From contig NKIW01000003.1 in the NCBI GenBank assembly GCA_002256205.1, positions 310,001 to 374,000 of the forward strand: 64,000 bases of DNA, written 5' to 3'. Positions 1 to 64,000 of the stretch are shown here, in pieces; within the stretch, counting starts at the first letter, position 1, and each line of letters opens with the position of its first letter. The notes below the pieces were generated by a model. It saw nothing but the letters and a program-made list of their open reading frames with translations, ran no database searches and had not been told where the DNA came from. The DNA is from Rhizobiales bacterium PAR1 (lineage in GTDB: Bacteria; Pseudomonadota; Alphaproteobacteria; Rhizobiales; Beijerinckiaceae). Both the position numbers and the translations under genes were made by a program.

Positions 1-218
1 CGCCAACCGTTTCCACGGCGGTCTCGAAAGAGGAGATCGCCGTCTTCATTAAGCGGGCAGGGTTCACGCTCTCCCAGCCCGAGATCGACGCCTATTACGA
101 AGCCTATGGCTACATCGAGCAGATGGCGGCGCTGATCCGCGCCCCGGCGCCGAACCGCATGAGCTACATGGTCGAACCCGCGCATATGTTCAGCTTTCCG
201 GTGGAGGGAACGAAATGA
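1..218 (+). CDS. 3' end of a small protein, possibly DUF4089/AtzG-like
   Basis: The window opens inside a reading frame (third base starts a codon) that ends at a TGA overlapping the ATG of the following amidase (ATGA). About 71 C-terminal residues are visible: a mostly helical stretch, then a Met/Pro-rich end around MSYMVEPAHMFSFP. The translational overlap says it is cotranscribed with the amidase. Small helical proteins of the DUF4089/AtzG type sit in this position beside AtzE-like amidases and bind them, and the length and the closing EPAHMF-type motif are compatible with that, but I recognise the family only loosely. It could also be the tail of a longer, unrelated protein. Confidence is high that it is coding and low for the family. 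Confidence 0.55.
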   Translation, partial: PTVSTAVSKEEIAVFIKRAGFTLSQPEIDAYYEAYGYIEQMAALIRAPAPNRMSYMVEPAHMFSFPVEGTK

Positions 219-1624
219 GCAAGGACATGCTGACCATTGCTGAAGCCTCTGGCCTGATCGCTGCTGGCAAGCTCTCGCCGGTGGAACTGACCGAGGCGTG
301 CCTTGCGCGGGTCGAGACGCATGATCACGCCATCCATGCCTTTGTGACCGTAACAAAGGAGCGCGCGCTGGCCGATGCGAAACGCGCCGAGGCCGAAATC
401 AAAGCCTCGGGTCCGAAATCGCCGCTGCATGGCATCCCGATCGGCCTCAAGGATATCATTGATACGAAAGGCATTCTCACGGCATGCCAGTCGTTCCACA
501 ATCTCAACAACATCCCCGGTTCCGACGCGACATGCGCCGAAGCGCTCGCCAAGGCCGGCACGGTGCTCATGGGCAAGCTCACGACGCACGAGTTTGCCGA
601 TGGCGGTCCCTCCTTTGACAATCCATGGCCTCCTTCGCGCAATCCGTGGAATACCGCGCATTTCACCGCAGGCTCTTCCAGCGGCACGGGGGCTGCCATT
701 CCGGCGGGGATGATCCTCGGCGGGCTGGGTACTGATACCGGAGGGTCTATCCGTGGTCCGGCCGCGCTTTGCGGTATTGTCGGGATCAAGCCCACCTACG
801 GACTGGTGAGCCGCGCCGGTGTTGCACCCGCTGCCTATTCGCTCGATCATATCGGCCCGATGGCTTGGACGACCGAGGATTGCGCGCTGATGCTTCAGGC
901 GCTTGCGGGCTATGATCCCAAGGATCCCGCCAGCGCTAATCGACCCGTGCCGGATTACTTGGCAAGCCTCAAGACCGGCGCCAAAGGTCTCAGGATCGGG
1001 GTGCTGCGGCGCTGGCATGAGGAGGATCGCAAGGTCGCGCCTGCCGTGCAGGCCGGGATCGATAATGCGATTAAGGTCTATGAGAGCCTCGGCGCCGAGA
1101 TCCAAGAGGTCAACGTCTCCTCGCTCAAGCATTATGCGGCGGCGGGCTTCTTTATCTCGACCGCTGAACGTGCCGCCGCATACGAGGCGATGATGCTCGA
1201 TAGCCCTGAGAAATTCGGGGCGCGCTACCGGGATCGCCTGATCTTCGGCTCGTTTGTTACCTCGATGGACTATGTTCAGGCGATGCGGCGGCGGCGTGAG
1301 TTGCTGGCAGAAATGTCAGGCATTCTCGCGGGGGTGGATGTCGTGTTGACCGCAGGCAATCCGGATGAAGCACCGCTGATCGATAAGGTGCCGCGCTGGG
1401 ATAACCTCGACAAGCCGAACTTCACCATGCCGTTCAATCTCACGGGGATGCCCGCGATCTGTGTTCCCTCAGGTTTTGGGCCACAAGCGCTGCCGGTCTC
1501 GATCCAGCTCGCCGCCAAGCCTTTCGATGAAGCGACGCTGTTTCGCGCAGCGCATGCCTTTGAAGAGGCAACCAGCTTCCGTGATGTGAGGCCGGTGCTG
1601 GCGGCTGTTCAGGCTGCTGCCTGA
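215..1624 (+). CDS. Amidase signature family amidohydrolase (AtzE/GatA-like)
   Basis: 469-residue enzyme of the amidase signature family, which hydrolyses carboxamides through a Ser-cisSer-Lys triad in the cytoplasm. The triad is visible: Lys79 in GIPIGLKD, Ser154 in AGSSSGTGAA and the nucleophile Ser178 in GTDTGGSIR, with the 24-residue Ser-Ser spacing usual for the family. The length fits AtzE/GatA-type enzymes. The start overlaps the stop of the preceding small gene, so the two are probably translationally coupled, as in atzG-atzE pairs. No gatB or gatC is nearby, so a role in Gln-tRNA or Asn-tRNA formation is unlikely. The substrate cannot be read from the sequence; a small amide, biuret-like compound or amino-acid amide are possibilities. 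Confidence 0.9.
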   Translation: MSKDMLTIAEASGLIAAGKLSPVELTEACLARVETHDHAIHAFVTVTKERALADAKRAEAEIKASGPKSPLHGIPIGLKDIIDTKGILTACQSFHNLNNIPGSDATCAEALAKAGTVLMGKLTTHEFADGGPSFDNPWPPSRNPWNTAHFTAGSSSGTGAAIPAGMILGGLGTDTGGSIRGPAALCGIVGIKPTYGLVSRAGVAPAAYSLDHIGPMAWTTEDCALMLQALAGYDPKDPASANRPVPDYLASLKTGAKGLRIGVLRRWHEEDRKVAPAVQAGIDNAIKVYESLGAEIQEVNVSSLKHYAAAGFFISTAERAAAYEAMMLDSPEKFGARYRDRLIFGSFVTSMDYVQAMRRRRELLAEMSGILAGVDVVLTAGNPDEAPLIDKVPRWDNLDKPNFTMPFNLTGMPAICVPSGFGPQALPVSIQLAAKPFDEATLFRAAHAFEEATSFRDVRPVLAAVQAAA

Positions 1625-2559
1625 AGGGTGGGCATCGTTCCTGATTGGCGGTCGGTCCGCGAGGCACTGTCACAAAAGATCGGCTTACCTCGCCGGGAAT
1701 GCCATAGCAGCAGTCGACGACCTGCTTGACTGCTGCTCTCTTGGACTCCGGGGTGACCCGCTCTTGCTCACATGCTGCATCCTACGCTCAAAGGATAGGC
1801 GGTGGCATCCATCGCGCTTGGGACAGCACATTCTGCTTCGGAATGCGTTCTGAAAAAGCAGGTTACGACCACGCGAAGGCGCGATCACCGAAGCATTGGG
1901 ACCGGTTAATCAGGGCCCAATTTCGCGCAAGCGGCTTATCTTGATGAGCCGAGCCGCCACAGCTCAAGGAAGAGGGGAGCGGTTGACCACCCTCTATACC
2001 GCCCTCTATTGTGCAACAATTGATCTGTTCCCCTCAGTGTCTAGAGGGCCGAGGCTGTCAAACAGGGTGGCGATGATATCGGTTGTGTAGATCCGCTTGC
2101 CATTCTTGTCGTAAGATCATTCCTTGACCCACACCCGACATAGGCCGGATCGCCCCTCGTGACGTTTGTTGCAATCGAGATTGCGATCTTATCGTTGAGA
2201 ATGGAAACCGTGATCCATTCGGGGGCTTTTCGACGCTGACCCTTCTGTTTCTACCAGGCATTTTCGGTGGTCACCTCTCCCTTCCGGAATTCGGTTTATC
2301 GCGTCGGGCGTGTGTTGAGCTTTGGGGATCATCGACCTTGATCATGTCGTCAAATAGCTGTGCGTATCACCTATCAAAACCACTACGTAATTTCTTCATG
2401 ACCACCTAAGGCTCAAGACAAAATCGAATTTCTTGTAGATTAGCAGTAAAGAAATTGTATTCCTGCACTGGTAAACGAATCGCGATACGCGCATAATGCT
2501 GCGAGCGGCTGGCAAAGACGCGTCATTCAGAAAAATCTAATAAAGAGGTATTTAACATC
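1625..2559. other. 935-base gap, no intact gene
   Basis: No open frame here looks like a genuine gene. Part of it (2006-2283, minus strand) carries a recognisably protein-like but interrupted frame, listed separately. The last ~170 bases before MucR are A/T-rich and probably hold the mucR promoter and leader, with an AAGAGG ribosome site about 14 bases before its ATG. MucR proteins commonly bind A/T-rich DNA upstream of their own gene, so autoregulation here is plausible but inferred. Nothing else was recognised in 1625-2005. Confidence 0.6.
2006..2283 (-). pseudogene. Decayed protein gene, family not recognised
   Basis: Read on the minus strand, this stretch gives a protein-like sequence broken by an internal TAG, an apparent one-base frameshift near 2135 and a TGA. 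The first part reads KGEVTTENAW, stop, then KQKGQRRKAPEWITVSI and DKIAISIATNVTRGDPAYVG. After the frameshift it continues VWVKE, stop, SYDKNGKRIYTTDIIATLF and DSLGPLD, ending at a TAG near 2006. The charged and hydrophobic pattern looks more like a real protein than random antisense. I could not assign a family. It may be the remnant of a gene from an accessory element. Confidence 0.35.
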
Positions 2560-2976
2560 ATGACCGACGACATTGATCCGGCCGAATTTGTCGCCTGGGC
2601 TGCGGATATCGTTTCCGCCTACGTCCGCAACAATTCGGTTCAGGCTTCGGATCTCCCGGCGCTCATCCATGCTGTTCATGGTGCACTGACGCGTGTGGGA
2701 CCGGCCCCGGTCGAAGCACCGGCCGAGCCCGCAAAGCCGATTGTTTCGGTCAAGAAGTCTGTCACGCCGGATTACATCATCTGTCTTGAAGACGGGAAGC
2801 GGTTCAAATCGCTCAAGCGACACCTCCGTACGAGCTACAACCTCTCGCCTGAGCAGTATCGCGAGAAGTGGGGCCTCCCGTCAGATTATCCGATGGTTGC
2901 GCCGAATTACGCGGCTGCGCGCTCTGAACTGGCGAAGGCCTCCGGCCTCGGCAACCAGCGCAAGAAGGCCAAATAA
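2560..2976 (+). CDS. mucR: MucR/Ros family transcriptional regulator
   Basis: 138-residue MucR/Ros protein, a DNA-binding regulator that in rhizobia and Brucella controls exopolysaccharide, motility and cell-cycle genes by binding A/T-rich promoters. The N-terminal half (about 1-55) is the acidic, helical oligomerisation part. The C-terminal half holds the conserved block YIICLEDGKRFKSLKRHL followed by SPEQYREKWGLPSDYPMVAP. The classical Ros zinc site is degenerate: CxxC reads CLED, and the second histidine of the H-T-H end is replaced (HLRTSY). Mesorhizobium MucR relatives are known that fold without zinc, so the protein may still be functional. An AAGAGG ribosome site precedes the ATG, and a hairpin follows the gene. 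It is monocistronic. Confidence 0.93.
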   Translation: MTDDIDPAEFVAWAADIVSAYVRNNSVQASDLPALIHAVHGALTRVGPAPVEAPAEPAKPIVSVKKSVTPDYIICLEDGKRFKSLKRHLRTSYNLSPEQYREKWGLPSDYPMVAPNYAAARSELAKASGLGNQRKKAK

Positions 2977-3014
2977 CGCCAGGCCCGTTGAACGGGTCTT
3001 CCGGCGAATTTGAA

Positions 3015-3041
3015 GGAGTCGGGCTGTCATGGCCCGGCTCC
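3015..3041. terminator. Hairpin between convergent mucR and lrp-like gene
   Basis: A 10-base-pair stem (3015-3024 with 3032-3041, one wobble) and a 7-base loop, followed on the plus strand by only three T. It lies between two convergent genes and could end both transcripts. The short T-run makes it a weak intrinsic terminator. Confidence 0.55.
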
Positions 3042-3069
3042 TTTGCATGTCTGGTTGCGGAATTGCTCC

Positions 3070-3555
3070 TCAGCCCGGCGTGATCGGCACCACCGTGGTG
3101 TGTTTTACGCGGCTGAGGGCGAAGCTCGATTCGATCGAGGCCACGCCTTCGAGGCGGCTGAGCTTGTCCTTGATGAAGCGCTCGTAGTCGCTGAGGCTGC
3201 CGACAACGATGCGCATCAGATAGTCGCGTGTGCCGGTCATCAGGTAACACTCCATCACCTCCGGCCATTGCGAAATCGCGGCGCTGAAGCGCTCAAGCTC
3301 TTCCTCGCGCTGACGCTCGAGGCGGATGGAGGCGAAAACATTGACCTCCAGCCCCACGACATTCTGGTCTACAACTGCAACATAGCCCGCGATGGCGCCG
3401 CGCTCCTCGAGCAGCTTGACTCGTCGGAGGCAGGGCGAGGGCGAGAGGCCAACCCGTTCGGCAAGTTCGGTGATGGTCAGACGCCCGTTGCGCTGAAGCT
3501 CGACGAGGATGCGCGCATCGATGGCATCCAGTGTAAGTTTAGTAGATTTTGCCAA
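3070..3555 (-). CDS. Lrp/AsnC family transcriptional regulator
   Basis: 161-residue Lrp/AsnC regulator. The N-terminal winged helix (about 5-60) contains LDAIDARILVELQRNGR and GLSPSPCLRRVKLLEERG; the C-terminal RAM ligand-binding domain (about 70-150) carries the usual VMECYLMTGTRDYLMRI stretch. The reading frame has no ATG at its 5' end; the start is TTG at 3553-3555, supported by AAGGTG five bases upstream and an in-frame stop just before. It is divergent from the dehydrogenase E1 gene at 3690, the arrangement of mdeR and mdeB in Pseudomonas putida (Lrp regulator beside a PDH-E1 homologue). It most likely senses an amino acid such as methionine and controls that gene; this target is inferred from position. 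Confidence 0.9.
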   Translation of the reverse strand: MAKSTKLTLDAIDARILVELQRNGRLTITELAERVGLSPSPCLRRVKLLEERGAIAGYVAVVDQNVVGLEVNVFASIRLERQREEELERFSAAISQWPEVMECYLMTGTRDYLMRIVVGSLSDYERFIKDKLSRLEGVASIESSFALSRVKHTTVVPITPG

Positions 3556-3591
3556 AATTACACCTTAATATCTCAATTTGCGCCAAAAATG

Positions 3592-3607
3592 ATGCTAAAG
3601 ATAGCAT
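3592..3607. promoter_or_regulatory. Candidate Lrp-family operator
   Basis: Perfect inverted repeat ATGCTA-AAGA-TAGCAT in the A/T-rich gap between the divergent Lrp regulator and the E1 gene. Its size and position suit an Lrp/AsnC dimer site acting on both promoters. No binding evidence is available from sequence alone. Confidence 0.45.
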
Positions 3608-3689
3608 AAAATGGCATAAAGGTCTCGCGAAAAAACGCTAGTCTTCCCGAAGAAGCCGGAAATCCGGCCTGCTCGCGTGAGGAAGCGCC

Positions 3690-6122
3690 ATGATATCGCA
3701 ATCCATGACATCCCCGAGCACGACATCTGTTGATGCGCGCCTGCCGTATCTGGCCGAGATCGAGCGCCGTGTGCTCTGGCTAGCCTCATGGATGATCCAC
3801 AACGCGAACCACATCCGCGATGCGGGCGAGGTCAAGGTCGGCGGGCATCAGGCTTCTTCCGCGTCGATGGCCAGCATCATGACAGCGCTCTATTTCGCCG
3901 CGCTGAAGCCGGAGGATCGCGTCGCGGTCAAGCCGCATGCCTCACCGATCTTCCATGCAATACAGTATCTCGCCGGCAATCAGACCCGCGAGAAGATGGA
4001 GAATTTCCGCGGCTACAAGGGCGTGCAGAGCTACCCCTCGCGCACCAAGGATATCGACGACGTCGATTTCTCGACCGGTTCGGTCGGCCTTGGTGTGGCA
4101 CAGACGCTGTTCTCGAGCCTCGTGCAGGATTACGTGAAGGCCCACGGCTGGATGCAGGACAAGCCGGAGGGACACATGATCTCCCTCGTGGGCGATGCCG
4201 AAATGGACGAGGGCAACATCTACGAGGCCCTGATCGAGGGCTGGAAGCACGGGCTGCGCAACACCTGGTGGGTGGTGGATTACAACCGCCAGAGCCTCGA
4301 TGCCGTGGTGCGTGAGGGCCTCTGGGAGAAGTTTGAATCCATGTTCCGCAACTTCGGCTGGGATGTGGTGATCGTCAAAAATGGCAAGCTTCAGCAGGCG
4401 GCTTTCGCCGAGCCGGGCGGCGAAGCACTGCGGCGCTGGATCGATACCTGCCCGAACCAGCTCTATTCGGCGTTGACATTTCAGGGCGGGGCAGCCTGGC
4501 GCAAGCGCCTGCTGGATGAAATCGGTGATCAGGGGCCGGTGACGCGCCTGATCGAGAAGCGCTCCGACGCCGAACTCGCGGCGCTGATGGGCAATCTCGG
4601 AGGGCATGATCTCCCCTCGCTGGTCGAGGCTTTTGAGGCGGCGAAGACGCATGATCGGCCGGTGCTGTTCATCTGCTACACGATCAAGGGCGCGGGCCTG
4701 CCGCTCGCCGGCCACAAGGATAACCACGCCGGGCTGATGACCCCGGCGCAGGTCGAAACGCTGCGCGCCTCGATGGCCGTGCGTCCCGGCGCGGAATGGG
4801 AGAAGTGGGAAGGCGCGCGCCTGCCGGCAGAAGAGTTGCAGCGTTTTGTCGATGAGGCGCCGTTCTTCTCGAAGGGGCGCCGCCGCTATGCCGCGCCGAA
4901 AATCGCGGTGCCGCCCGCGCTGCCGTTCCCGGCGCCCGGTGACAAGCCGATCTCGACCCAGATGGGATTTGGCCAGATTCTCAACGAGATTGCCCGTGAG
5001 CAAACCGATTTTGCGAACCGCATCATTACCACGGCGCCGGATGTCACGGTCTCGACCAACCTAGGCCCTTGGGTGAACCGGCGCGGCCTTTTTGCGCGTG
5101 AGAGCATGGCCGATACCTTCAAGGCCGAACGTATCCCCTCGACCTTTGCGTGGGAATTCTCGCCCTCGGGACAGCATCTCGAACTCGGTATTGCCGAGTC
5201 GAACCTCTTCATCGCGCTGTCGGCGATGGGGCTCAGCCACTCGATCAACGGCGAGCGTCTGCTGCCCATCGGCACGGTCTATGATCCGTTCATCCTGCGC
5301 GCGGCGGACCAGCTGAACTATGCCTGCTATCAGGATGCGCGCTTCATGCTGGTGGCGACCCCCTCAGGCGTAACGCTCGCGCCGGAGGGCGGGGCGCATC
5401 AATCGATCGCGACGCCGCTCGTCGGCATGGCACAGGATGGGCTTTGCGCATTCGAGCCCGCTTTCCTTGATGAGCTCGCGGTGATGATGCGTTTCGGCTT
5501 CGATTACATGCAGCGGGACGGTGAGGCGGAACCCGATGCGCGGTCCTGGCTGCGCGACGCCATCGGCGGCTCAATCTACCTCCGCCTTTCAACGCGCCCG
5601 CTCGAACAGCCGACGCGCGTCATGACGCCGGATCTCGCCCGAGACATCATCGACGGCGCCTACTGGATGCGAAAGCCCGGCCCCAACGCGCAGGTCGTGA
5701 TCGCCTATGCAGGTGCACTGGCGCCGGAGGCTGTTGAGGCGATTGGACTTTTGGGAGAAGACCGTCGTGACATCGGCCTGCTCGCGGTGACTTCGGCGGA
5801 TCGGCTGAATGCAGGGTGGAGTGCCGCCCAGCGCGCCCGCGAGGCCGGGCTTGGTCATGCGCAGAGCCATGCCGAACGGCTTCTCGGCGAGTTGCCGCCG
5901 CATTGCGCGCTGATCACGCTGGTCGACGGTCATCCTGCGACCCTTGGTTGGCTCGGTGCGGTGCAAGGCCACCGCACCCGCGCACTTGGTGTCGAGCACT
6001 TCGGCCAGACCGGTACGATTGCCGATCTCTACAAGCATTTCGGCATCGATACCGCCGGCATCCTTCGCTCGGTCGCGGCGATGACGGCGGGGCGTCCGAT
6101 CCGTCATCTCAAGGCGATTTGA
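3690..6122 (+). CDS. Homodimeric 2-oxoacid dehydrogenase E1 (AceE/MdeB-like)
   Basis: 810-residue thiamine-diphosphate enzyme of the homodimeric pyruvate dehydrogenase E1 type, somewhat shorter than E. coli AceE. The N-terminal transketolase part has GGHQASSASMASIMTALYF and the ThDP/Mg motif GDAEMDEGN (near residue 167) ending at VVDYNRQSLD. The central pyrimidine-binding part has HLELGIAESNLFIALSAMG, and a C-terminal transketolase domain follows. No E2 or E3 gene is adjacent, so it either shares the cell's E2/E3 or acts alone. Position beside an Lrp regulator points to MdeB-like 2-oxobutyrate oxidation after methionine or threonine breakdown. Ordinary pyruvate dehydrogenase is less likely, since alphaproteobacteria normally use the heterotetrameric E1. 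An AGGAAG ribosome site supports the ATG at 3690. Confidence 0.88.
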   Translation: MISQSMTSPSTTSVDARLPYLAEIERRVLWLASWMIHNANHIRDAGEVKVGGHQASSASMASIMTALYFAALKPEDRVAVKPHASPIFHAIQYLAGNQTREKMENFRGYKGVQSYPSRTKDIDDVDFSTGSVGLGVAQTLFSSLVQDYVKAHGWMQDKPEGHMISLVGDAEMDEGNIYEALIEGWKHGLRNTWWVVDYNRQSLDAVVREGLWEKFESMFRNFGWDVVIVKNGKLQQAAFAEPGGEALRRWIDTCPNQLYSALTFQGGAAWRKRLLDEIGDQGPVTRLIEKRSDAELAALMGNLGGHDLPSLVEAFEAAKTHDRPVLFICYTIKGAGLPLAGHKDNHAGLMTPAQVETLRASMAVRPGAEWEKWEGARLPAEELQRFVDEAPFFSKGRRRYAAPKIAVPPALPFPAPGDKPISTQMGFGQILNEIAREQTDFANRIITTAPDVTVSTNLGPWVNRRGLFARESMADTFKAERIPSTFAWEFSPSGQHLELGIAESNLFIALSAMGLSHSINGERLLPIGTVYDPFILRAADQLNYACYQDARFMLVATPSGVTLAPEGGAHQSIATPLVGMAQDGLCAFEPAFLDELAVMMRFGFDYMQRDGEAEPDARSWLRDAIGGSIYLRLSTRPLEQPTRVMTPDLARDIIDGAYWMRKPGPNAQVVIAYAGALAPEAVEAIGLLGEDRRDIGLLAVTSADRLNAGWSAAQRAREAGLGHAQSHAERLLGELPPHCALITLVDGHPATLGWLGAVQGHRTRALGVEHFGQTGTIADLYKHFGIDTAGILRSVAAMTAGRPIRHLKAI

Positions 6123-6131
6123 GCCGGGGCT

Positions 6132-8300
6132 TCACGCCCCGGCCAGCAGCCATTCACCGAGGCGCGCCTTGCGTGTCGCGGGATTAACCGCTGCGCCAGG
6201 GTCTTTGGGTCCGCCAACGGCCACAAGGTGCGGCGCAATCAATGCGGCCACGCTTCCCGGTGTTGGCGGCTTTGCTGTCGCTCCCGGCTTGCCCGCATAG
6301 GCCAAAGCCAACGCGCGCGTTACTTGCGGCGCGGCGGCGCTGGTGCCGTTGAGCCGGAAGGTGATGCCCGAGCGCGTACCTGCCGCGCGAATGCCGCCGA
6401 GAACGGGCGAGTCATCGGACGGCGCGGCAAGTCTTACCGTTCCCGGCGATCCCGGTCTCGCCGTCAGCGGTCCCGCTGAGCTGTAGGTCGCGGGCGCTGT
6501 GCTGCTTGCGACATACCCGCCGACCACGACCACAGCATCATGCGTCGCGAGCCCGTTGAGGCCATCGAAACGGCGAACAAAGGTATTCCCCGGATTTTCC
6601 GTCGCGGAGTGCTTGCCGGTCTCGTCATAGGCCTGATCGTGGCGGTCATCGAAGTAGCTTTGTCGAGCCCCGTGGTAATAGCCGAAGGGGTCATTGTCGC
6701 GCTGGATGCGGCAGGTGATGACACCGTGTTTGAGAACGGGCCCAAGTCCGCCAAGCTTCACCTGCCAAAGCCCGGCTTCGGCGCTAGCGAGCGTTGAATT
6801 CTGGGGATCGGTCGGCGCGAGAACGACCATGAAGCGCCAACGCCCCTTGCCGCTTTCTAAGCGGTAATTCTCGACGCTGAACTGACCGATGGCGCGCTTG
6901 TCGACGGAACCTGGCATTGAAAAGGGTGTGTTTTGATCGCCGCTCGCTTCTACCGCGAGAGAGAACGATTTTCCTGAAGGTGTTCTCAGCGCCACTGAAA
7001 CACCCTGCGGCGTCGCGCCATCCGGCAGCCAGATCTCGAGGTAGTTCGGCGTCCGGTCCGTCGGCTGCACCCGCCACGGGATATCGAAGGTGCCCTTGGC
7101 TCCGCCGCGTGCCGCGATGAGGCTCTCCGAAATTTCCCCGCCAAGGGCACCGGCGAAGGAATTGCCCGAGGGGATGACGAGATGCGCCGGCGCGCCGGTC
7201 GCCTCGCGCGCCCGGATCAATGCGCGCATCGCCCGCTCCAGCCGGTCCTGCCCGTTGTGCGGTCCGCCGGTGAACCCGTAGCTGAAGTTGACGATCAGCG
7301 GCAGTTTTTCGCCCTTGCCGAGGTGCTTTTCAGCAAGGCGATCCGCGCGCTCAAAGATATAGTGCAGGGCGGCGAGGATATAGGAATCCTTGCCGAACCC
7401 CGCCGTATCCAACGTTATCGGTGACGGGAGTTGCACGCCGATCAGCGCCACCGCATCAAGCGCGTCACCGACGCGCGCGCCGCCAGCCAGATCCATGACA
7501 TTCGAGCCGTGCGATCCCAGATGCCGGATCGTTGCACCTCTGGCCGGCCCCTTATCCCCCGCACCAGCCGCGCGGTAGAGCTGATCCTCGTCGTGGCCGT
7601 AATCGCGGATCAGCTCGTCGATCTCGCCCTTGAGATATTCGCGACCATAAAGCACGGTCGGCGTCTGCCCCTTGGGCGTCACTGCGGATTGCAACCAGCA
7701 GAACGCGACGCGCGTGCTCCCATCTGCACCACGAAAATCGCGATGCGCGAAGGGCAGGCCGTCATCAATCACCGCGACAATGGCAGCGGGTTTGACGGCG
7801 GATTTAGGGCTTTTCGCATAGGCTTGCGTGATTGCTTCGGCAGAAAACCCGCCATTGATCGTTTCTCCCGGCATCACAGAGTTGAGCCGGAAGCCGAGGG
7901 TATCCGCCGCAGGCTGTGCCTTTTTGCGATGCCCGGCGATTCCACCCGCAAGCGGCTTCATCGCATGACCGAGCCGGGCGAGGGGGCTTGTTGCCCCGCC
8001 CGCTTTGCCAGCCTTCACCCGCACAACGAGCGGCCAGAAGGCGTTCTCCTTGCCGCTGCAACCCGGCTCCCACACGGTGGGGACATGGATTTCGCCAATG
8101 TTGTCGCTTCCTGCGAGATCGCCGACAATATCGCCGGTACGCGGGTCTGCGCCCGGCGGGAGTTCCGCAAGCGCAGCGATGGCCGTCTCGGCGTTCAAAT
8201 GTTGCGGCGGGAGGCCATAATCGGCCCCGGTCTCGAAGGTCCAGAACTCATAAGGGCCGACGAGTTCGGCCATAACATGCGTCTTCTCGGCATTCGGCAT
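6132..8300 (-). CDS. S8 (subtilisin-like) serine protease
   Basis: 722-residue peptidase of family S8. The triad is readable: Asp179 in AIVAVIDDG, His263 in GSHGSNVMDLAGG (the usual HGTHVA has become HGSNVM but the catalytic His stays) and Ser654 in NGTSAAAPQV, with the oxyanion Asn379 in PSGNS. No signal peptide or transmembrane segment is apparent at either end, so secretion, if any, would need another route. The ATG at 8300 is chosen because AAGGAGG lies 10 bases upstream; an upstream ATG at 8324 would add 8 residues. It is the last gene of a minus-strand set with the PAP2-like protein and the winged-helix/TPR regulator. A role in processing the neighbouring repeat protein is possible but purely inferred from context. 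Confidence 0.85.
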   Translation of the reverse strand: MPNAEKTHVMAELVGPYEFWTFETGADYGLPPQHLNAETAIAALAELPPGADPRTGDIVGDLAGSDNIGEIHVPTVWEPGCSGKENAFWPLVVRVKAGKAGGATSPLARLGHAMKPLAGGIAGHRKKAQPAADTLGFRLNSVMPGETINGGFSAEAITQAYAKSPKSAVKPAAIVAVIDDGLPFAHRDFRGADGSTRVAFCWLQSAVTPKGQTPTVLYGREYLKGEIDELIRDYGHDEDQLYRAAGAGDKGPARGATIRHLGSHGSNVMDLAGGARVGDALDAVALIGVQLPSPITLDTAGFGKDSYILAALHYIFERADRLAEKHLGKGEKLPLIVNFSYGFTGGPHNGQDRLERAMRALIRAREATGAPAHLVIPSGNSFAGALGGEISESLIAARGGAKGTFDIPWRVQPTDRTPNYLEIWLPDGATPQGVSVALRTPSGKSFSLAVEASGDQNTPFSMPGSVDKRAIGQFSVENYRLESGKGRWRFMVVLAPTDPQNSTLASAEAGLWQVKLGGLGPVLKHGVITCRIQRDNDPFGYYHGARQSYFDDRHDQAYDETGKHSATENPGNTFVRRFDGLNGLATHDAVVVVGGYVASSTAPATYSSAGPLTARPGSPGTVRLAAPSDDSPVLGGIRAAGTRSGITFRLNGTSAAAPQVTRALALAYAGKPGATAKPPTPGSVAALIAPHLVAVGGPKDPGAAVNPATRKARLGEWLLAGA

Positions 8301-8343
8301 GGTGCTCGCGCCTCCTTGTGGCATGGGTCATGGGAAGGGTGGA

Positions 8344-9489
8344 TCAACCGAGCGAGAATTCGCCCTGTGATTTCTTCCACAACCAGCCGAAGAGGTCGCT
8401 CGACGTGACCGGAATGGCCTTGTCAGAGCGCGCGAGGCCGCAAACCTTGGGTGCCGCGCCGGCCGGGGCCTTCGCCTGCCAGAGCATCCACTTGAAATTG
8501 CTGACCGAGAAATCGACATCCGTCGCATTGTAATGACGGGGCGTTGCGCTGCCACTTTTGGTGCATTTCGCCAGAATGATCTGGCCGATGGCCTCCCCGA
8601 GCGCAGCACCGGCCCAGGTGTCGATCGGGTAGTGCATGCCGGCCACCGTACGGTTCACGGCGATGCGTTCAGCTTGCTTGAAAACAAGCTTCTTGAGCCG
8701 GATCACCGACGGATAATGTTTGACCGCAGCCTCGGTGCCAAGAAGCCCTTCCAGCAGTGTCGCGACCGCGAAAGCCTCCGTTGCATGCGCGCTGGGGAAG
8801 GTCGCATGACCCGGCGTAGGGATCATCGGCATCACGGTGGCGCCAAGCCGGTCCGGGCGGCGGCAGGCGAGGTGATGCTTCACCACCATCGCGACATGCG
8901 AGGCGATGACCTGCGTGATGAGGATCAACTCGAAGGTAAAGCGGTTGCGGGCCGCATTCAGCCCGAGGATCGTTGCGAAATAATCGATCGGAAAGCCCAT
9001 CTGGCTGAGGATTTCCGCGCTGCGATCAGCACGCTGATCCTGATAATCGCGCATCTTTGCGAGCTGCGAGACGAAGAGATCGATATCCGGACGCTCGATG
9101 GCGTAAAACGCTTTGCCGGCGAGCGAGAGGGTCACGCTCTGGGCCTTCTTGTCGACCTTCCATTTGAGATCCTTGAGGAAATCGCTGAGGTAAAGCGAGG
9201 CACGCACCCAGCTGTCCCACCCGTCGAGATTGCTCGCGCTGGACATCGGCAGCGTATGTGCTCTCGCAAGCGGTGAGGTATCCTGCTCGGCAGTATGGAT
9301 GATTGATTGCGTGGCGATCAGAAGGCCGGATGTTGTCAGGCTGTCGGCACCGCCGCCGCCGATGAAATTGCCGAGCCCTGTGAAGTTGACACCTCCGACG
9401 CCGCCAACTCCACCAACCCCGCCGACGCCGCCCACACCTCCAACGCCGCCTACGCGTCCCACGCCCCCTACACCACCGAGTAATGACAT
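8344..9489 (-). CDS. PAP2/vanadium haloperoxidase-fold protein with Gly-Gly-Val N-terminal repeats
   Basis: 381-residue protein with two unlike parts. Residues 5-34 are ten Gly-Gly-Val triplets (one GRV). The rest resembles the PAP2 / vanadium-dependent haloperoxidase superfamily. Its oxyanion-binding motifs appear in order: KHHLACRRPDRLG (K-x6-RP), FPSAHATEAFA (PSxH) and NRTVAGMHYPIDTW (R-x5-H-x3-D). The body lacks the obvious multiple membrane helices of lipid phosphatases, so it resembles soluble haloperoxidase-type or acid phosphatase members more. Phosphatase versus peroxidase activity cannot be decided from the motifs. An AAGGA ribosome site precedes the ATG. It lies 15 bases after the regulator gene and 43 bases before the protease start, so the three are probably one operon. 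Confidence 0.85.
   Translation of the reverse strand: MSLLGGVGGVGRVGGVGGVGGVGGVGGVGGVGGVNFTGLGNFIGGGGADSLTTSGLLIATQSIIHTAEQDTSPLARAHTLPMSSASNLDGWDSWVRASLYLSDFLKDLKWKVDKKAQSVTLSLAGKAFYAIERPDIDLFVSQLAKMRDYQDQRADRSAEILSQMGFPIDYFATILGLNAARNRFTFELILITQVIASHVAMVVKHHLACRRPDRLGATVMPMIPTPGHATFPSAHATEAFAVATLLEGLLGTEAAVKHYPSVIRLKKLVFKQAERIAVNRTVAGMHYPIDTWAGAALGEAIGQIILAKCTKSGSATPRHYNATDVDFSVSNFKWMLWQAKAPAGAAPKVCGLARSDKAIPVTSSDLFGWLWKKSQGEFSLG
9388..9477 (-). repeat. Ten-unit GGV-coding trinucleotide-triplet repeat
   Basis: Ninety bases encode ten consecutive Gly-Gly-Val units (second one Gly-Arg-Val) at the start of the PAP2-like protein. The 9-base unit varies at third positions (mixed gly and val codons), which shows the repeat is kept at protein level and not merely as freshly slipped DNA, although slippage could change its length. 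Confidence 0.9.
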
Positions 9490-9504
9490 ATTTCAATTCC
9501 TTCT

Positions 9505-11148
9505 CTAGGGAATGCCGGAACCTCGCATCGCGGCCACGGCCTGTTTTCCAAAATTGAAGTCTGCTGCCGGGTGCCCCCGCAGGTATTTATCGACAGTAAA
9601 ATCAGGCTGCCGCCGCAAGAGTTGCTCTGCCGCCGCCTGAGCTTCCTTCTTTCGCCCCAGATGATAGAGAGCGACAATCCGCGCCCTGTGGGTCGAAAGG
9701 TGCCGGTCATTGACCGCGAGAGAGCGGTCAGCCAGTTCCAGTGCGTCTTCGAAACTTCCGAGACTGAGGTTCGCGCTCGCCGAAAGCGTGTCGTAAAAAT
9801 ACCCGAAAGGATCGAGGGGGGATAACTTTCTTGCGTGCCGGGCAGCATTCACAGCCTGCTGTCCCTCATCGCGAAAGGCGCAAAGCGTGCCTTTCAGCAA
9901 CCAGGTCAACGCCGAATTCGGGTTATAGTTCAGCGCCATATCATAGCGCTGCTCGGCAATATCGAGGCGGCGCAAAAGGTTGTTCTGGGCAAAGCCATCA
10001 ATCGTCAGGCAGAAGGGATCATCGGGCGCGAGATCGAGCGCGCGCGAGGTGAAATCGGTCGCGCTGGCGGTTTCGCGTGCCACATCGGTGCTCCAGCCGT
10101 TGAACACGCTGAGCACGTACCACTTGCCGAGCCAGGCATGGATTTCCGGCGTGAAGGCTGCCCGTCGCAAGGCCTCCTCCAACAGCTCGCGGGCGCGAGC
10201 GAAGTCCCTGAGCGTCGAGCGGTGCATCAACCCGACGCCGGCAATGACGAGGCGATGATCCTCGATATCCGCCAGCGCCAGACCGCGCGTATGCGTGATG
10301 GAATCGTCGGCAATCGCGCGACCGATCGCCTTGACGATGGTTGAGATCCCCTCGATCGAGCTTTGACCGAAGTGCGCGGCAGCTGCTTCGACTTGCCGCG
10401 TCAAGATGATCTTGCCGGAGCGCGTATCGACAAGATCGGCATCGAGGATCAAAGCCCCCCTTTGCCGGCGAATCGACCCGACGACGCAATAATCTGCCCG
10501 AAGCAGGTCGCGCACCTTGCTCATATCGACCGAGATCGCTCCGAGCTGCCGACAGGAAAGATGCGAAATCACGCTCAGCAAACGGGACCGGCTGAGCGAA
10601 CGGCTGATTTCTTCCGCCAACCAGTCGCCCAGCACGCCATCCGAACTCTCGCTCCCGACGGCCCTCAACGGAAGCACCGCTACAACCGGCAGGATCGGAA
10701 GGTCTGGCATGGGGTTTGAAAGGCTGAAATGGCCCGCCAGTTGGCCCGGATTGGCGCGAATGCCTGCAAGCCACTGCTGGAAGAGGGCTTCGGGAACGTT
10801 CAGCCCTTCCAGAAATAGTCCCGCGCCGGGATGACCCGTGAGGCGAACTCTGGAAAGATCGATCGTTAGGTCGATATTGTTGCCGGAGAACAGCACGCCG
10901 AAACTTTCGCCCATGACGTGTTTGATGTCGGAGAGCGCCCGACGAAGACTCTGCCGCCCGGTGTCATAATTGGTGGCACCCCAGAGGGTTTGCTGGAGAA
11001 AATCACGTGTGCGCCGACCAAAGGGTGCTGTCACCAGCAACGCGAACAGCGCCTTGTGTTTGGCCCCCTTGATGTCGAACTGTCCGGCATGCGCAGAGCG
11101 TACCGAACATGCGCCGAACAGATTGATTTCAATCAGTTTTTCGGCCAT
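9505..11148 (-). CDS. Winged-helix (OmpR/SARP-like) regulator with TolB/FlgO-like and TPR domains
   Basis: 547-residue regulator. Residues about 1-105 look like an OmpR/SARP winged helix (IEINLFGACSVRS, then KHKALFALLVTAPFGRRTRD and RQSLRRALSDIKHVMG). Residues about 150-270 resemble the TolB/FlgO-like segment that follows such DNA-binding domains in CadC- and HilA-type proteins (VVAVLPLRAVGSESSDGVLG). Residues about 290-547 are helical TPR repeats. No membrane segment is seen, so it should be cytoplasmic. It is the first gene of the set with the PAP2-like and protease genes (15 bases to the next) and probably controls them. The signal it senses is unknown. The ATG at 11148 is the only sensible start. 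Confidence 0.8.
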   Translation of the reverse strand: MAEKLIEINLFGACSVRSAHAGQFDIKGAKHKALFALLVTAPFGRRTRDFLQQTLWGATNYDTGRQSLRRALSDIKHVMGESFGVLFSGNNIDLTIDLSRVRLTGHPGAGLFLEGLNVPEALFQQWLAGIRANPGQLAGHFSLSNPMPDLPILPVVAVLPLRAVGSESSDGVLGDWLAEEISRSLSRSRLLSVISHLSCRQLGAISVDMSKVRDLLRADYCVVGSIRRQRGALILDADLVDTRSGKIILTRQVEAAAAHFGQSSIEGISTIVKAIGRAIADDSITHTRGLALADIEDHRLVIAGVGLMHRSTLRDFARARELLEEALRRAAFTPEIHAWLGKWYVLSVFNGWSTDVARETASATDFTSRALDLAPDDPFCLTIDGFAQNNLLRRLDIAEQRYDMALNYNPNSALTWLLKGTLCAFRDEGQQAVNAARHARKLSPLDPFGYFYDTLSASANLSLGSFEDALELADRSLAVNDRHLSTHRARIVALYHLGRKKEAQAAAEQLLRRQPDFTVDKYLRGHPAADFNFGKQAVAAMRGSGIP

Positions 11149-11272
11149 CGCCTTGATCTGCCTACCCTACTACGTAAGCTAGACCATTCGGCGCGACAGG
11201 CCAAGCCGTTTTCATCCGGTTTCACAGTTTACTCACGCGCAAAACTTTTGGTTTGCTGTCAGAAAATGGTTC

Positions 11273-11485
11273 ATGGCAAAACAAAGTCTTTCCGAGAACA
11301 GGAATACCGCGAATGAAGTTGTACAGCTTCCGGCAGATCTGGCGGATCTGCATGTGCGCTGGCCACAGTTGCGTTGCCATATTGCGGCGATTGCAGAAAA
11401 GCCGGGCCTTTGTGCCACGGAGCGCGAACTCATCAACTGGATGGTCAAGCTCGGGGATCGCGTTGGGCGGCGCGATATCGATTAA
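11273..11485 (+). CDS. Small hypothetical protein
   Basis: 70-residue open frame divergent from the regulator at 11148 and upstream of the DUF2177 gene. Composition is protein-like (LPADLADLHVRWPQLRCHI, then a Trp-containing helical end) and third codon positions are G/C-rich in the second half. No family recognised. No convincing ribosome site precedes the ATG, so a somewhat later start is possible. It may be cotranscribed with the lipid-modification gene downstream. Confidence 0.5.
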   Translation: MAKQSLSENRNTANEVVQLPADLADLHVRWPQLRCHIAAIAEKPGLCATERELINWMVKLGDRVGRRDID

Positions 11486-11571
11486 AGATCAGGCTTGATG
11501 CAACCAAAACCGGTCGCGCCGCGTATGCCTCGCAGGCGGGCAGGGGCTCGCACTTGCGAGGGCTGGTTCAC

Positions 11572-11988
11572 ATGGCACTTTGGCTGCTGCGCCTTTTCAT
11601 CCTGACGGTTGTGCTGCTGACGCTGGACGCCGTCTGGCTCATCTCGATGAACGAATGGCTCTATCGCCGCGAACTCGGCGAGATTTTGCTCAACGGCTTC
11701 CGCATCGTCCCCGCGCTGCTGTTCTACATGATTTATGTCCTGGGCGTTGGTCACTTTGTGCTGCGCCCGGCGCTGGAGGCCAACAATCTTGCGCTGGCGT
11801 TGCGACAGGGGGCTTTCTTCGGCTTTGTCTGCTACGCGACCTACGATTTGACCAATTATGCGACGCTGAAAGTCTGGTCGCCGCTCGTTACCAGCCTCGA
11901 TATGGCTTGGGGGACGATCCTGACTTCGACGGCCGCCACGGTTACCTTCCTGATCTGCCGCCGGTTTGCGCCGTTGAAGAAGGTCTAA
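11572..11988 (+). CDS. DUF2177 family membrane protein
   Basis: 138-residue integral membrane protein with about four hydrophobic helices. The opening MALWLLRLFILTVVLLTLDA and the stretch FGFVCYATYDLTNYATLKVW are typical of DUF2177. Biochemical function unknown. Members are repeatedly found beside flavin oxidoreductase, DUF1365 and cyclopropane-fatty-acid-synthase-like genes, as here at 13-16.5 kb, so a role in membrane-lipid modification is the reasonable inference. The start at 11572 opens directly into the first helix; the frame extends further upstream but that part is not protein-like. Confidence 0.85.
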   Translation: MALWLLRLFILTVVLLTLDAVWLISMNEWLYRRELGEILLNGFRIVPALLFYMIYVLGVGHFVLRPALEANNLALALRQGAFFGFVCYATYDLTNYATLKVWSPLVTSLDMAWGTILTSTAATVTFLICRRFAPLKKV

Positions 11989-12031
11989 GCTTTCTCAGGC
12001 GAGGAAAGACTGGCATCTAGGGAACTCTTTT

Positions 12032-12844
12032 TTATCCGGCATCGCTCTGTTCGGCCCGGCGAGGGCCGGGGAAAAACGCATTCACCCGGCGTTGATATGC
12101 ACGGAATGCCTCACCACGCGAGGCGAGCATCTCCGCTTCAAGCGGTGGAATGCCGGAGGCATGGACGAGCAGGAGATACATCAAGGCAGGCGCCAGAAGC
12201 GCGAGCCAACCGAAAGCGTACCCGCCCGTTAGGCTTATCGCTGCGAGCGGATAAGCGCACCAGCCGAGCCATTCGAAGAAGTAATTCGGATGCCGCGAAT
12301 AGCGCCACAGCCCGACCTCGCACACCGCCTTGCGACCCGGATTATCACGGCGGAATTGCTCCAGTTGCCTATCCGCGAGGGACTCCCCGAGAAAGGCGAT
12401 CCCGAAGACCACGAGCGCCAGTATATCGCCCGGCGCGGGGAAGGGAGCCGGATTGCCAGCCGCTGAGCCAACCGAAACTGCCAGCGCCAACCCTGCCAGC
12501 GCCTGAACCTGTAGGAACAGGAACAATCTCAGCGGGAAATTTGCACCCCATTCCACCTGAAGTGCAGCGTAGCGCGGGTCTTCCCCATGAAAAGTTGTGC
12601 GTGCGGCAATATGTCCGCCCAGCCGGACCGCCCACAGGCCAACCATGCACACGATCATCAAGGAGCGCCCGCCGGAAAGCCCACCTGCCGGCGGAACGGC
12701 GGCGGCGATAGCGGCGAGCCCCGTTGCGACCGACCAGATGACGTCGATCCAGCCACTCTTGCCGGTCCAGCGTTGAACGCCCCAGGCGAAGGCCAAAGCA
12801 GCCGACAGGCCCGCAGCCAGAAGCGCAATCAGGGTGAGCGACAT
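12032..12844 (-). CDS. DUF1295 / steroid 5-alpha-reductase-like membrane protein
   Basis: 270-residue polytopic membrane protein. The C-terminal half carries the DUF1295 hallmark CEVGLWRYSRHPNYFFEWL with PLAAISLTGG after it, as in the isoprenylcysteine methyltransferase / steroid 5-alpha-reductase fold. Members are thought to act on membrane lipids as reductases or methyltransferases; the reaction here is unknown. It is transcribed away from the flavin oxidoreductase-DUF1365-synthase genes, with a 259-base shared upstream region, and with DUF2177 forms the usual companion set of that cluster. The ATG at 12844 begins directly in a hydrophobic helix. Confidence 0.85.
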   Translation of the reverse strand: MSLTLIALLAAGLSAALAFAWGVQRWTGKSGWIDVIWSVATGLAAIAAAVPPAGGLSGGRSLMIVCMVGLWAVRLGGHIAARTTFHGEDPRYAALQVEWGANFPLRLFLFLQVQALAGLALAVSVGSAAGNPAPFPAPGDILALVVFGIAFLGESLADRQLEQFRRDNPGRKAVCEVGLWRYSRHPNYFFEWLGWCAYPLAAISLTGGYAFGWLALLAPALMYLLLVHASGIPPLEAEMLASRGEAFRAYQRRVNAFFPGPRRAEQSDAG

Positions 12845-13103
12845 GGCGTAAGCTCCACTTCCTCAGATCGGGGTGAAAGCCGGAATATCGGGCCCGGCGG
12901 CGAGGCTTGCAGTCCAACGGGATACGTGATCCCCCGTGAACTGGATCGCGCTTCGCTTGAATTTTGAGTCGACCGGGATTTTGAGTTGGTCTGGATTTCC
13001 AGCTGTCCGGGCTTGAAATATTCTTGGCCGACCGATCCAATCGGCGTTCGGCTGCGTTGATAGACTGGGCGCTCGCGCAGCGGCGCACGGATGTGTTCAA
13101 AAA

Positions 13104-14489
13104 ATGGAACGGGGAATGGTCAGCGCAGGTTCCGAACCCGGATCGCCGAGGCCGACACCACCACTGTCGATCGGCGTGATTGGTTCCGGCATTTCCGGGC
13201 TTTCGGCGGCATGGCTGCTCTCGAAAGGGCATCATGTAACGGTGTTCGAGGCTGAGGATCGGCTTGGTGGGCACTCCAACACCTTCGTCGGTGAGATCGC
13301 GGGCAAGCCGCTGGCGGTCGATACCGGGTTCATCGTGTACAACGAGCCGACCTATCCGAACCTCAAGGCCCTGTTTGCGGAACTCGGTGTGCCCACTGTC
13401 GCCACCGACATGTCCTTCGCGATTTCGCTCGATCACGGCGCTTATGAATACGCGGGCAGTGATTTCGCCGGGCTTTTTGCGCAGCCCACGAATATTCTGC
13501 GCCCGCGGTTCTGGTCGATGCTCAGGGATCTCGTGCGCTTTTACCGCGAGGCACCGCGCGATCTTCCGACGATGGGCGCTATTTCGCTCGATGAATACCT
13601 GACGAGCAACCGCTACGGCGCAGCTTTCCGCGATGATCATCTCTACCCGATGGCGGCAGCGATCTGGTCGACGCCAGCTGCAGATGTCGGTGCCTATCCG
13701 GCAGCATCTTTCGTGCGTTTCTGCGATAATCACGGCCTGCTGAAGCTTTCGAACCGCCCGATTTGGCGCACGGTGCAGGGCGGCAGCCGCGCCTATGTCG
13801 AGAAAATCACCGCGCCGTTCCGTGAGAATATCCGCCTCGGCACGCCCGTTCGTCGCATTGAGCGTAATCCCGGTGGGGTCACGCTGATTGATGCCTCGGG
13901 TGAGCGGCACAGCTTCGATCATGTGGTGATCGCGACCCATGCCGATACCGCTCTGGCGATGCTGGCTGAGCCAAGCCCGGAGGAAGCGCGCCTGCTCGGG
14001 GCCTTCCGCTATGCGAAGAACCAGGCGGTTCTCCATACTGATATTCGTCTGATGCCCCGCCGCAAGGCCGCGTGGGCGAGCTGGAATTACCTCGCCAACC
14101 GGCAGGCGGGCGAGCGTAATCTCTCCGTGACCTACTGGATGAACCGGCTCCAGCCGCTCGGCGATGTGCCCCCGGTACTGGTGACGCTCAACCCGATCGT
14201 AGAGCCCGCGCCTGATACGGTCATTCATCTCGAGACCTATTGGCACCCGCAGTTCGATCTTGCCGCCGATGCCGCGCAAAAAGCACTGTGGTCGTTGCAG
14301 GGCCAGCAGAACACTTGGTTTTGCGGCGCGCATTTCGGTGCCGGTTTCCACGAGGACGGGCTTCAGGCCGGGCTTGCCGTGGCGGAAGACCTCGGCGGCA
14401 TCCAGCGTCCATGGCGGGTCGCGAACGACAGTACGAGGATTACCCGCGCGCCGGTCGCCGTGCCTGTAAAACCGGAGCCTGTGGTATGA
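13104..14489 (+). CDS. FAD-dependent amine-oxidase-like oxidoreductase (UfaD-like)
   Basis: 461-residue flavoprotein. The N-terminal Rossmann motif IGVIGSGISGLSAAWLLSKG followed by VFEAEDRLGGHSNTF (about 22-60) binds FAD; the remainder matches the amine-oxidase/protoporphyrinogen-oxidase-like family, ending with CGAHFGAGFHEDGL, which closes the FAD site. It heads an overlapping operon with DUF1365 (4-base ATGA overlap) and the fatty acid synthase-like methylase. In Rhodobacter and Rhodopseudomonas a flavoprotein of this kind (UfaD) works with a CFA-family methylase (UfaM) in making methylated furan fatty acids. That assignment is from family and context, and the pathway here is inferred. The first twenty residues are not conserved-looking, so a start at 13116 is possible. 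Confidence 0.87.
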   Translation: MERGMVSAGSEPGSPRPTPPLSIGVIGSGISGLSAAWLLSKGHHVTVFEAEDRLGGHSNTFVGEIAGKPLAVDTGFIVYNEPTYPNLKALFAELGVPTVATDMSFAISLDHGAYEYAGSDFAGLFAQPTNILRPRFWSMLRDLVRFYREAPRDLPTMGAISLDEYLTSNRYGAAFRDDHLYPMAAAIWSTPAADVGAYPAASFVRFCDNHGLLKLSNRPIWRTVQGGSRAYVEKITAPFRENIRLGTPVRRIERNPGGVTLIDASGERHSFDHVVIATHADTALAMLAEPSPEEARLLGAFRYAKNQAVLHTDIRLMPRRKAAWASWNYLANRQAGERNLSVTYWMNRLQPLGDVPPVLVTLNPIVEPAPDTVIHLETYWHPQFDLAADAAQKALWSLQGQQNTWFCGAHFGAGFHEDGLQAGLAVAEDLGGIQRPWRVANDSTRITRAPVAVPVKPEPVV

Positions 14490-15283
14490 CAGTTTCCGCG
14501 CTTTATCCCGGTGAGGTCATGCACTTGAGGCTCCGACCGCGTGAGCACCGGCTTGATTACCGGCTCTATTCGCTGTTGCTCGATCTCGACGAATTGCCCG
14601 AATTGAATCGTCGTTTGCGGCTGTTCTCGCTCGACCGCTGGAACCTCTTCTCGTTCTACGCAAAAGACCGCGGCGATGGGGCGGGCCGCGATCTCCGGGC
14701 GCAGATCGAGACGAGCATGCGCGAGGCCGGACTTGCGCCGGATGGCGGGCCGATCCGGCTTTTCACCATGCCGCGCGTGCTGGGCTGGTCATTTAATCCG
14801 CTCAGTATCTTCTTCTGTCATCGCAAGGATGGCAGCCTCGGCGCGATCCTCTGGCAGGTCGATAACACCTTTGGCCAGCGCCATTCCTACCTTATTCCGG
14901 TGGAGGTGGAGCAAGGTGACGCCATTCGCCAGAGTTGTGACAAGGCGTTTTATGTCTCGCCCTTCATGCCCATGAACCTGCGCTATGATTTTTCGGTCAC
15001 GCCGCCCGGCGAGCGCCTGCTGGTGGTGATCGGCGTTTCCGATGCCGAAGGGCGGTTGTTGACAGCCCGCCATAGCGCGACGCGTCAGGAATTGACCGAT
15101 GCCACCCTTCTGCGGGCGTTTTTCACGCTACCGTTCCTCACCTTGCGTGTAGTCGGCGGTATCCATTGGGAAGCGCTCAAGCTTTGGTGGAAGGGTGTCA
15201 AGCTCGTCCGTCGTCCGGCGCCGCCACAAAACCCTGTCACGGCTGTTCTTCCACGCATCGGTACGCCGGGGGAGGCCCCATGA
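14486..15283 (+). CDS. DUF1365 family protein
   Basis: 265-residue DUF1365 protein. It opens with ALYPGEVMHLRLRPREHRL and contains the family's FTMPRVLGWSFNPLSIFFCH and NTFGQRHSYLIPVE segments. Function is not established; it is nearly always encoded between a flavin oxidoreductase and a cyclopropane-fatty-acid-synthase-like methylase, so it should take part in the same lipid modification. ATGA overlaps at both ends (with the flavoprotein at 14486 and the synthase at 15280) imply tight translational coupling and fixed stoichiometry. Confidence 0.9.
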   Translation: MTVSALYPGEVMHLRLRPREHRLDYRLYSLLLDLDELPELNRRLRLFSLDRWNLFSFYAKDRGDGAGRDLRAQIETSMREAGLAPDGGPIRLFTMPRVLGWSFNPLSIFFCHRKDGSLGAILWQVDNTFGQRHSYLIPVEVEQGDAIRQSCDKAFYVSPFMPMNLRYDFSVTPPGERLLVVIGVSDAEGRLLTARHSATRQELTDATLLRAFFTLPFLTLRVVGGIHWEALKLWWKGVKLVRRPAPPQNPVTAVLPRIGTPGEAP

Positions 15284-16524
15284 GCGGCGCAGACGAACGC
15301 TCTCTTGAAGGCATGGCGACAACCGAGCGTCAGCACGCGCCGGCTGGCTGGCGCGTGAAGCTTTTGCAACGCCTGCTCTCTGGCCTGACATTCGGGCATC
15401 TGCGCGTCACGCTGCCCTCCGGCGCTCATTTCGATATCCGGGGGAGCGAGGAGGGCCCTGAAGCCGTTCTCGTGATTCATCGCTGGCGCATGCTCTGGCG
15501 CTGCCTGGCCGGCGGGGACATCGGCTTTGCCGAGAGCTACCTCGATCACGACTGGTCCTCGCCGGATCTGACCGCCCTGATCCGCCTGATGCTGCGCAAC
15601 AGTGCCGCGCTCGAAAAGAGCATTCGCGGCGCGCGTTTCATCGAGACTTTCAATCGTTTCCGTCATGCCCTGCGTGCCAATTCGCGTAAGGGAAGCCGGA
15701 AGAACATCGAATTTCACTACGACCTCGGCAACGCCTTCTACCGCCTCTGGCTTGATCGCTCGATGATGTATTCCTCCGCGATCTGGACCGACGAGCAGCT
15801 CGATCTGGAGGGCGCGCAGCAGGCCCGGCTTGAGCGCATTTCGCAGCTTCTGGCCCTTTCAGCTGGGGATTCCGTGCTGGAAATCGGCTGCGGTTGGGGT
15901 GCGCTGGCGGCGCATCTGGCACGCCACGCCGATGCCCATGTGACCGGCATCACGCTTTCGCCCTCGCAGCTCGAATGGGCCAGCACGAGCATCGCGACCG
16001 AGGGCCTGTCCGAGAAGGTAGCACTGCGCCTGCAGGATTATCGCGATCTCGACACCACCTTTGACCGCGTGGTGTCGATCGAAATGCTCGAAGCGGTGGG
16101 CGAAGCCTATCTGCCGGGCTATTTCGACACCATCGCAAAAAGCCTGAAGCCGGGCGGGATCGCGGTGCTGCAAGGCATCACCATCGAGGAGTCCCGCTTC
16201 GAGGACTATCGGAGCCACCCGGATTTCATCCAGAAGCACGTCTTTCCCGGTGGCTTCCTTCCGACACGGACGCTCCTGAACCAGCTGATTGCCAACGCTG
16301 GGCTGAAACTCACCTCGGCGGAAACTTTCGCGACCTCCTATGCCCGCACACTGGCGGAATGGCACCGTCGCTTCCTTGCCCATTGGCCAGAGATCGCCGC
16401 GCTGGGGTTCGACGCGCGCTTCAAGCGCCTCTGGGAGTATTATCTCTCCTATTGTGAGGGCGGCTTTCTCGAAGGCTCGATCGATGTCGGCCTGTATGTG
16501 ATCCGGAAACCCGAGATCGCCTAG
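15280..16524 (+). CDS. Cyclopropane-fatty-acid-synthase family SAM methyltransferase (UfaM/Cfa-like)
   Basis: 414-residue SAM-dependent enzyme acting on unsaturated acyl chains of membrane phospholipids. The N-terminal substrate-handling part has GGDIGFAESYLDHDW. The catalytic domain has FHYDLGNAFYRLWLD, MMYSSAIW, the SAM motif VLEIGCGWGALAAHLAR, VTGITLSPSQLEWA and VSIEMLEAVGE, ending with FIQKHVFPGGFLPT. All are characteristic of the Cfa family. Whether it forms cyclopropane rings, as E. coli Cfa does, or a methylated unsaturated acid, as UfaM does, cannot be read from sequence; the flavoprotein and DUF1365 partners favour the second. The start at 15280 overlaps the DUF1365 stop. Its stop overlaps the convergent GGDEF-EAL gene by four bases. 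Confidence 0.92.
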   Translation: MSGADERSLEGMATTERQHAPAGWRVKLLQRLLSGLTFGHLRVTLPSGAHFDIRGSEEGPEAVLVIHRWRMLWRCLAGGDIGFAESYLDHDWSSPDLTALIRLMLRNSAALEKSIRGARFIETFNRFRHALRANSRKGSRKNIEFHYDLGNAFYRLWLDRSMMYSSAIWTDEQLDLEGAQQARLERISQLLALSAGDSVLEIGCGWGALAAHLARHADAHVTGITLSPSQLEWASTSIATEGLSEKVALRLQDYRDLDTTFDRVVSIEMLEAVGEAYLPGYFDTIAKSLKPGGIAVLQGITIEESRFEDYRSHPDFIQKHVFPGGFLPTRTLLNQLIANAGLKLTSAETFATSYARTLAEWHRRFLAHWPEIAALGFDARFKRLWEYYLSYCEGGFLEGSIDVGLYVIRKPEIA

Positions 16525-18944
16525 GCGTTCACCGCCCGCTTGTGCGACACACCGCCACCGCGCGTGGCAGGGTCGAATTCCGCCACCCAGGCACGGAACG
16601 CCGAGGCGGGCAGGGGCCGCGCGAAGAGGTAGCCCTGACCGTAGGGCACGCCGAGCTGGCGCAGTTCCTCGACGACATCGAAACTCTCGATGCCTTCCGC
16701 CACGACGGAAATCCCGAGATCGGCGGCAAAATTCGCAATCGAGCGCACCAGCGCCGAAGCCTTGCGCATTTCCTCGTCGGACCGTCCTTTGGCACCGATC
16801 CCGGCGGTGATTGACCGGTCGAGCTTGATGATATCGACAGGCAGACGGTTGAAATAGCTCAGCGACGAATAGCCCGTGCCAAAGTCATCAAGCGCGACGC
16901 GAATGCCGAGCGACCGGATATCGGCAAGGATTTTGATCGCCTCCTCGAAGTTGCCGATTACCGCCGTCTCGGTGATTTCCACGACGAGCCGCTGCGCAGG
17001 AAAGCCCGTGGCGGCAAGCTCGGCCTTGAGCGCGGGCAGCAGCCGCGAGTCGAGCTGACGCGCGGAGAGGTTGAGCGAGAGGTAGCCATTGGCGGCGGAA
17101 ATCCCGGCGATATCGCCCGCGTGAGTCAGGGCATCGCGAAGCACCCATTCACCGATCTGGGTGATCTGCCCGGTTTCCTCGGCGGTCTGGATGATGGCTT
17201 GTGTCGGTTCCGCTGCCATGCCGGGGCGCTGGAGACGCAGCAGCGACTCCGCCCCGATAGGACAGAGGTCGCTCAACCGCACGATGGGCTGGAACAGCAG
17301 CGAGAACCAGCCGGAGTCGAGGCCGTCGCGAATGGTGTTGGCTCGTGCCGTGCGCGCATCGACCGCTTGACCGAGGGCATCCGAATAGAGCGCAAAACGG
17401 TTCTTGCCGCCCTGTTTGGCTTCATACATCGCAAGGTCGGCGGCACGCAGGCCCTCGGACCACTCCTCGTCGCTCTCCCCTAGCGCGGCGATACCGACAC
17501 TCGCCGAAACATGGCCGACCGCATCCTCCCCCAGTTCGACTGGCGAACGCACCGCCTCGATTACCGCTCCTGCCACGCGCTGCGCTTCCGGTAGCCCTTC
17601 GGTATCGGCCAGCATGATCGCGAATTCATCACCGCCGAGGCGGATCACCGAGGCGTCCGGTTTCAGGCACGCCTGCATGCGCCGCACGACTTCCTTCAGA
17701 AGCTGGTCACCGGATTCATGGCCAAAGCTGTCATTGACCTGCTTGAAATTGTCGAGGTCGATATAGAGGATTGCAAGGTAGCCGGTCGGGTCGAGATCAT
17801 GGCGGATGCTCTCGACAAGATCGTTGATCGCGGCACGGTTCGGCAGGCCGGTCAGCCGATCTGTCAACGCAACACGCTTGAGCGCGCGTTCGGCTTCCCG
17901 CAGATGACTGATATCCGTCACGACGCAGAGAAACCCGCCACCCTCCTGTTCGCGGTGAGAAACGGACAAAAGACCGTCGATCTCGCGGCCTGAGGCATGT
18001 TTGACGATAACCTCGGCGCGTTTATGCTCGGAATGCGCGGTTTTATGGACAAGACAGGCGCCGTGGCAGTGCACGCCGCGCTTGGGTGTCTTCATCGCTC
18101 GCAGGAACGCCTGAACCGGGTGCCCCAGAACCTCGCCACGTTCCCGCCCGATGAACTCCAGCCAGAAGTCGCTCGCCTCGGTGATCAGCCCGCCTTTGTC
18201 GACGCACAGCATCGGGGCGGGGGTGGTGTTATAGAGCTGCCGGATTTCCTTCAGCGAGGCCGCGACCTCGGCGTTGTTCGTCTTCAGGCGCGTCTGCATC
18301 GTGTTGTAGTTGTCGATGACGACGCCGAATTCATCCGATGTTTTGCCCGTGATAGACCGGAATTCGCCAGTGCTCGCGGTGTGACTGATCGCCGCGAGCA
18401 GCCTCCGCAGCGGCGTTCCGATGGTCTGGCGGAAAGCCATCATGCTGGCACCGACAGCCACCAGAAGGCCGAACACCAACAGCAGGAAGGATTGATCGCG
18501 CTGGCGGCGGCGGGCTTCGGTGATTTCCGAAAGATCAAGCGCTACGATCAGCCGCGAGCCGACAAGATCATCCACCGGAATGTCGAGTTGCGGATCATCG
18601 CGTCCGGGTGCGCAGGTAAGGCCACGCGGCACCGTGATGATCTTCGCAGGAAGGGGATCGGCCCAGAGCGCGGCGCAGCGCACCGCGCGGTCCGCGGTCA
18701 GGGAGGAGAGAAGATCGGCTGCAAGATCAGGTTCCTGAACTGCATCATGGCGATTGATCGCCGCGGCCGCGCGCCCGGCATGATTGCCGACACGCGCAGA
18801 AATGAGATCCATTTCCTGCCGAAGTTCATGCTCTGTGATCAGGACCATACCGCCAGCTGAGACGAGCACGAAGCTCGGCACCAGCCAGAGAAGGAATTTC
18901 CCCAGCAGCCGACTTTTCAGAACAGGTCGCACGGCCCACCCCAT
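16521..18944 (-). CDS. Membrane PAS-GGDEF-EAL cyclic-di-GMP protein
   Basis: 807-residue inner-membrane protein. Order: helix about 13-35, a periplasmic sensor of roughly 115 residues, helix about 151-171, HAMP-like linker, PAS (about 232-350), GGDEF (about 355-515) and EAL (about 545-790). The cyclase site is intact (RLGGDEF, residues 435-441). The inhibitory RxxD site before it is degenerate, suggesting weak product inhibition. The EAL signature reads ESL, but the catalytic acidic residues around EITETAV, DDFGTGYSSL, KLDRSI and VVAEGIES are present, so phosphodiesterase activity is plausible. Both activities may exist. It turns over c-di-GMP, probably affecting attachment or motility. It is convergent with, and overlaps by four bases, the fatty acid synthase gene. 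Confidence 0.93.
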   Translation of the reverse strand: MGWAVRPVLKSRLLGKFLLWLVPSFVLVSAGGMVLITEHELRQEMDLISARVGNHAGRAAAAINRHDAVQEPDLAADLLSSLTADRAVRCAALWADPLPAKIITVPRGLTCAPGRDDPQLDIPVDDLVGSRLIVALDLSEITEARRRQRDQSFLLLVFGLLVAVGASMMAFRQTIGTPLRRLLAAISHTASTGEFRSITGKTSDEFGVVIDNYNTMQTRLKTNNAEVAASLKEIRQLYNTTPAPMLCVDKGGLITEASDFWLEFIGRERGEVLGHPVQAFLRAMKTPKRGVHCHGACLVHKTAHSEHKRAEVIVKHASGREIDGLLSVSHREQEGGGFLCVVTDISHLREAERALKRVALTDRLTGLPNRAAINDLVESIRHDLDPTGYLAILYIDLDNFKQVNDSFGHESGDQLLKEVVRRMQACLKPDASVIRLGGDEFAIMLADTEGLPEAQRVAGAVIEAVRSPVELGEDAVGHVSASVGIAALGESDEEWSEGLRAADLAMYEAKQGGKNRFALYSDALGQAVDARTARANTIRDGLDSGWFSLLFQPIVRLSDLCPIGAESLLRLQRPGMAAEPTQAIIQTAEETGQITQIGEWVLRDALTHAGDIAGISAANGYLSLNLSARQLDSRLLPALKAELAATGFPAQRLVVEITETAVIGNFEEAIKILADIRSLGIRVALDDFGTGYSSLSYFNRLPVDIIKLDRSITAGIGAKGRSDEEMRKASALVRSIANFAADLGISVVAEGIESFDVVEELRQLGVPYGQGYLFARPLPASAFRAWVAEFDPATRGGGVSHKRAVNA

Positions 18945-18978
18945 GCTCTTTGTCCCTTATCGCTGTCTCCCCGCGCGT

Positions 18979-19371
18979 CTACTCGGTCATCGTGACCTTG
19001 CCGGCCTTCATCAGGGCTTCAAGCGGGGAGCGGTTGTCGATCTCGGTGCGGAATATCACGAAGGACTTGCCCCGGCGCGAAGCGTAGAAATCGACATTCA
19101 CGGAATCGCCGCTCGCGGTCTTGAAATCGGTGCACAGCACGTAATGCTCGCCCATGCGCAGCACCATCGGGTGGTTCTTCTGCGGCACGAGCGGGCGCAC
19201 ATCGCCGCTCTTGAGGTTCACATCGTAGTAGCGCCCCTCGACGAGCTGGCGGTCGATATGTTGGAACATGGCGGACTGCATGGCCGCCTTTTCGGCCGGC
19301 TCGACCGGGTTCGCCATGGCGGAACCCGAGAACAACAGCGCTGAGGCAAGAAACAAGGCACGAGCGAACAT
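18979..19371 (-). CDS. Small secreted hypothetical protein
   Basis: 130-residue protein with a clear signal peptide (MFARALFLASALLFSGSAMA, cleavage after about residue 20), so periplasmic or exported. The mature part is mixed helix and strand, with one lone Cys (in VLCTDF) and no recognisable domain. It lies 34 bases upstream of the GGDEF-EAL gene on the same strand and may be transcribed with it; a periplasmic partner for that sensor is possible but speculative. Confidence 0.7.
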   Translation of the reverse strand: MFARALFLASALLFSGSAMANPVEPAEKAAMQSAMFQHIDRQLVEGRYYDVNLKSGDVRPLVPQKNHPMVLRMGEHYVLCTDFKTASGDSVNVDFYASRRGKSFVIFRTEIDNRSPLEALMKAGKVTMTE

Positions 19372-19815
19372 GACGCAACTCCACGTTTTTGATTTGGCTA
19401 ATTTATGGGCATTGCGGGCTTTACAAATACTTTTCGCGAAGGAGCGAAATCCGGGCGGAAACCGCTAAAGTGCGGCCTTTCGTCGCAATTTTCGCATGCA
19501 GCCTTAACTGGGGGTAAAGGTTCTGGTGCCGCGTTTCGCAGTGCCCGGCCATGGGAAACTAAGCAGCCGCAGACGGTGCACTTGCCGAAAAAGGCTGATC
19601 TGCCATGCGTCTTTCGGCGGCAGGTCCGGCTTGCCCTTTTGTGCAATCCCGCTTATCGAGTGCGCACAGCGATGGATGTGCCTCGGGGTTTGGGTTTCCG
19701 GGATCAGCCAGCCTGAACGGCCACGAGGGTGTGGCCGGGCGTTAGCGCTGTTTCCCTTTGTCCCCCCGCGTGGAATGGGCCTTGCCCGTTCCCGCCGCCC
19801 TGTCAGGAATCCCCT
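19372..19815 (+). other. 444-base region upstream of the helicase gene
   Basis: No convincing gene. It serves as shared upstream sequence for the secreted protein (minus strand) and the helicase (plus strand). Long leaders are common before cold-induced DEAD-box helicase genes, so a structured regulatory leader is plausible, but no named RNA motif was recognised. Confidence 0.5.
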
Positions 19816-22053
19816 ATGAACATCTTCCAAACCAGCCCGATGCTGGCCCGTGCGCTTGCCGAACGTCAGTACAGCGATCCCACCCCGGTTCAGGCCGCCG
19901 TTTTGACCCCGGAAGCCGAGGGGCGGGATATTCTTGTCTCGGCGCAAACCGGCTCGGGCAAGACCGTCGCTTATGGCCTTGCGATGGCGAAGGATCTGCT
20001 CGGCGAAGCCGAAATCCTGCCGCGCGTCAACGCGCCGCTCGCGCTGATCGTCGCGCCGACGCGTGAACTGGCGATGCAGGTCGAACGCGAACTCGCCTGG
20101 CTTTACGAACACCTGCGCGCCCGCATCATCTCCTGCGTTGGCGGCATGGACTCCCGTGCCGAAGGTCGCAAACTCGCCGATGGCGCGCATATCGTTGTCG
20201 GCACGCCGGGTCGCCTGCGGGATCATATCGAGCGCGGGCGCCTCGTTCTCTCGGACCTGAAGGCCGTCGTGCTCGACGAGGCCGACGAGATGATGGCGCT
20301 TGGCTTCCGCGAAGACCTCGAATTCATCCTCGACGCTACTCCTTCGGAACGCCGCACGCTGCTCTTCTCGGCGACCATGCCAAAGGCGATCGCGACGCTG
20401 GCCAAGCAATACCAGAAGGATGCGCTGCGCCTTGAGGTCGTTGGCTCGGAAAAGGGCCATGCCGATATCGAGTATCGCGCTATCCGTGTCGCCTCCAAGG
20501 AACACGAACTCGCGGTGGTCAACCTCCTGCGGTATGTCGAGGCCGAGACGGCGATTGTCTTCTGCAACACGCGCGAGAGCGTCCGCCATCTTCAGGCAAC
20601 CTTGGCCGAGCGCGGTTTCAACGCCGTTCTCCTCTCGGGCGAACTCAGCCAGAACGAGCGCAACCACGCCATGCAAGCGCTGCGTGATGGCCGCGCCCGC
20701 GTCTGCGTCGCGACCGATGTTGCCGCGCGCGGTATCGATCTGCCGAACCTCGGCCTCGTGATCCATGCCGAACTCCCCAACGATGCCGAAACACTTCAGC
20801 ACCGTTCTGGCCGCACGGGCCGCGCGGGGCGCAAGGGCATTTCCGCGATGCTGGTGCCCGCCTCGCGTCACCGCAAGGCGCATCTGCTGATCCGCGATGC
20901 CGGCGTTCAGGTTTCCTGGGGGCCGCCGCCGTCTGCTGAAGATATCCGCAAGCTCGATCAGGAGCGCCTGCTCGCCGATCCGGTTCTCGCCGGCAAGGCC
21001 GATGAGGAAGACCTCGTGCTGGGCCGTCTCCTTCTGGCCGAGCGTACGCCGGAAGATCTCGCAGCGGCGCTGGTGCGGATCTACCGCGCCAAGCTCCCGG
21101 CAATCGAGGAAGTCACCGATCCCGGTACTGGCCCTGAAATGCGCGAGAAGCGCGGCGAACATGGCCGCCCGATCAAGGAATCGCGTGCGCCATGGGCTGA
21201 AGCCTCGGGTGAGGGAGGTGTCTGGTTCAAGCTCGATATCGGTCGCCAAAAGAAGGCTGATCCGAAGTGGCTGCTGCCGATGATCTGCCGCAAGGGCGGG
21301 GTCACGCGCGCCGATATTGGCGCCATCCGGATTTTCGACAACGAAACCCGCTTCGAAATTACCAACGAAGCTGCGCACAACTTCGAGATCGCGATGAAGC
21401 GCCCCGGCGGCGACAATATCGCGTGCGAACGCCTCAAGGACGGCGCGGAAACCCCGCTGCCGCCGAAAGCACCGCGCGGTGGCGAAGGCAAGCCTTTCAA
21501 GGGTGACAAGCCTTTCCGTGACGACAAGCCTTTCCGCGAAAAGCCGCGTTTCCGCGATGAGAAGCCAGCGTCGGACAAGCCGTTCCGGGAAAAGCCATTC
21601 CGGGAAAAGCCGGCGTACGAGGATCGCGCTCCGCGTGCCGAAGCGCCGGCCCGTGCGAGCCGCGACGCTGCCTTCAAGAAGGAGGAGCGTCCTGCTCGTG
21701 AGAAGCAGCCGTTTAACGAACGCGCCTTCCGCGAAAGCCTGCCACAGCCGGCGGAGCCTGAAGCGCGCGCCTACGAAGGCAAGGGCAAGTCTGAGGGTAA
21801 ACCCTATCCGAAGAAGCCCGACGACAGGGCCTATGAGGGGAAAAAGCCTGACTTCAAGAAGCCTTACGAAGGCAAGCCGTATGAAGGCAAGAAGCCGGAT
21901 TTCAATAAGCCCGAGGGCAAGAAGTTCGATGGGCCAAAAAAGTTTGACGGGCCGAAGAAGTTCGAAGGCAAGAAATTTGAAGGCAAGAAATTTGAAGGTC
22001 CGAAAAAATTCGAGGGCGGTCCCAAGAGCCGCAAGAGCTGGCCGAAGGCCTGA
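19816..22053 (+). CDS. DEAD-box RNA helicase with DbpA-like domain and low-complexity tail
   Basis: 745-residue ATP-dependent RNA helicase. Core motifs in order: Q-motif region ending PTPVQAAVL, Walker A SAQTGSGKT, PTREL, GG, TPGR, DEAD as VLDEADEMM, SAT, then the second RecA domain with VATDVAARGID and HRSGRTGRAGR. A DbpA/CsdA-type RNA-binding domain follows at about 455-540 (GGVTRADIGAIRIFDNETRF). The last ~200 residues are a disordered basic/acidic tail built from repeats such as KPFRDDKPFRE, KPYEGKKPDF and KKFEGKKFEGPKKF, which is expected to bind RNA non-specifically and favour condensates. Likely roles are ribosome assembly and cold adaptation. The ATG at 19816 is chosen because the conserved Q-motif region starts there. 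Confidence 0.94.
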   Translation: MNIFQTSPMLARALAERQYSDPTPVQAAVLTPEAEGRDILVSAQTGSGKTVAYGLAMAKDLLGEAEILPRVNAPLALIVAPTRELAMQVERELAWLYEHLRARIISCVGGMDSRAEGRKLADGAHIVVGTPGRLRDHIERGRLVLSDLKAVVLDEADEMMALGFREDLEFILDATPSERRTLLFSATMPKAIATLAKQYQKDALRLEVVGSEKGHADIEYRAIRVASKEHELAVVNLLRYVEAETAIVFCNTRESVRHLQATLAERGFNAVLLSGELSQNERNHAMQALRDGRARVCVATDVAARGIDLPNLGLVIHAELPNDAETLQHRSGRTGRAGRKGISAMLVPASRHRKAHLLIRDAGVQVSWGPPPSAEDIRKLDQERLLADPVLAGKADEEDLVLGRLLLAERTPEDLAAALVRIYRAKLPAIEEVTDPGTGPEMREKRGEHGRPIKESRAPWAEASGEGGVWFKLDIGRQKKADPKWLLPMICRKGGVTRADIGAIRIFDNETRFEITNEAAHNFEIAMKRPGGDNIACERLKDGAETPLPPKAPRGGEGKPFKGDKPFRDDKPFREKPRFRDEKPASDKPFREKPFREKPAYEDRAPRAEAPARASRDAAFKKEERPAREKQPFNERAFRESLPQPAEPEARAYEGKGKSEGKPYPKKPDDRAYEGKKPDFKKPYEGKPYEGKKPDFNKPEGKKFDGPKKFDGPKKFEGKKFEGKKFEGPKKFEGGPKSRKSWPKA

Positions 22054-22143
22054 GGCGAACCAACCAAGGGCCACCCCCCCTTGCGGTGCGGCTGAACCTG
22101 CGGGAGTGTGGGGCACATTTTTGCCTCGCGCCCCGGAGCCTTC

Positions 22144-23580
22144 ATGCCGACCTCTGACAGCCTGATCTCGAAAACCGCCATCGAGACCATCGATCTCCTT
22201 TCGCGCGGCGAGATCACGCCGCTCGATTGCCTCGACGCTCTTGAAGCGCGGATTTCCGCCGTCGACAAGGCCGTGAACGCGCTGCCGACCCTGTGCATGG
22301 ACCGCGCCCGCGAGGCTGCCCGCGCCGTGATGGCCAAGCCGAAATCCGAGCGTGGCCTGCTTCAGGGCCTTCCCATCGCCATCAAGGATCTCACAGACGT
22401 CAAGGGCGTGCTGACCACCTATGGCTCGCCCGCCTTTGCGAAGCATATTCCCGCTGCCTCCGATCCACTGGTCGAGCGTCTCGAAGGCGAAGGCGGCGTG
22501 ATCTACGCCAAAACCAACACGCCCGAATTCGGCGCTGGCGCCAATACGTTCAACGAGGTTTTCGGCCCAACGCTCAATCCCTGGAACACTTCCCGCTCGG
22601 CGGCGGGCTCCTCGGGCGGCTCCGCGGTGGCGCTCGCGACCGGCACCGCCTGGCTCGCGCATGGCTCGGACCTCGGCGGCTCGCTCCGCAATCCCGCGAG
22701 CTTCTGCGGTATTGTCGGCCTGCGCCCCTCGCCGGGGCGTGTGGCGACGGCACGCGGTGCGCCGGTTGAAAATCTCCTTTCGGTGCAGGGGCCTATGGCG
22801 CGGAACGTCGAGGACTGCGCGCTCTTCCTCGATGCCCTCTCGGGCGAGGATGTCCGTGATCCGGTGAGCCTGCCCAAGCCTTCCGCCAGCTTTCTCGCCG
22901 CAACCCGCTCAGGCTGGAAGCCGAAGCGAGTCGCTTTCTCAGCGGACCTTGGCATCACGCCGGTGGATAGCGAGGTTGCGGAGATCTGCCGCAAGGCGGC
23001 CTATCGCTTCGCCGAACTCGGCGCGGTCGTAGAAGAGGCGCACCCGGATTTCACCGAGGTGCATGATACCTTCAACGTGCTCCGCGCCAAGAATTTCGCC
23101 ATTTCCAAGAAGGACTTGCTCGAAACCAAGCGTGAATTTCTCAAGCCCGAGGTCATCTGGAACATTGAGAAAGGGCTCACGCTGACCATGGCGGATCATC
23201 ATCGCGCCGAGACCCAGCGCGCGACGCTCTATGGTCGCACACTCGCGTTCTTCGAGACCTACGATCTCATCTGCACGCCCGCGACGATTGTTGCCCCGTT
23301 CCCGGTTGAAAACCGCTATGTCGAGAGCTGTAATGGCGTCAAATTCGACAATTACGTCCATTGGCTCGCGATTGCCTATGCTTTTACGACCGTCGGCTGC
23401 CCGGCGATTTCCATCCCGTGCGGCTTCACGAGGGAAGGTCTGCCGGTCGGCCTTCAGATCGCGGCGCGCCAGCGCGGCGACGGACGCTTGCTCGCCGGGG
23501 CGAAAGCGCTGGAAAACGTACTGGGTTGTTCGACACTCACACCGATTTTTCCCAAACAGCCGCCTCGCGCAAAGGAATAA
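22144..23580 (+). CDS. Amidase signature family amidase
   Basis: 478-residue amidase, only distantly similar to the one at 215. The triad is complete: Lys81 in LPIAIKDLTDVKG, Ser156 in AAGSSGGSAV and the nucleophile Ser180 in HGSDLGGSLRNPA. Hydrolyses amide bonds in the cytoplasm; substrate unknown. A GGAG ribosome site supports the ATG at 22144 over one 36 bases upstream. It is followed, in the same direction, by an M24 peptidase and a complete peptide/nickel-family ABC importer, so it probably works on compounds brought in by that importer. This functional link is inferred from gene order. Confidence 0.92.
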   Translation: MPTSDSLISKTAIETIDLLSRGEITPLDCLDALEARISAVDKAVNALPTLCMDRAREAARAVMAKPKSERGLLQGLPIAIKDLTDVKGVLTTYGSPAFAKHIPAASDPLVERLEGEGGVIYAKTNTPEFGAGANTFNEVFGPTLNPWNTSRSAAGSSGGSAVALATGTAWLAHGSDLGGSLRNPASFCGIVGLRPSPGRVATARGAPVENLLSVQGPMARNVEDCALFLDALSGEDVRDPVSLPKPSASFLAATRSGWKPKRVAFSADLGITPVDSEVAEICRKAAYRFAELGAVVEEAHPDFTEVHDTFNVLRAKNFAISKKDLLETKREFLKPEVIWNIEKGLTLTMADHHRAETQRATLYGRTLAFFETYDLICTPATIVAPFPVENRYVESCNGVKFDNYVHWLAIAYAFTTVGCPAISIPCGFTREGLPVGLQIAARQRGDGRLLAGAKALENVLGCSTLTPIFPKQPPRAKE

Positions 23581-23730
23581 TCCACATCCGGTGCAAGATT
23601 TGGATCATTTTTCTGATTGCGCGGACCTGACAGGCTTGTAAAGTCAGGGTATCGAATGCGTAGCGTGGTCGCCCGGCCCGCGCGTGTGAAAGAATAAAAG
23701 CAAAACAAAAAGACAGGGCGGGATTGAAGT

Positions 23731-24852
23731 ATGGCGTCACCCATGCGTGAACTCGAACGGCTGCTCCCGCTGATGGAGCGGGACCGTCTGGATGTTGTTG
23801 CGCTGGTGGGGGGAGCGAATTTCCAACGCCTTTTCCGCTGGGATTTCCACCAGAACGAGCGTCCGCTCGTGGTGCTGCTGCGCCGGGATGGCAAGGCCGT
23901 GGCAGTGGTTCCGCATCTCGAATTGCCTTCGTTCAACCCGCTTGGTTTCGAGGGCGAGGTGTTTTTCTGGCGTGATGAGGAGCGCTTCGAGGGCGCTTTC
24001 CAGAAGGCTGGCGGAGCGCTAGGCCAAAGCACAATGGGCAAGGTGGCGCGCATCGGCGTCGAAGGCCAGCGGATGCGCGTCTTCGAGCAATTAGCGCTGG
24101 CGCGGGCGTTCCCCGGCGCTGAAATTGTCGATGCCCATGCCGCGATTTCGACCATTCGGCTTCATAAAACGGCAGAGGAGATCGCCGAACTGCGTGCCGC
24201 GATCCGGGTTTCGGAAGCAGCCCTCGAAAAAACCATTGCGCGCGTCCGTATCGGCATGACCGAACGCGAAGTGGAAGGGCTGTTGGTGGGCGAGCTTTTT
24301 GCCGCCGGCGCGCAGGAACTTGCCTTTTCGCCCATCGTGGCGGCGGGGGATAATTCCGCGCAAAGCCATGCCAAGGCGCGGCCTGATTATCGCGTCAAGG
24401 CAGGCGATGCGTTGCTGTTCGATTTCGGTGGCGCCATCAATGGCTATCGCGCAGATATCACACGCACTTTCTTTCTGGGGCATGTCTCGGATGCGGATCG
24501 CGCGTTCTACAATGCCGTGCTGGCCGCTAACGAAGTTGGCCGCGCGACCGCAAAGCCCGGCATCACCGCGCACGATCTGGATGACGCAGTGCTGTCCAGC
24601 CTCGAAGCCTCGCCCTTTGCGCGCTTCATGCGGCACAAGACGGGGCACGGCCTGGGGCTCGAAGTCCACGAAGACCCCTACATCATGCGCACCAATGGTA
24701 CGGTGCTTGCAGAAGGTATGGTCTTCACCATCGAGCCGGGGCTCTATGAAAATGACCGGATTGGCGTTCGTATCGAGGATGACGTCGTGGTGATGGCAAC
24801 CGGGGTCGACGTCCTGACGAGCTTCCCGCGGGATCTGAGGGTCATCGGCTGA
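23731..24852 (+). CDS. M24 family metallopeptidase (Xaa-Pro aminopeptidase/creatinase-like)
   Basis: 373-residue pita-bread-fold peptidase. The N-terminal creatinase-like domain spans about 1-135. The C-terminal domain has all five metal ligands: Asp in LLFDFGG, Asp in RADITRTFF, His in HKTGHGLGLEVHE, Glu in FTIEPGLY and Glu in RIEDDVVV. Such enzymes remove N-terminal residues next to proline or hydrolyse related amides using two Mn or Co ions. No signal peptide, so cytoplasmic. It lies between the amidase and the Dpp-type importer and probably degrades imported peptides. The PepP/PepQ-like and creatinase-like branches cannot be separated with certainty here. Confidence 0.92.
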   Translation: MASPMRELERLLPLMERDRLDVVALVGGANFQRLFRWDFHQNERPLVVLLRRDGKAVAVVPHLELPSFNPLGFEGEVFFWRDEERFEGAFQKAGGALGQSTMGKVARIGVEGQRMRVFEQLALARAFPGAEIVDAHAAISTIRLHKTAEEIAELRAAIRVSEAALEKTIARVRIGMTEREVEGLLVGELFAAGAQELAFSPIVAAGDNSAQSHAKARPDYRVKAGDALLFDFGGAINGYRADITRTFFLGHVSDADRAFYNAVLAANEVGRATAKPGITAHDLDDAVLSSLEASPFARFMRHKTGHGLGLEVHEDPYIMRTNGTVLAEGMVFTIEPGLYENDRIGVRIEDDVVVMATGVDVLTSFPRDLRVIG

Positions 24853-25031
24853 AAATGCTGGTGCCTCAACCCAAGCGAGAGGAGTGTTGTACGAACCGCA
24901 AAAACGGGAATAGGCTGCCGCTTCTGCCTGCCCGCGCGGTCCGAAGAACCGCCAAAATGTAGGATCAGCGGCCTCCGGGCCAAAGAGAGTAAGACTTCCA
25001 GCATCTGGATTTGACAAAACGGGAGACGCAT

Positions 25032-26630
25032 ATGTCGAAAGTGAAAAAAACAGCCCTCGGCCTCGCCGCTGCGCTGGCCGTGCTGGCGCCGGGTGCGCTG
25101 GGCGCCAAGACGCTGGTCTATTGCTCGGAAGGTTCGCCCGAGAACTTCACCCCGGCGGTGAACACCACCGGCACCAGCTTTGATGCGGCCCGCCCGATCT
25201 ATTCCCAGCTCGTCGAGTTCGAGCGCGGCTCGACCAAGGTTGTTCCGGGCCTCGCCGAGAGCTGGAAGGTGAGCGATGATGGCAAGACCATCACCTTCAG
25301 CCTCCGCAAGGGCGTGAAGTGGCACTCCGGCATCAATGGCTTCAAGCCGACGCGCGATTTCAACGCCGATGATGTGATCTGGTCGTTCGAACGCCAGTGG
25401 AAGGCCGAGCATCCCTACGCCAAGGTCTCCGGCGGCAAGTACGATTACTTCGCCGATATGGACATGGGCAAGCTGCTCGCCAGCATCACCAAGACCGACG
25501 ATTATACTCTCGTCATGACGCTCAATGAGCCGAACGCGCCGATGATGGCGAACCTTGCCATGGATTTCGCCGCGATCCATTCCAAGGAATACGCCGATAT
25601 GCTCGACAAGGCGGGCAAGAAGGAACAGTTCGACCAGATCCCGGTCGGTACCGGCCCGTTCTCCTTCGTCGCCTATCAGAAGGACGCCGTGATCCGCTAC
25701 AAGGCGAACCCGGCTTATTGGGGTGAAAAGGCCCTCGTCGATGATCTCGTCTACGCGATCACGCCGGACCCGACCGCCCGCTATTCCAAGCTCAAAGCCG
25801 GCGAATGCCACTATGCAATCGCGCCGCGCCCGGCTGACGTGCCGGAAATCAAGAAGGACCCGAAGCTCCAGATCATCAGCCAGTCGGGCCTCAATATCGC
25901 CTATTGGGCGTTCAACGTCGGTAAGCCGCCGTTCGACAAGAAGGAAGTCCGTCAGGCTTTCAACATGGCGATCGACAAGCCGACCATCATCCGCGATGTC
26001 TATCTCGGTGCCGGCCAGGCCGCGAAGAACCTCATCCCGCCGACCCTGTGGTCATATAACGACAAGGTTCAGGATTACGCTTACGATCCGGCCAAGGCCA
26101 AGGAACTCCTTGCCAAGGCTGGCGTGACCACGCCGATGGAAGTCGACCTCTGGTATATGCCGGTTCAGCGCCCCTACAACCCGAACGCCAAGCGCATCGC
26201 CGAAATGATGCAGGCGGATCTGGCGAAGATCGGCGTGACCGCCAAGCTCGTGACCTACGAGTGGGGTGAGTACCGCAAGCGTGCCCAGCAGGGCGAGCAC
26301 ACCACCGCCCAGCTCGGCTGGACCGGCGACAATGGTGATCCGGATAACTTCTTCTTCCTGCGTGGCTGCTCGGGCGCCCGCGCTGGCGGCCAGAACCTGA
26401 CCAAGTGGTGCAACAAGGACTACGACGATATGCTCGTCAAGGCCCGCGCCACCCCGGATGTCGCCGCGCGCACCAAGCTCTATGAGCAGATGCAGGTGAT
26501 CGAGCACGAAGAAGCGCCGGACATGAAGATCGCGCATTCGATCGTCAACGATGCGGCCGTCGCGAACCTCACCGGCTACAAGATGTCGCCGCTCGGAGGC
26601 CATCATTTCAAGGGCGTCGACCTGAAGTAA
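25032..26630 (+). CDS. ABC transporter substrate-binding protein, peptide/nickel family 5 (DppA-like)
   Basis: 532-residue periplasmic binding protein of solute-binding family 5. The signal peptide runs MSKVKKTALGLAAALAVLAP to about residue 25. Family features include the opening CSEGSPENFTPAVNTTGTS, SWKVSDDGKTITFSLRKGVK, and the pair of ligand-cleft regions with IPVGTGPFSF and LGWTGDNGDPDNF. The length suits dipeptide-binding DppA. A GGGAG ribosome site fixes the ATG at 25032 over a TTG 21 bases upstream. First gene of dppABCDF; a strong GC hairpin separates it from the permease genes, which often lets the binding protein be made in excess. The exact ligand (dipeptides, heme, other) is not readable. 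Confidence 0.93.
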   Translation: MSKVKKTALGLAAALAVLAPGALGAKTLVYCSEGSPENFTPAVNTTGTSFDAARPIYSQLVEFERGSTKVVPGLAESWKVSDDGKTITFSLRKGVKWHSGINGFKPTRDFNADDVIWSFERQWKAEHPYAKVSGGKYDYFADMDMGKLLASITKTDDYTLVMTLNEPNAPMMANLAMDFAAIHSKEYADMLDKAGKKEQFDQIPVGTGPFSFVAYQKDAVIRYKANPAYWGEKALVDDLVYAITPDPTARYSKLKAGECHYAIAPRPADVPEIKKDPKLQIISQSGLNIAYWAFNVGKPPFDKKEVRQAFNMAIDKPTIIRDVYLGAGQAAKNLIPPTLWSYNDKVQDYAYDPAKAKELLAKAGVTTPMEVDLWYMPVQRPYNPNAKRIAEMMQADLAKIGVTAKLVTYEWGEYRKRAQQGEHTTAQLGWTGDNGDPDNFFFLRGCSGARAGGQNLTKWCNKDYDDMLVKARATPDVAARTKLYEQMQVIEHEEAPDMKIAHSIVNDAAVANLTGYKMSPLGGHHFKGVDLK

Positions 26631-26652
26631 GGTTGGTTACAAACCATTTGGC

Positions 26653-26676
26653 GGGGCGGCCTATTTCGGCCGCCCC
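26653..26676 (+). promoter_or_regulatory. GC-rich hairpin between binding-protein and permease genes
   Basis: Perfect 9-base-pair stem (GGGGCGGCC / GGCCGCCCC, 6-base loop) 22 bases after the DppA-like stop, with no T-run. Such intercistronic hairpins usually stabilise the upstream message or attenuate readthrough, giving more binding protein than permease. Confidence 0.65.
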
Positions 26677-26703
26677 GTTCCAGTTCTGGGGCGGGGAGCA
26701 CCC

Positions 26704-27714
26704 ATGCTGATTCACTTTCTGAAGCGCTTGGCGCTGACCATTCCGACATTTTTCGCGTTGATGTTCATCACCTTCGTTGCCATCCGGCTGGTGCCGGGCG
26801 ATCCGGTGGAAGTGCGCGTCGGCGAGCGCGGTATCAGCCCCGAGCGGCTGGCACAGTTCCGCCACGAACTGGGGCTCGACCAGCCGGTCTGGAAGCAGTT
26901 TTTCGATTATGTCTGGGGCATTCTCCACGGCGATTTCGGTAAATCGCTGGTGACCAACGAGAAGGTCGTCACCGAGTTTTTCACGCTGTTCCCGGCAACG
27001 GTTGAGCTCAGCTTTGCCGCGATGCTGTTTGCGACCTGCATCGGCATTCCCGCCGGCGCGATTGCCGCCGTAAAGCGCGGCTCGCGCTATGATCAGACGC
27101 TGATGGGTCTTTCGGTCGCCGGTTTTTCGATGCCGATTTTCTGGTGGGGCCTGCTCCTCATCATGCTGGTCGCAGAAAGACTGCACCTGACGCCGGTTTC
27201 CGGGCGTATCGACCTCATCAAATACTATTTCGAGCCCGTCACCGGCTTCATGCTGATCGACAGTCTGCTGTCGGACCAGAAGGGCGCCTTCAAGGACGCG
27301 TTGCATCATCTCATCCTGCCGATGATCGTGCTCGGCACGGTTCCGCTCGCGGTCGTGGCGCGCATGACGCGCTCCTCGATGCTGGAAGTCCTCAGCGAGG
27401 ATTACGTTCGTACCGCCCGCGCCAAGGGACTCTCGCCCGCCCGCGTCATCGGCTTGCACGCGCTTCGAAACGCGCTGATCCCGGTCGTGACCGTCATCGG
27501 CCTTTCGGTGGGCTCTCTCATGGCTGGCGCGGTGCTCACCGAGACGATTTTCTCGTGGCCGGGCGTCGGTAAGTGGCTGATCGAAGCGATCGGTCGGCGC
27601 GACTATCCCGCGTTGCAAGGCGGCGTGATGCTGGTCTCGGCTATCGTTATTCTGGTCAATCTCGGCGTCGATGTTCTCTACGGCGTCATCAACCCGAGGA
27701 TCCGTCATGGCTGA
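26704..27714 (+). CDS. ABC transporter permease (DppB-like)
   Basis: 336-residue inner-membrane permease of the peptide/nickel transporter class, about six helices. It opens MLIHFLKRLALTIPTFFALM, has the family segment FVAIRLVPGDPVEVRVGERG, and the cytoplasmic EAA loop near RTARAKGLSPARVIGLHALR, which docks the ATPases. Pairs with the DppC-like permease, whose start overlaps its end by eight bases. Second gene of the importer operon. Confidence 0.93.
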   Translation: MLIHFLKRLALTIPTFFALMFITFVAIRLVPGDPVEVRVGERGISPERLAQFRHELGLDQPVWKQFFDYVWGILHGDFGKSLVTNEKVVTEFFTLFPATVELSFAAMLFATCIGIPAGAIAAVKRGSRYDQTLMGLSVAGFSMPIFWWGLLLIMLVAERLHLTPVSGRIDLIKYYFEPVTGFMLIDSLLSDQKGAFKDALHHLILPMIVLGTVPLAVVARMTRSSMLEVLSEDYVRTARAKGLSPARVIGLHALRNALIPVVTVIGLSVGSLMAGAVLTETIFSWPGVGKWLIEAIGRRDYPALQGGVMLVSAIVILVNLGVDVLYGVINPRIRHG

Positions 27715-28612
27715 TGAAACCGTTGTATCGCCGGAAGTCATTCCGGCGGCGGAGAGTCCTATACGGCAGCTCTGGGCCTCGTTTTCGGAAAATCGCGGTG
27801 CGGTTTTTGGGCTGATCGTGCTCTGCATCGTCACGCTGCTGGCGATTTTCGCCGATTTTCTGGCGCCACACGGTCCGCTGGAGCAATTCCGCGATGCCGT
27901 ACGCGCACCACCGGTCTGGGAGGCGGGTGGTAGCTGGCGCTTTATTCTTGGCACCGATGGTCTGGGCCGCGACATGCTCTCGCGCCTGATGTTCGGTGCC
28001 CGCGTCTCGCTCTTCATCGGCATCATGGTGATGGGCGTTTCGTTTGTGATCGGCGTGCTGCTCGGGCTGGTGGCGGCATTTTCCAGCCCGCTCGTCGATA
28101 CGATCATCTCGCGCTGCATGGACCTGATCATGGCCGTGCCGGGCCTGGTGCTCGCGATCCTGATCGTCGCCGTGCTCGGCCCGAGCCTTACGAACACGGT
28201 CGTGGCGGTGACGGTGGTGTTCCTGCCGCGCTATGTCCGTCTGGTGCGCGCATCGGCGATGGCGGAACTCTCGAAGGATTACGTGATCGCGGCGAAGGTT
28301 ATTGGCGTCAAAAAACTTCGGTTGATGTTCTCCACCGTGCTGCCGAACTGCCTCGCGCCGCTCATCGTGCAATCCGCCCTTGGTGTTTCCGAGGCGATCC
28401 TCGAAGCGGCGGCGCTCGGCTTTCTTGGCCTTGGTGCGCAGCCGCCCGTACCCGAGTGGGGTGCGATGCTCGCCGATGCGCGCGAGTTCATCCGCTCCGA
28501 TCCGTGGATCGTTACCCTCCCGGGCCTCGCGATCCTGATTACTGTCGTCTCCATCAATCTGATGGGGGATGGCCTACGCGATGCGCTTGACCCCAAGATG
28601 AGAAGGAGCTGA
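27707..28612 (+). CDS. ABC transporter permease (DppC-like)
   Basis: 301-residue permease, partner of the DppB-like protein. The N-terminus is cytoplasmic, followed by the family segment GTDGLGRDMLSRLMFGARVS and an EAA loop around SKDYVIAAKVIGVKKLRLMF. The C-terminus has the conserved EAAALGFLGLGAQPPVPEWG. The ATG at 27707 lies inside the end of the preceding gene (eight-base overlap), so translation is coupled. An extended frame further upstream lies within dppB and is not part of the protein. Confidence 0.93.
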   Translation: MADETVVSPEVIPAAESPIRQLWASFSENRGAVFGLIVLCIVTLLAIFADFLAPHGPLEQFRDAVRAPPVWEAGGSWRFILGTDGLGRDMLSRLMFGARVSLFIGIMVMGVSFVIGVLLGLVAAFSSPLVDTIISRCMDLIMAVPGLVLAILIVAVLGPSLTNTVVAVTVVFLPRYVRLVRASAMAELSKDYVIAAKVIGVKKLRLMFSTVLPNCLAPLIVQSALGVSEAILEAAALGFLGLGAQPPVPEWGAMLADAREFIRSDPWIVTLPGLAILITVVSINLMGDGLRDALDPKMRRS

Positions 28613-28616
28613 GCCA

Positions 28617-29606
28617 ATGCCGCTTCTTGAAATCCGAAATCTCTCGGTGGCGTTCCGCACGCGCGGCGGCCTCTTCAAGGCCGTTGATGGCGTTGATATC
28701 GTTGTCGAACCTAACGAGGTCCTGGCGATCGTCGGTGAATCCGGCTCCGGTAAATCGGTCGCGATGCTTGCGGTGATGGGGCTTCTGCCCTGGACTGCCA
28801 ATGTCACGGCGGATGCCATGCTCTTCGACGGGCAGGATCTGAAAACTCTGAAGCCCGCCGAGCGCCGCAAGATCATCGGCAAAGATATTTCGATGATCTT
28901 TCAGGAGCCGATGTCCTCGCTCAACCCCTGCTTCACGGTCGGGTTCCAGATCGGCGAAGCGCTGAAAACCCATCTCGGAATGGACAAGGCGGCGCGGAAG
29001 CTGCGCACGCTGGAGCTTCTCCATCAGGTCGGGATCACCGATCCCGAGCGGCGCCTCACGGCGTTTCCGCACCAGCTCTCGGGCGGCATGAGCCAGCGTG
29101 TGATGATCGCGATGGCGCTGGCCTGCAAGCCGAAACTCCTGATCGCGGATGAACCCTCTACTGCGCTCGACGTCACCATTCAGGCGCAAATTCTCGATCT
29201 TCTCGTCTCGCTCCGGCGGGACACCGGCATGGCGCTGGTGCTGATCACGCATGACATGGGCGTGGTGGCAGAGACGGCCGAGCGCGTGATCGTGCAATAT
29301 GCCGGAAGGCAGGTCGAGCAGAACGCGACCATCCCGCTCTTCGCCGATCCGCATCACCCCTATACCTTCGGGCTGCTCGCGGCGCTGCCTGAGCGCGCGA
29401 CCTCCTCGCGCCTGCCGACGATTCCGGGCATGGTGCCTGGGCAGTTCAACCGCCCGACAGGCTGCCTCTTTGCGCCGCGTTGCCAATTCGCGACCGCCGC
29501 CTGCAATGTCTCGGCGCCCGGCAAGGCCAGCAAGGCGCTGGGCGAAGCGCTGTGCTTCACGCCGCTGGTGAATGGCGCGCCCGTCAGTCAGGGAGCCGCC
29601 GCATGA
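28617..29606 (+). CDS. ABC transporter ATP-binding protein (DppD-like)
   Basis: 329-residue ATPase of the oligopeptide/dipeptide class. Walker A is VGESGSGKS, the signature is LSGGMSQR, Walker B is [12 protein letters not shown], and the switch His lies in LITHDMG. The C-terminal oligopeptide-transport extension includes [17 protein letters not shown], whose cysteines are typical of DppD/DppF and may hold an iron-sulfur cluster in some members. It begins four bases after dppC and overlaps dppF by ATGA. It forms a heterodimer with the DppF-like ATPase to drive import. Confidence 0.93.
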
Positions 29607-30562
29607 GCGCCATTCTCGAAGCCCGCGCACTCTCGCGGCAATACGTGGTGCGGCGCGGCATGTTCGCGCCCTATGCCAGCGTCAAGGCGCTGGAAGGTGT
29701 CTCGTTTACGCTGGAAGCTGGCAAGACGCTGGCGGTGGTCGGCGAATCCGGTTCCGGCAAGTCGACGCTGGCGCGCCTCGTCACAATGATCGAGACGCCA
29801 TCCTCCGGCGAACTCATCATTAACGGCAAGGATGTCGCAGGAGCGGATGCCGAAACGCGCGACCGTCTGCGCCGTGAAATCCAGATCGTGTTCCAGAACC
29901 CCTATGGTTCGCTCAACCCTCGCCAGACTATCGGCGCGGCGCTGGAAGAGCCTTTGCTGGTCAACACCAATATGTCGGCGTCAGACCGCGAGGCCGCCGC
30001 GCGAGCGATGATGGCGCGGGTCGGGCTCCGGCCGGAATTCTATGGCCGCTACCCGCATATGTTCTCGGGTGGCCAGCGGCAGCGTATCGCGATTGCCCGC
30101 GCGCTGATGCTCAACCCCAAGCTGCTGGTGCTCGACGAACCGGTCTCGGCACTCGATGTCTCGATCCGTGCGCAGGTGCTTAACCTGTTGAAAGACCTGC
30201 AGGAAGAGTTCCAGCTCGCCTATCTCTTCATCAGCCATGATCTCTCGGTCGTCCGCCATATCGCGGATACCATCATGGTGATTTATCTGGGCCATGCGGT
30301 CGAGATCGGCACGCGGGACGCGATCTTCAACAACCCGCAGCACCCCTATACGCGCGCACTGCTGGCCGCGACGCCGGTGGCTGATCCGGGCCACAAGAAG
30401 GAGCGGATCATTCTTTCTGGCGAATTGCCGTCCCCGTTCGAGCCACCGACAGGCTGCCCTTTCCACCCGCGTTGCGCAGCTATGCTGGCGCGTTGCAAAA
30501 ACGAAAAACCCGCCCTCGAAACGAAGGCGGGTCGCAGTGTGGCTTGCTGGGCGGCAAGTTAG
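29603..30562 (+). CDS. ABC transporter ATP-binding protein (DppF-like)
   Basis: 319-residue second ATPase of the importer. Walker [10 protein letters not shown], signature FSGGQRQRIAIARAL, Walker B LLVLDEPVSALD, switch His in FISHDLS, and the C-terminal Cys-containing PTGCPFHPRCAAMLARC. The start at 29603 overlaps the DppD stop. The last ~15 codons contain the terminator hairpin of the convergent sensor gene (30504-30531), an unusual double use of sequence. Last gene of the operon; no separate terminator for the operon itself was seen after its stop. Confidence 0.93.
   Translation: MSAILEARALSRQYVVRRGMFAPYASVKALEGVSFTLEAGKTLAVVGESGSGKSTLARLVTMIETPSSGELIINGKDVAGADAETRDRLRREIQIVFQNPYGSLNPRQTIGAALEEPLLVNTNMSASDREAAARAMMARVGLRPEFYGRYPHMFSGGQRQRIAIARALMLNPKLLVLDEPVSALDVSIRAQVLNLLKDLQEEFQLAYLFISHDLSVVRHIADTIMVIYLGHAVEIGTRDAIFNNPQHPYTRALLAATPVADPGHKKERIILSGELPSPFEPPTGCPFHPRCAAMLARCKNEKPALETKAGRSVACWAAS
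30504..30531 (-). terminator. Intrinsic terminator of the globin-coupled sensor, inside dppF coding sequence
   Basis: On the minus strand: a 10-base-pair stem (one wobble) with a TTT loop, immediately followed by five T (30508-30504). It lies 48 bases past the sensor's stop codon but within the dppF-like reading frame, coding there for the KPALETKAGRS region. Confidence 0.8.
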
Positions 30563-30578
30563 AACAGACCTCCGGCGA

Positions 30579-31928
30579 TCAGGAGGCCATCTGGCGGATG
30601 TCCTGAAAGAAGGCGTGGAGTTCCTGCTCGATCTGTTGTGAGCCGGAAGCCACGCCATCTGCCGCGGAGAAGGTTTCGCGGGCACAATCCTGCGTATGGG
30701 CGATGGCTTCGGAGGTTTTTTCAGCGCCGCGCACCATTGTTGCGCTGGCCTGCGCCGAATTTTGTACCGAATGCGCGATTTCGCCCGTCGCAAGGTTCTG
30801 CTGGCCGATCGCATCCGAAATCGCCCGTATCTCCGACTGAATCTCGTTGACGTGCGAAGTCACTGTTGTGATCGAATTCACCGTATCCGAGGTGGTATTC
30901 TGAACCGCGACGATCTGTCGGGCGATTTCTTCGGTCGCCTTCGAGGTCTGTTGCGCGAGGTTTTTCACTTCCTGTGCCACGACCGCGAAACCGGCGCCTG
31001 CGTCGCCCGCCCGCGCGGCCTCGATGGTGGCATTGAGCGCAAGCAGGTTGGTCTGCTCGGCGATGGCGCGGATCAGGCCAACAACCTCACCTATGCTTTG
31101 TGTTGAGCCCGACAGCTTCGTGGCGGCGTCGCTCGCCGCGATGCTGACACCGGAAACATTGTTGATGATCTGCATCGAGCCAGCGAGACGGTCGTTGATC
31201 TCGCGGATAGAGGCCGACAGCTCTTCTGCGGCGCTTGCAACCGAATTGACATAGTTCGAGGCTTCGCCAGAAGCCTTCTGGGTCTGGATAGCTGTTTCGG
31301 CGCCGAGCCGGGCGATGGAATCCAGCTCGCTGGCGGATTTGCGCAGGGTCTGGCTGTGCTCCTGAAGCGAACCGAAGCGTGTCTTGAGCGATGTTTCCAG
31401 TTGCGCGACGGCGTTGTCGATCCTTTGCTTTTTGTCGACCTGCTGCTGCAAGACATTGTCGTGATACGTCGAGATCGCGATGTCGAGATCAAGGAAAACC
31501 GCTTTGCTCATAGTCTTGAGCGCCGCATTGACCGAGCGGGCCGAGGTGAAGGTGCCGCTCGAGAATACATCTGTCAGCGCGGTCAGGAAAAACTGATAGC
31601 TTGCCACATACCACGACGGCTCGAGTCCGATCCGGCAATGCGCCATGCCGATCCGGATCGACGATGAGAAGTATTCATCATCGAATCGGCCCGAGAACAG
31701 CCGCTTCCAATGCGCGGTCTGTGCCGCAACCAGCCGGGGCTTGTTGTTGCCGACGAGGCCTGCGAGATGCGGGATGGTGCTGACATGCATATAGAAACGG
31801 TCGAGAATGCCAGGAAGCGCCGGCTCGATCCGCTCCCAGAGCTTCGGCATGACGGTGCGATCCTCGGCCGTGATTCCAGCAAAGGCAATTCGCTTCTCGA
31901 GTGGCGCAGCGCTCACAGAAGGCCTCAT
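30579..31928 (-). CDS. Soluble globin-coupled methyl-accepting chemotaxis-type sensor (HemAT-like)
   Basis: 449-residue cytoplasmic sensor without membrane helices. Residues about 10-165 form a globin-coupled sensor domain: [12 protein letters not shown], then [18 protein letters not shown] with the likely proximal heme histidine at His97. A linker is followed by a chemotaxis signalling domain carrying the conserved hairpin tip [20 protein letters not shown] and [14 protein letters not shown], which contacts CheA/CheW. It should sense oxygen or another gas and feed the chemotaxis pathway. The ATG at 31928 is chosen; a TTG 84 bases upstream would add unconserved sequence. Adaptation Glu/Gln sites cannot be assigned with certainty. 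No che genes are in this window. Confidence 0.9.
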
Positions 31929-32403
31929 CAGATTTTCAAGGATTCGATTGGGCTGAAGGGTGTTCAAAGCACGCTCGCCTAAGGGAAAAGCATCGGTGCC
32001 AATGGTTAACAAAATGCAGGGCTATGGTTGTCTTGTCGTGAAAAACAACAACCAAAGATAGCAATTCGTGCCAATTTGACGGAGTTTCTCGCCGCGGGTC
32101 TGGGAATGATTAATCGGCGCGGCCTCAGTCCAGGTTCGCAGTAAATCCCTCTATCACGCTGTCGAAAAAGAGGAAAATTGACAGAGGGGAAGGAGATTGT
32201 TGCGGTCTGGCGGCTCCTGACAAACCGGCGGTGGCCGTAGGGTATATGCGACACTGTGTAGCATGCGCTTTATCGTGTTTGCCTCTGCGCGCAGCTGCAT
32301 TGCTGCACCGGATTGCGGAACGTGTCTTGGTAACGCTTGAGGCTGGCCTTACAGATGGAAAGCGGCAAGACAGCATGACAAGTCAGTAGTTCCGGAGATC
32401 GCC
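31929..32403. other. Divergent upstream region, 475 bases
   Basis: Contains the promoters of the sensor gene (minus) and the 5-oxoprolinase gene (plus). It is A/T-richer than the flanks, with several short stop-interrupted frames that do not look coding. A GGAG ribosome site precedes the ATG at 32404. No named element recognised. Confidence 0.5.
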
Positions 32404-35400
32404 ATGGCAGGCACCGCAGGTTCACCCCAGAAAACCGTCTGGAATTTCTGGGTCGATCGTGGCGGCACCTTCACCGATATCGTTGGCTGTGATCCCTCCG
32501 GAAAGCTTCACGCAAAAAAGCTGCTCTCGGAAAATCCAGGCGTCTATCGCGATGCCGCCGTGCAGGGCATCCGCGAGCTTCTCGGTCTTGAAACAGGAGC
32601 GCCGATCCCCGTGGGCCTCGTCGGCGAGGTGCGCATGGGCACCACCGTCGCGACCAACGCACTGCTGGAGCGCAAGGGCGAACGAACGGTGCTGATCACC
32701 ACACGCGGTTTCCGCGATGCGCTCGAACTCGGCTATCAGGCGCGGCCCGATATTTTTGCGCGGGAAATCATCAAGCCGGAGCTTCTCTACGCCGAGACGG
32801 TGGAGATCATCGAGCGTATCCGCACCGATGGCACCATCGAAACCCCGCTCGACGACGCCGCTGCGCGTGAAGCGCTGGAGACCCTGAGGGCAAAGGGCGT
32901 CACCGCCATCGCCATCGCCTTCATGCACGCCTACCGCTATCCCGCGCATGAAAAACGCGTCGCGGCCATTGCCCGCGGCATGGGCTTCGCGCAGGTCTCG
33001 GTGAGCCATGAGGTCTCACCGCTGATCAAGCTCGTCGGACGCGGCGACACCACCGTGGTCGATGCATACCTCTCGCCGATCCTCGCGCGCTACGTGACGC
33101 AAGTCTCGGAGGAACTGGATGTCGCGCGGACGAAAATCCGGCTGATGTTCATGATGTCCTCGGGCGGGCTGACGGCGGCGGAGCTGTTTCAGGGCAAGGA
33201 TGCGATCCTCTCCGGCCCGGCGGGTGGGGTAGTGGCGCTGGCGGAAACCGGTAAATCCGCCGGGTTTTCCCGCGTGATCGGTTTTGATATGGGCGGTACC
33301 TCGACCGATGTCGCGCATTTTGACGGCACCTTCGAACGCGCCTTCGAGACCGAGGTCGCGGGCGTCCGGATGCGTGCGCCGATGATGCGCATCCACACTG
33401 TCGCGGCAGGCGGCGGCTCGATCCTGCATTTTGATGGTTCGCGGATGCGCGTCGGGCCGGATAGCGCCGGCGCAAGCCCCGGCCCGGCCTGCTACCGCAA
33501 TGGCGGCCCGCTCGCCGTAACGGATGCGAATGTCATGGTAGGCAAGCTCAATCCGGCCTTCTTTCCCGCGATTTTCGGCGCAAGGCGCGATGAGCCGCTC
33601 GATGTTGCGGCTGTCCAGATGAAGTTCGCGGATTTCGCCAAAGCCATTCCGGGTAAATCGGCGGAGGAAATCGCCGATGGTTTCATCGCCATCGCGGTGA
33701 TGAACATGGCCAACGCGATCAAGAAGATCTCGGTCGAGCGCGGCTATGACGTGACGCGCTATGCCCTCAACTGCTTCGGTGGCGCAGGCGGTCAGCATGC
33801 TTGCCTCGTGGCCGATCATCTCGGCATGACCGAAATCCTTGTTCACCCCTATTCGGGCCTGCTCTCGGCCTATGGCATGGGCCTCGCCTCGATCCGCTCG
33901 ACGCGGCAGATGGCGACAGAGGCGCCGCTCGCGGGTGATGTCGCGGCGCTTGTTGCCCGGGCTGAAGCCGGCATTGGTGAGGAGGCGGTTCGGGAGGTGG
34001 AAAGGCAGGGCGTTCCCCGTGCCGGCATCCGCCTCGTGACAGACCTTCATGTGCGTTATGCCGGTACGGATAGCCCCATCGCGATCACATGGCTGTCAGG
34101 CGATGATGCACAGGCCTTGCGCGCGCGCTTCGAGATGGCGCACCGCGCTCGTTTTGGCTTCACGGATCGTGCCAAAGCCGTCGTCATCGAGGCGATCTCG
34201 GTGGAAGCCATTGGCGGCGGCACCGGCTTCGAGGAGCCTTCCTTTGCGGCGCCCGAAACCACACCTGCCCCACGCCACAGCACGCGGTTTTTCTCGCACG
34301 GAGCATGGCAGGAGGCGGGCGTATATCTCCGCGCCGATCTCGCGCCCGGCGCGCGTTTTAACGGGCCGGCGATCCTGATCGAACCCAATCAGACCATTGT
34401 CGTCGAGCCGGGCTGGGAGGCACGCGTCACGGCGAAGGATCACATCGTGCTCAGGCGCTGTGAGGTTTTGCGGCGCACCAAGGCGGTCGGCACCGAGGCA
34501 GACCCGATCCTGCTGGAGATTTTCAATAATCTCTTCATGTCGATCGCCGAGCAGATGGGCGTGGCACTCCAGAACACGGCCTATTCGGTCAACATCAAGG
34601 AGCGGCTGGATTTCTCCTGCGCCGTGTTTGACCGGCACGCGCGCCTTGTCGCCAATGCGCCGCACATGCCGGTGCATCTCGGCTCGATGGATCGTTCGGT
34701 CGAGAGCATCATTCGGGCAAACGTGCTGGTAGCAGGAGATGCCTCCCAACGTAGCGCGAATGCGCGTCCGAGCTTATGCGAGGGAGCCGCCGCCAAAGGC
34801 GGCAAGGGAATAAAACCGGGCGATGTCTATGCCATCAACGCACCCTATAACGGCGGCACGCATCTGCCGGATATCACGGTCTGTACGCCCGTGTTCGATG
34901 CCAAGGGCGAGAACCTCCTGTTCTGGGTCGCCTCGCGCGGCCATCACGCCGACATCGGGGGGATTGCACCGGGCTCGATGTCGCCGCTCGCGACCAATAT
35001 CGAGGAGGAGGGGGTCTATATCGACAACTTCAAGCTCGTCGATCAGGGCGCGTTCCGCGAAGAGGCGCTGGTGAAGCTGCTGACTTCGGCGAAATATCCC
35101 GTCCGCAACGTCATCCAGAACGTCAATGATCTCAAGGCGCAGATCGCCGCAAATGCCAAGGGCGTCGCCGAACTCGAAAAGATGATCGAGAACTTCGGCC
35201 TCGATGTCGTGCAGGCCTATATGGGCCATGTGCAGGATAACGCGGCGGAGAGCGTGGCCCGCGTGATCGCGAAACTCCACGATTCCAGCTTCGACTACGA
35301 AATGGACCAAGGCTGCCGGATCAAGGTGAAGATCACAGTGGACCGCGAAAAGCGCGAGGCCACGGTCGATTTCACCGGAACCTCGCCCCAGCGGAGTGAC

Positions 35401-36105
35401 AACTTCAATGCGCCTGAACCGGTGACGCGCGCCGCCGTGCTCTATGCCTTCCGCGTGATGGTGGAGGATATGATCCCCATGAACGCGGGCTGCCTTCGTC
35501 CGGTGAAAATCATTGTGCCGGAGGGCTCGATGCTCTCGCCAAAGTACCCGGCGGCGGTGGTCGCGGGGAATGTCGAAGTGTCACAGGCGGTCACGAATTG
35601 CCTTTTCGGCGCGCTCGGCGCGATGGCCGCCGCGCAAGGCACGATGAACAACCTCACCTTCGGCAACGACACCTACCAGTATTACGAGACGATCTGTTCC
35701 GGTTCGCCCGCAGGGCCGGGCTGGAACGGCACGCCGGGCGTGCATACCCACATGACCAACTCGCGCCTGACGGACCCGGAAATCCTCGAACTCCGCTTCC
35801 CCGTCGTGCTGGAAGATTTCCACATCCGCCGCGGTTCGGGCGGGGCGGGCAAGTGGAAGGGCGGCGATGGCACGCTCCGCCGCATCCGCTTCCTTGAACG
35901 GATGGAATGCGCGCTACTCTCCGGCCATCGCCGCGTGGCACCCTTCGGGCTTGCGGGCGGCGCGGCGGGGCAGGTGGGTGTCAACAGCGTCCGGCGGCTT
36001 TCAGGCGTGATCGAGACGCTCGGCGGCTGCGATCAGACCGTGCTCGAGGCGGGCGAGGCGATCGTCATCCAGACCCCGACACCGGGCGGATACGGGGCGG
36101 CGTGA
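32404..36105 (+). CDS. Fused hydantoinase/5-oxoprolinase (HyuA-HyuB, ATP-dependent 5-oxoprolinase-like)
   Basis: 1233-residue fusion as in eukaryotic-type 5-oxoprolinase. Residues about 14-690 are the HyuA/ATPase half ([58 protein letters not shown]). Residues about 700-1233 are HyuB ([31 protein letters not shown], the HxD-type region [10 protein letters not shown], and [16 protein letters not shown]). It opens the lactam ring of 5-oxoproline, or a related hydantoin, using ATP, in the cytoplasm. Odd feature: about 26 extra residues (777-802) precede IKPGDVY, where relatives run straight on; this looks like an inserted palindromic element kept in frame. The stop is three bases from the convergent oxygenase stop. 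Confidence 0.92.
34732..34809 (+). repeat. Palindromic insert within the 5-oxoprolinase gene
   Basis: About 78 bases coding for [18 protein letters not shown] and then a Gly/Lys/Ala stretch, in a place where the family normally has only a short linker before KPGDVY. Nested inverted repeats are visible: GCGC-GAAT-GCGC (34754-34765), GCCGCC/GGCGGC around AAA (34789-34803), and CTCCC/GGGAG spanning the first half. The residues are low in hydrophobics and unlike the surrounding enzyme. It resembles palindromic intragenic elements known in other alphaproteobacteria; boundaries are approximate. Confidence 0.55.
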
Positions 36106-36108
36106 GCT

Positions 36109-37281
36109 TTAGACACCTCTCCGCACGCCGTTCATCGCGTCAGCGTAAGCCTCTTCGAACCAATTGATGCGCGTCTCATGCAGCGCGAGGCGCGGCGGCG
36201 GATCGGTGAGGCTCGCCGCTTGCTGCAACTTCTCGCAGGCCTCATTGTCTTCCATATGCACCCGCCGCGCGAAGAAGCGGAAGACCCGGTCGATGCTGAT
36301 CCACGCCAAAGCTCGCGCCGCCTTGCGCCAGCCTTGCGTCGTCTCCGGGTGCGGAATGCGGAAATAACGCGACACGGTCCGCGTTCGATCATGCGCCTCG
36401 GGGATCATCTGCAACACGATGACATACCAATAGCCTTCGCCGAGATAATTGATCGCGTGCGCAAAGGTCACGACAAGCCCGGGAAACAGCTGGAGAATGC
36501 GGTACCGCTTCGGGAAGAACAGGCCGTCCTCGCATTCACGCACCATCTGGGGCAACGATTCCGCGTTCCCGCCCCGGAAATAGGCGCTATGCGCGCCGTA
36601 GCGCTCGTAATGCGTATCGCTGCCGGGAATGTAACCCGATTTGCCGAAGGTAGAGGGGTGGATCGCGACGAGGTGATAATCGTCGAGCGAAATCTCCTTG
36701 AGATAGCGCCAGTTGGCCTTCACCTCGCATTCGAGGCGTCCTGCCTCCTTCTGCATGAAGCCGGAGACATGCTTCAGAATCGGGAATGCCGGGCCGAGCC
36801 AGCTCTCAAGGCTGGGGCCTTGAGGGTCAGCGAAACGTCCGAAAATCATCCCGCCGACCTGCGAAATTTCCACCCGCTCTAGTCGGGCGTTAATCTCGCG
36901 CGGCGTCTTGCCGAACATGTCGGGACAGTTCGGAATCCCGAGCGCCAGCCCCTCGTGATTATAGCGCCAATGGTGGAATCCGCAGACGAGCGGCCCGCTG
37001 CCCTTCTCCGCCGTCCGGAGCGGATAGGCCCGATGCGCGCACTTGTTCTCGAAGGCGGAAATTCCTTGCTCGAAGCGCTGCACGACAATCGAGCGCCCGC
37101 CGAGCAGGGCGCGGAACCAGTCATTCACCCCGGCGATCTGGTGCTCGAAACCGAGGAAGGTCCAGCATTTGCCAAGCGCCGCGCGCTCATCAGTGAAGGC
37201 TTCGGGCGAGACGCGTGCGGCGTTCATCCGGGCGCGCATCTCGGGGGGAATCGTGTCGGTCAGGGGCAGGGTGGTGCTCAT
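36109..37281 (-). CDS. Rieske 2Fe-2S ring-hydroxylating oxygenase alpha subunit family protein
   Basis: 390-residue Rieske non-heme iron oxygenase. The Rieske cluster site is CAHRAYPL then VCGFHHW (C-x-H, 16 residues, C-x2-H). The mononuclear iron histidines are in SLDDYHLVAIHPSTFG. Such proteins add oxygen to, or demethylate, aromatic or quaternary ammonium substrates using electrons from a separate reductase; no reductase or ferredoxin gene is adjacent, so the electron donor is elsewhere. The ATG at 37281 (MSTTLPL) is preferred to a TTG nine bases upstream. It follows the glyoxalase gene on the same strand with a 40-base gap. The substrate is not predictable here. Confidence 0.88.
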   Translation of the reverse strand: MSTTLPLTDTIPPEMRARMNAARVSPEAFTDERAALGKCWTFLGFEHQIAGVNDWFRALLGGRSIVVQRFEQGISAFENKCAHRAYPLRTAEKGSGPLVCGFHHWRYNHEGLALGIPNCPDMFGKTPREINARLERVEISQVGGMIFGRFADPQGPSLESWLGPAFPILKHVSGFMQKEAGRLECEVKANWRYLKEISLDDYHLVAIHPSTFGKSGYIPGSDTHYERYGAHSAYFRGGNAESLPQMVRECEDGLFFPKRYRILQLFPGLVVTFAHAINYLGEGYWYVIVLQMIPEAHDRTRTVSRYFRIPHPETTQGWRKAARALAWISIDRVFRFFARRVHMEDNEACEKLQQAASLTDPPPRLALHETRINWFEEAYADAMNGVRRGV

Positions 37282-37321
37282 GGCGGGCAATGGTGCACTG
37301 CCACGAGCCGCCTCGCAACCC

Positions 37322-37765
37322 TTACCAGCTGCCGATATTCGGCATGCTCGCCCAAGGCTCGGCGATCGGGAGGTTATCGCCGGTCTGGAGCAGCTCGATC
37401 GAAATCCAGTCGGGCGATTTCACGAACGCCATGCGGCCCTCGCGCGGCGGACGGTTGATCGTCACGCCGGCCTTTTGCAGCCGCTCGCAGGTCTCGTAGA
37501 TATTATCGACGCGGTAGGCGAGGTGGCCGAAGTTGCGCCCGCCGGTATATTCCTCGTCATCCCAGTTGTAGGTCAGCTCGACTTCCTTGGATCGGGTTTC
37601 CTTGGCGTGCTCGACGTCGCCGGGCGCGGCGAGAAAAATCAGCGTGAAGCGGCCTTTCTCGTTGTCGACGCGGCGGGTTTCGACGAGCCCGAGGGCATCG
37701 CGCCAGAAGGCGAGGCTCTGATCGATATTCCGGATGCGCACCATCGTGTGCAGATATTCCATCAT
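37322..37765 (-). CDS. gloA: Lactoylglutathione lyase (glyoxalase I), VOC family
   Basis: 147-residue metalloenzyme that converts the methylglyoxal-glutathione hemithioacetal to S-lactoylglutathione. It aligns well by eye with E. coli GloA; the four metal ligands are His in YLHTMVRI, Glu in VELTYNW, His in NFGHLAYRV and Glu in ISIELLQ. It is slightly longer than E. coli GloA, through its C-terminus. Two adjacent ATGs (37765 and 37762) are possible starts; AAGGG lies upstream. Cotranscription with the Rieske gene is likely from strand and spacing. KDPG aldolase, a source of pyruvate and triose, is divergent from it. Confidence 0.92.
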   Translation of the reverse strand: MMEYLHTMVRIRNIDQSLAFWRDALGLVETRRVDNEKGRFTLIFLAAPGDVEHAKETRSKEVELTYNWDDEEYTGGRNFGHLAYRVDNIYETCERLQKAGVTINRPPREGRMAFVKSPDWISIELLQTGDNLPIAEPWASMPNIGSW

Positions 37766-37873
37766 GAAAACCCTTGTACTGCTTGCCTCGGAGAAGGCAC
37801 CTGAGGATAACTCGATCTGGAACATAGGCCATCCGGCCCGTGCCACAAGCTCTTCCGCCGATAAGGTTCCCGC

Positions 37874-38506
37874 ATGTCCACGCTTCCCCGTTTCTCCCCC
37901 TTGCTTGGCGCGGCGCGCGTCATCCCGGTTTTGACCCTCGAAACGGTGGAAGAAGCCGTGCCGCTCGCCGAAGCACTGCGTGACGGCGGCATCACCGTGA
38001 TCGAGGTCACGCTGCGCACCAAGGCGGCGCTGAAAGCCTGCGAAGCCATCGCGAAGCATTGCACCGGCGTCGTGCTCGGCATCGGCACCGTGCTGGTCCC
38101 TTCGCAGGTGAAGGAAGCGAAGGACGCCGGCGCGCAATTCCTCGTGACCCCCGGCACCTCTGAAAAGCTCGGCCTCGCCGTCGCCGAAAGCGGGCTCGCC
38201 GCCCTTCCGGGCGCGGCCACCGTCTCCGAAATGGTTGCGCTGATGGAAATGGGCTTCCACGAACTCAAATTCTTCCCCGCCGAAGCGGCCGGCGGCATCA
38301 ACTATCTCAAGTCCGTTGCCGGTCCGCTGGCCGAGTTGAAATTCTGCCCGACCGGCGGCATTTCCGCCGCCAATGCCAACGCCTATCTCGCGCTTGGGAA
38401 TGTGATGTGCGTCGGCGGTTCATGGATCACGCCCAAGGCCGCAGTCGACGCAAAGAACTGGGCCGAAATTACCCGCCTTGCCGCAGAGGCCGCCAAACTC
38501 GGCTGA
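37874..38506 (+). CDS. eda: 2-dehydro-3-deoxy-phosphogluconate aldolase (KDPG/KHG aldolase)
   Basis: 210-residue class I aldolase that splits KDPG into pyruvate and glyceraldehyde 3-phosphate in the Entner-Doudoroff pathway. Visible: the catalytic Glu in IEVTLRT, the GIGTVL and FLVTPGTS strands, the Schiff-base lysine in HELKFFPAEAAGG and the phosphate site CPTGGISAANA. The length is exactly typical. Other Entner-Doudoroff genes (edd, zwf, pgl) are not adjacent, so it is a stand-alone gene. The divergent neighbour is glyoxalase I. Confidence 0.95.
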   Translation: MSTLPRFSPLLGAARVIPVLTLETVEEAVPLAEALRDGGITVIEVTLRTKAALKACEAIAKHCTGVVLGIGTVLVPSQVKEAKDAGAQFLVTPGTSEKLGLAVAESGLAALPGAATVSEMVALMEMGFHELKFFPAEAAGGINYLKSVAGPLAELKFCPTGGISAANANAYLALGNVMCVGGSWITPKAAVDAKNWAEITRLAAEAAKLG

Positions 38507-38746
38507 TTTTGGCGGGCGAAATAAAGCCGACAAAAGTCGCGGTGGATATTTTGCTGTGGTCTGCTCGCCGGGCTTCGTTTTGGGATTGCCGAAAACCCCG
38601 GATTGAATGCTATGGTTAACGAAGGAGAAAGATTCGTTGTGCGTCTGGCTCTCTCCAGGGTCCTTTTTTGAAGGGCTTCGGGGGAGGGAAGAGGGGCCCG
38701 GCGGATCTGCCAGGAAGCCTATTTTCAATGCGGGCCGCGTGTATCA

Positions 38747-39358
38747 ATGAGTGATGATTTCATCGCCAAGGGATTTGGCAGTCGCTTCATGGCCCCCGGT
38801 GTCGGGGCCGATGCGGAAGCACGACAGGATGATCAGCCGCTCGATCTCGTCGAGATTTCCGGGCGCATCAAGTGGTTCGATGTATCGAAAGGCTTCGGCT
38901 TTATCGTACCGGACAACGGAATGCCGGATATCCTGCTACATGTCAGCTGCCTGCGCCGGGATGGCTACCAGTCCGCCCCGGAAGGCGCGCGCATCACCTG
39001 CGAGGTGATGGAGCGGCATCGCGGCTATCAGGCCTTCCGTATTCTCTCGATGGATATGACAACCGCTACGCATCCGTCGCAGTTGCCGCCCGCGCGCACC
39101 CATGTTCAGGTCACGCCGACCGGGGGCTACGAGCGCGTGGTGGTCAAGTGGTTTAACCGTCTACGCGGGTTCGGGTTCGTTACCCGCGGCGATGGCTCAG
39201 AGGATATTTTTGTTCATATGGAAACCCTGCGCCGGACCGGCATTGCCGAGCTGACGCCAGGCGAGACGGTGTTTGTGCGTTTCGGCAATGGCCCCAAGGG
39301 GCTCATGGCTGCGGAAGTCCGTCTGCCTGAACACGGGAATCCCCCCAGTTCACATTGA
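38747..39358 (+). CDS. Cold-shock protein with two cold-shock domains
   Basis: 203-residue protein with two CspA-type RNA/DNA-binding domains. The first (about 44-112) has GRIKWFDVSKGFGFIVPDNG, the second (about 127-197) has VVVKWFNRLRGFGFV and DIFVHMETLRR; both keep the aromatic KWF and GFGFV nucleic-acid-binding motifs. Double-domain Csp proteins of this length are typical of Hyphomicrobiales. No strong ribosome site precedes the ATG; a long leader (38507-38746) may carry regulation, as in cold-shock genes generally. The DUF192 gene follows 24 bases later and is probably in the same transcript. Confidence 0.93.
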   Translation: MSDDFIAKGFGSRFMAPGVGADAEARQDDQPLDLVEISGRIKWFDVSKGFGFIVPDNGMPDILLHVSCLRRDGYQSAPEGARITCEVMERHRGYQAFRILSMDMTTATHPSQLPPARTHVQVTPTGGYERVVVKWFNRLRGFGFVTRGDGSEDIFVHMETLRRTGIAELTPGETVFVRFGNGPKGLMAAEVRLPEHGNPPSSH

Positions 39359-39382
39359 TGCGGCAATAGCCGCGAGGCTCAC

Positions 39383-39946
39383 ATGCCCGAAGAACACAAG
39401 AAAACACCTGTCGCCGGTCATGGCTTTATGACCAAAGAGCGCATGATCCTTGCCGGGATCGTCGTAGTTTTGCTGGTGGTCGTCGCAATCTCGCTGACGA
39501 CGAATCTCAGCCGCATGAGCGACAAGTGGGATGAAGCCAACCGAACCGGGCAGCCGACACAGGCCCAGGTCAAGATGGAGTCGATCGAGGTCGTCTCGGG
39601 TGAGCGCCGCCATCGGTTCATGGTCGAGGTGATGAAGACCGACGCGGATCGAGCGCGCGGTTTGATGTTCCGGTCGTCGATGCCGCAGGACAACGGGATG
39701 CTGTTCGATTTCGGACAGGACCAGATGGTCACGATGTGGATGAAGAATACCTACCTGTCGCTGGATATGGTCTTCATTTTTGCCGATGGGCGCATCCACC
39801 GCATCGAGAGCCGCACCGAGCCGCAGTCCGAAAAGACCATTGCCTCCGGCGTGCCGGTCCGGGCCGTGCTGGAGCTGAATGCGAATGTCGCGAGCCGACT
39901 GAACCTCAAGCCGGGGGACAAGATCGTCCATCCAATGTTCCGCTAA
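39383..39946 (+). CDS. DUF192 family protein, membrane-anchored
   Basis: 187-residue protein. A single transmembrane helix (about 16-38, ILAGIVVVLLVVVAI) anchors a periplasmic DUF192 domain with RARGLMFRSSMPQDNGMLF, VTMWMKNTYLSLDMVFI and VLELNANVASRLNLKPGD. Function of DUF192 is unknown. It follows the double cold-shock gene and precedes tRNA-Pro and the complex I subunit gene, an order common in related genomes as far as I recall. Confidence 0.9.
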   Translation: MPEEHKKTPVAGHGFMTKERMILAGIVVVLLVVVAISLTTNLSRMSDKWDEANRTGQPTQAQVKMESIEVVSGERRHRFMVEVMKTDADRARGLMFRSSMPQDNGMLFDFGQDQMVTMWMKNTYLSLDMVFIFADGRIHRIESRTEPQSEKTIASGVPVRAVLELNANVASRLNLKPGDKIVHPMFR

Positions 39947-40037
39947 AATCACTCATCACATAAACCTTGTCTGGTTGTGCTTGTCGTCGCCGCTTCGGCG
40001 TGTTAGCCGGAAGCCGGATCGTTTCGTTCGTTCCAAT

Positions 40038-40114
40038 CGGGGCATAGCGCAGCCTGGTAGCGCGATAGTTTTGGGTACTATAGGTCGTTGGTTCGAATCC
40101 AGCTGCCCCGACCA
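40038..40114 (+). tRNA. tRNA-Pro (anticodon TGG)
   Basis: 77-base cloverleaf: acceptor CGGGGCA/TGCCCCG, D arm GCGC/GCGC, anticodon stem ATAGT/ACTAT with loop TTTGGGT (TGG), T arm GTTGG/CCAGC with TTCGAAT, discriminator A and an encoded CCA. Confidence 0.97.
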
Positions 40115-40187
40115 AACCCACCCGGCAGGCCTGCCTCGCCGGTGTCTGGAAGACCGAAGCGGCTTGAAGTAGGAAAGGCCCTTTTCG

Positions 40188-40496
40188 ATGACGGCACGCA
40201 TTTACCGCCCCGCGAAAACAGCGATGCAATCTGGCACCGCGAAGACGACGCGGTGGCTGCTGGAATTCGTTCCCGATGCGCAGACGCGCTCCATCGAGCC
40301 GTTGATGGGCTGGACCAGCTCGGTCGATACCCTGGCACAGGTCAAGCTCTGGTTCGACACCAAGGAAGAGGCCATTGCCTACGCGGCGAAGAGTGGTATC
40401 GCCTGCAAGGTCGAGGAGCCAAAAGAGGCGTTGCGCCGCCCGATGGCCTATTCGGACAATTTCAAGTCCGATCGCATCGGCACCTGGACGCACTGA
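40188..40496 (+). CDS. NADH dehydrogenase accessory subunit, NDUFS4-like (ETC complex I)
   Basis: 102-residue homologue of the mitochondrial 18-kDa/NDUFS4 subunit, an accessory subunit of alphaproteobacterial respiratory complex I. Family marks are [26 protein letters not shown], the [11 protein letters not shown] block and the C-terminal [19 protein letters not shown]. It binds at the base of the peripheral arm in mitochondria. It stands alone between two tRNA genes, away from the nuo operon, which is usual for this gene. AGGAAAGG lies upstream of the ATG. Confidence 0.94.
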
Positions 40497-40615
40497 GCGG
40501 TCTTCGCGGGAAACCCTCGATAGATCAAGGCGTTGCGGTATTGGACATCAAGCGCGCGCAACTTGGGCATGATATTCTCAAAAAACACACCCGGAGAGTG
40601 AGGTATCTCTCCGCC

Positions 40616-40692
40616 GGCCCCTTAGCTCAGCTGGATAGAGCACGTGCCTTCTAAGCATGAGGTCGCAGGTTCGAACCCTGCAGGGGTCGCCA
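40616..40692 (+). tRNA. tRNA-Arg (anticodon TCT)
   Basis: 77-base cloverleaf: acceptor GGCCCCT/AGGGGTC, D arm GCTC/GAGC, anticodon stem CGTGC/GCATG with loop CTTCTAA (TCT), T arm GCAGG/CCTGC, discriminator G and encoded CCA. Confidence 0.97.
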
Positions 40693-41142
40693 AAACCTTA
40701 TGGTTATCAAAATCTTACAGCGTGATTTTGATAACAAGATTCAAGGGCTTCATGTGCCCTCTGAACGACTTCACAGATTGATTCCGGCATTTCAGGCCTG
40801 ACGGATCTGTTCATCCCATCTGGGAGAAAGCCGCCACAATACCCTCATCCGGGATTCCTTTCGGACTCTCAGGATTTGCCATCGAGATTCGGGGAGAATG
40901 AACCGCCCAAAGCCCTTTCTGGCTTGAAACACGAGGCCGGAAAGCGCACATAGACGCCACCGGAAGAAGCCTTCTGCTTGTGCTATCAGCTCTTGATTCC
41001 CTTGATGAATCGGATCGGGCCTGCGGGTCAAGCGAAAAAATTCCCGCTGTCTGTCGGCGCGCCGCGCTGATATCTGGCGGATCGATAGACCATCACGCCG
41101 CGCGGGAACCCGCCTTCCCGGACTGGTGACGGAGTACATTTC
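40693..41142. other. 450-base gap after tRNA-Arg, with a 12-bp inverted repeat
   Basis: No gene recognised. A perfect 12-base-pair inverted repeat (40703-40714 with 40724-40735, 9-base loop) starts 10 bases after the tRNA. It lacks a T-run, so it may be a processing or weak termination structure, or a regulator site. The rest probably holds the promoter of the glycosyltransferase operon. Confidence 0.5.
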
Positions 41143-42891
41143 ATGATGCGACATGCGGTCACCGCGCTCCTGCAACACGATTGGCGCGGCATGGTCTTTG
41201 CGCTCACGCGCAGCCATCTCAGGGCGGTGCTGGCTCTGACCGTCATCGCCTTCTGCTTCTTCGCGCCGGGCCAGTTCAGCCTCCAGCCGATGGATCGTGA
41301 TGAACCGCGTTTCGCGCAGGCCTCCAAGCAGATGCTGGAAACCAGCGACTTCGTTGACATCCGGTTTCAGGAAGAGGCGCGCCACAAGAAGCCTGTCGGG
41401 ATCTACTGGTTGCAAGCCGCGAGCGTCCGCATCGGGCAGGCGCTTGGCGTCGAGGATGCGCGCCGTACCATCGGACTCTACCGCATTCCCTCGCTGATCG
41501 GCGCCATCGCCATGGTGCTGCTGACCTACTGGGCGGCGCTTGCTTTCCTCTCTCGTGAAGGCGCGCTGCTGGCGGCGTTGATGATGGCGGGCTCCGTATT
41601 GCTCGGCGTCGAGGCAAGGCTCGGCAAGACCGATGCCGTGCTCGGTGCGCTGAGCGTCGCGAGCCTCGGGTTTCTGGCACGCGCCTATTTTGCCTGGCGC
41701 GCGCCGGGCATCGCGCCGATGCTGGAGCGTCGCCACCTGATCCTGTTCTGGCTGGCGATGGGAGCGGCTGTTCTGATCAAGGGGCCGATCACGCCGCTGA
41801 TCGTCATCCTCGCGCTGGTGGTGCTCGCTTTCCGCGATCGCACGCTGCATTGGGCAATGAACCTGCGCCCCGGCCTCGGTGCGTTGATCGTTGGCCTCGT
41901 GGTCTTGCCGTGGCTCGTGCTGATTCTTATGAAAACAGGCGGCAGTTTCTTTGCCGATTCGGTGGGCAAGGACATGCTCGCCAAGGTCGGCGGCGCACAG
42001 GAAAAGCATGGTGCACCTCCGGGCTCTTACCTCGGGATTTTCTGGCTCACGTTCTGGCCAGCCGCGCCGCTGGTTCTGCTGGCGCTGCCTTTCGCCTGGC
42101 GGGAACGCCGCGACGATGGTGTCGCGTTGCTGCTCGCGTGGATTGTCCCGTTCTGGCTGATTCTGGAAGCGGTGCCGACAAAACTGCCGCATTATGTCCT
42201 GCCGCTTTATCCGGCGATTGCGATCCTCGTGATGCTCGCGGCGGAACGTTCCGGTTTTCTCCGGTCACGCTGGGCGTTGGTGCTCTCGGCGCTCCTGTTG
42301 GTGCTGGTCCCGTTGGTGTTCCTTGTTGGCGCGCCGGGGTTGTTCCTGCTGCTGGAGGAGGGGCCGTTCTGGTCGCGCCTGCCGACGCAGGCGTTGCCTT
42401 TCCTGCTGATCGCCGCCGGTCTCGGCGTGATGGCGGCGCTGCGGCTCGGTTATTTTGAAAAACCGATCCGTGCGCTGGTGGTGGCGCTCTTTGCCTCGTT
42501 CAGCCTCACGCTGGCGGCCTATCCCTTCGGCCTGCCGAAGCTCAGTGCCTTCAACCTCTCGCCGCGTCTCGCTGCGGCGGCGAAGGCTTCTGGCTGCGAG
42601 AAGCCGGCCTATGCCACCGTGGGCTATCGCGAACCTAGCCTCGTCTTCCTGACCGACACGGCGCTTGCCATGCCGGATGCGGCAGGTGCAGCGGCTTTCT
42701 TTGACAAGGAGGGCGTGGGTTGTCGCATCGCCTTTGTCGAGAAGGCTTCTGAGGCAGAGTTCAAGGCTGCATTGAAGGGGGCGAGCGCTCCGGTTTTGCT
42801 GACCCGCGTTTCGGGCGTCAACATCAATGCGGCTGTCGACAAGCAACGCAAGTTGCGCATCCTCGACATCGGCGTGTATGTGCGGCGCTGA
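41143..42891 (+). CDS. GT39/ArnT-like membrane glycosyltransferase
   Basis: 582-residue polytopic membrane enzyme of the ArnT/PMT (GT-C) class that moves a sugar from an undecaprenyl-phosphate carrier to an envelope acceptor. The catalytic first periplasmic loop has PMDRDEPRFAQASKQMLET, with the acidic DE pair, then EEARHKKPVGIYWLQAAS; many hydrophobic helices follow. It is the first of three adjacent genes with an ArnC/DPM1-like polyprenyl-phosphate glycosyltransferase and a LAB_N protein, which together form a lipid A or envelope sugar-modification set. In rhizobia comparable genes add galacturonic acid (Rgt proteins); the sugar here is unknown. Confidence 0.88.
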   Translation: MMRHAVTALLQHDWRGMVFALTRSHLRAVLALTVIAFCFFAPGQFSLQPMDRDEPRFAQASKQMLETSDFVDIRFQEEARHKKPVGIYWLQAASVRIGQALGVEDARRTIGLYRIPSLIGAIAMVLLTYWAALAFLSREGALLAALMMAGSVLLGVEARLGKTDAVLGALSVASLGFLARAYFAWRAPGIAPMLERRHLILFWLAMGAAVLIKGPITPLIVILALVVLAFRDRTLHWAMNLRPGLGALIVGLVVLPWLVLILMKTGGSFFADSVGKDMLAKVGGAQEKHGAPPGSYLGIFWLTFWPAAPLVLLALPFAWRERRDDGVALLLAWIVPFWLILEAVPTKLPHYVLPLYPAIAILVMLAAERSGFLRSRWALVLSALLLVLVPLVFLVGAPGLFLLLEEGPFWSRLPTQALPFLLIAAGLGVMAALRLGYFEKPIRALVVALFASFSLTLAAYPFGLPKLSAFNLSPRLAAAAKASGCEKPAYATVGYREPSLVFLTDTALAMPDAAGAAAFFDKEGVGCRIAFVEKASEAEFKAALKGASAPVLLTRVSGVNINAAVDKQRKLRILDIGVYVRR

Positions 42892-42910
42892 TCTTTTGGG
42901 AGAGCCGCCT

Positions 42911-43687
42911 GTGGCGAACGAGAACCAGACTGAAGCGCCGCTGATTTCGGTGGTGGTGCCGGTGAAGAACGAAGAGGGCAACGTCGCGCCGCTGATCGCG
43001 GAGATCGCGGCGGCGCTGGACTCGCCTGTGGCCGTTGAGGCCGGCATGACCTACGAGATGATTTTCGTGGATGACGGCTCGACCGATACCACGGGCACGA
43101 TCCTTTCGAACCTGCGCGGTACCTATCCAACCCTGCGTCAGCTTCGCCACGCGGCGAGTGGCGGGCAGTCGGCGGCGATCCGCTCCGGCGTGCGGGCCGC
43201 GCGCGGTACCTATATCACGACGCTCGACGGCGACGGCCAGAACAACCCGGCCTTCATCCCCGCGATGATCTCGATCCTGAAGACCGATCCCACCATCGGC
43301 ATCGTGCAGGGCCAGCGCGTCGGGCGAAAGGATACTGCCTTCAAGCGCTGGCAGTCGCGGCAGGCCAACCGCATTCGCGGCGCGATCCTGAAGGACGGTA
43401 CGCGCGATACCGGCTGCGGCCTGAAAGCCTTTCCGCGTGAGGCCTACCTCAAGCTGCCGTATTTCGATGCGATTCATCGTTTCATGCCAGCGCTCGTGAA
43501 GCGCGAGGGCTATACCATCGCGCATCTCGACGTGATCGACCGCCCGCGCCATACCGGCGTGTCGAATTACGGCTTCTGGGGACGTCTCAAGGTCGGCGTA
43601 CTCGACCTTGCCGGTGTCTGGTGGCTCCTCAAGCGCAAGAAGCCGACGCCGGCCGTTCAAGAAATCACTGGAACGGAGATCGTCTGA
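42911..43687 (+). CDS. GT2 polyprenyl-phosphate glycosyltransferase (ArnC/DPM1-like)
   Basis: 258-residue family 2 glycosyltransferase that loads a nucleotide sugar onto a polyprenyl phosphate. Motifs: ISVVVPVKNEEGNVAPLI, MIFVDDGSTDTTG, GGQSAAIRSGVRAARG, the DxD-type TTLDGDGQNNP, and DTGCGLKAFPREAY. It lacks the two C-terminal helices of E. coli ArnC and so resembles soluble DPM1-type enzymes. The start is GTG at 42911 (VANENQT), supported by GGGAGAG seven bases upstream; a longer frame upstream overlaps the ArnT-like gene and is not conserved-looking. Its stop overlaps the next gene. Confidence 0.9.
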   Translation: MANENQTEAPLISVVVPVKNEEGNVAPLIAEIAAALDSPVAVEAGMTYEMIFVDDGSTDTTGTILSNLRGTYPTLRQLRHAASGGQSAAIRSGVRAARGTYITTLDGDGQNNPAFIPAMISILKTDPTIGIVQGQRVGRKDTAFKRWQSRQANRIRGAILKDGTRDTGCGLKAFPREAYLKLPYFDAIHRFMPALVKREGYTIAHLDVIDRPRHTGVSNYGFWGRLKVGVLDLAGVWWLLKRKKPTPAVQEITGTEIV

Positions 43688-44034
43688 TGCTCATCCAGTT
43701 CTCGCAAGGGCTGAACACCTTCCTGCATGACGTTTTCGTCTCGAATTTTACCTGGTGGGCGGCTTTCGGCATTTTCGGCCAACTCCTGTTCGCCGCGCGC
43801 TTCATCGTGCAGTGGATTGCCTCTGAGCGGGCTGGGCGCTCGGTGATCCCGCTTGCGTTCTGGTTTTTCTCGATTGGCGGCGCGGGTATCGTGCTCGCCT
43901 ATGGCATTCAGAAGCGAGACCCGGTGATCATCCTCGGCCAAGCGCTGTCGTTCTTCATCTACTTCCGCAATCTCGCACTGATCGCCAAGGAGCGCCGCGC
44001 TCGTGGCAAGGTGACGATCGAGGGCGGCGAATAG
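43687..44034 (+). CDS. Lipid-A-disaccharide synthase N-terminal (LAB_N) domain protein
   Basis: 115-residue small membrane protein with about three helices. It matches the LAB_N domain (FGQLLFAARFIVQWIASERA, then SVIPLAFWFFSIGGAGIVLA and IYFRNLALI). The domain is found alone beside ArnC-like glycosyltransferases and probably assists carrier-lipid handling or flipping, though its exact job is unproved. The start overlaps the preceding stop by one base (TGATG), so the two proteins are translationally coupled and likely form a pair. Confidence 0.9.
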   Translation: MLIQFSQGLNTFLHDVFVSNFTWWAAFGIFGQLLFAARFIVQWIASERAGRSVIPLAFWFFSIGGAGIVLAYGIQKRDPVIILGQALSFFIYFRNLALIAKERRARGKVTIEGGE

Positions 44035-44040
44035 CCCAAT

Positions 44041-44070
44041 AAAAAACCCGCCCGGTTTTCACCGGACGGG
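44041..44070 (-). terminator. Intrinsic terminator of the cystathionine lyase gene
   Basis: Read on the minus strand: a 10-base-pair stem with one wobble and a GAAA loop, followed by six T (44046-44041). It begins 32 bases past the metC-like stop. The plus strand lacks a T-run, so it serves mainly the minus-strand gene. Confidence 0.8.
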
Positions 44071-44101
44071 CCTTGGCTTTGCCAGCCGAAACAGGGTGGC
44101 T

Positions 44102-45292
44102 TTATGCGGGAACCTTCGCCATCGCCGCGAGCGCGCCATCAAGATCCGCGATGAGGTCGATGGGCGATTCCAGCCCGATGTTGAGGCGCACCGCCCGCCC
44201 GCCGGGCTTGAACTCGGTCGCCGTGCGATAGGGTGTCGCATCGAAGGGTACCGCGAGGCTCTCGAACCCGCCCCAGGAATAGCCCATCCCGAAGAGCGTC
44301 AGGTGGTTGAGGAAGGCCTCGACCTGTTTGTCCGTGGAGGCCTTGAGAACGAAGGCGAAAAGCCCCGAGGCGCCCTTGAAATCGCGCTTGAACAGAGCAT
44401 GTCCCGGTGAGGACGGCAGGGCGGGGTGCATGACGCGCACGACATGCGGGCTCTTCTCGAGATGTGCGGCAATCGCGAGCGCATTCGCGCCTTGCTCGCG
44501 CATGCGCAGTGGCATCGAGCGCAAGCCGCGGAGTGTCAGGAAGATATCATCCGGCCCGAGATAGACGCCGAGATCGCCGTGCATGGCCTTGAGACCCGGC
44601 AGTGCCTTTGCATTGGCCGCCACGAGGCCGATCAGCACATCCGAGTGCCCCGAGGGATATTTCGTCGCCGCATTGATCGACAGATCGACGCCGAAATCGA
44701 GCGGACGGAACAGCAGCGCCGTCGCCCAGGTATTGTCGATCAGCGTGGTGATGTCGTGCTTCTTCGCCACCGCGACGATCGCTGGTACATCCTGTACCTC
44801 GAAGGTCTGCGAGCCGGGGCTTTCCATGAAGATTGCGCGCGTATTCGGCTTGATCAGCGCTTCGATGCCACCCGCGAGATGCGGATCGTAATAGGTGGTC
44901 TCAACGCCGTAGCGCTTGAGGATATTGTCGCAGAAATTCCGGGTCGGGCGATAGACGCTGTCGACCATCAGGAGGTGGTCGCCGGCTTTCAGGCAAGAGA
45001 GCAGGGCGGTCGTGCAGGCCGAGGCGCCCGAGGGGCAGATGACCGTGCCGGCGGCGCCTTCGAGTTCGGACCACGCGCTTTCGAGCGCATCCATCGTCGG
45101 ATTGCCCTTGCGCCCGTAGGTGTAGCGGTTGCGATGTGCGAGGCAGGCCGCCGCATCCGGATAGACCACGGTGGAGCCGCGAAACGGCGGCACATTCACG
45201 AAGCCGAAGGTCTCGGCGGTGTTGCGGCCCGCCAGCACCATGCGGGTATCATCCTGCAAGTGTGATTTTTCCTCAGACGACAGCGATTTCAT
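44102..45292 (-). CDS. metC: Cystathionine beta-lyase family PLP enzyme
   Basis: 396-residue PLP-dependent enzyme of the Cys/Met metabolism family. The PLP lysine is in NAATKYPSGHSDVL, with the phosphate-binding GASACTTALLSCLKAGDHLL and IFMESPGSQTFEV upstream. RYTYGRKGNPTMDALE fits the beta-lyase (MetC) branch, which cleaves cystathionine to homocysteine, pyruvate and ammonia. Cystathionine gamma-synthase or a methionine gamma-lyase-like activity cannot be excluded; the latter would yield 2-oxobutyrate for the E1 enzyme at 3690. The ATG at 45292 (MKSLSS) is taken; a TTG 24 bases upstream is less likely. Monocistronic with its own terminator. Confidence 0.88.
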   Translation of the reverse strand: MKSLSSEEKSHLQDDTRMVLAGRNTAETFGFVNVPPFRGSTVVYPDAAACLAHRNRYTYGRKGNPTMDALESAWSELEGAAGTVICPSGASACTTALLSCLKAGDHLLMVDSVYRPTRNFCDNILKRYGVETTYYDPHLAGGIEALIKPNTRAIFMESPGSQTFEVQDVPAIVAVAKKHDITTLIDNTWATALLFRPLDFGVDLSINAATKYPSGHSDVLIGLVAANAKALPGLKAMHGDLGVYLGPDDIFLTLRGLRSMPLRMREQGANALAIAAHLEKSPHVVRVMHPALPSSPGHALFKRDFKGASGLFAFVLKASTDKQVEAFLNHLTLFGMGYSWGGFESLAVPFDATPYRTATEFKPGGRAVRLNIGLESPIDLIADLDGALAAMAKVPA

Positions 45293-45657
45293 GGAATTGT
45301 TCTCTTTCTTTGCCAATTACAAGAAGAATTTTCTGGTCAACATTCTACCAGCAGAAAAACACATTTCAAGAGGCTGTGTATGCTGCCTGTGATTTCCTCG
45401 TTCTGCTGCCTCAGCGTTCAGTTTGACCGATTTTCGACGTTTACACAGCGTTTTGTGCATGGCTTGCCGCCCTTTCAATGCAAATTCCCGATCATCGGAG
45501 GCGTTCCAGCAATTGCGCTTGACCTTTCGTTGGATATCGCCTGTCATGAAGGTTCTTGCCACAATGCGGCGAGCCACGGGGGTGTCTGAAATCGGATGCA
45601 GGTGGCGAGCGTTTCGACGGGTGGCAGGAGCAACGAAACACTCGGGGAGACGAGTTA
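45293..45657. other. 365-base divergent promoter region
   Basis: Separates metC (minus) from the first amino-acid binding protein (plus). No gene seen. A possible sigma-70 site for the binding protein is TTGACC (45519-45524), 17 bases, TGTCAT (45542-45547); the -10 is poor. The stretch before the ATG carries a GGGGAGA ribosome site. Confidence 0.4.
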
Positions 45658-46680
45658 ATGAAAAAAGTACTGATGTCGTTCGCCATTGGTGCCGCAGTCG
45701 TGATGACTGCCGGCGCGGCGTCGGCGCAAACCACGCTTGAGCAGGTCAAGAAGCGTGGCACGCTGCAATGCGGTTCGAACACCGGCCTCGCTGGCTTCGG
45801 CGTTCCGGATGCTCAGGGTAACTGGTCGGGCCTTGATGTCGATTATTGCCGCGCGATGGCTGCGGCGATCTTCAATGATCCCACCAAGGTGAAGTTCGTG
45901 CCGCTGTCCTCGAAGGACCGTTTCACGGCGCTCCAGTCCGGCGAAGTGGACGTGCTCGTCCGCAACACCACCTGGACCATGTCGCGCGATACCTCGCTCG
46001 GCCTCGAGTTCGGCCCGGTCAACTACTATGACGGTCAGGGCTTCATGGTGCGCAAGAAGCTGAAGATCGCTTCGGCGATGGAGCTTTCGGGCGCCTCGGT
46101 CTGCACACAGCAGGGCACGACGACCGAACTCAACCTTGCGGACTTCTTCCGCGCCAACAAGCTCAAGTACGAAGTCGTGACCTTCGCGACCTCGGACGAG
46201 ACGATCAAGGCCTATGACGCCGGTCGTTGCGACGCCTTCACCACCGACGCTTCAGGCCTCTACTCCGAGCGCCTTCGCCTGACTGCGCCGGACGATCATA
46301 TCGTTCTGCCGGAAATCATCTCGAAGGAGCCTCTTGGCCCGGCGACCCGTCATGGTGACAACCAGTGGTTCGACCTCGTCAAGTGGACGCACTATGTCAT
46401 GCTGACGGCGGAAGAACTTGGCGTGACCAAGGCTAACGCTGATGAAATGGCGAAGACCTCGACCAACCCGGACGTGAAGCGCCTTCTGGGCACCGAAGGC
46501 AACTTCGGTGAAGCCATCGGCCTCACCAAGGATTTTGGTATTCAGATCATCAAGCACGTTGGCAACTACGGCGAGAGCTTCGAGCGCAATGTTGGCGCCG
46601 GTTCGCGTCTCAAGGTGGCCCGCGGCGTAAATGCCCTCTGGACCAAGGGCGGCCTCCAGTACGCCCCGCCGATCCGCTAA
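45658..46680 (+). CDS. aapJ: General L-amino-acid ABC transporter substrate-binding protein (AapJ/BztA-like), copy 1
   Basis: 340-residue periplasmic binding protein. Signal peptide to about residue 23 (ending GAASAQT), then TLEQVKKRGTLQCGSNTGLA, RFTALQSGEVDVLVRNTTWT, CTQQGTTTELNLADFF and ASGLYSERLRL, as in AapJ and BztA, which bind a broad range of L-amino acids. The same family signature recurs in the next gene, which is a close tandem relative. A strong terminator follows, so this copy is made from its own transcript. The ATG at 45658 begins directly at the signal peptide. Confidence 0.92.
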   Translation: MKKVLMSFAIGAAVVMTAGAASAQTTLEQVKKRGTLQCGSNTGLAGFGVPDAQGNWSGLDVDYCRAMAAAIFNDPTKVKFVPLSSKDRFTALQSGEVDVLVRNTTWTMSRDTSLGLEFGPVNYYDGQGFMVRKKLKIASAMELSGASVCTQQGTTTELNLADFFRANKLKYEVVTFATSDETIKAYDAGRCDAFTTDASGLYSERLRLTAPDDHIVLPEIISKEPLGPATRHGDNQWFDLVKWTHYVMLTAEELGVTKANADEMAKTSTNPDVKRLLGTEGNFGEAIGLTKDFGIQIIKHVGNYGESFERNVGAGSRLKVARGVNALWTKGGLQYAPPIR

Positions 46681-46695
46681 GATCCGAACATCTCC

Positions 46696-46727
46696 TCAGG
46701 AGAGCCTTTTGGGCTCTCCTGATTTTT
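46696..46727 (+). terminator. Strong intrinsic terminator after binding-protein copy 1
   Basis: Perfect 11-base-pair stem TCAGGAGAGCC/GGCTCTCCTGA with a 5-base loop, followed by five T. It begins 16 bases past the stop codon. Confidence 0.92.
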
Positions 46728-46940
46728 ATCTGACAAGGCCGGTCGCCAGTTGGTGGTCGGCACCGAGCTTTTGCGCCTTATCGTGATGGCTGTCTGCCAA
46801 GAAATCCGTGTTTTTAAACCTGCATTCTCGCTGAAAGCGCGAGGGGGCCGGTGCATGGCTTCCGAAGTCAGCAGCAGGGCGCTCACCGTTTTTGGCACGC
46901 GATGTGTAGGCAAGCCTGCATCGACCGTTGGGAGCTATCC

Positions 46941-47957
46941 ATGAAAAAGACTGTTCTGGCTCTGGGGGCGGCTGTTGCCCTCGCTGTTATCGCGGCTCCG
47001 GCCTCCGCTCAGACGCTGAAGACCGTGAAGGATCGCGGCGTCGTCAACTGCGGTGTCGGCACCGGCCTCGCGGGCTTCTCGATTCCGGACAATCAGGGCA
47101 CTTGGACGGGCATCGACGTCGATGTCTGCCGGGCTGTGGCCGCTGCTATTTTCGACGATCCGAAGAAGATCAAGTTCGTCTCGCTCTCGGCGAAGGATCG
47201 TTTTACCGCGCTACAGGCGGGTGAGGTCGATCTCCTCTCACGAACCACGACTTGGACCCTTTCGCGCGATACCTCGCTCGGCTTCAACTTCGGTGTTGTG
47301 AACTATTATGATGGTCAGGGCTTCATGGTTCGCAAGAAGCTCGGCATCAAGAGCTCGAAGGAGCTGGCCGGCGCGACGGTCTGCACCCAGCAGGGCACGA
47401 CGACCGAATTGAACCTTGCAGACTATTTCCGCGCCAACAACCTCAAGTACGAGCCAGTGACGTTCGCGACCAACGACGAAACCGTCAAAGCCTATGAATC
47501 AGGTCGTTGCGATGCGTTTACGACTGACGCTTCGGGTCTTTATGCCGAGCGCCTGCGTCTCGCCAATCCGGAGGATCACGTGGTCCTGCCGGACATCATC
47601 TCCAAGGAACCACTTGGCCCCGCTGTCCGCCATGGCGATGATCAGTGGTTCGATATCGTCAAGTGGGCGCATTACGCGATGGTGACCGCCGAGGAACTGG
47701 GCGTCACCCAAGCCAATCTTGGCGAGATGATGAAGTCGAGCAATCCGGAGATCAAGCGGCTGGTCGGTACCGAAGGCAAATATGGCGAAGCCATGGGTCT
47801 GACCAATGATTGGGCTGCGCGCATCGTCAAGCACGTTGGCAACTACGGCGAAGCGTTCGAGCGCAATGTCGGTATGGCATCGCGCCTGAAGATCGCCCGG
47901 GGCCAGAACGCACTCTGGACCAAGGGTGGCCTGCAATACGCGCCGCCGATCCGCTGA
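46941..47957 (+). CDS. aapJ: General L-amino-acid ABC transporter substrate-binding protein (AapJ/BztA-like), copy 2
   Basis: 338-residue close relative of the preceding protein; most blocks are identical or nearly so (YYDGQGFMVRKKL, CTQQGTTTELNLADYF, ALWTKGGLQYAPPIR at the very end of both). Signal peptide ends near APASAQT. Differences concentrate in the first lobe and around the LLSRTTTWT ligand region, so ligand range may differ. GGGAG precedes the ATG. This copy is upstream of, and same-strand with, the permease and ATPase genes, separated from them by a GC hairpin. It is probably the transporter's usual partner, with copy 1 an alternative. Confidence 0.92.
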   Translation: MKKTVLALGAAVALAVIAAPASAQTLKTVKDRGVVNCGVGTGLAGFSIPDNQGTWTGIDVDVCRAVAAAIFDDPKKIKFVSLSAKDRFTALQAGEVDLLSRTTTWTLSRDTSLGFNFGVVNYYDGQGFMVRKKLGIKSSKELAGATVCTQQGTTTELNLADYFRANNLKYEPVTFATNDETVKAYESGRCDAFTTDASGLYAERLRLANPEDHVVLPDIISKEPLGPAVRHGDDQWFDIVKWAHYAMVTAEELGVTQANLGEMMKSSNPEIKRLVGTEGKYGEAMGLTNDWAARIVKHVGNYGEAFERNVGMASRLKIARGQNALWTKGGLQYAPPIR

Positions 47958-47966
47958 TATCAGGGT

Positions 47967-47985
47967 GGGGCCGGTCTCCGGCCCC
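47967..47985 (+). promoter_or_regulatory. Intercistronic GC hairpin after binding-protein copy 2
   Basis: Perfect 8-base-pair stem GGGGCCGG/CCGGCCCC with a 3-base loop, 9 bases after the stop and without a T-run. It likely stabilises the binding-protein message relative to the permease part. Confidence 0.6.
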
Positions 47986-48062
47986 CTCGCAGCGCACGTG
48001 AAAAGAAGGGGATCGGCTTCCCGTCGAGGGAAGCCGTCCGGGGTTGAAGTGGGGAGACTTCA

Positions 48063-49268
48063 ATGAGTTCTGTGGATGCCCGTCCGGGCAGTGCCGCCAG
48101 CGTGGAGAAACCACGCGTCGCTTTCTGGAATGATCCGGAAAAGCGCGGCTATATCTTTCAGGCTGTGTTGCTCGCAGCCGTAGTCTATTTCGTCTATTCC
48201 GCCGCCGACAACGCGCTGGCGAACCTGCAAAAGCAGAAGATCGCCTCGGGTTTCGGCTTCTGGAACAACACCGCAGGGTTTGATATCGGCCAGCGGCTGA
48301 TCCCCTACGAGACCACCTCGACCTATGGCCGCGCCTTCTGGGTTGGCCTTCTGAACACGCTGCTGGTGGCGGGCGTCGGCATCTTCTTTGCCACGATCCT
48401 TGGCTTCATCATCGGCATCGCACGCCTCTCGAAGAACTGGCTCGTACAGAAGCTCGCGACGATTTACGTCGAGGCGATCCGCAACACACCGCTGCTGCTG
48501 CAGCTCCTGTTCTGGTACAACGCCGTGCTGAAAGCTCTGCCGGAAGTGCGCGATTCGCTCGCGATTCCCGGCGGCCTTTTCCTCAATACCCGTGGCCTTT
48601 TCGTGCCCGAACCAAGCTTTGGCCCCAGCTTTTCCTGGGTGCTTTACGCGCTCGGCGCGGGCATCCTTGGCTACTTCGGTTTCAGCCGCTGGGCCAAGGC
48701 CCGGCAGGCGGCGACGGGGCAGATCGCGCCGCTTGGGCTTGCCGCCCTTGGGCTGATCGTGGTGTTTCCGGTGCTGGTCTATTTCCTTGCCGGAAGCCCG
48801 CTGAGCTTCTCGGTGCCCGAACTCGGCCGCTTTAACATCCGTGGCGGCGTTCAGGTCTATCCGGAATTCGTCGCGCTGGTTGTGGGTCTCACCATTTACA
48901 CCGCCGCGTTTATTGCGGAAGCGGTGCGCGCCGGCATTCAGGCAGTTTCGAAGGGGCAGACCGAGGCGGCCTATGCACTCGGCCTTCGTCCCGGTCCAAC
49001 GCTGGACCTCGTGGTCATCCCGCAGGCGATGCGCGTCATCATCCCGCCGCTGACTTCGAACTACCTCAATCTCACCAAGAACTCGTCGCTCGCGGTGGCC
49101 ATCGGCTACCCCGATCTGGTCCAGGTCTTCACCGGCACGGTGCTCAACCAGACCGGTCAGGCGCTCGAAGTCGTGGCGATCACCATGCTGGTCTATCTCA
49201 CGATCAGCCTTTCGACCTCGCTGTTCATGAACTGGTACAATGCCCGCAAGGCATTGGTCGAACGCTGA
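48063..49268 (+). CDS. aapQ: Amino-acid ABC transporter permease (AapQ/BztB-like)
   Basis: 401-residue inner-membrane permease. A long N-terminal part with extra helices, typical of AapQ/BztB, precedes the HisM-type core; the core contains AIRNTPLLLQLLFWYNAVL and the EAA loop EAAYALGLRPGPTLDLVVIPQ. It forms a heterodimeric pore with the AapM-like protein encoded 13 bases downstream. The length is close to rhizobial AapQ. Confidence 0.93.
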   Translation: MSSVDARPGSAASVEKPRVAFWNDPEKRGYIFQAVLLAAVVYFVYSAADNALANLQKQKIASGFGFWNNTAGFDIGQRLIPYETTSTYGRAFWVGLLNTLLVAGVGIFFATILGFIIGIARLSKNWLVQKLATIYVEAIRNTPLLLQLLFWYNAVLKALPEVRDSLAIPGGLFLNTRGLFVPEPSFGPSFSWVLYALGAGILGYFGFSRWAKARQAATGQIAPLGLAALGLIVVFPVLVYFLAGSPLSFSVPELGRFNIRGGVQVYPEFVALVVGLTIYTAAFIAEAVRAGIQAVSKGQTEAAYALGLRPGPTLDLVVIPQAMRVIIPPLTSNYLNLTKNSSLAVAIGYPDLVQVFTGTVLNQTGQALEVVAITMLVYLTISLSTSLFMNWYNARKALVER

Positions 49269-49281
49269 GGAGGGAAAAACC

Positions 49282-50634
49282 ATGACATCCTCTGCTTCTT
49301 CCAAGGCTTACGTCCAGAACATACCGGCGCAGGTTCTGCCGCCGCCGGCGAGCATGGTCGGCGTGGTAGGCTGGTTGCGCACCAACCTGTTCTCCTCGCC
49401 GGCGAATATCGCGCTGACAGTTGTCGCCGCGCTGGTCGCGTGGTGGCTCATTCCGGGCTTCGTTAAGTTCCTGATCACCGATGCGGTCTGGACCGGCTCG
49501 GACCGCGAGGCCTGCCTCGCCAAGGGCGGCGTGTTGCCGGGCGCCTGCTGGGCCTTCGTCAAGGATCGCTGGACCTTCATGATCTATGGCTTCTTCCCTG
49601 TGGAGGGCTACTGGCGCGTCAACCTGTTCTTCCTGCTCGGCGCCATCGGCCTCACGTGGATGCTCTGGCTCAACGCGCCACGGCGCGATCTCGGCCTGAT
49701 TTTCTTCCTCGTGATCCTGCCGCTGACCGTTTATGGCCTCCTGAGCGGGAATAATCCGGTTGGCTTCCTGACCTATCCGATGGATTTGCTCGCCGGCAAG
49801 AACGTCGCGATGGCCGGCATTTTCTCGGTGCTGCTGTTTCTGGTCGGCGTTTTTGTGGGGCGCATCCGTAATACCAGCGGCAAGACTTCGCTCGTCTATG
49901 GCGTGATCGGGCTCGTCGGGCTCACGGCCTTCGGCTTTGTGTTCGCGAAACTCTGGGCGGGCTTCGGCCTCAGCCAAGTGGATACCGCCAAGTGGGGCGG
50001 CCTCATGGTTACGCTCGTCGTGGCGGGTGTCGGCATCGTGGCTTCGCTCCCGCTCGGCATCCTGCTGGCGCTCGGGCGGCGCTCGAAACTGCCGGTTGTG
50101 AAGTTCTTTGCGGTGATGTTCATCGAGTTCGTGCGCGGCGTGCCGCTGATCACGGTGCTCTTCATGGCGAACACCATGCTGCCACTCTTCATGCCGGATG
50201 GTGCGAACGTGGATAAGCTCCTGCGTGCGCTCGTAGGTATTGGCCTCTTCGCCTCGGCCTATATGGCGGAAGTGGTGCGCGCCGGCCTTCAGGCCCTGCC
50301 GAAGGGCCAGTACGAAGGCGCGATGGCCATGGGGCTCGGCTACTGGCAGATGATGCGCCTTATCATCCTGCCGCAGGCGCTGAAGGTCACAATCCCGAAC
50401 ATCGTCAACACCTACATCGGCCTTTTCAAGGATACATCGCTGCTGCTGATTGTCGGCATCTTCGACTTCCTGAAAGCCATCGAAACCGCGCGTATCGACC
50501 CGCAGTGGGCTGCGCCGACCACATCTCCCACGGGTTATGCCTTTGCGGCGATTGTGTATTTTATGTTCTGCTACGGCATGGCAAGCTACGCCCGCATGAC
50601 TGAGCGGCGGCTTTCTGTGGCTGACAAGAGGTAA
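49282..50634 (+). CDS. aapM: Amino-acid ABC transporter permease (AapM/BztC-like)
   Basis: 450-residue permease partner. It has an extended N-terminal region with several helices (residues about 30-240) before the HisQ/M core; the core holds FIEFVRGVPLITVLFMANTM and the EAA loop EGAMAMGLGYWQMMRLIILP. The start at 49282 is supported by GAGGAGGG 11 bases upstream; an extended frame beginning within aapQ is not used. The periplasmic segment around SDREACLAKGGVLPGACW has a Cys pair also seen in family members. Confidence 0.93.
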   Translation: MTSSASSKAYVQNIPAQVLPPPASMVGVVGWLRTNLFSSPANIALTVVAALVAWWLIPGFVKFLITDAVWTGSDREACLAKGGVLPGACWAFVKDRWTFMIYGFFPVEGYWRVNLFFLLGAIGLTWMLWLNAPRRDLGLIFFLVILPLTVYGLLSGNNPVGFLTYPMDLLAGKNVAMAGIFSVLLFLVGVFVGRIRNTSGKTSLVYGVIGLVGLTAFGFVFAKLWAGFGLSQVDTAKWGGLMVTLVVAGVGIVASLPLGILLALGRRSKLPVVKFFAVMFIEFVRGVPLITVLFMANTMLPLFMPDGANVDKLLRALVGIGLFASAYMAEVVRAGLQALPKGQYEGAMAMGLGYWQMMRLIILPQALKVTIPNIVNTYIGLFKDTSLLLIVGIFDFLKAIETARIDPQWAAPTTSPTGYAFAAIVYFMFCYGMASYARMTERRLSVADKR

Positions 50635-50646
50635 GGGAGACCCTCC

Positions 50647-51417
50647 ATGGCGGTATTGAATCTGAAGCCCACCCTGCTCAAGAACGAGACGGCAGTGGAA
50701 ATGATCGGCGTCCACAAGTGGTACGGCGAATTCCATGTCCTCAAGGACATCAACCTCAAGGTGACGCGCGGCGAGAAGATCGTCGTCTGCGGCCCCTCGG
50801 GTTCCGGCAAATCGACGATGATCCGCTGCATCAATCGCCTCGAGGAGCACCAGAAGGGCTCCATCGTGGTCGATGGCACGGAACTCACCAACGATCTCAA
50901 GAAGATCGATGAGATCCGTCGCGACGTGGGCATGGTGTTCCAGCACTTCAACCTGTTCCCGCACCTCACCATTCTCGAGAACTGCACGCTTGCCCCGATC
51001 TGGGTGAAGAAAATGCCGAAGAAGGAAGCGGAAGAGGTGGCGATGCACTACCTCACGCGCGTCAAGATCCCCGAGCAGGCCGGCAAATATCCGGGCCAGC
51101 TCTCGGGTGGCCAGCAGCAGCGCGTGGCGATTGCCCGCTCGCTCTGCATGAGCCCCAAGATCATGCTGTTCGATGAGCCGACCTCGGCGCTTGATCCGGA
51201 AATGGTCAAGGAAGTGCTCGATACCATGGTGAGCCTCGCTGAAGAGGGGATGACCATGATGTGCGTCACCCATGAAATGGGATTCGCGCGGCAGGTGGCA
51301 GACCGCGTGATCTTCATGGATCAGGGCCAGATCGTCGAGATGAACGAGCCTAACGCCTTCTTCAAGAACCCGCAGCATGAGCGGACCAAGCTCTTCTTGA
51401 GCCAGATCCTCCATTAA
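50647..51417 (+). CDS. aapP: Amino-acid ABC transporter ATP-binding protein (AapP/BztD-like)
   Basis: 256-residue ATPase powering the importer. Walker [11 protein letters not shown]-loop [15 protein letters not shown], signature [15 protein letters not shown], Walker [17 protein letters not shown], switch His in [15 protein letters not shown]. Typical GlnQ/AapP length. Twelve bases after aapM; ends at a strong bidirectional terminator. Confidence 0.95.
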
Positions 51418-51436
51418 GCGCGGGGCAACCCGGATA

Positions 51437-51467
51437 ACAAAAAGGCGCCTTGCGGCGCCTTTTTTTA
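51437..51467. terminator. Bidirectional intrinsic terminator between aapP and the sulfurtransferase gene
   Basis: Stem AAAGGCGCC/GGCGCCTTT with a TTGC loop, seven or more T on the plus side and an A-run on the other, so it can end transcripts from both convergent genes. Confidence 0.9.
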
Positions 51468-51477
51468 TGGGAGCGGC

Positions 51478-52335
51478 TTAGCCGCCGGTCTGGATCGGCA
51501 AATCCTCGCGGCTGCCCCATTCGGCCCACGAGCCGTCATAGATCGCGCTGACTTCGGCACCTGCCTTCGCCAGTGCCATCGCGATCACCACGGCTGAGAC
51601 GCCCGAGCCGCAGCTCGTGACGATGGGCTTGGAGGGATCGATCCCGGCCTTGGTCATCTCGGCGCGGATATCCTCGGCGCTTTTGAGCGCGCCGTTTGCG
51701 GTCACCACATCGGGGAAGGGCAGGTTTTGGCTACCGGGCATATGGCCTGCGCGAACGCCAGGGCGCGGCTCTGGCGCATCACCCCGGAAGCGCGGGGCCG
51801 GGCGGGCATCGACCACCTGCGCCGAGCCGTCCTTCAGCGTGGCGGCGATGCGGCTGACATCCGCCACCGTTGCCGCATCAAGCGTGGCCTTGAAGGTTGC
51901 GGGCGCGACAGCGGGAACCTCCGCCGTCACCGGCCGCTTTTCGGCCACCCAGCCCGGCAGACCGCCTGCGAGGATGCGGACATCCCTCGCGCCATAGATG
52001 CGGAACATCCACGCCACACGCGGCGCGGTGAACAGCCCGAGCTGGTCATAGACAACGATGGTATCGCCATCCGAAATCCCCATTGCGCCGACAGCTTCAG
52101 CAAAAAACGCGGCGCTCGGCAGCATATGCGGCAGGGTTGAGGCGGGATCGGAGACCGCGTCGAGGTTGAAGAACACCGCACCGGGGATATGCGCGGCGGC
52201 ATATTCCTTGGCACCGTTCCGACCTGTCGGCGGCAAATGCCACGAGCCGTCGACGATCTTCACCTTAGCGTTGGCAAGGTTCTCGCCCAGCCAGGCCGCA
52301 GAAACGAAGGGGATGTCACGAAAGAGGGCGGACAT
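51478..52335 (-). CDS. sseA: 3-mercaptopyruvate/thiosulfate sulfurtransferase (SseA-like)
   Basis: 285-residue two-domain rhodanese. The N-terminal inactive domain has VKIVDGSWHLPPTGRNGAKE and HIPGAVFFNLD. The C-terminal domain carries the active cysteine in IVTSCGSGVSAVVIAMAL; the loop CGSGVS is the 3-mercaptopyruvate sulfurtransferase type (CG-S-G), unlike thiosulfate rhodanese (CRKGVT). It transfers sulfur from 3-mercaptopyruvate to cyanide or thiols in the cytoplasm. AlaX lies upstream on the same strand, 33 bases away, so cotranscription is likely. Confidence 0.93.
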   Translation of the reverse strand: MSALFRDIPFVSAAWLGENLANAKVKIVDGSWHLPPTGRNGAKEYAAAHIPGAVFFNLDAVSDPASTLPHMLPSAAFFAEAVGAMGISDGDTIVVYDQLGLFTAPRVAWMFRIYGARDVRILAGGLPGWVAEKRPVTAEVPAVAPATFKATLDAATVADVSRIAATLKDGSAQVVDARPAPRFRGDAPEPRPGVRAGHMPGSQNLPFPDVVTANGALKSAEDIRAEMTKAGIDPSKPIVTSCGSGVSAVVIAMALAKAGAEVSAIYDGSWAEWGSREDLPIQTGG

Positions 52336-52368
52336 GGGAAAACTCCTGAGGGTTGGGCAAAGGCCCGT

Positions 52369-53112
52369 TTAAGCGAAAGCGATCCTCACACGGCGGTTCT
52401 GCTTGCCCTTCTTTTCGATATTGGTGACGACCATCGGGCCGATTTCACGCGTGTTCCGGACATGCGTGCCGCCGCAGGGCTGAAGGTCGATGCCCGCAAT
52501 CTCCACGAGCCGCACCCGGCCCGCACCGCGTGGCGGCTGTACCTTCATGGTTTTGACAAGGCCGGGGTTGGCATCGAGTTCCGCATCGGTGATCCAACGA
52601 TCGGTGATCTCGGCGTTTTTCTCGATCATCGCGTTGAGATTCGCAGTGATTTCCTCCTTCGACAACCCCGCGTCAGGGATATCAAAATCGAGCCGCCCGT
52701 CTTCGGTTCCGACGGAGCCGCCGGTCACGGCATAGGGCAGGGCGACCGAGAGGAGATGAAGTGCGGAGTGCATCCGCATCAGCTTGAGCCGGCGATCCAT
52801 GTCGAGCGTCATCGACACGCCCGCGCCGAGCCAGGCCCCATCCGCATCCGGAGGCAGGGCGATGCCCACGATTGTCTTGGCAGGGTCGAGATATTTCATC
52901 TCACCAATGGCAAAGCGCACGCCATCGGCGCGGGCCAATGTGCCCGCGTCGGAGGGCTGACCGCCGGAGGAGGGGTAGAACAGCGTCTGATCGAGCACCA
53001 GCATGCCGTTATGGATGCCGATAACCTTTCCCTCGGCGGTGGTACGATAGGCATCGTCCCGGAACAGCAATTCCGTGGCGGGAAAGGCGGGCAGGACGTC
53101 GGCAGTCTCCAC
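52369..53112 (-). CDS. Alanyl-tRNA editing protein AlaX-like (mid-length type)
   Basis: 247-residue free-standing editing domain that hydrolyses Ser or Gly wrongly attached to tRNA-Ala. The zinc ligands are both motifs of the family: HSALHLLSVALP (HxxxH) and CGGTHVRNTREIG (CxxxH). The N-terminal glycine-rich barrel includes LDQTLFYPSSGGQPSDAGTL. The start is GTG at 53110-53112, with AAGGAAG seven bases upstream; a nearby ATG is out of frame. It precedes the sulfurtransferase gene on the same strand. Confidence 0.9.
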   Translation of the reverse strand: METADVLPAFPATELLFRDDAYRTTAEGKVIGIHNGMLVLDQTLFYPSSGGQPSDAGTLARADGVRFAIGEMKYLDPAKTIVGIALPPDADGAWLGAGVSMTLDMDRRLKLMRMHSALHLLSVALPYAVTGGSVGTEDGRLDFDIPDAGLSKEEITANLNAMIEKNAEITDRWITDAELDANPGLVKTMKVQPPRGAGRVRLVEIAGIDLQPCGGTHVRNTREIGPMVVTNIEKKGKQNRRVRIAFA

Positions 53113-53463
53113 GGCAAGGCTTCCTTGTGCTCATGCAATCATCAGGTCAGCGACTATAACGGGATTGGCTTCGACGGGAAGGGCGTGCGGCAGAAGTTTG
53201 GCGGCCTGCGCATCGTTCCGCGTGCGATCCGGACTATTGCCGTCAAAAGCATGGCAAAAAGAGAACGGCTGCGCTGAAATATCACAGTGGTGCGGCAAAT
53301 CGCGTGCTTTCCTGATCATTTTAGATCCCACATTTGTTTATCTCATCGTGGTGAAATTTTAGGTGATCCGCTTAACGGGATCGCGCGTAAAATTGAGGCA
53401 GCTGATAAACCGGTCGTTTGATCGGGTGAATTTGAACAAGTCATTTGGAGCGATGAGCAGGCA
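53113..53463. other. 351-base gap between AlaX and ChrR-like genes
   Basis: No gene. The right-hand half is A/T-rich and holds the candidate ECF-type promoter listed separately, reading toward the ChrR-like gene. Confidence 0.5.
53364..53393 (+). promoter_or_regulatory. Candidate ECF (RpoE-ChrR type) promoter
   Basis: TGATCC (53364-53369), an 18-base spacer, then TAAAAT (53388-53393), 71 bases before the ChrR-like ATG. The -35 is identical to the one used by the Rhodobacter RpoE of the RpoE-ChrR pair. The -10 is only approximate compared with the TAAGA-like box. Confidence 0.4.
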
Positions 53464-54138
53464 ATGGTCGTGCATGAATCCGATCCATCTTCGCTGGCGT
53501 TGGTGCTCGCAGGGTATGCGACCGGCACGTTACCCCCGGCGCTGCATGCTCTGATCGGGGCTCATCTAGAGCTTTCGCCTGCCAACCGTGCCTTCGTTCA
53601 GACGCTGGAAGAATCACTCGGCCGGAAGGTCGTGGAAGCCCGCCCGGCGGCGATCAGCCATCGCGATGCGCGCCTCGACGCCATTTTTTCCGCGACGACT
53701 GCGCCGTTTGTCCGCGCGAAGACGTCCTCGGCGGAACCCAGAGCCTTGCGCCATTACCTTGGCAAGTCCGTTGATGATCTCGCGTTTCGCACCATCCTGC
53801 CGGGCGTTCAGGAATGCCGCTTGCCGGTGACGGATGACGCATCAGCGATGTTCTACAAGATCCGTCCGGGCAGGAAGATGCCACAGCACTCGCACGAAGG
53901 CTTCGAGGTGACTCTGGTGCTGCGTGGCGGCTTTTCGGATGCCTCCGGGCATTTCGTGCGTGGCGATATTGCTGTCGCCGATGAGCATCTCGATCACGTG
54001 CCGGTTGCGGATTCGGACGAGGAATGCCTGTGCTTTGCTGTGCTCGACGCGCCGCTGCGCCTGACGGGCCCATTTGGTCGCTGGGCCAATGCGCCGCTGC
54101 GCCTGCTCGAAAAGTTAGAGCGCAAGCCGCGCCACTGA
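53464..54138 (+). CDS. ChrR-like cupin anti-sigma family protein lacking the N-terminal zinc cysteines
   Basis: 224-residue protein of the ChrR family. In Rhodobacter ChrR, an N-terminal zinc domain (H-x3-C-x2-C) holds the ECF sigma factor RpoE until singlet oxygen appears, and a C-terminal cupin helps release it. Here the N-terminal helix is present (SLALVLAGYATGTLPPAL) but the zinc motif reads H34-LEL-S38-PA-N41, both cysteines gone. The cupin site is complete: His142, His144 and Glu148 in QHSHEGFE, and a later His in EHLDHVP. No rpoE-like gene is adjacent. It may no longer bind a sigma factor through zinc, or may be a cupin sensor or enzyme. The photolyase gene converges on it from the right. 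Confidence 0.82.
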   Translation: MVVHESDPSSLALVLAGYATGTLPPALHALIGAHLELSPANRAFVQTLEESLGRKVVEARPAAISHRDARLDAIFSATTAPFVRAKTSSAEPRALRHYLGKSVDDLAFRTILPGVQECRLPVTDDASAMFYKIRPGRKMPQHSHEGFEVTLVLRGGFSDASGHFVRGDIAVADEHLDHVPVADSDEECLCFAVLDAPLRLTGPFGRWANAPLRLLEKLERKPRH

Positions 54139-54160
54139 TTTTCAAGCTGCGCAAATAAAG

Positions 54161-55657
54161 TCAGTCTCCCGAGAGGCTTTTGAATGCTGCCAGCGCCCTC
54201 TCGCGCGCAAAGCCATGATCAACGAGCGGCTTCGGGTAAGTCGTCCCTAGCGTGATGCCGGCGCGCGCCAGCACCTGCGGCGGTGCCTCCCACGGGCGGT
54301 GGATCAGATCATCGCCGAGGCCGGCAAGCTCCGGCACATAGCGGCGGATATATGCGCCCTTGGGGTCGAATTTCTCTCCTTGCGTGAACGGGTTGAAAAT
54401 CCGGAAATAGGGCGCGGCATCAGCACCGGCGCCCGCAACCCATTGCCAGCTTGCCGCGTTGTTCGCCGGGTCGGCATCGCAGAGCGTATCCCAGAACCAG
54501 GCTTCGCCAGCGCGCCAGTCGATCATCAGATGCTTGATCAGGAACGAGGCGACGATCATCCGGACGCGGTTGTGCATGAAGCCAGTTTGCCAGAGTTCGC
54601 GCATCCCGGCGTCGACGATGGGGTACCCCGTCTGCCCCTGCTGCCACGCGAGCAAGGCGGCGTCGTTCCGCTCCCAGGGGAATGCATCGAATCGCGACTG
54701 GTAATTGGCCGTCGCAAGATCGGGATAATGGAACAGCAGATGGTAGGCGAATTCCCGCCAGCCAATTTCGGCAAAAAATTTATCGACATCCCTGCGGTTG
54801 GAGGTGGTTTCACCCGCCAGAAACGCCGCCTCGGTTGCGTGCCAGATCTGACGTGGCGAAATCTCGCCGAACGCGAGGTGTGGCGCGAGCATCGAGGTCG
54901 ACTGGAAATCGGGCCGATCACGATTCTCGGCGTAGCCCTCCATCGGACCATCGAGAAATTCCGAGACGCGCCTGACCGCACCGGCCGCGCCCGGTTGCCA
55001 TGTCGCGCGCAGACCGCCGGCCCAATCCGGCTTGGTCGGCAGCAGGGCGAGATCAGTCAAGCCAAGGGCTTGCGGGATGCCAAGGCTTTCCGGGACGCTT
55101 CCGGGCATCGGCATCCGTTCCGGCGCGGGCAGGGGCGTTGGCGGTTCGCGCAGGGCGCGGCAAGCCTTCCAGAACGGCGTAAACACCCGCAATGGGCCGC
55201 CAGCCTGCGAACGCACCTCCATCGGCTCATAAAGAAGGTTGCCATTGAAGCTCTCGGCGCGAATGCCGCTCGCTTTCAGGTCGGCCTTGATCGCGGCATC
55301 CGTTTCTCGCTCCACTTTGCCGTAACGGCGGTTCCATGCCACGAGATCGCAGCCATAGCGCGCGGCAAGCGCCGGGATCAGCACCAACGAATCGCCTTTG
55401 AGAATGACCAGTTTTCCGCCTCGCGCGGAAACCGCATCGCTCAGCGCTTGCAGCGAAAAGTGCAGCCACCAGCGACTTGCACCGCCGCGCGGGCGAAGCC
55501 CGGCGTTGGTCTCGTCGACAAAAACCGTGATGGCCTCTTCCGCTCCCGCCGCAGCCGCCAGAGCGGGGTTATCCTCCAGCCGCAGGTCTGAACGGAACCA
55601 GAGTAACGCGCGACGGGGAGCAGGGGCGGGAAATGCAGGAGCGGCCAGGTTCGTCAT
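54161..55657 (-). CDS. phrB: Deoxyribodipyrimidine photolyase (class I, cryptochrome/photolyase family)
   Basis: 498-residue flavoprotein that repairs cyclobutane pyrimidine dimers using blue light. The N-terminal antenna domain has LLWFRSDLRLEDNPAL; the FAD domain has SMLAPHLAFGEISPRQIWH, GWREFAYHLLFHYPDL, and TGYPIVDAGMRELWQTGFMHNR (read in two blocks), ending with DPANNAASWQWVAGAGADAA and FNPFTQGEKFDPKGAYIRRY. All conserved Trp/FAD residues expected by eye are there. It is convergent with the ChrR-like gene; in Rhodobacter a photolyase gene is part of the RpoE-ChrR response, so the pairing may be more than coincidence. Confidence 0.94.
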   Translation of the reverse strand: MTNLAAPAFPAPAPRRALLWFRSDLRLEDNPALAAAAGAEEAITVFVDETNAGLRPRGGASRWWLHFSLQALSDAVSARGGKLVILKGDSLVLIPALAARYGCDLVAWNRRYGKVERETDAAIKADLKASGIRAESFNGNLLYEPMEVRSQAGGPLRVFTPFWKACRALREPPTPLPAPERMPMPGSVPESLGIPQALGLTDLALLPTKPDWAGGLRATWQPGAAGAVRRVSEFLDGPMEGYAENRDRPDFQSTSMLAPHLAFGEISPRQIWHATEAAFLAGETTSNRRDVDKFFAEIGWREFAYHLLFHYPDLATANYQSRFDAFPWERNDAALLAWQQGQTGYPIVDAGMRELWQTGFMHNRVRMIVASFLIKHLMIDWRAGEAWFWDTLCDADPANNAASWQWVAGAGADAAPYFRIFNPFTQGEKFDPKGAYIRRYVPELAGLGDDLIHRPWEAPPQVLARAGITLGTTYPKPLVDHGFARERALAAFKSLSGD

Positions 55658-55776
55658 CGGCAGGACATATCGCGACGAGCCGGATCGGCAAGTCTATTGC
55701 GGTATCGACAAGGCACTTTGCACCCTGACCTCTCGCCAAACCATGCTGTTTGCGCTTCTCTGCGGACAGGGAGGCC

Positions 55777-56442
55777 ATGATGCCGCGACATAAACTTTCC
55801 CGCCGCGTGCTTCTCGCCGGTTTGGCGATGGGCGCGCCGGTCTCGGCGCAGGATAACGCCGCGTCGCTGCGTCACGCTGCCGCCTATGGCGATGCCGATG
55901 CCGTGGCGCGTCTCATCGGAATCGGCACATCGCTCGAATCGCGCGATTCGGCCGGGCGCACCGCGCTCCTGCTGGCCACGCACGGCAATCACATCGAAGC
56001 AGCGCGAATCCTGATCGAGGCGGGCGCTGACGTGAACGCAAAGGATTCGATTTCCGATTCGCCTTACCTCTATGCTGCAGCTGAAGGGCGGATCGAGATC
56101 CTGAAAATGACGCTGGCCCATGGTGCGGACCTTGCCGCAACAAACCGCTATGGTGGCACCGGGCTCATTCCCGCCTGCCATCATGGGCATATCGAGGCAG
56201 TTTACCTGCTTCTGAAGACCCAAATCGACATCAATCACGTCAATCGTTTGGGCTGGACGGCACTGCTTGAAGCGGTGATTCTAGGGGATGGCGGCCCGAC
56301 CTACATCGAAATCGTCGATGCCCTCGTCCATGCCGGCGCCAACACGCGCATCGCGGACAAGGACGGCATCACACCGCTGGAACACGCGAAAAAGCGCGGA
56401 TTTGCTGAAATCTCAACAATCCTGACCTGGGCAGGTCGGTAA
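55777..56442 (+). CDS. Exported ankyrin-repeat protein
   Basis: 221-residue protein with an N-terminal twin-arginine-like signal (KLSRRVLLAGLAMGAPVSAQ), so probably exported to the periplasm, folded, by the Tat system. The mature part is about five ankyrin repeats, with canonical units such as DSAGRTALLLATHGNHIEAA, ILIEAGADVNAKDS and NRLGWTALLEAVILG. These mediate protein-protein contacts; the partner is unknown. Two adjacent ATGs (55777 and 55780) follow an AGGGAGG ribosome site. It is divergent from the photolyase gene. Confidence 0.88.
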   Translation: MMPRHKLSRRVLLAGLAMGAPVSAQDNAASLRHAAAYGDADAVARLIGIGTSLESRDSAGRTALLLATHGNHIEAARILIEAGADVNAKDSISDSPYLYAAAEGRIEILKMTLAHGADLAATNRYGGTGLIPACHHGHIEAVYLLLKTQIDINHVNRLGWTALLEAVILGDGGPTYIEIVDALVHAGANTRIADKDGITPLEHAKKRGFAEISTILTWAGR

Positions 56443-56465
56443 ATCATTGTGATGGAAAAGAAAAA

Positions 56466-56541
56466 TGGCTCCTCGAGCTGGACTCGAACCAGCGACCATT
56501 CGATTAACAGTCGAACGCTCTACCAACTGAGCTATCGAGGA
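56466..56541 (-). tRNA. tRNA-Asn (anticodon GTT)
   Basis: 76-base cloverleaf on the minus strand: acceptor TCCTCGA/TCGAGGA, D arm GCTC/GAGC, anticodon stem TTCGA/TCGAA with loop CTGTTAA (GTT), T arm GCTGG/CCAGC, discriminator G and encoded CCA. Confidence 0.97.
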
Positions 56542-56724
56542 ATGAGGACCGGCGTTTAGCAAACTCCGGCCCGAATGCAAACGGTTTATCGGCCCCCCTG
56601 TTAAAAAAAGATGTACGGGCCGGAGACAACAAAATTTGCCATTCGGAAAAAATCGCACACCGGGACGCAAAAGCTGGCTTGCTCCCGGCGGCAAGGGCGG
56701 GTTATACGCCAACTCCCGACGCGA
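56542..56724. other. Spacer between divergent tRNA-Asn and tRNA-Cys
   Basis: 183 bases containing the promoters of the two tRNA genes and no coding sequence that I could support. With 56799-57001 it makes up the rest of the gene-poor stretch around the tRNAs. Confidence 0.5.
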
Positions 56725-56798
56725 GGCCTCGTGGCGGAGTGGTGACGCAGAGGACTGCAAATCCTTGTACGGGGGTTCGATTCCCTCCGAGGCCTCCA
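56725..56798 (+). tRNA. tRNA-Cys (anticodon GCA)
   Basis: 74-base cloverleaf: acceptor GGCCTCG/CGAGGCC, short D arm, anticodon stem AGGA/TCCT within a loop CTGCAAA (GCA), T arm CGGGG.../CCCTC with TTCGATT, discriminator T and encoded CCA. Confidence 0.96.
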
Positions 56799-57001
56799 AT
56801 TTTCCCGCGTGGACAAGTGCTGTCGGGCATCTCACCCCAAGTCCCCGGTCTGTTTCGCATGCCACTGGCTCGACTATCTGATGCCCGCGTGACTGCGCGA
56901 GCCTCTTGCATTCCCGCGTGCACTCGCGCAAAAGCCGTAGAAGTCGAGTGCTTGTCTGAAACACCCTCTTTTCGCCGGTCCAATTTTTCCGGGAGCCTAA
57001 A

Positions 57002-57676
57002 ATGGTCGATATGTCCACCGCCCGCCGCGTGATGGTCGATAACCAGATCCGCACCTTTGATGTGACGGATCGCGAGGTTCTTGCTGCTTTTGATGTCGTG
57101 CCGCGTGATGCTTTCGTGGCGCCGGGCGACAAGGCGATTGCCTATGCCGACCGTGTTCTGTCCGTCGGCGAGGGTAATGCCCGCCGCGCCATGCTGCCGC
57201 CGCTGATTCTCGCCCGCCTCATTCAGGCGCTCCAGCCGGTTGCTGGCGAGCGCGCGCTCGACGTCGCTGGTGGTCTTGGCTATTCGGCCGCTATTCTCGC
57301 TGCGATCGGGCTCGATACGACAGCAGTTGAAGCCGATGCCGGCCTGACCGAGGGCGCTCGCGCCGCGCTGGTTGCCGCTGGCGCCAAGGTGACTATGGCA
57401 GCCGCTCAGCCAGGCCTTTCGGCGAATGCCGGCGCGAACCTGCCGGGCGAGGGCTTCGATATCATCCTCATCAACGGCGCGACCGAATGCGAGCCGAAGG
57501 GCTTTTTCCCGCTGCTGAAAGAAAATGGCCGTCTCGGCGTGCTGTTTTCGGATGGCCGCTCGGCGCGTGCGCTGGTTTACGTCAAGGCGAACGGCAACGT
57601 CAGTCCGCGCCGCGCCTTCGACGCACAGGCTCCCGTGTTGCCGGGCTTTGCCAAGGAAGCCGGCTTCGTTTTCTAA
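57002..57676 (+). CDS. pcm: Protein-L-isoaspartate O-methyltransferase family protein
   Basis: 224-residue SAM methyltransferase of the PCMT family, first gene of the pcm-tolC-popZ-valS order seen in many Hyphomicrobiales. It begins ARRVMVDNQIRTFDVTDREV and has the SAM motif ERALDVAGGLGYSAAILAAI. The usual LEVGTGSGY glycine motif reads LDVAGGLGY, and the acidic post-motif is VEADAG. This alphaproteobacterial subgroup commonly diverges from true repair enzymes, so isoaspartate repair activity is not certain. GGGAG precedes the ATG. Confidence 0.88.
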   Translation: MVDMSTARRVMVDNQIRTFDVTDREVLAAFDVVPRDAFVAPGDKAIAYADRVLSVGEGNARRAMLPPLILARLIQALQPVAGERALDVAGGLGYSAAILAAIGLDTTAVEADAGLTEGARAALVAAGAKVTMAAAQPGLSANAGANLPGEGFDIILINGATECEPKGFFPLLKENGRLGVLFSDGRSARALVYVKANGNVSPRRAFDAQAPVLPGFAKEAGFVF

Positions 57677-57949
57677 GCGCGTCGTGTCCGGCCGGTGACG
57701 AATTTGCCTCATTCGTCAGAGGTGTAACCTTTTCGTCTCAGTCCGAGTTTTCCACCGGCGCCGTTAAGGATATTCCCTAAGCAAAGGTTTACAAGCCGAT
57801 CCCCGATGCTAAAAACAGCGTCGTGATCCCGAATGTCGGTGCGGTTTTCCTGCGCCATTTTGCGTGCGGGACATGGTCGATGGCGGCCCGGGGTTTATGC
57901 CGGGTTTCCACGCGCTGACGATGCCCTTGACGAATTTAGGTGTTTTGCC

Positions 57950-59347
57950 GTGCCACGGTTCAATCTTCCTGCGTTCCGGTCTGCTTTGGTCGTTGCCCTT
58001 CTCTCTGGGGGCTCGTTGCTGGCGTCGGGTGCGGTTGCGCAGGATCTGACGACCGCACTGTCGAACGCCTATATGCTCAACCCGGATCTGAACGCTGCCC
58101 GCGCCAATACGCGTGGTGTCGATGAAACGGTGCCGACCGCGAAATCGGCCGGTCGCCCTAAAGTGACCGCGACAACGGATTTCGGCCGGACATGGTTCGA
58201 CACGCGGCAGCCGGGCAAGCTGGCGAACACGAATGGTGGTCTGTATCCAAGTGGTGCTGGCGTCACGGTGAACCAAACGCTGTACAATGGTGGCAGGACT
58301 GAAAACGGCATTCGGCAGGCCGAATCGAACGTTGCCGGCGCGCGCGAGACGCTGCGCAACACTGAGCAGAACACGCTGCTCGATGGCGTTACCGCCTACA
58401 TGAACGTTGTCCGCGATACCGCGATTTTCAATCTGCGGCAGAATAACGTCACCGTGCTCAACGAGCAGGTTCGCCAGACGCAGGATCGCTTCAATGTCGG
58501 TGAAGTGACCCGCACGGACGTGGCGCAGGCTCAAGCCGCGCTGGCCGGTGCGAAATCCGACGTGGCGCTGGCGCAGTCCAATCTGCGCGCCTCGATTGCG
58601 ACGTTCAAGCAGCGCATCGGCGTCGAACCCAAGAAGTTGAGCCCGGTACAGCCGCTGTCGCCGAAGCGCTTGCCGAAGTCGCAGGGCGATGCTGTACAGC
58701 GCGGCCTTCAGGACCATCCGGCCATTGCCGCCGCGTTACATGGCGTCGACTCCCAGCTCCTGCAGGTGAGGGTGGTCGAGGGTGAGCTTTACCCGACGGT
58801 CTCGCTCAGTGCGAGTGCGACCCGCCGGTTCGATACGACAATCCGTAACGATACGCGCCTGACTGGTACTGTCGTCGGGCAGGTCTCGATTCCGCTTTAT
58901 GACGGTGGCTCGGCTTTCTCGCGTACGCGCGGCGCCAAGGAGACGCTGGGCGAGAAGCGGCTTCAGGTCGATTCGGCGCGTGATCGTGTGGTTCAGGCCG
59001 TGATTGCTTCTTGGGCGCTTCTCGAGGCGACCGGCTTCCAGATCGAAGGCGCTGCGGCGCAGGTTTCCTCGGCGGAAATCGCGCTGAACGGCGTGAAGGA
59101 AGAGGCCCGCGTCGGCCAACGCACGACGCTTGATGTGCTGAACGCTCAGCAAGCGCTGCTCAATGCCCGCGTCTCGCAGGTCTCTGCGCAGCGGGATCGT
59201 GTGGTCGCCTCCTATTCGGTTCTCGCCTCCATCGGCCAGCTCTCGGCGCGGACTCTCGGACTACGTGTCGCAACCTATGACCCGAAGGTTCATTACGAAC
59301 AGGTCAAGGATAGCTGGCTGGGTCTTCGGACGCCGAGCGGCGAATAA
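57950..59347 (+). CDS. tolC: TolC family outer-membrane efflux protein
   Basis: 465-residue outer-membrane channel of type I secretion and RND efflux systems. Signal peptide ends near SGAVAQ. The two repeated TolC halves are visible, with long coiled-coil helices: NPDLNAARANTRGVDE and RFNVGEVTRTDVAQAQAALA in the first, EARVGQRTTLDVLNAQQALL in the second. The start is GTG at 57950 (VPRFNLP), with TAGG about 10 bases upstream, because the signal peptide begins there; a longer frame from 57833 is not conserved-looking. A 7-base-pair hairpin (59360-59378) follows. Confidence 0.92.
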   Translation: MPRFNLPAFRSALVVALLSGGSLLASGAVAQDLTTALSNAYMLNPDLNAARANTRGVDETVPTAKSAGRPKVTATTDFGRTWFDTRQPGKLANTNGGLYPSGAGVTVNQTLYNGGRTENGIRQAESNVAGARETLRNTEQNTLLDGVTAYMNVVRDTAIFNLRQNNVTVLNEQVRQTQDRFNVGEVTRTDVAQAQAALAGAKSDVALAQSNLRASIATFKQRIGVEPKKLSPVQPLSPKRLPKSQGDAVQRGLQDHPAIAAALHGVDSQLLQVRVVEGELYPTVSLSASATRRFDTTIRNDTRLTGTVVGQVSIPLYDGGSAFSRTRGAKETLGEKRLQVDSARDRVVQAVIASWALLEATGFQIEGAAAQVSSAEIALNGVKEEARVGQRTTLDVLNAQQALLNARVSQVSAQRDRVVASYSVLASIGQLSARTLGLRVATYDPKVHYEQVKDSWLGLRTPSGE

Positions 59348-59359
59348 GCCATCGCCTTC

Positions 59360-59378
59360 AAGCACAGGGACTGTGCTT
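59360..59378 (+). terminator. Small hairpin after tolC
   Basis: Perfect 7-base-pair stem AAGCACA/TGTGCTT with a 5-base loop, 12 bases past the tolC stop. Only a short T-run at its base, so termination is probable but not certain. Confidence 0.5.
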
Positions 59379-59558
59379 TCCACGTTTGTCCCCACCGTTC
59401 CGTAACCTAACCGCGCGGGATCACTTGATCCCGCCTTGAGCGCTGCCATACTTGGCGCAAGTTGCGGGTGATTCTATGCTCGCGCGTGAAGTTTTGGCAG
59501 GGGACGAATGTTCCGTCCCGCCCGGCGTGGTTTCGCCGTAACTGATGGAGCCGAAAGC

Positions 59559-60140
59559 ATGTCCTCGAAATCCGCTGCGGCGCCGGACACAAAGGACGAC
59601 AACGAGCCGTCAATGGAGGAGATTCTGGCCTCCATCCGCAAGATCATTGCGGACGATACGCTCGGCACCAAGAAGGACGAAAAGAAGGCGCCCAAGCCGG
59701 AGCCAAAGGTCGCCGTGCCCGAGCCTGTCGATGTCGTCGAGGAGGACGAGGACGTTCTCGATCTCGCCAGTGTCGCGACCGTCCAGAGCGCCCCGGCAGA
59801 AGTCATGGTCGAAATGGAGGAAGACCTCCCGGAAATGACCTTCGAGCCGGCACCGGTTGTGATGCCACCGCCTGTCGCTGCGGCCCCTGCGCCAGCGCCA
59901 GTTCAGACCGTGGCGGCGCTTGAGGATCGCATCATCTCGGATAATGCCGGCAGTCTGGTGAGCCAAGCCTTTGCCACGCTCTCGCGCCACACCGCGATGC
60001 CTGCGGTCGGTCGGTCGCTGGAAGATGTGGTGGTCGAGTTGGTTCGTCCGATGCTGCGAGGCTGGATTGATGACAACCTCCCGGCCATCGTCGAGAAGCT
60101 CGTCAAGACCGAGATCGAGCGCGTCGCACGCGGCGGGTGA
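59559..60140 (+). CDS. popZ: PopZ (DUF2497) polar organising protein
   Basis: 193-residue homologue of Caulobacter PopZ, which forms a polar matrix that anchors the chromosome origin through ParB and recruits cell-cycle proteins. It has all three parts: the N-terminal helix EPSMEEILASIRKIIADD (about 16-33), a Pro/Glu-rich acidic disordered middle (about 40-125), and the C-terminal oligomerisation helices DVVVELVRPMLRGWIDDNLP and AIVEKLVKTEIERVA. GGAG lies nine bases before the ATG at 59559. It sits between tolC and valS, the standard location in Hyphomicrobiales. Confidence 0.94.
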   Translation: MSSKSAAAPDTKDDNEPSMEEILASIRKIIADDTLGTKKDEKKAPKPEPKVAVPEPVDVVEEDEDVLDLASVATVQSAPAEVMVEMEEDLPEMTFEPAPVVMPPPVAAAPAPAPVQTVAALEDRIISDNAGSLVSQAFATLSRHTAMPAVGRSLEDVVVELVRPMLRGWIDDNLPAIVEKLVKTEIERVARGG

Positions 60141-60277
60141 GCAAATTCGAGCGAAATGGTTCCCGGTTCGTGTGAAGAATTTGCGAGCGGGAATAGCGTC
60201 TCCAAGCGGCGGCTAACAGCTCAAGCCCAATTCCCGGCTTGACGCGGCGCGAGGCCGCTTTACACGAAATCCCGACC

Positions 60278-60302
60278 AGGGCGCCTGTCTGGCGCCCTTT
60301 TT
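60278..60302 (+). terminator. Intrinsic terminator or attenuator 38 bases before valS
   Basis: Perfect 8-base-pair stem AGGGCGCC/GGCGCCCT with a TGTCT loop and five T (60298-60302). A second GC hairpin (GCGGC/GCCGC) lies just upstream at 60244-60258. It ends popZ transcription, or regulates entry into valS. Confidence 0.88.
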
Positions 60303-60340
60303 CGTTTTCCGGCCCTGTTGGGCCAGCCGGTGTTGTCATC

Positions 60341-63307
60341 ATGGAAAAGACCTTCGACCCGCAATCCATCGAAGCCCGCGTAAATGAAGCCTGGGCGCGT
60401 TCCGGCGCTTTCAGGGCCGGTGCGAAGGGACGTGAAAACGCGGAACCCCTTACGATTGTCATTCCGCCGCCGAATGTCACCGGCTCGCTGCACATGGGCC
60501 ATGCGCTTAACAACACCTTGCAGGACATTTTGTGCCGCTATTGGCGCATGAAGGGCAAGGATGTGCTCTGGCAGCCTGGCACCGACCATGCCGGCATCGC
60601 GACCCAGATGGTGGTGGAGCGCAAGCTCGCCGCCGAGGGCAAGCCGGACCGACGCACCATGGGCCGCGAGAAGTTTCTCGATGAAGTCTGGACCTGGAAG
60701 GCCGAAAGCGGCGGCACCATCGTCAACCAGCTGAAACGCCTCGGCGCCTCCTGTGACTGGAGCCGTGAGCGCTTCACCATGGGCAGCCGCGAAGAGGGCG
60801 AAAAAGGCCAGATGCAGCAGGCGGTTGTCGCCTTCTTCATGGCGCTCGACAAGCAGGGCCTGCTCTACAAGGACAAGCGTCTTGTGAACTGGGACCCCAA
60901 GCTCCTCACCGCGATCTCGGACCTTGAGGTCGAGCAGCGCGAAGTGAAGGGCGCTTTCGCGTGGAAGCGCGGCGAGGTGGATAAAGAGGGCAACATCAAG
61001 CCGTTCGATGCCGCAGCTCTCGGCAAGGTGATCGACCGCGAGCCCGGCGGCCACCTCTATTATTTCGATTATCCCATCGAGGGCGAGGCTTACGACCCCG
61101 AGAACCCCGCAACTTACGTCACCGTGGCGACCACGCGTCCGGAGACGATGCTGGGCGATACCGCGGTGGCGATCCACCCCGAGAACGAGAAGCTCAAGCA
61201 CTTCATCGGCCGCAACGCCGTGCTGCCGCTTGTCGGGCGGTTGATCCCGATTGTCGCCGATGACTACGCCGACCCCGAGAAGGGCACCGGCGCGGTGAAG
61301 ATCACGCCAGCGCATGATTTCAATGACTTCGATCTCGGCAAGCGTCACGCCCTGCCGATGGTCAATATGCTCGACCGCGAAGGTAAGATCGATCTGTCGG
61401 ATGCGGCCTTTGCGAGCGTGCCTGCGGAGATCAAGGCACTGGCGGGGCAGCCGCGCTTTGAGGCGCGCAAGCGCGTTGTCGCGTTCATGGAATCCGAAGG
61501 GCGCGTGCAGAAGATCGAGCCGCACAGCCAGCAGGTGCCGCATGGCGACCGCTCCGGCGTGCCGATCGAGCCGTGGCTCACCGAGCAATGGTATGTCAAC
61601 GTAAAGCCGCTCGCCGAAAAGGCGATGGAATGGGTGCGTTCGGGGCAGACCAAGATTTTGCCCGCCAACCGTGAAGCGGATTTCTTCCGCTGGATGGAGA
61701 ACATCGAGCCGTGGTGCATCTCGCGCCAACTCTGGTGGGGCCACCAGATTCCGGCGTGGTATGGGCCAAAGAAGTTTGGGGCCGATAGCTACCGGCTCGG
61801 TCTCGCAAACGAGGATCGCGAGATTTTCGTAGCAAAGAGTGAAAGCGAAGCCCTGCACAAAATGTCTGCCTACTATGGTGGGCGTGAGATCGAAATTGTC
61901 GCAAGTCGTGAAAAGGCTAAGACGATGTTCGATGCACAGAGTATTTCGCCTGTCAGCGAACAGATCGTTCCGATTTGGCGCGACACCGACGTCCTCGATA
62001 CGTGGTTCTCTTCCGCGCTCTGGCCGTTCTCGACGCTGGGCTGGCCTGAAAAGACGCCGGAACTTGCGAAGTATTACCCCACCTCCGTGCTCGTCACCGG
62101 CTTCGACATCCTGTTCTTCTGGGTGGCGCGGATGATGATGGCCTCCGCCGCGACGCAGACCGCGCTGCCGGCTGACCGGCAGGCCCCGTTCAAGACGGTG
62201 TATCTCCACGGCCTCGTGCGCGACGAGAAGGGCCGGAAGATGTCGAAGACGCTCGGCAACGTCATCGACCCGCTGACCGTGATCGATGCGCTCGGCGCCG
62301 ATGCCCTCCGCTTCACGCTGGCTTCCCTTGCCGCGCAGGGGCGTGACCCCAAGCTCGGCGTCAAGACTGCCGAGGGCTACCGCAACTTCTGCACCAAGCT
62401 CTGGAACGCCTCGCGCTTTGCGGAGATGAACGAGTGCCGCCGCGTTGCAGGATTCGACCCCAAGGCGGTCAAGGAGCCGCTCAACATCTGGGCGATTTCC
62501 GAGGCCGATAAGGCCCTAGCCGAGATCGAGGCGGGCCTTGCCGCCTACCGCTTCAACGATGCGGCGCTCGCCGCCTATCGCTTTACGTGGAATACTTTCT
62601 GCGATTGGTACGTGGAGCTGGCCAAGCCGGCGTTGCAAACCGAGGGCCACGCGGCCCGTGCCGAGACGCAGGCAACGACCGCCTTCCTGCTCGACCGCAT
62701 CGTGGCCATGCTGCACCCCTTCATGCCCTACATCACCGAAGAGCTGTTTTCTGCTTACGCGGAACAAGCAGGCAAGCCGAACGCGGGCCTGCTCTGTGTC
62801 GAGGCATGGCCGACCCCGGTGGGGCTTGATGGCGCGGCTGCGGAGTCCGAAATCGGCTTCCTCGTCGATCTGATCACCGAGATTCGCTCGGCCCGTGCCG
62901 AGATGAATGTGCCGGTGGCGACCACCGCGCCCCTCGTTTTCGTCGGGCTCGATGCGGCAGGCACGACGCGTGCGGAAGCCTCAGCGGACGTGCTGCGTCG
63001 CCTCGCACGCGTCTCCGAGCTTCAGTTCGCCGCGACGGCCCCGGCGCAGAGCGTTCAGATCGTCGTGCGCGGCGTGGTCGCCTGCATTCCGCTCGCGGGC
63101 ATCATCGACTTTGCCGCCGAGAAGAAGCGCCTCTCGACCGAGCGCGACAAGCTCGCCAAGGACATCGACGGCACGATGCGCAAGCTCAACAATCCCGATT
63201 TCATGGCCCGCGCGCCGGAAGAGGTGATCGACGAGAACCGCGAGCGCGTCGCGGAGGCCGAAGGGCGCATCGCCCGCATTGATGAAGCGCTGAAGCGGCT
63301 GGGGTGA
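60341..63307 (+). CDS. valS: Valyl-tRNA synthetase
   Basis: 988-residue class I synthetase charging tRNA-Val. Catalytic motifs: HIGH as NVTGSLHMGHALNNTL (near residue 52) and KMSKS as KGRKMSKTLGNVIDP. The CP1 editing domain with TTRPETMLGDTAVAI removes mischarged threonine. The anticodon-binding domain and the C-terminal coiled-coil tail (EKKRLSTERDKLAKDIDG) are complete. The start is ATG at 60341 (MEKTFDPQSIEARVNEAW); the open frame extends upstream through the terminator and is not coding there. Its stop is four bases before the DUF2459 start. Confidence 0.97.
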   Translation: MEKTFDPQSIEARVNEAWARSGAFRAGAKGRENAEPLTIVIPPPNVTGSLHMGHALNNTLQDILCRYWRMKGKDVLWQPGTDHAGIATQMVVERKLAAEGKPDRRTMGREKFLDEVWTWKAESGGTIVNQLKRLGASCDWSRERFTMGSREEGEKGQMQQAVVAFFMALDKQGLLYKDKRLVNWDPKLLTAISDLEVEQREVKGAFAWKRGEVDKEGNIKPFDAAALGKVIDREPGGHLYYFDYPIEGEAYDPENPATYVTVATTRPETMLGDTAVAIHPENEKLKHFIGRNAVLPLVGRLIPIVADDYADPEKGTGAVKITPAHDFNDFDLGKRHALPMVNMLDREGKIDLSDAAFASVPAEIKALAGQPRFEARKRVVAFMESEGRVQKIEPHSQQVPHGDRSGVPIEPWLTEQWYVNVKPLAEKAMEWVRSGQTKILPANREADFFRWMENIEPWCISRQLWWGHQIPAWYGPKKFGADSYRLGLANEDREIFVAKSESEALHKMSAYYGGREIEIVASREKAKTMFDAQSISPVSEQIVPIWRDTDVLDTWFSSALWPFSTLGWPEKTPELAKYYPTSVLVTGFDILFFWVARMMMASAATQTALPADRQAPFKTVYLHGLVRDEKGRKMSKTLGNVIDPLTVIDALGADALRFTLASLAAQGRDPKLGVKTAEGYRNFCTKLWNASRFAEMNECRRVAGFDPKAVKEPLNIWAISEADKALAEIEAGLAAYRFNDAALAAYRFTWNTFCDWYVELAKPALQTEGHAARAETQATTAFLLDRIVAMLHPFMPYITEELFSAYAEQAGKPNAGLLCVEAWPTPVGLDGAAAESEIGFLVDLITEIRSARAEMNVPVATTAPLVFVGLDAAGTTRAEASADVLRRLARVSELQFAATAPAQSVQIVVRGVVACIPLAGIIDFAAEKKRLSTERDKLAKDIDGTMRKLNNPDFMARAPEEVIDENRERVAEAEGRIARIDEALKRLG

Positions 63308-63311
63308 GGGG

Positions 63312-64000
63312 ATGCGCCGCCTTAGGCTTTGGCTGAGTGGCGCATTCCTGCTGGCGTTCTTCGGTTTGTGGTTTGGCGAGCGGCCCGGCGATCCCCAGCT
63401 GATGGCAGGAGCCTCGTTTGATCCGGCACGTCCGGTGATCGTAGTCTCGCATGGCTATCATAGTGGCGTTATTCTTTCGCGGGCGACGCTGACGGAGATT
63501 GCGAGCCGCAAGGGGCATCAGGGACTCATTCAGCTCGCTGCGCGGTTTGGCGGATTTGAATGGCTGGAGATTGGCTGGGGTGCCGAGGATTTCTATCGCA
63601 ATGTGGCGCGGCTTGAACTCCGCACTCTTCCTCATGCGCTTGGCGCACTGTTCTTGCCCGGCAATGCATCTGTCTTGCATATAGTCGGCTTTTCGGTTCC
63701 GCCAGAGAAGGCATTTCCCTTCTCAGACCTCCGAAGTGTTCCCATCAGCGATGCGGGATTTGAGAGGCTGGCGGCAGAGCTTGAAGGCGCTATCGCGCTC
63801 GATCAAACCGGGCAGGTGCAAGATCTGGGTTCGGGTCTTTATGGGCCGAGCCGCTTCTTCCGTGCCCATGGCGCCTTTTCAATCCTCACTGTGTGTAACC
63901 ATTGGGTTGCGGGATTGCTCAATGTTGCCGGGCTTCGGGTCAATCAACTCCTGGCCATCCTGCCGCAAGGGCTAATGATAGATATCACGCTGCGGTCCGG
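63312..64000 (+). CDS. DUF2459 family protein, cut by the window end
   Basis: At least 229 residues, running off the window without a stop. It starts with a hydrophobic helix (LRLWLSGAFLLAFFGLWFG), then VIVVSHGYHSGVIL, WLEIGWGAEDFYRN and CNHWVAGLLNVAGLRVNQLL, which together match DUF2459, a family of unknown function with a lipoprotein-like or membrane-anchored N-terminus. It begins four bases after valS, so it is probably cotranscribed, although no functional tie to valS is evident. Confidence 0.85.
   Translation, partial: MRRLRLWLSGAFLLAFFGLWFGERPGDPQLMAGASFDPARPVIVVSHGYHSGVILSRATLTEIASRKGHQGLIQLAARFGGFEWLEIGWGAEDFYRNVARLELRTLPHALGALFLPGNASVLHIVGFSVPPEKAFPFSDLRSVPISDAGFERLAAELEGAIALDQTGQVQDLGSGLYGPSRFFRAHGAFSILTVCNHWVAGLLNVAGLRVNQLLAILPQGLMIDITLRS

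Follow-up and report, generated by a model that had tools for sequence, protein, structure and literature searches.

The oxoprolinase gene and its insert

The window, by which we mean the whole 64,000-nucleotide stretch analysed here, contains a fused HyuA-HyuB gene in the source genome (G000), with extra codons forming short hairpins inside its HyuB half. The features discussed below all lie on the forward strand:

32404..36105, +, fused HyuA-HyuB gene of the oxoprolinase/hydantoinase type, 1233 aa, open reading frame carrying the insert
34732..34812, +, inserted stretch, 81 nt = 27 codons, residues 777-803, from codon comparison with 13 empty congeners
34735..34746, +, hairpin A, GGAG ATGC CTCC, short in the window copy and longer and variable in many other copies, from the sequence and the folds of other copies
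34748..34786, +, match to the family covariance model R1, 50 bits
34749..34785, +, 37 nt identical to the intergenic copy G000:C15:148172-148208, from sequence comparison
34754..34765, +, hairpin B, GCGC GAAT GCGC, a helix identified by covariation
34768..34783, +, hairpin C, CCGAGC TTAT GCGAGG, the conserved core motif, with GA opposite GA inside the stem, from the sequence and the model
34786..34803, +, hairpin D, GCCGCC GCCAAA GGCGGC, a variable 3' hairpin, from the sequence and folds

The 1233-residue product has the Pfam domains Hydant_A_N, Hydantoinase_A, Hydant_A_C and, at residues 700-1232, Hydantoinase_B. Counting the source genome, the gene is present in 16 of the 17 genomes of the genus. 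Its dN/dS was 0.105-0.178 over five congener pairs, which indicates purifying selection, so the gene is not obviously decaying. In G008 (G008:C12:53263-56882) it is split over several overlapping open frames, which we read as a pseudogene or as assembly errors. Elsewhere the window has four tRNA genes, at 40038-40111, 40616-40689, 56469-56541 and 56725-56795.

A sequence-only reading of this DNA had described 26 additional residues (777-802) in the 5-oxoprolinase gene, at a place where the family has a very short linker, and had taken them for a mobile palindromic element. The residues are read in the open frame exactly as described, and comparison bears out the short linker. The insert is missing from 13 of the 15 congeners with the gene, all 13 of which read IIxxNxxIxxGD; the out-of-genus homologues compared have no insert; and the alignment with the solved structure 6yra chain B crosses the place with a short linker. 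The alignment with close relatives thus showed the extra residues to be absent from most homologues. The other two congeners with the gene, G004 and G010, also carry a palindromic insert at this codon, one that differs from that of the window gene. As for size, the net excess over the empty congeners is 27 codons (81 nt), one codon above the 26 first described, with ends (about 34732-34812) uncertain by a few bases. Since 81 is a multiple of three and the stretch is open in frame, the short linker gained 27 residues without disruption of the gene.

The deviant composition that had been proposed applies to codon usage, for which 3 of 1156 comparison windows are as atypical (GC3 0.58 versus 0.77), and not to G+C, which is ordinary at 0.667 versus 0.636, with 66% of gene windows deviating equally. 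Likewise, the nested inverted repeats resolve into four short hairpins that stand side by side rather than strictly nested. Folding energy is weak proof of structure here, because the insert alone hardly beats shuffled sequences: positions 34732-34809 gave a z-score of -1.5 (17 of 200 shuffles equally good), positions 34740-34815 gave -2.2 (3 of 200), and the reverse strand gave -0.5. Covariation across copies was therefore used in its place.

A repeat with a two-hairpin core

A search of the source genome for the repeated unit returned copies far beyond chance, so the insert has both further copies and palindromic relatives. BLAST found 40 places at E<=10, 24 of them below E 0.1, and 23 of these 24, the window copy included, cover the core. 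Exact matches to the 16-mer CCGAGCTTATGCGAGG number 19, and its reversed control has none; allowing up to 2 mismatches raises the counts to 31 and 5, so that some of the 31 may be chance. We built the covariance model R1 from 49 copies, 16 of them rows from the source genome, and scored a maximum of 150 candidates per genome. At E<=0.05 the source genome has 30 matches, and the counts over the 17 genus genomes span 0 to 43. The match of the window copy (L045) to R1 is by construction, as this copy is among the 49 rows. Its 37-nt identity with the intergenic copy on C15 stands out from the other copies: among the 29 compared with it, the runner-up shares a run of 22 nt. The weak folding z-score would agree with a simple expansion of the loop in this lineage, its palindromes arising by chance; the 30 genomic matches and the exact 37-nt paralogue contradict this reading, to which we give practically no credence.

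The layout of the repeat is a variable hairpin A, a short linker, a covarying hairpin B, a conserved hairpin C and a variable hairpin D. Hairpins B and C make up its core, and the sequence of C is CCGAGC-TTAT-GCGAGG. The covariation was measured on 149 distinct exact-core sequences taken without selection for pairing. Hairpin B cells were paired in 79%, versus 61% in shuffles and 21-55% when the alignment was slid, and there were 115 double changes versus 52 in shuffles; neither value was reached by any of 500 shuffles, and all four pairs are formed in 99 of the 149. The 49-row alignment (A1) gave 98% versus 86% paired and 40 versus 15 double changes, the 98% being inflated because these rows were handpicked, mostly for full hairpin-B pairing. 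Hairpin C is invariant among the 149 because the copies were picked by it. It is the covariation of hairpin B across copies that makes the pairing within the insert convincing.

The outer hairpins are less uniform. An upstream stem of at least 7 bp is present in 10 of the 19 exact copies in the source genome (3 of 19 at a shifted control) and in 71 of the 114 copies listed from named records (26 of 114 at the control). Downstream, a hairpin is enriched in the source genome's own copies (8 of 19 versus 5) and in those of relatives (29 of 50 versus 17), and shows no enrichment in the listed named records (26 of 114 versus 30 of 114 at the control). Hairpin B has variants, GAGC-GAAC-GCGA or the shorter GGAGC-GAA-GCGA, in L033, L038, L092, L094, L105, L114 and other loci, and these place GA opposite GA, as hairpin C does. 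Tandem copies spaced by 75-91 bp, resembling REP clusters, were seen in three congeners (G013:C17:670274-670509, G013:C13:698280-698393, G016:C221:2672-2801 and G015:C13:883610-883728).

Beyond the genus, the repeat is patchy yet widespread in Alphaproteobacteria. The exact 16-mer was found in 12 of 31 genomes (the source and 30 relatives); in a draw of 385 genomes from the class, source included, 8 have it. A scan of named genomes returned at least 118 stretches, mostly Sphingomonadales by title; the matches listed also include Asticcacaulis, Beijerinckiaceae, Rhodoblastus, Rhabdaerophilum and others, and a few, such as Oscillospiraceae, are probably chance. Twelve further carriers, picked for having a match (by name, ten Sphingomonadales, one Caulobacterales and one Rhodoblastus), have 1 to 30 matches to R1 per genome at E<=0.001. 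The sphingomonad copies (L118, L123, L183 and others) have a longer common 3' half, AAAGCCAAG-hairpin-GCCCGGCGCTTGAGGG. With one sphingomonad copy as the query, 7 plasmid records matched, all of Sphingobium and 0.95-1.01 Mb in size, and phage records gave 0 matches. No Rfam model overlapped a copy at E<=1 in 20 loci of the source genome and 6 sphingomonad loci, nor was there a match to the window copy at the gathering threshold. Neither the exact 16-mer nor a description of the repeat was found in the open-licence papers searched, and publication elsewhere is possible. The repeat family therefore appears to be uncatalogued, in line with the earlier suggestion that a unit repeated in the genome would define a new family.

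The same suggestion had such a family as intragenic. We examined 70 loci, namely the 30 matches to R1 of the source genome and, mostly best-scoring, 20 of 29 from G008 and 20 of 43 from G016. A crude codon-usage gene caller could place 67 of the 70 core matches (L054, L302 and L313 dropped out) and put 9 inside open reading frames, 2 of these in the source genome and 7 in G008 and G016. One of the nine, L319, was set aside for its low score and antisense strand, and by eye seven further calls were 5' extensions ahead of the real start or antisense frames. This leaves the window copy as the sole convincing intragenic case among the 67, so it is exceptional, and 'intragenic repeat family' is the wrong name for a repeat that is almost wholly extragenic. 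The remaining 58 were called intergenic, 9 of them overlapping the end of a called frame (seven at its called start); 30 lie between tandem genes (19 ++ and 11 --), 24 between convergent genes and 4 between divergent genes.

Some copies are found near the same neighbours. Copies L035/L091, L049/L305 and L102/L103/L109/L113-L115 lie upstream of what seem to be the same genes in different species, which suggests that some positions are old or were repeatedly hit. The genes downstream of recurrent copies we take, from their protein starts, to be surE, ffh and accD. Two copies of the source genome, L010 and L020, lie within about 30 and 115 bases of an RNase P RNA gene and an ffh sRNA match.

These positions bear on whether the repeat is instead a structured RNA, such as a UTR regulator or a protein-binding site, selected at many genes and with one copy strayed into a gene. 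A covarying helix, few copies between divergent genes and copies that recur next to seemingly the same neighbours in several species would all suit such an RNA. Against it are the mixed orientation to the tandem genes and the uneven occurrence already described, both in the R1 counts within the genus and in the few genomes of the class with the exact 16-mer. We regard this possibility as a secondary one of rather low probability; it is compatible with a REP-like repeat and does not exclude it.

Filled and empty sites and two inserts at one codon

The nearest paralogue of the insert also has filled and empty orthologous sites. At the C15 intergenic site, the source genome has about 80 nt that include the element. 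The corresponding space is 0 to a few nt long in G003, G004, G005, G006, G007 and G010 and measures about 27 nt, likewise free of the element, in G009. Inspection by eye showed two copies in G008, a single diverged copy in each of G001 and G014, and other palindromic sequences in further congeners. These states imply a clean gain or loss at an intergenic site too, where palindromic elements of different kinds seem to gather. In L344 (G016:C307:5320-5770), where the source genome has the repeat, there is a CGTC-type REP-like pair (CGTCATGCCCGCC...GGCGGGTATCCA). From the filled and empty sites we infer that the repeat is mobile. A search for Y1_Tnp, the domain of the usual REP mobiliser, found it in none of the 17 genus genomes, of which 15 are 90% complete or more. 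Among 12 other carriers, 2 have the domain, with no match to R1 at either Y1 locus. No target duplication was recognised.

The insert of G004 and G010 begins at the same codon as that of the source genome. It is 30 residues long and contains the hairpin-B sequence GCCCGAACGGGCG in the same register and orientation, without hairpin C. Its R1 score is 13.1 bits, no better than background matches in the same loci. Sites resembling hairpin B occur twice within this insert or at its edge, a number reached or exceeded when the locus was shuffled in 5 of 200 trials, and the G007 locus has none. The family link of this insert rests on the hairpin-B sequence, the register and the palindromes; its weak score would suit a degenerate copy as well as some other palindromic element.

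The phylogeny does not group the three carriers. A clade of G000, G004 and G010 was rejected (p-AU 2e-63), the group having been named after the inserts were seen, and a clade of G004 and G010 was not (p 0.22). In the best tree the insert-free G007 is nested between G004 and G010 (a starred branch), an arrangement that calls for a third gain or for one or more clean losses; this tree needs three changes, as did an earlier tree of 21 rows. The difference between the palindromic inserts at this codon and the separate placement of their carriers make two hits on the site probable. Two separate gains, perhaps with one loss in G007, are the simplest reading of these sequences. Alternatively, an insertion could be ancestral and lost many times. 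The shared codon, register and orientation of the hairpin-B sequence and the clean loss or third gain implied by G007 speak for this. On the other hand, rejection of the single clade means that many clean losses would be needed; the source copy is identical over 37 of 37 nt to a paralogue in its own genome, and the insert of G004 and G010 lacks hairpin C and scores 13 bits. An ancestral insertion is improbable compared with separate gains in the source genome and in the line of G004 and G010.

Overall, the insert is very probably one copy of a REP-like repeat that landed in frame in the oxoprolinase gene and was tolerated. What was observed, and what this reading is based on, is repetition, conserved pairing, filled and empty sites, an intact frame and purifying selection. 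The earlier idea of a mobile palindromic element is thus retained, the element being repeated, in frame and missing from most homologues, with its likeness to Rickettsia elements confined to the in-frame insertion. Ordinarily the repeat sits outside genes, flanked by a tandem or convergent pair. In the source lineage, a copy close to G000:C15:148172 would have been copied into the HyuB half of the gene, presumably as a single-stranded hairpin moved by an activity acting in trans, and would be tolerated through its likely location in a surface loop.

Relation to known repeats

REPs are among the closest known repeats. They lie between tandem or convergent genes and rarely between divergent ones; some are reported inside ORFs, where more than half of the inserts are dimers or groups encoding 20-30 residues; and in recB of two Xanthomonas species different REPs stand at about the same site, according to PMC3733652. 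The repeat described here has the traits of a REP in the broad sense, being multicopy, short, palindromic and mainly extragenic, in a tandem or convergent setting. The in-frame presence of such a repeat in an enzyme gene is real, and intragenic REPs are already on record (PMC3733652).

One alternative is a classic GTAG-type REP, once spread by a RAYT (TnpA-REP) transposase that the genus has since lost. Its extragenic, short, palindromic form and its gene setting agree with this, as does subtype ii, (C/G/T)TAG-GAGC-GAAC-GCGA, which resembles the Pseudomonas GTAGGAGCG REPs. Nevertheless, the scarcity of Y1_Tnp, and the absence of the repeat from the two Y1 loci found, argue against it, and GTAG occurs near hairpin B in 3 of 19 own copies, 2 of 50 copies of relatives and 1 of 114 listed named-record sequences. 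We consider a GTAG origin unlikely.

A Rickettsia palindromic element (RPE) or a CGTC repeat would also have an alphaproteobacterial host and could give an in-frame insert of 27 residues; in PMC3733652, intragenic CGTC REPs are reported, RPE-4 and RPE-6 are equated with CGTC repeats, and no transposase is associated with these. But CGTC was seen near hairpin B in none of the 19 own copies and none of the 50 of relatives (11 of 114 listed named-record sequences), the stem, loop and tail features given in that source do not fit by eye, nearly no copies are intragenic, and the CGTC-like pair in L344 occurs separately in the genus. With the CGTC tag of RPE-4 and RPE-6 missing and the copies almost wholly extragenic, the suggested likeness to Rickettsia palindromic elements is not supported beyond the in-frame insertion, and this origin is very unlikely. 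By the features tested, the repeat is neither a GTAG REP nor a Rickettsia RPE.

We thus document a structurally conserved, apparently uncatalogued repeat common to several alphaproteobacterial orders, and a clean natural case of a repeat turned into part of a protein. The filled and empty sites in one genus, together with a near-identical paralogue, offer a handle on how REP-like sequences move without RAYT, and also allow one to ask how noncoding repeats turn into protein sequence. The probably separate, in-frame hits at the same codon of the oxoprolinase gene in two lineages invite the more speculative view, for now a doubtful one, of a third large REP-like class in Alphaproteobacteria, distinct from both GTAG and CGTC repeats and moved by a site-targeting activity other than RAYT.

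In comparison with known systems, the repeat is like GTAG REPs in being short, multicopy, hairpin-forming and extragenic, in tandem or convergent settings, with intragenic cases known for those REPs as well (PMC3733652). It is unlike them in having no conserved GTAG tag, no Y1_Tnp found in the genus and a core of two hairpins, of which a 16-nt one is conserved, with variable hairpins often lying to either side. Like CGTC repeats (including Rickettsia RPE-4 and RPE-6 and Neisseria dRS3), as PMC3733652 presents them, it is common in Alphaproteobacteria, had no transposase found in association with it and has an in-frame intragenic copy. Unlike them, the source genome's copies and those of relatives lack the CGTC tag, and the A-T stem start and CCA-like tail described in that source were not seen in an inspection by eye, which also took in the TGTC/CCTC variants. 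As with Rickettsia RPE-1, an in-frame insertion lengthens a protein; RPEs, however, are described as recurrent within genes (PMC3733652) versus 1 in 67 here, and it is by description that we set the repeat apart from them. Finally, the inserts of the source genome and of G004 and G010 resemble the recB REPs of Xanthomonas in being different inserts at about the same site (PMC3733652), in another gene and with other repeats.
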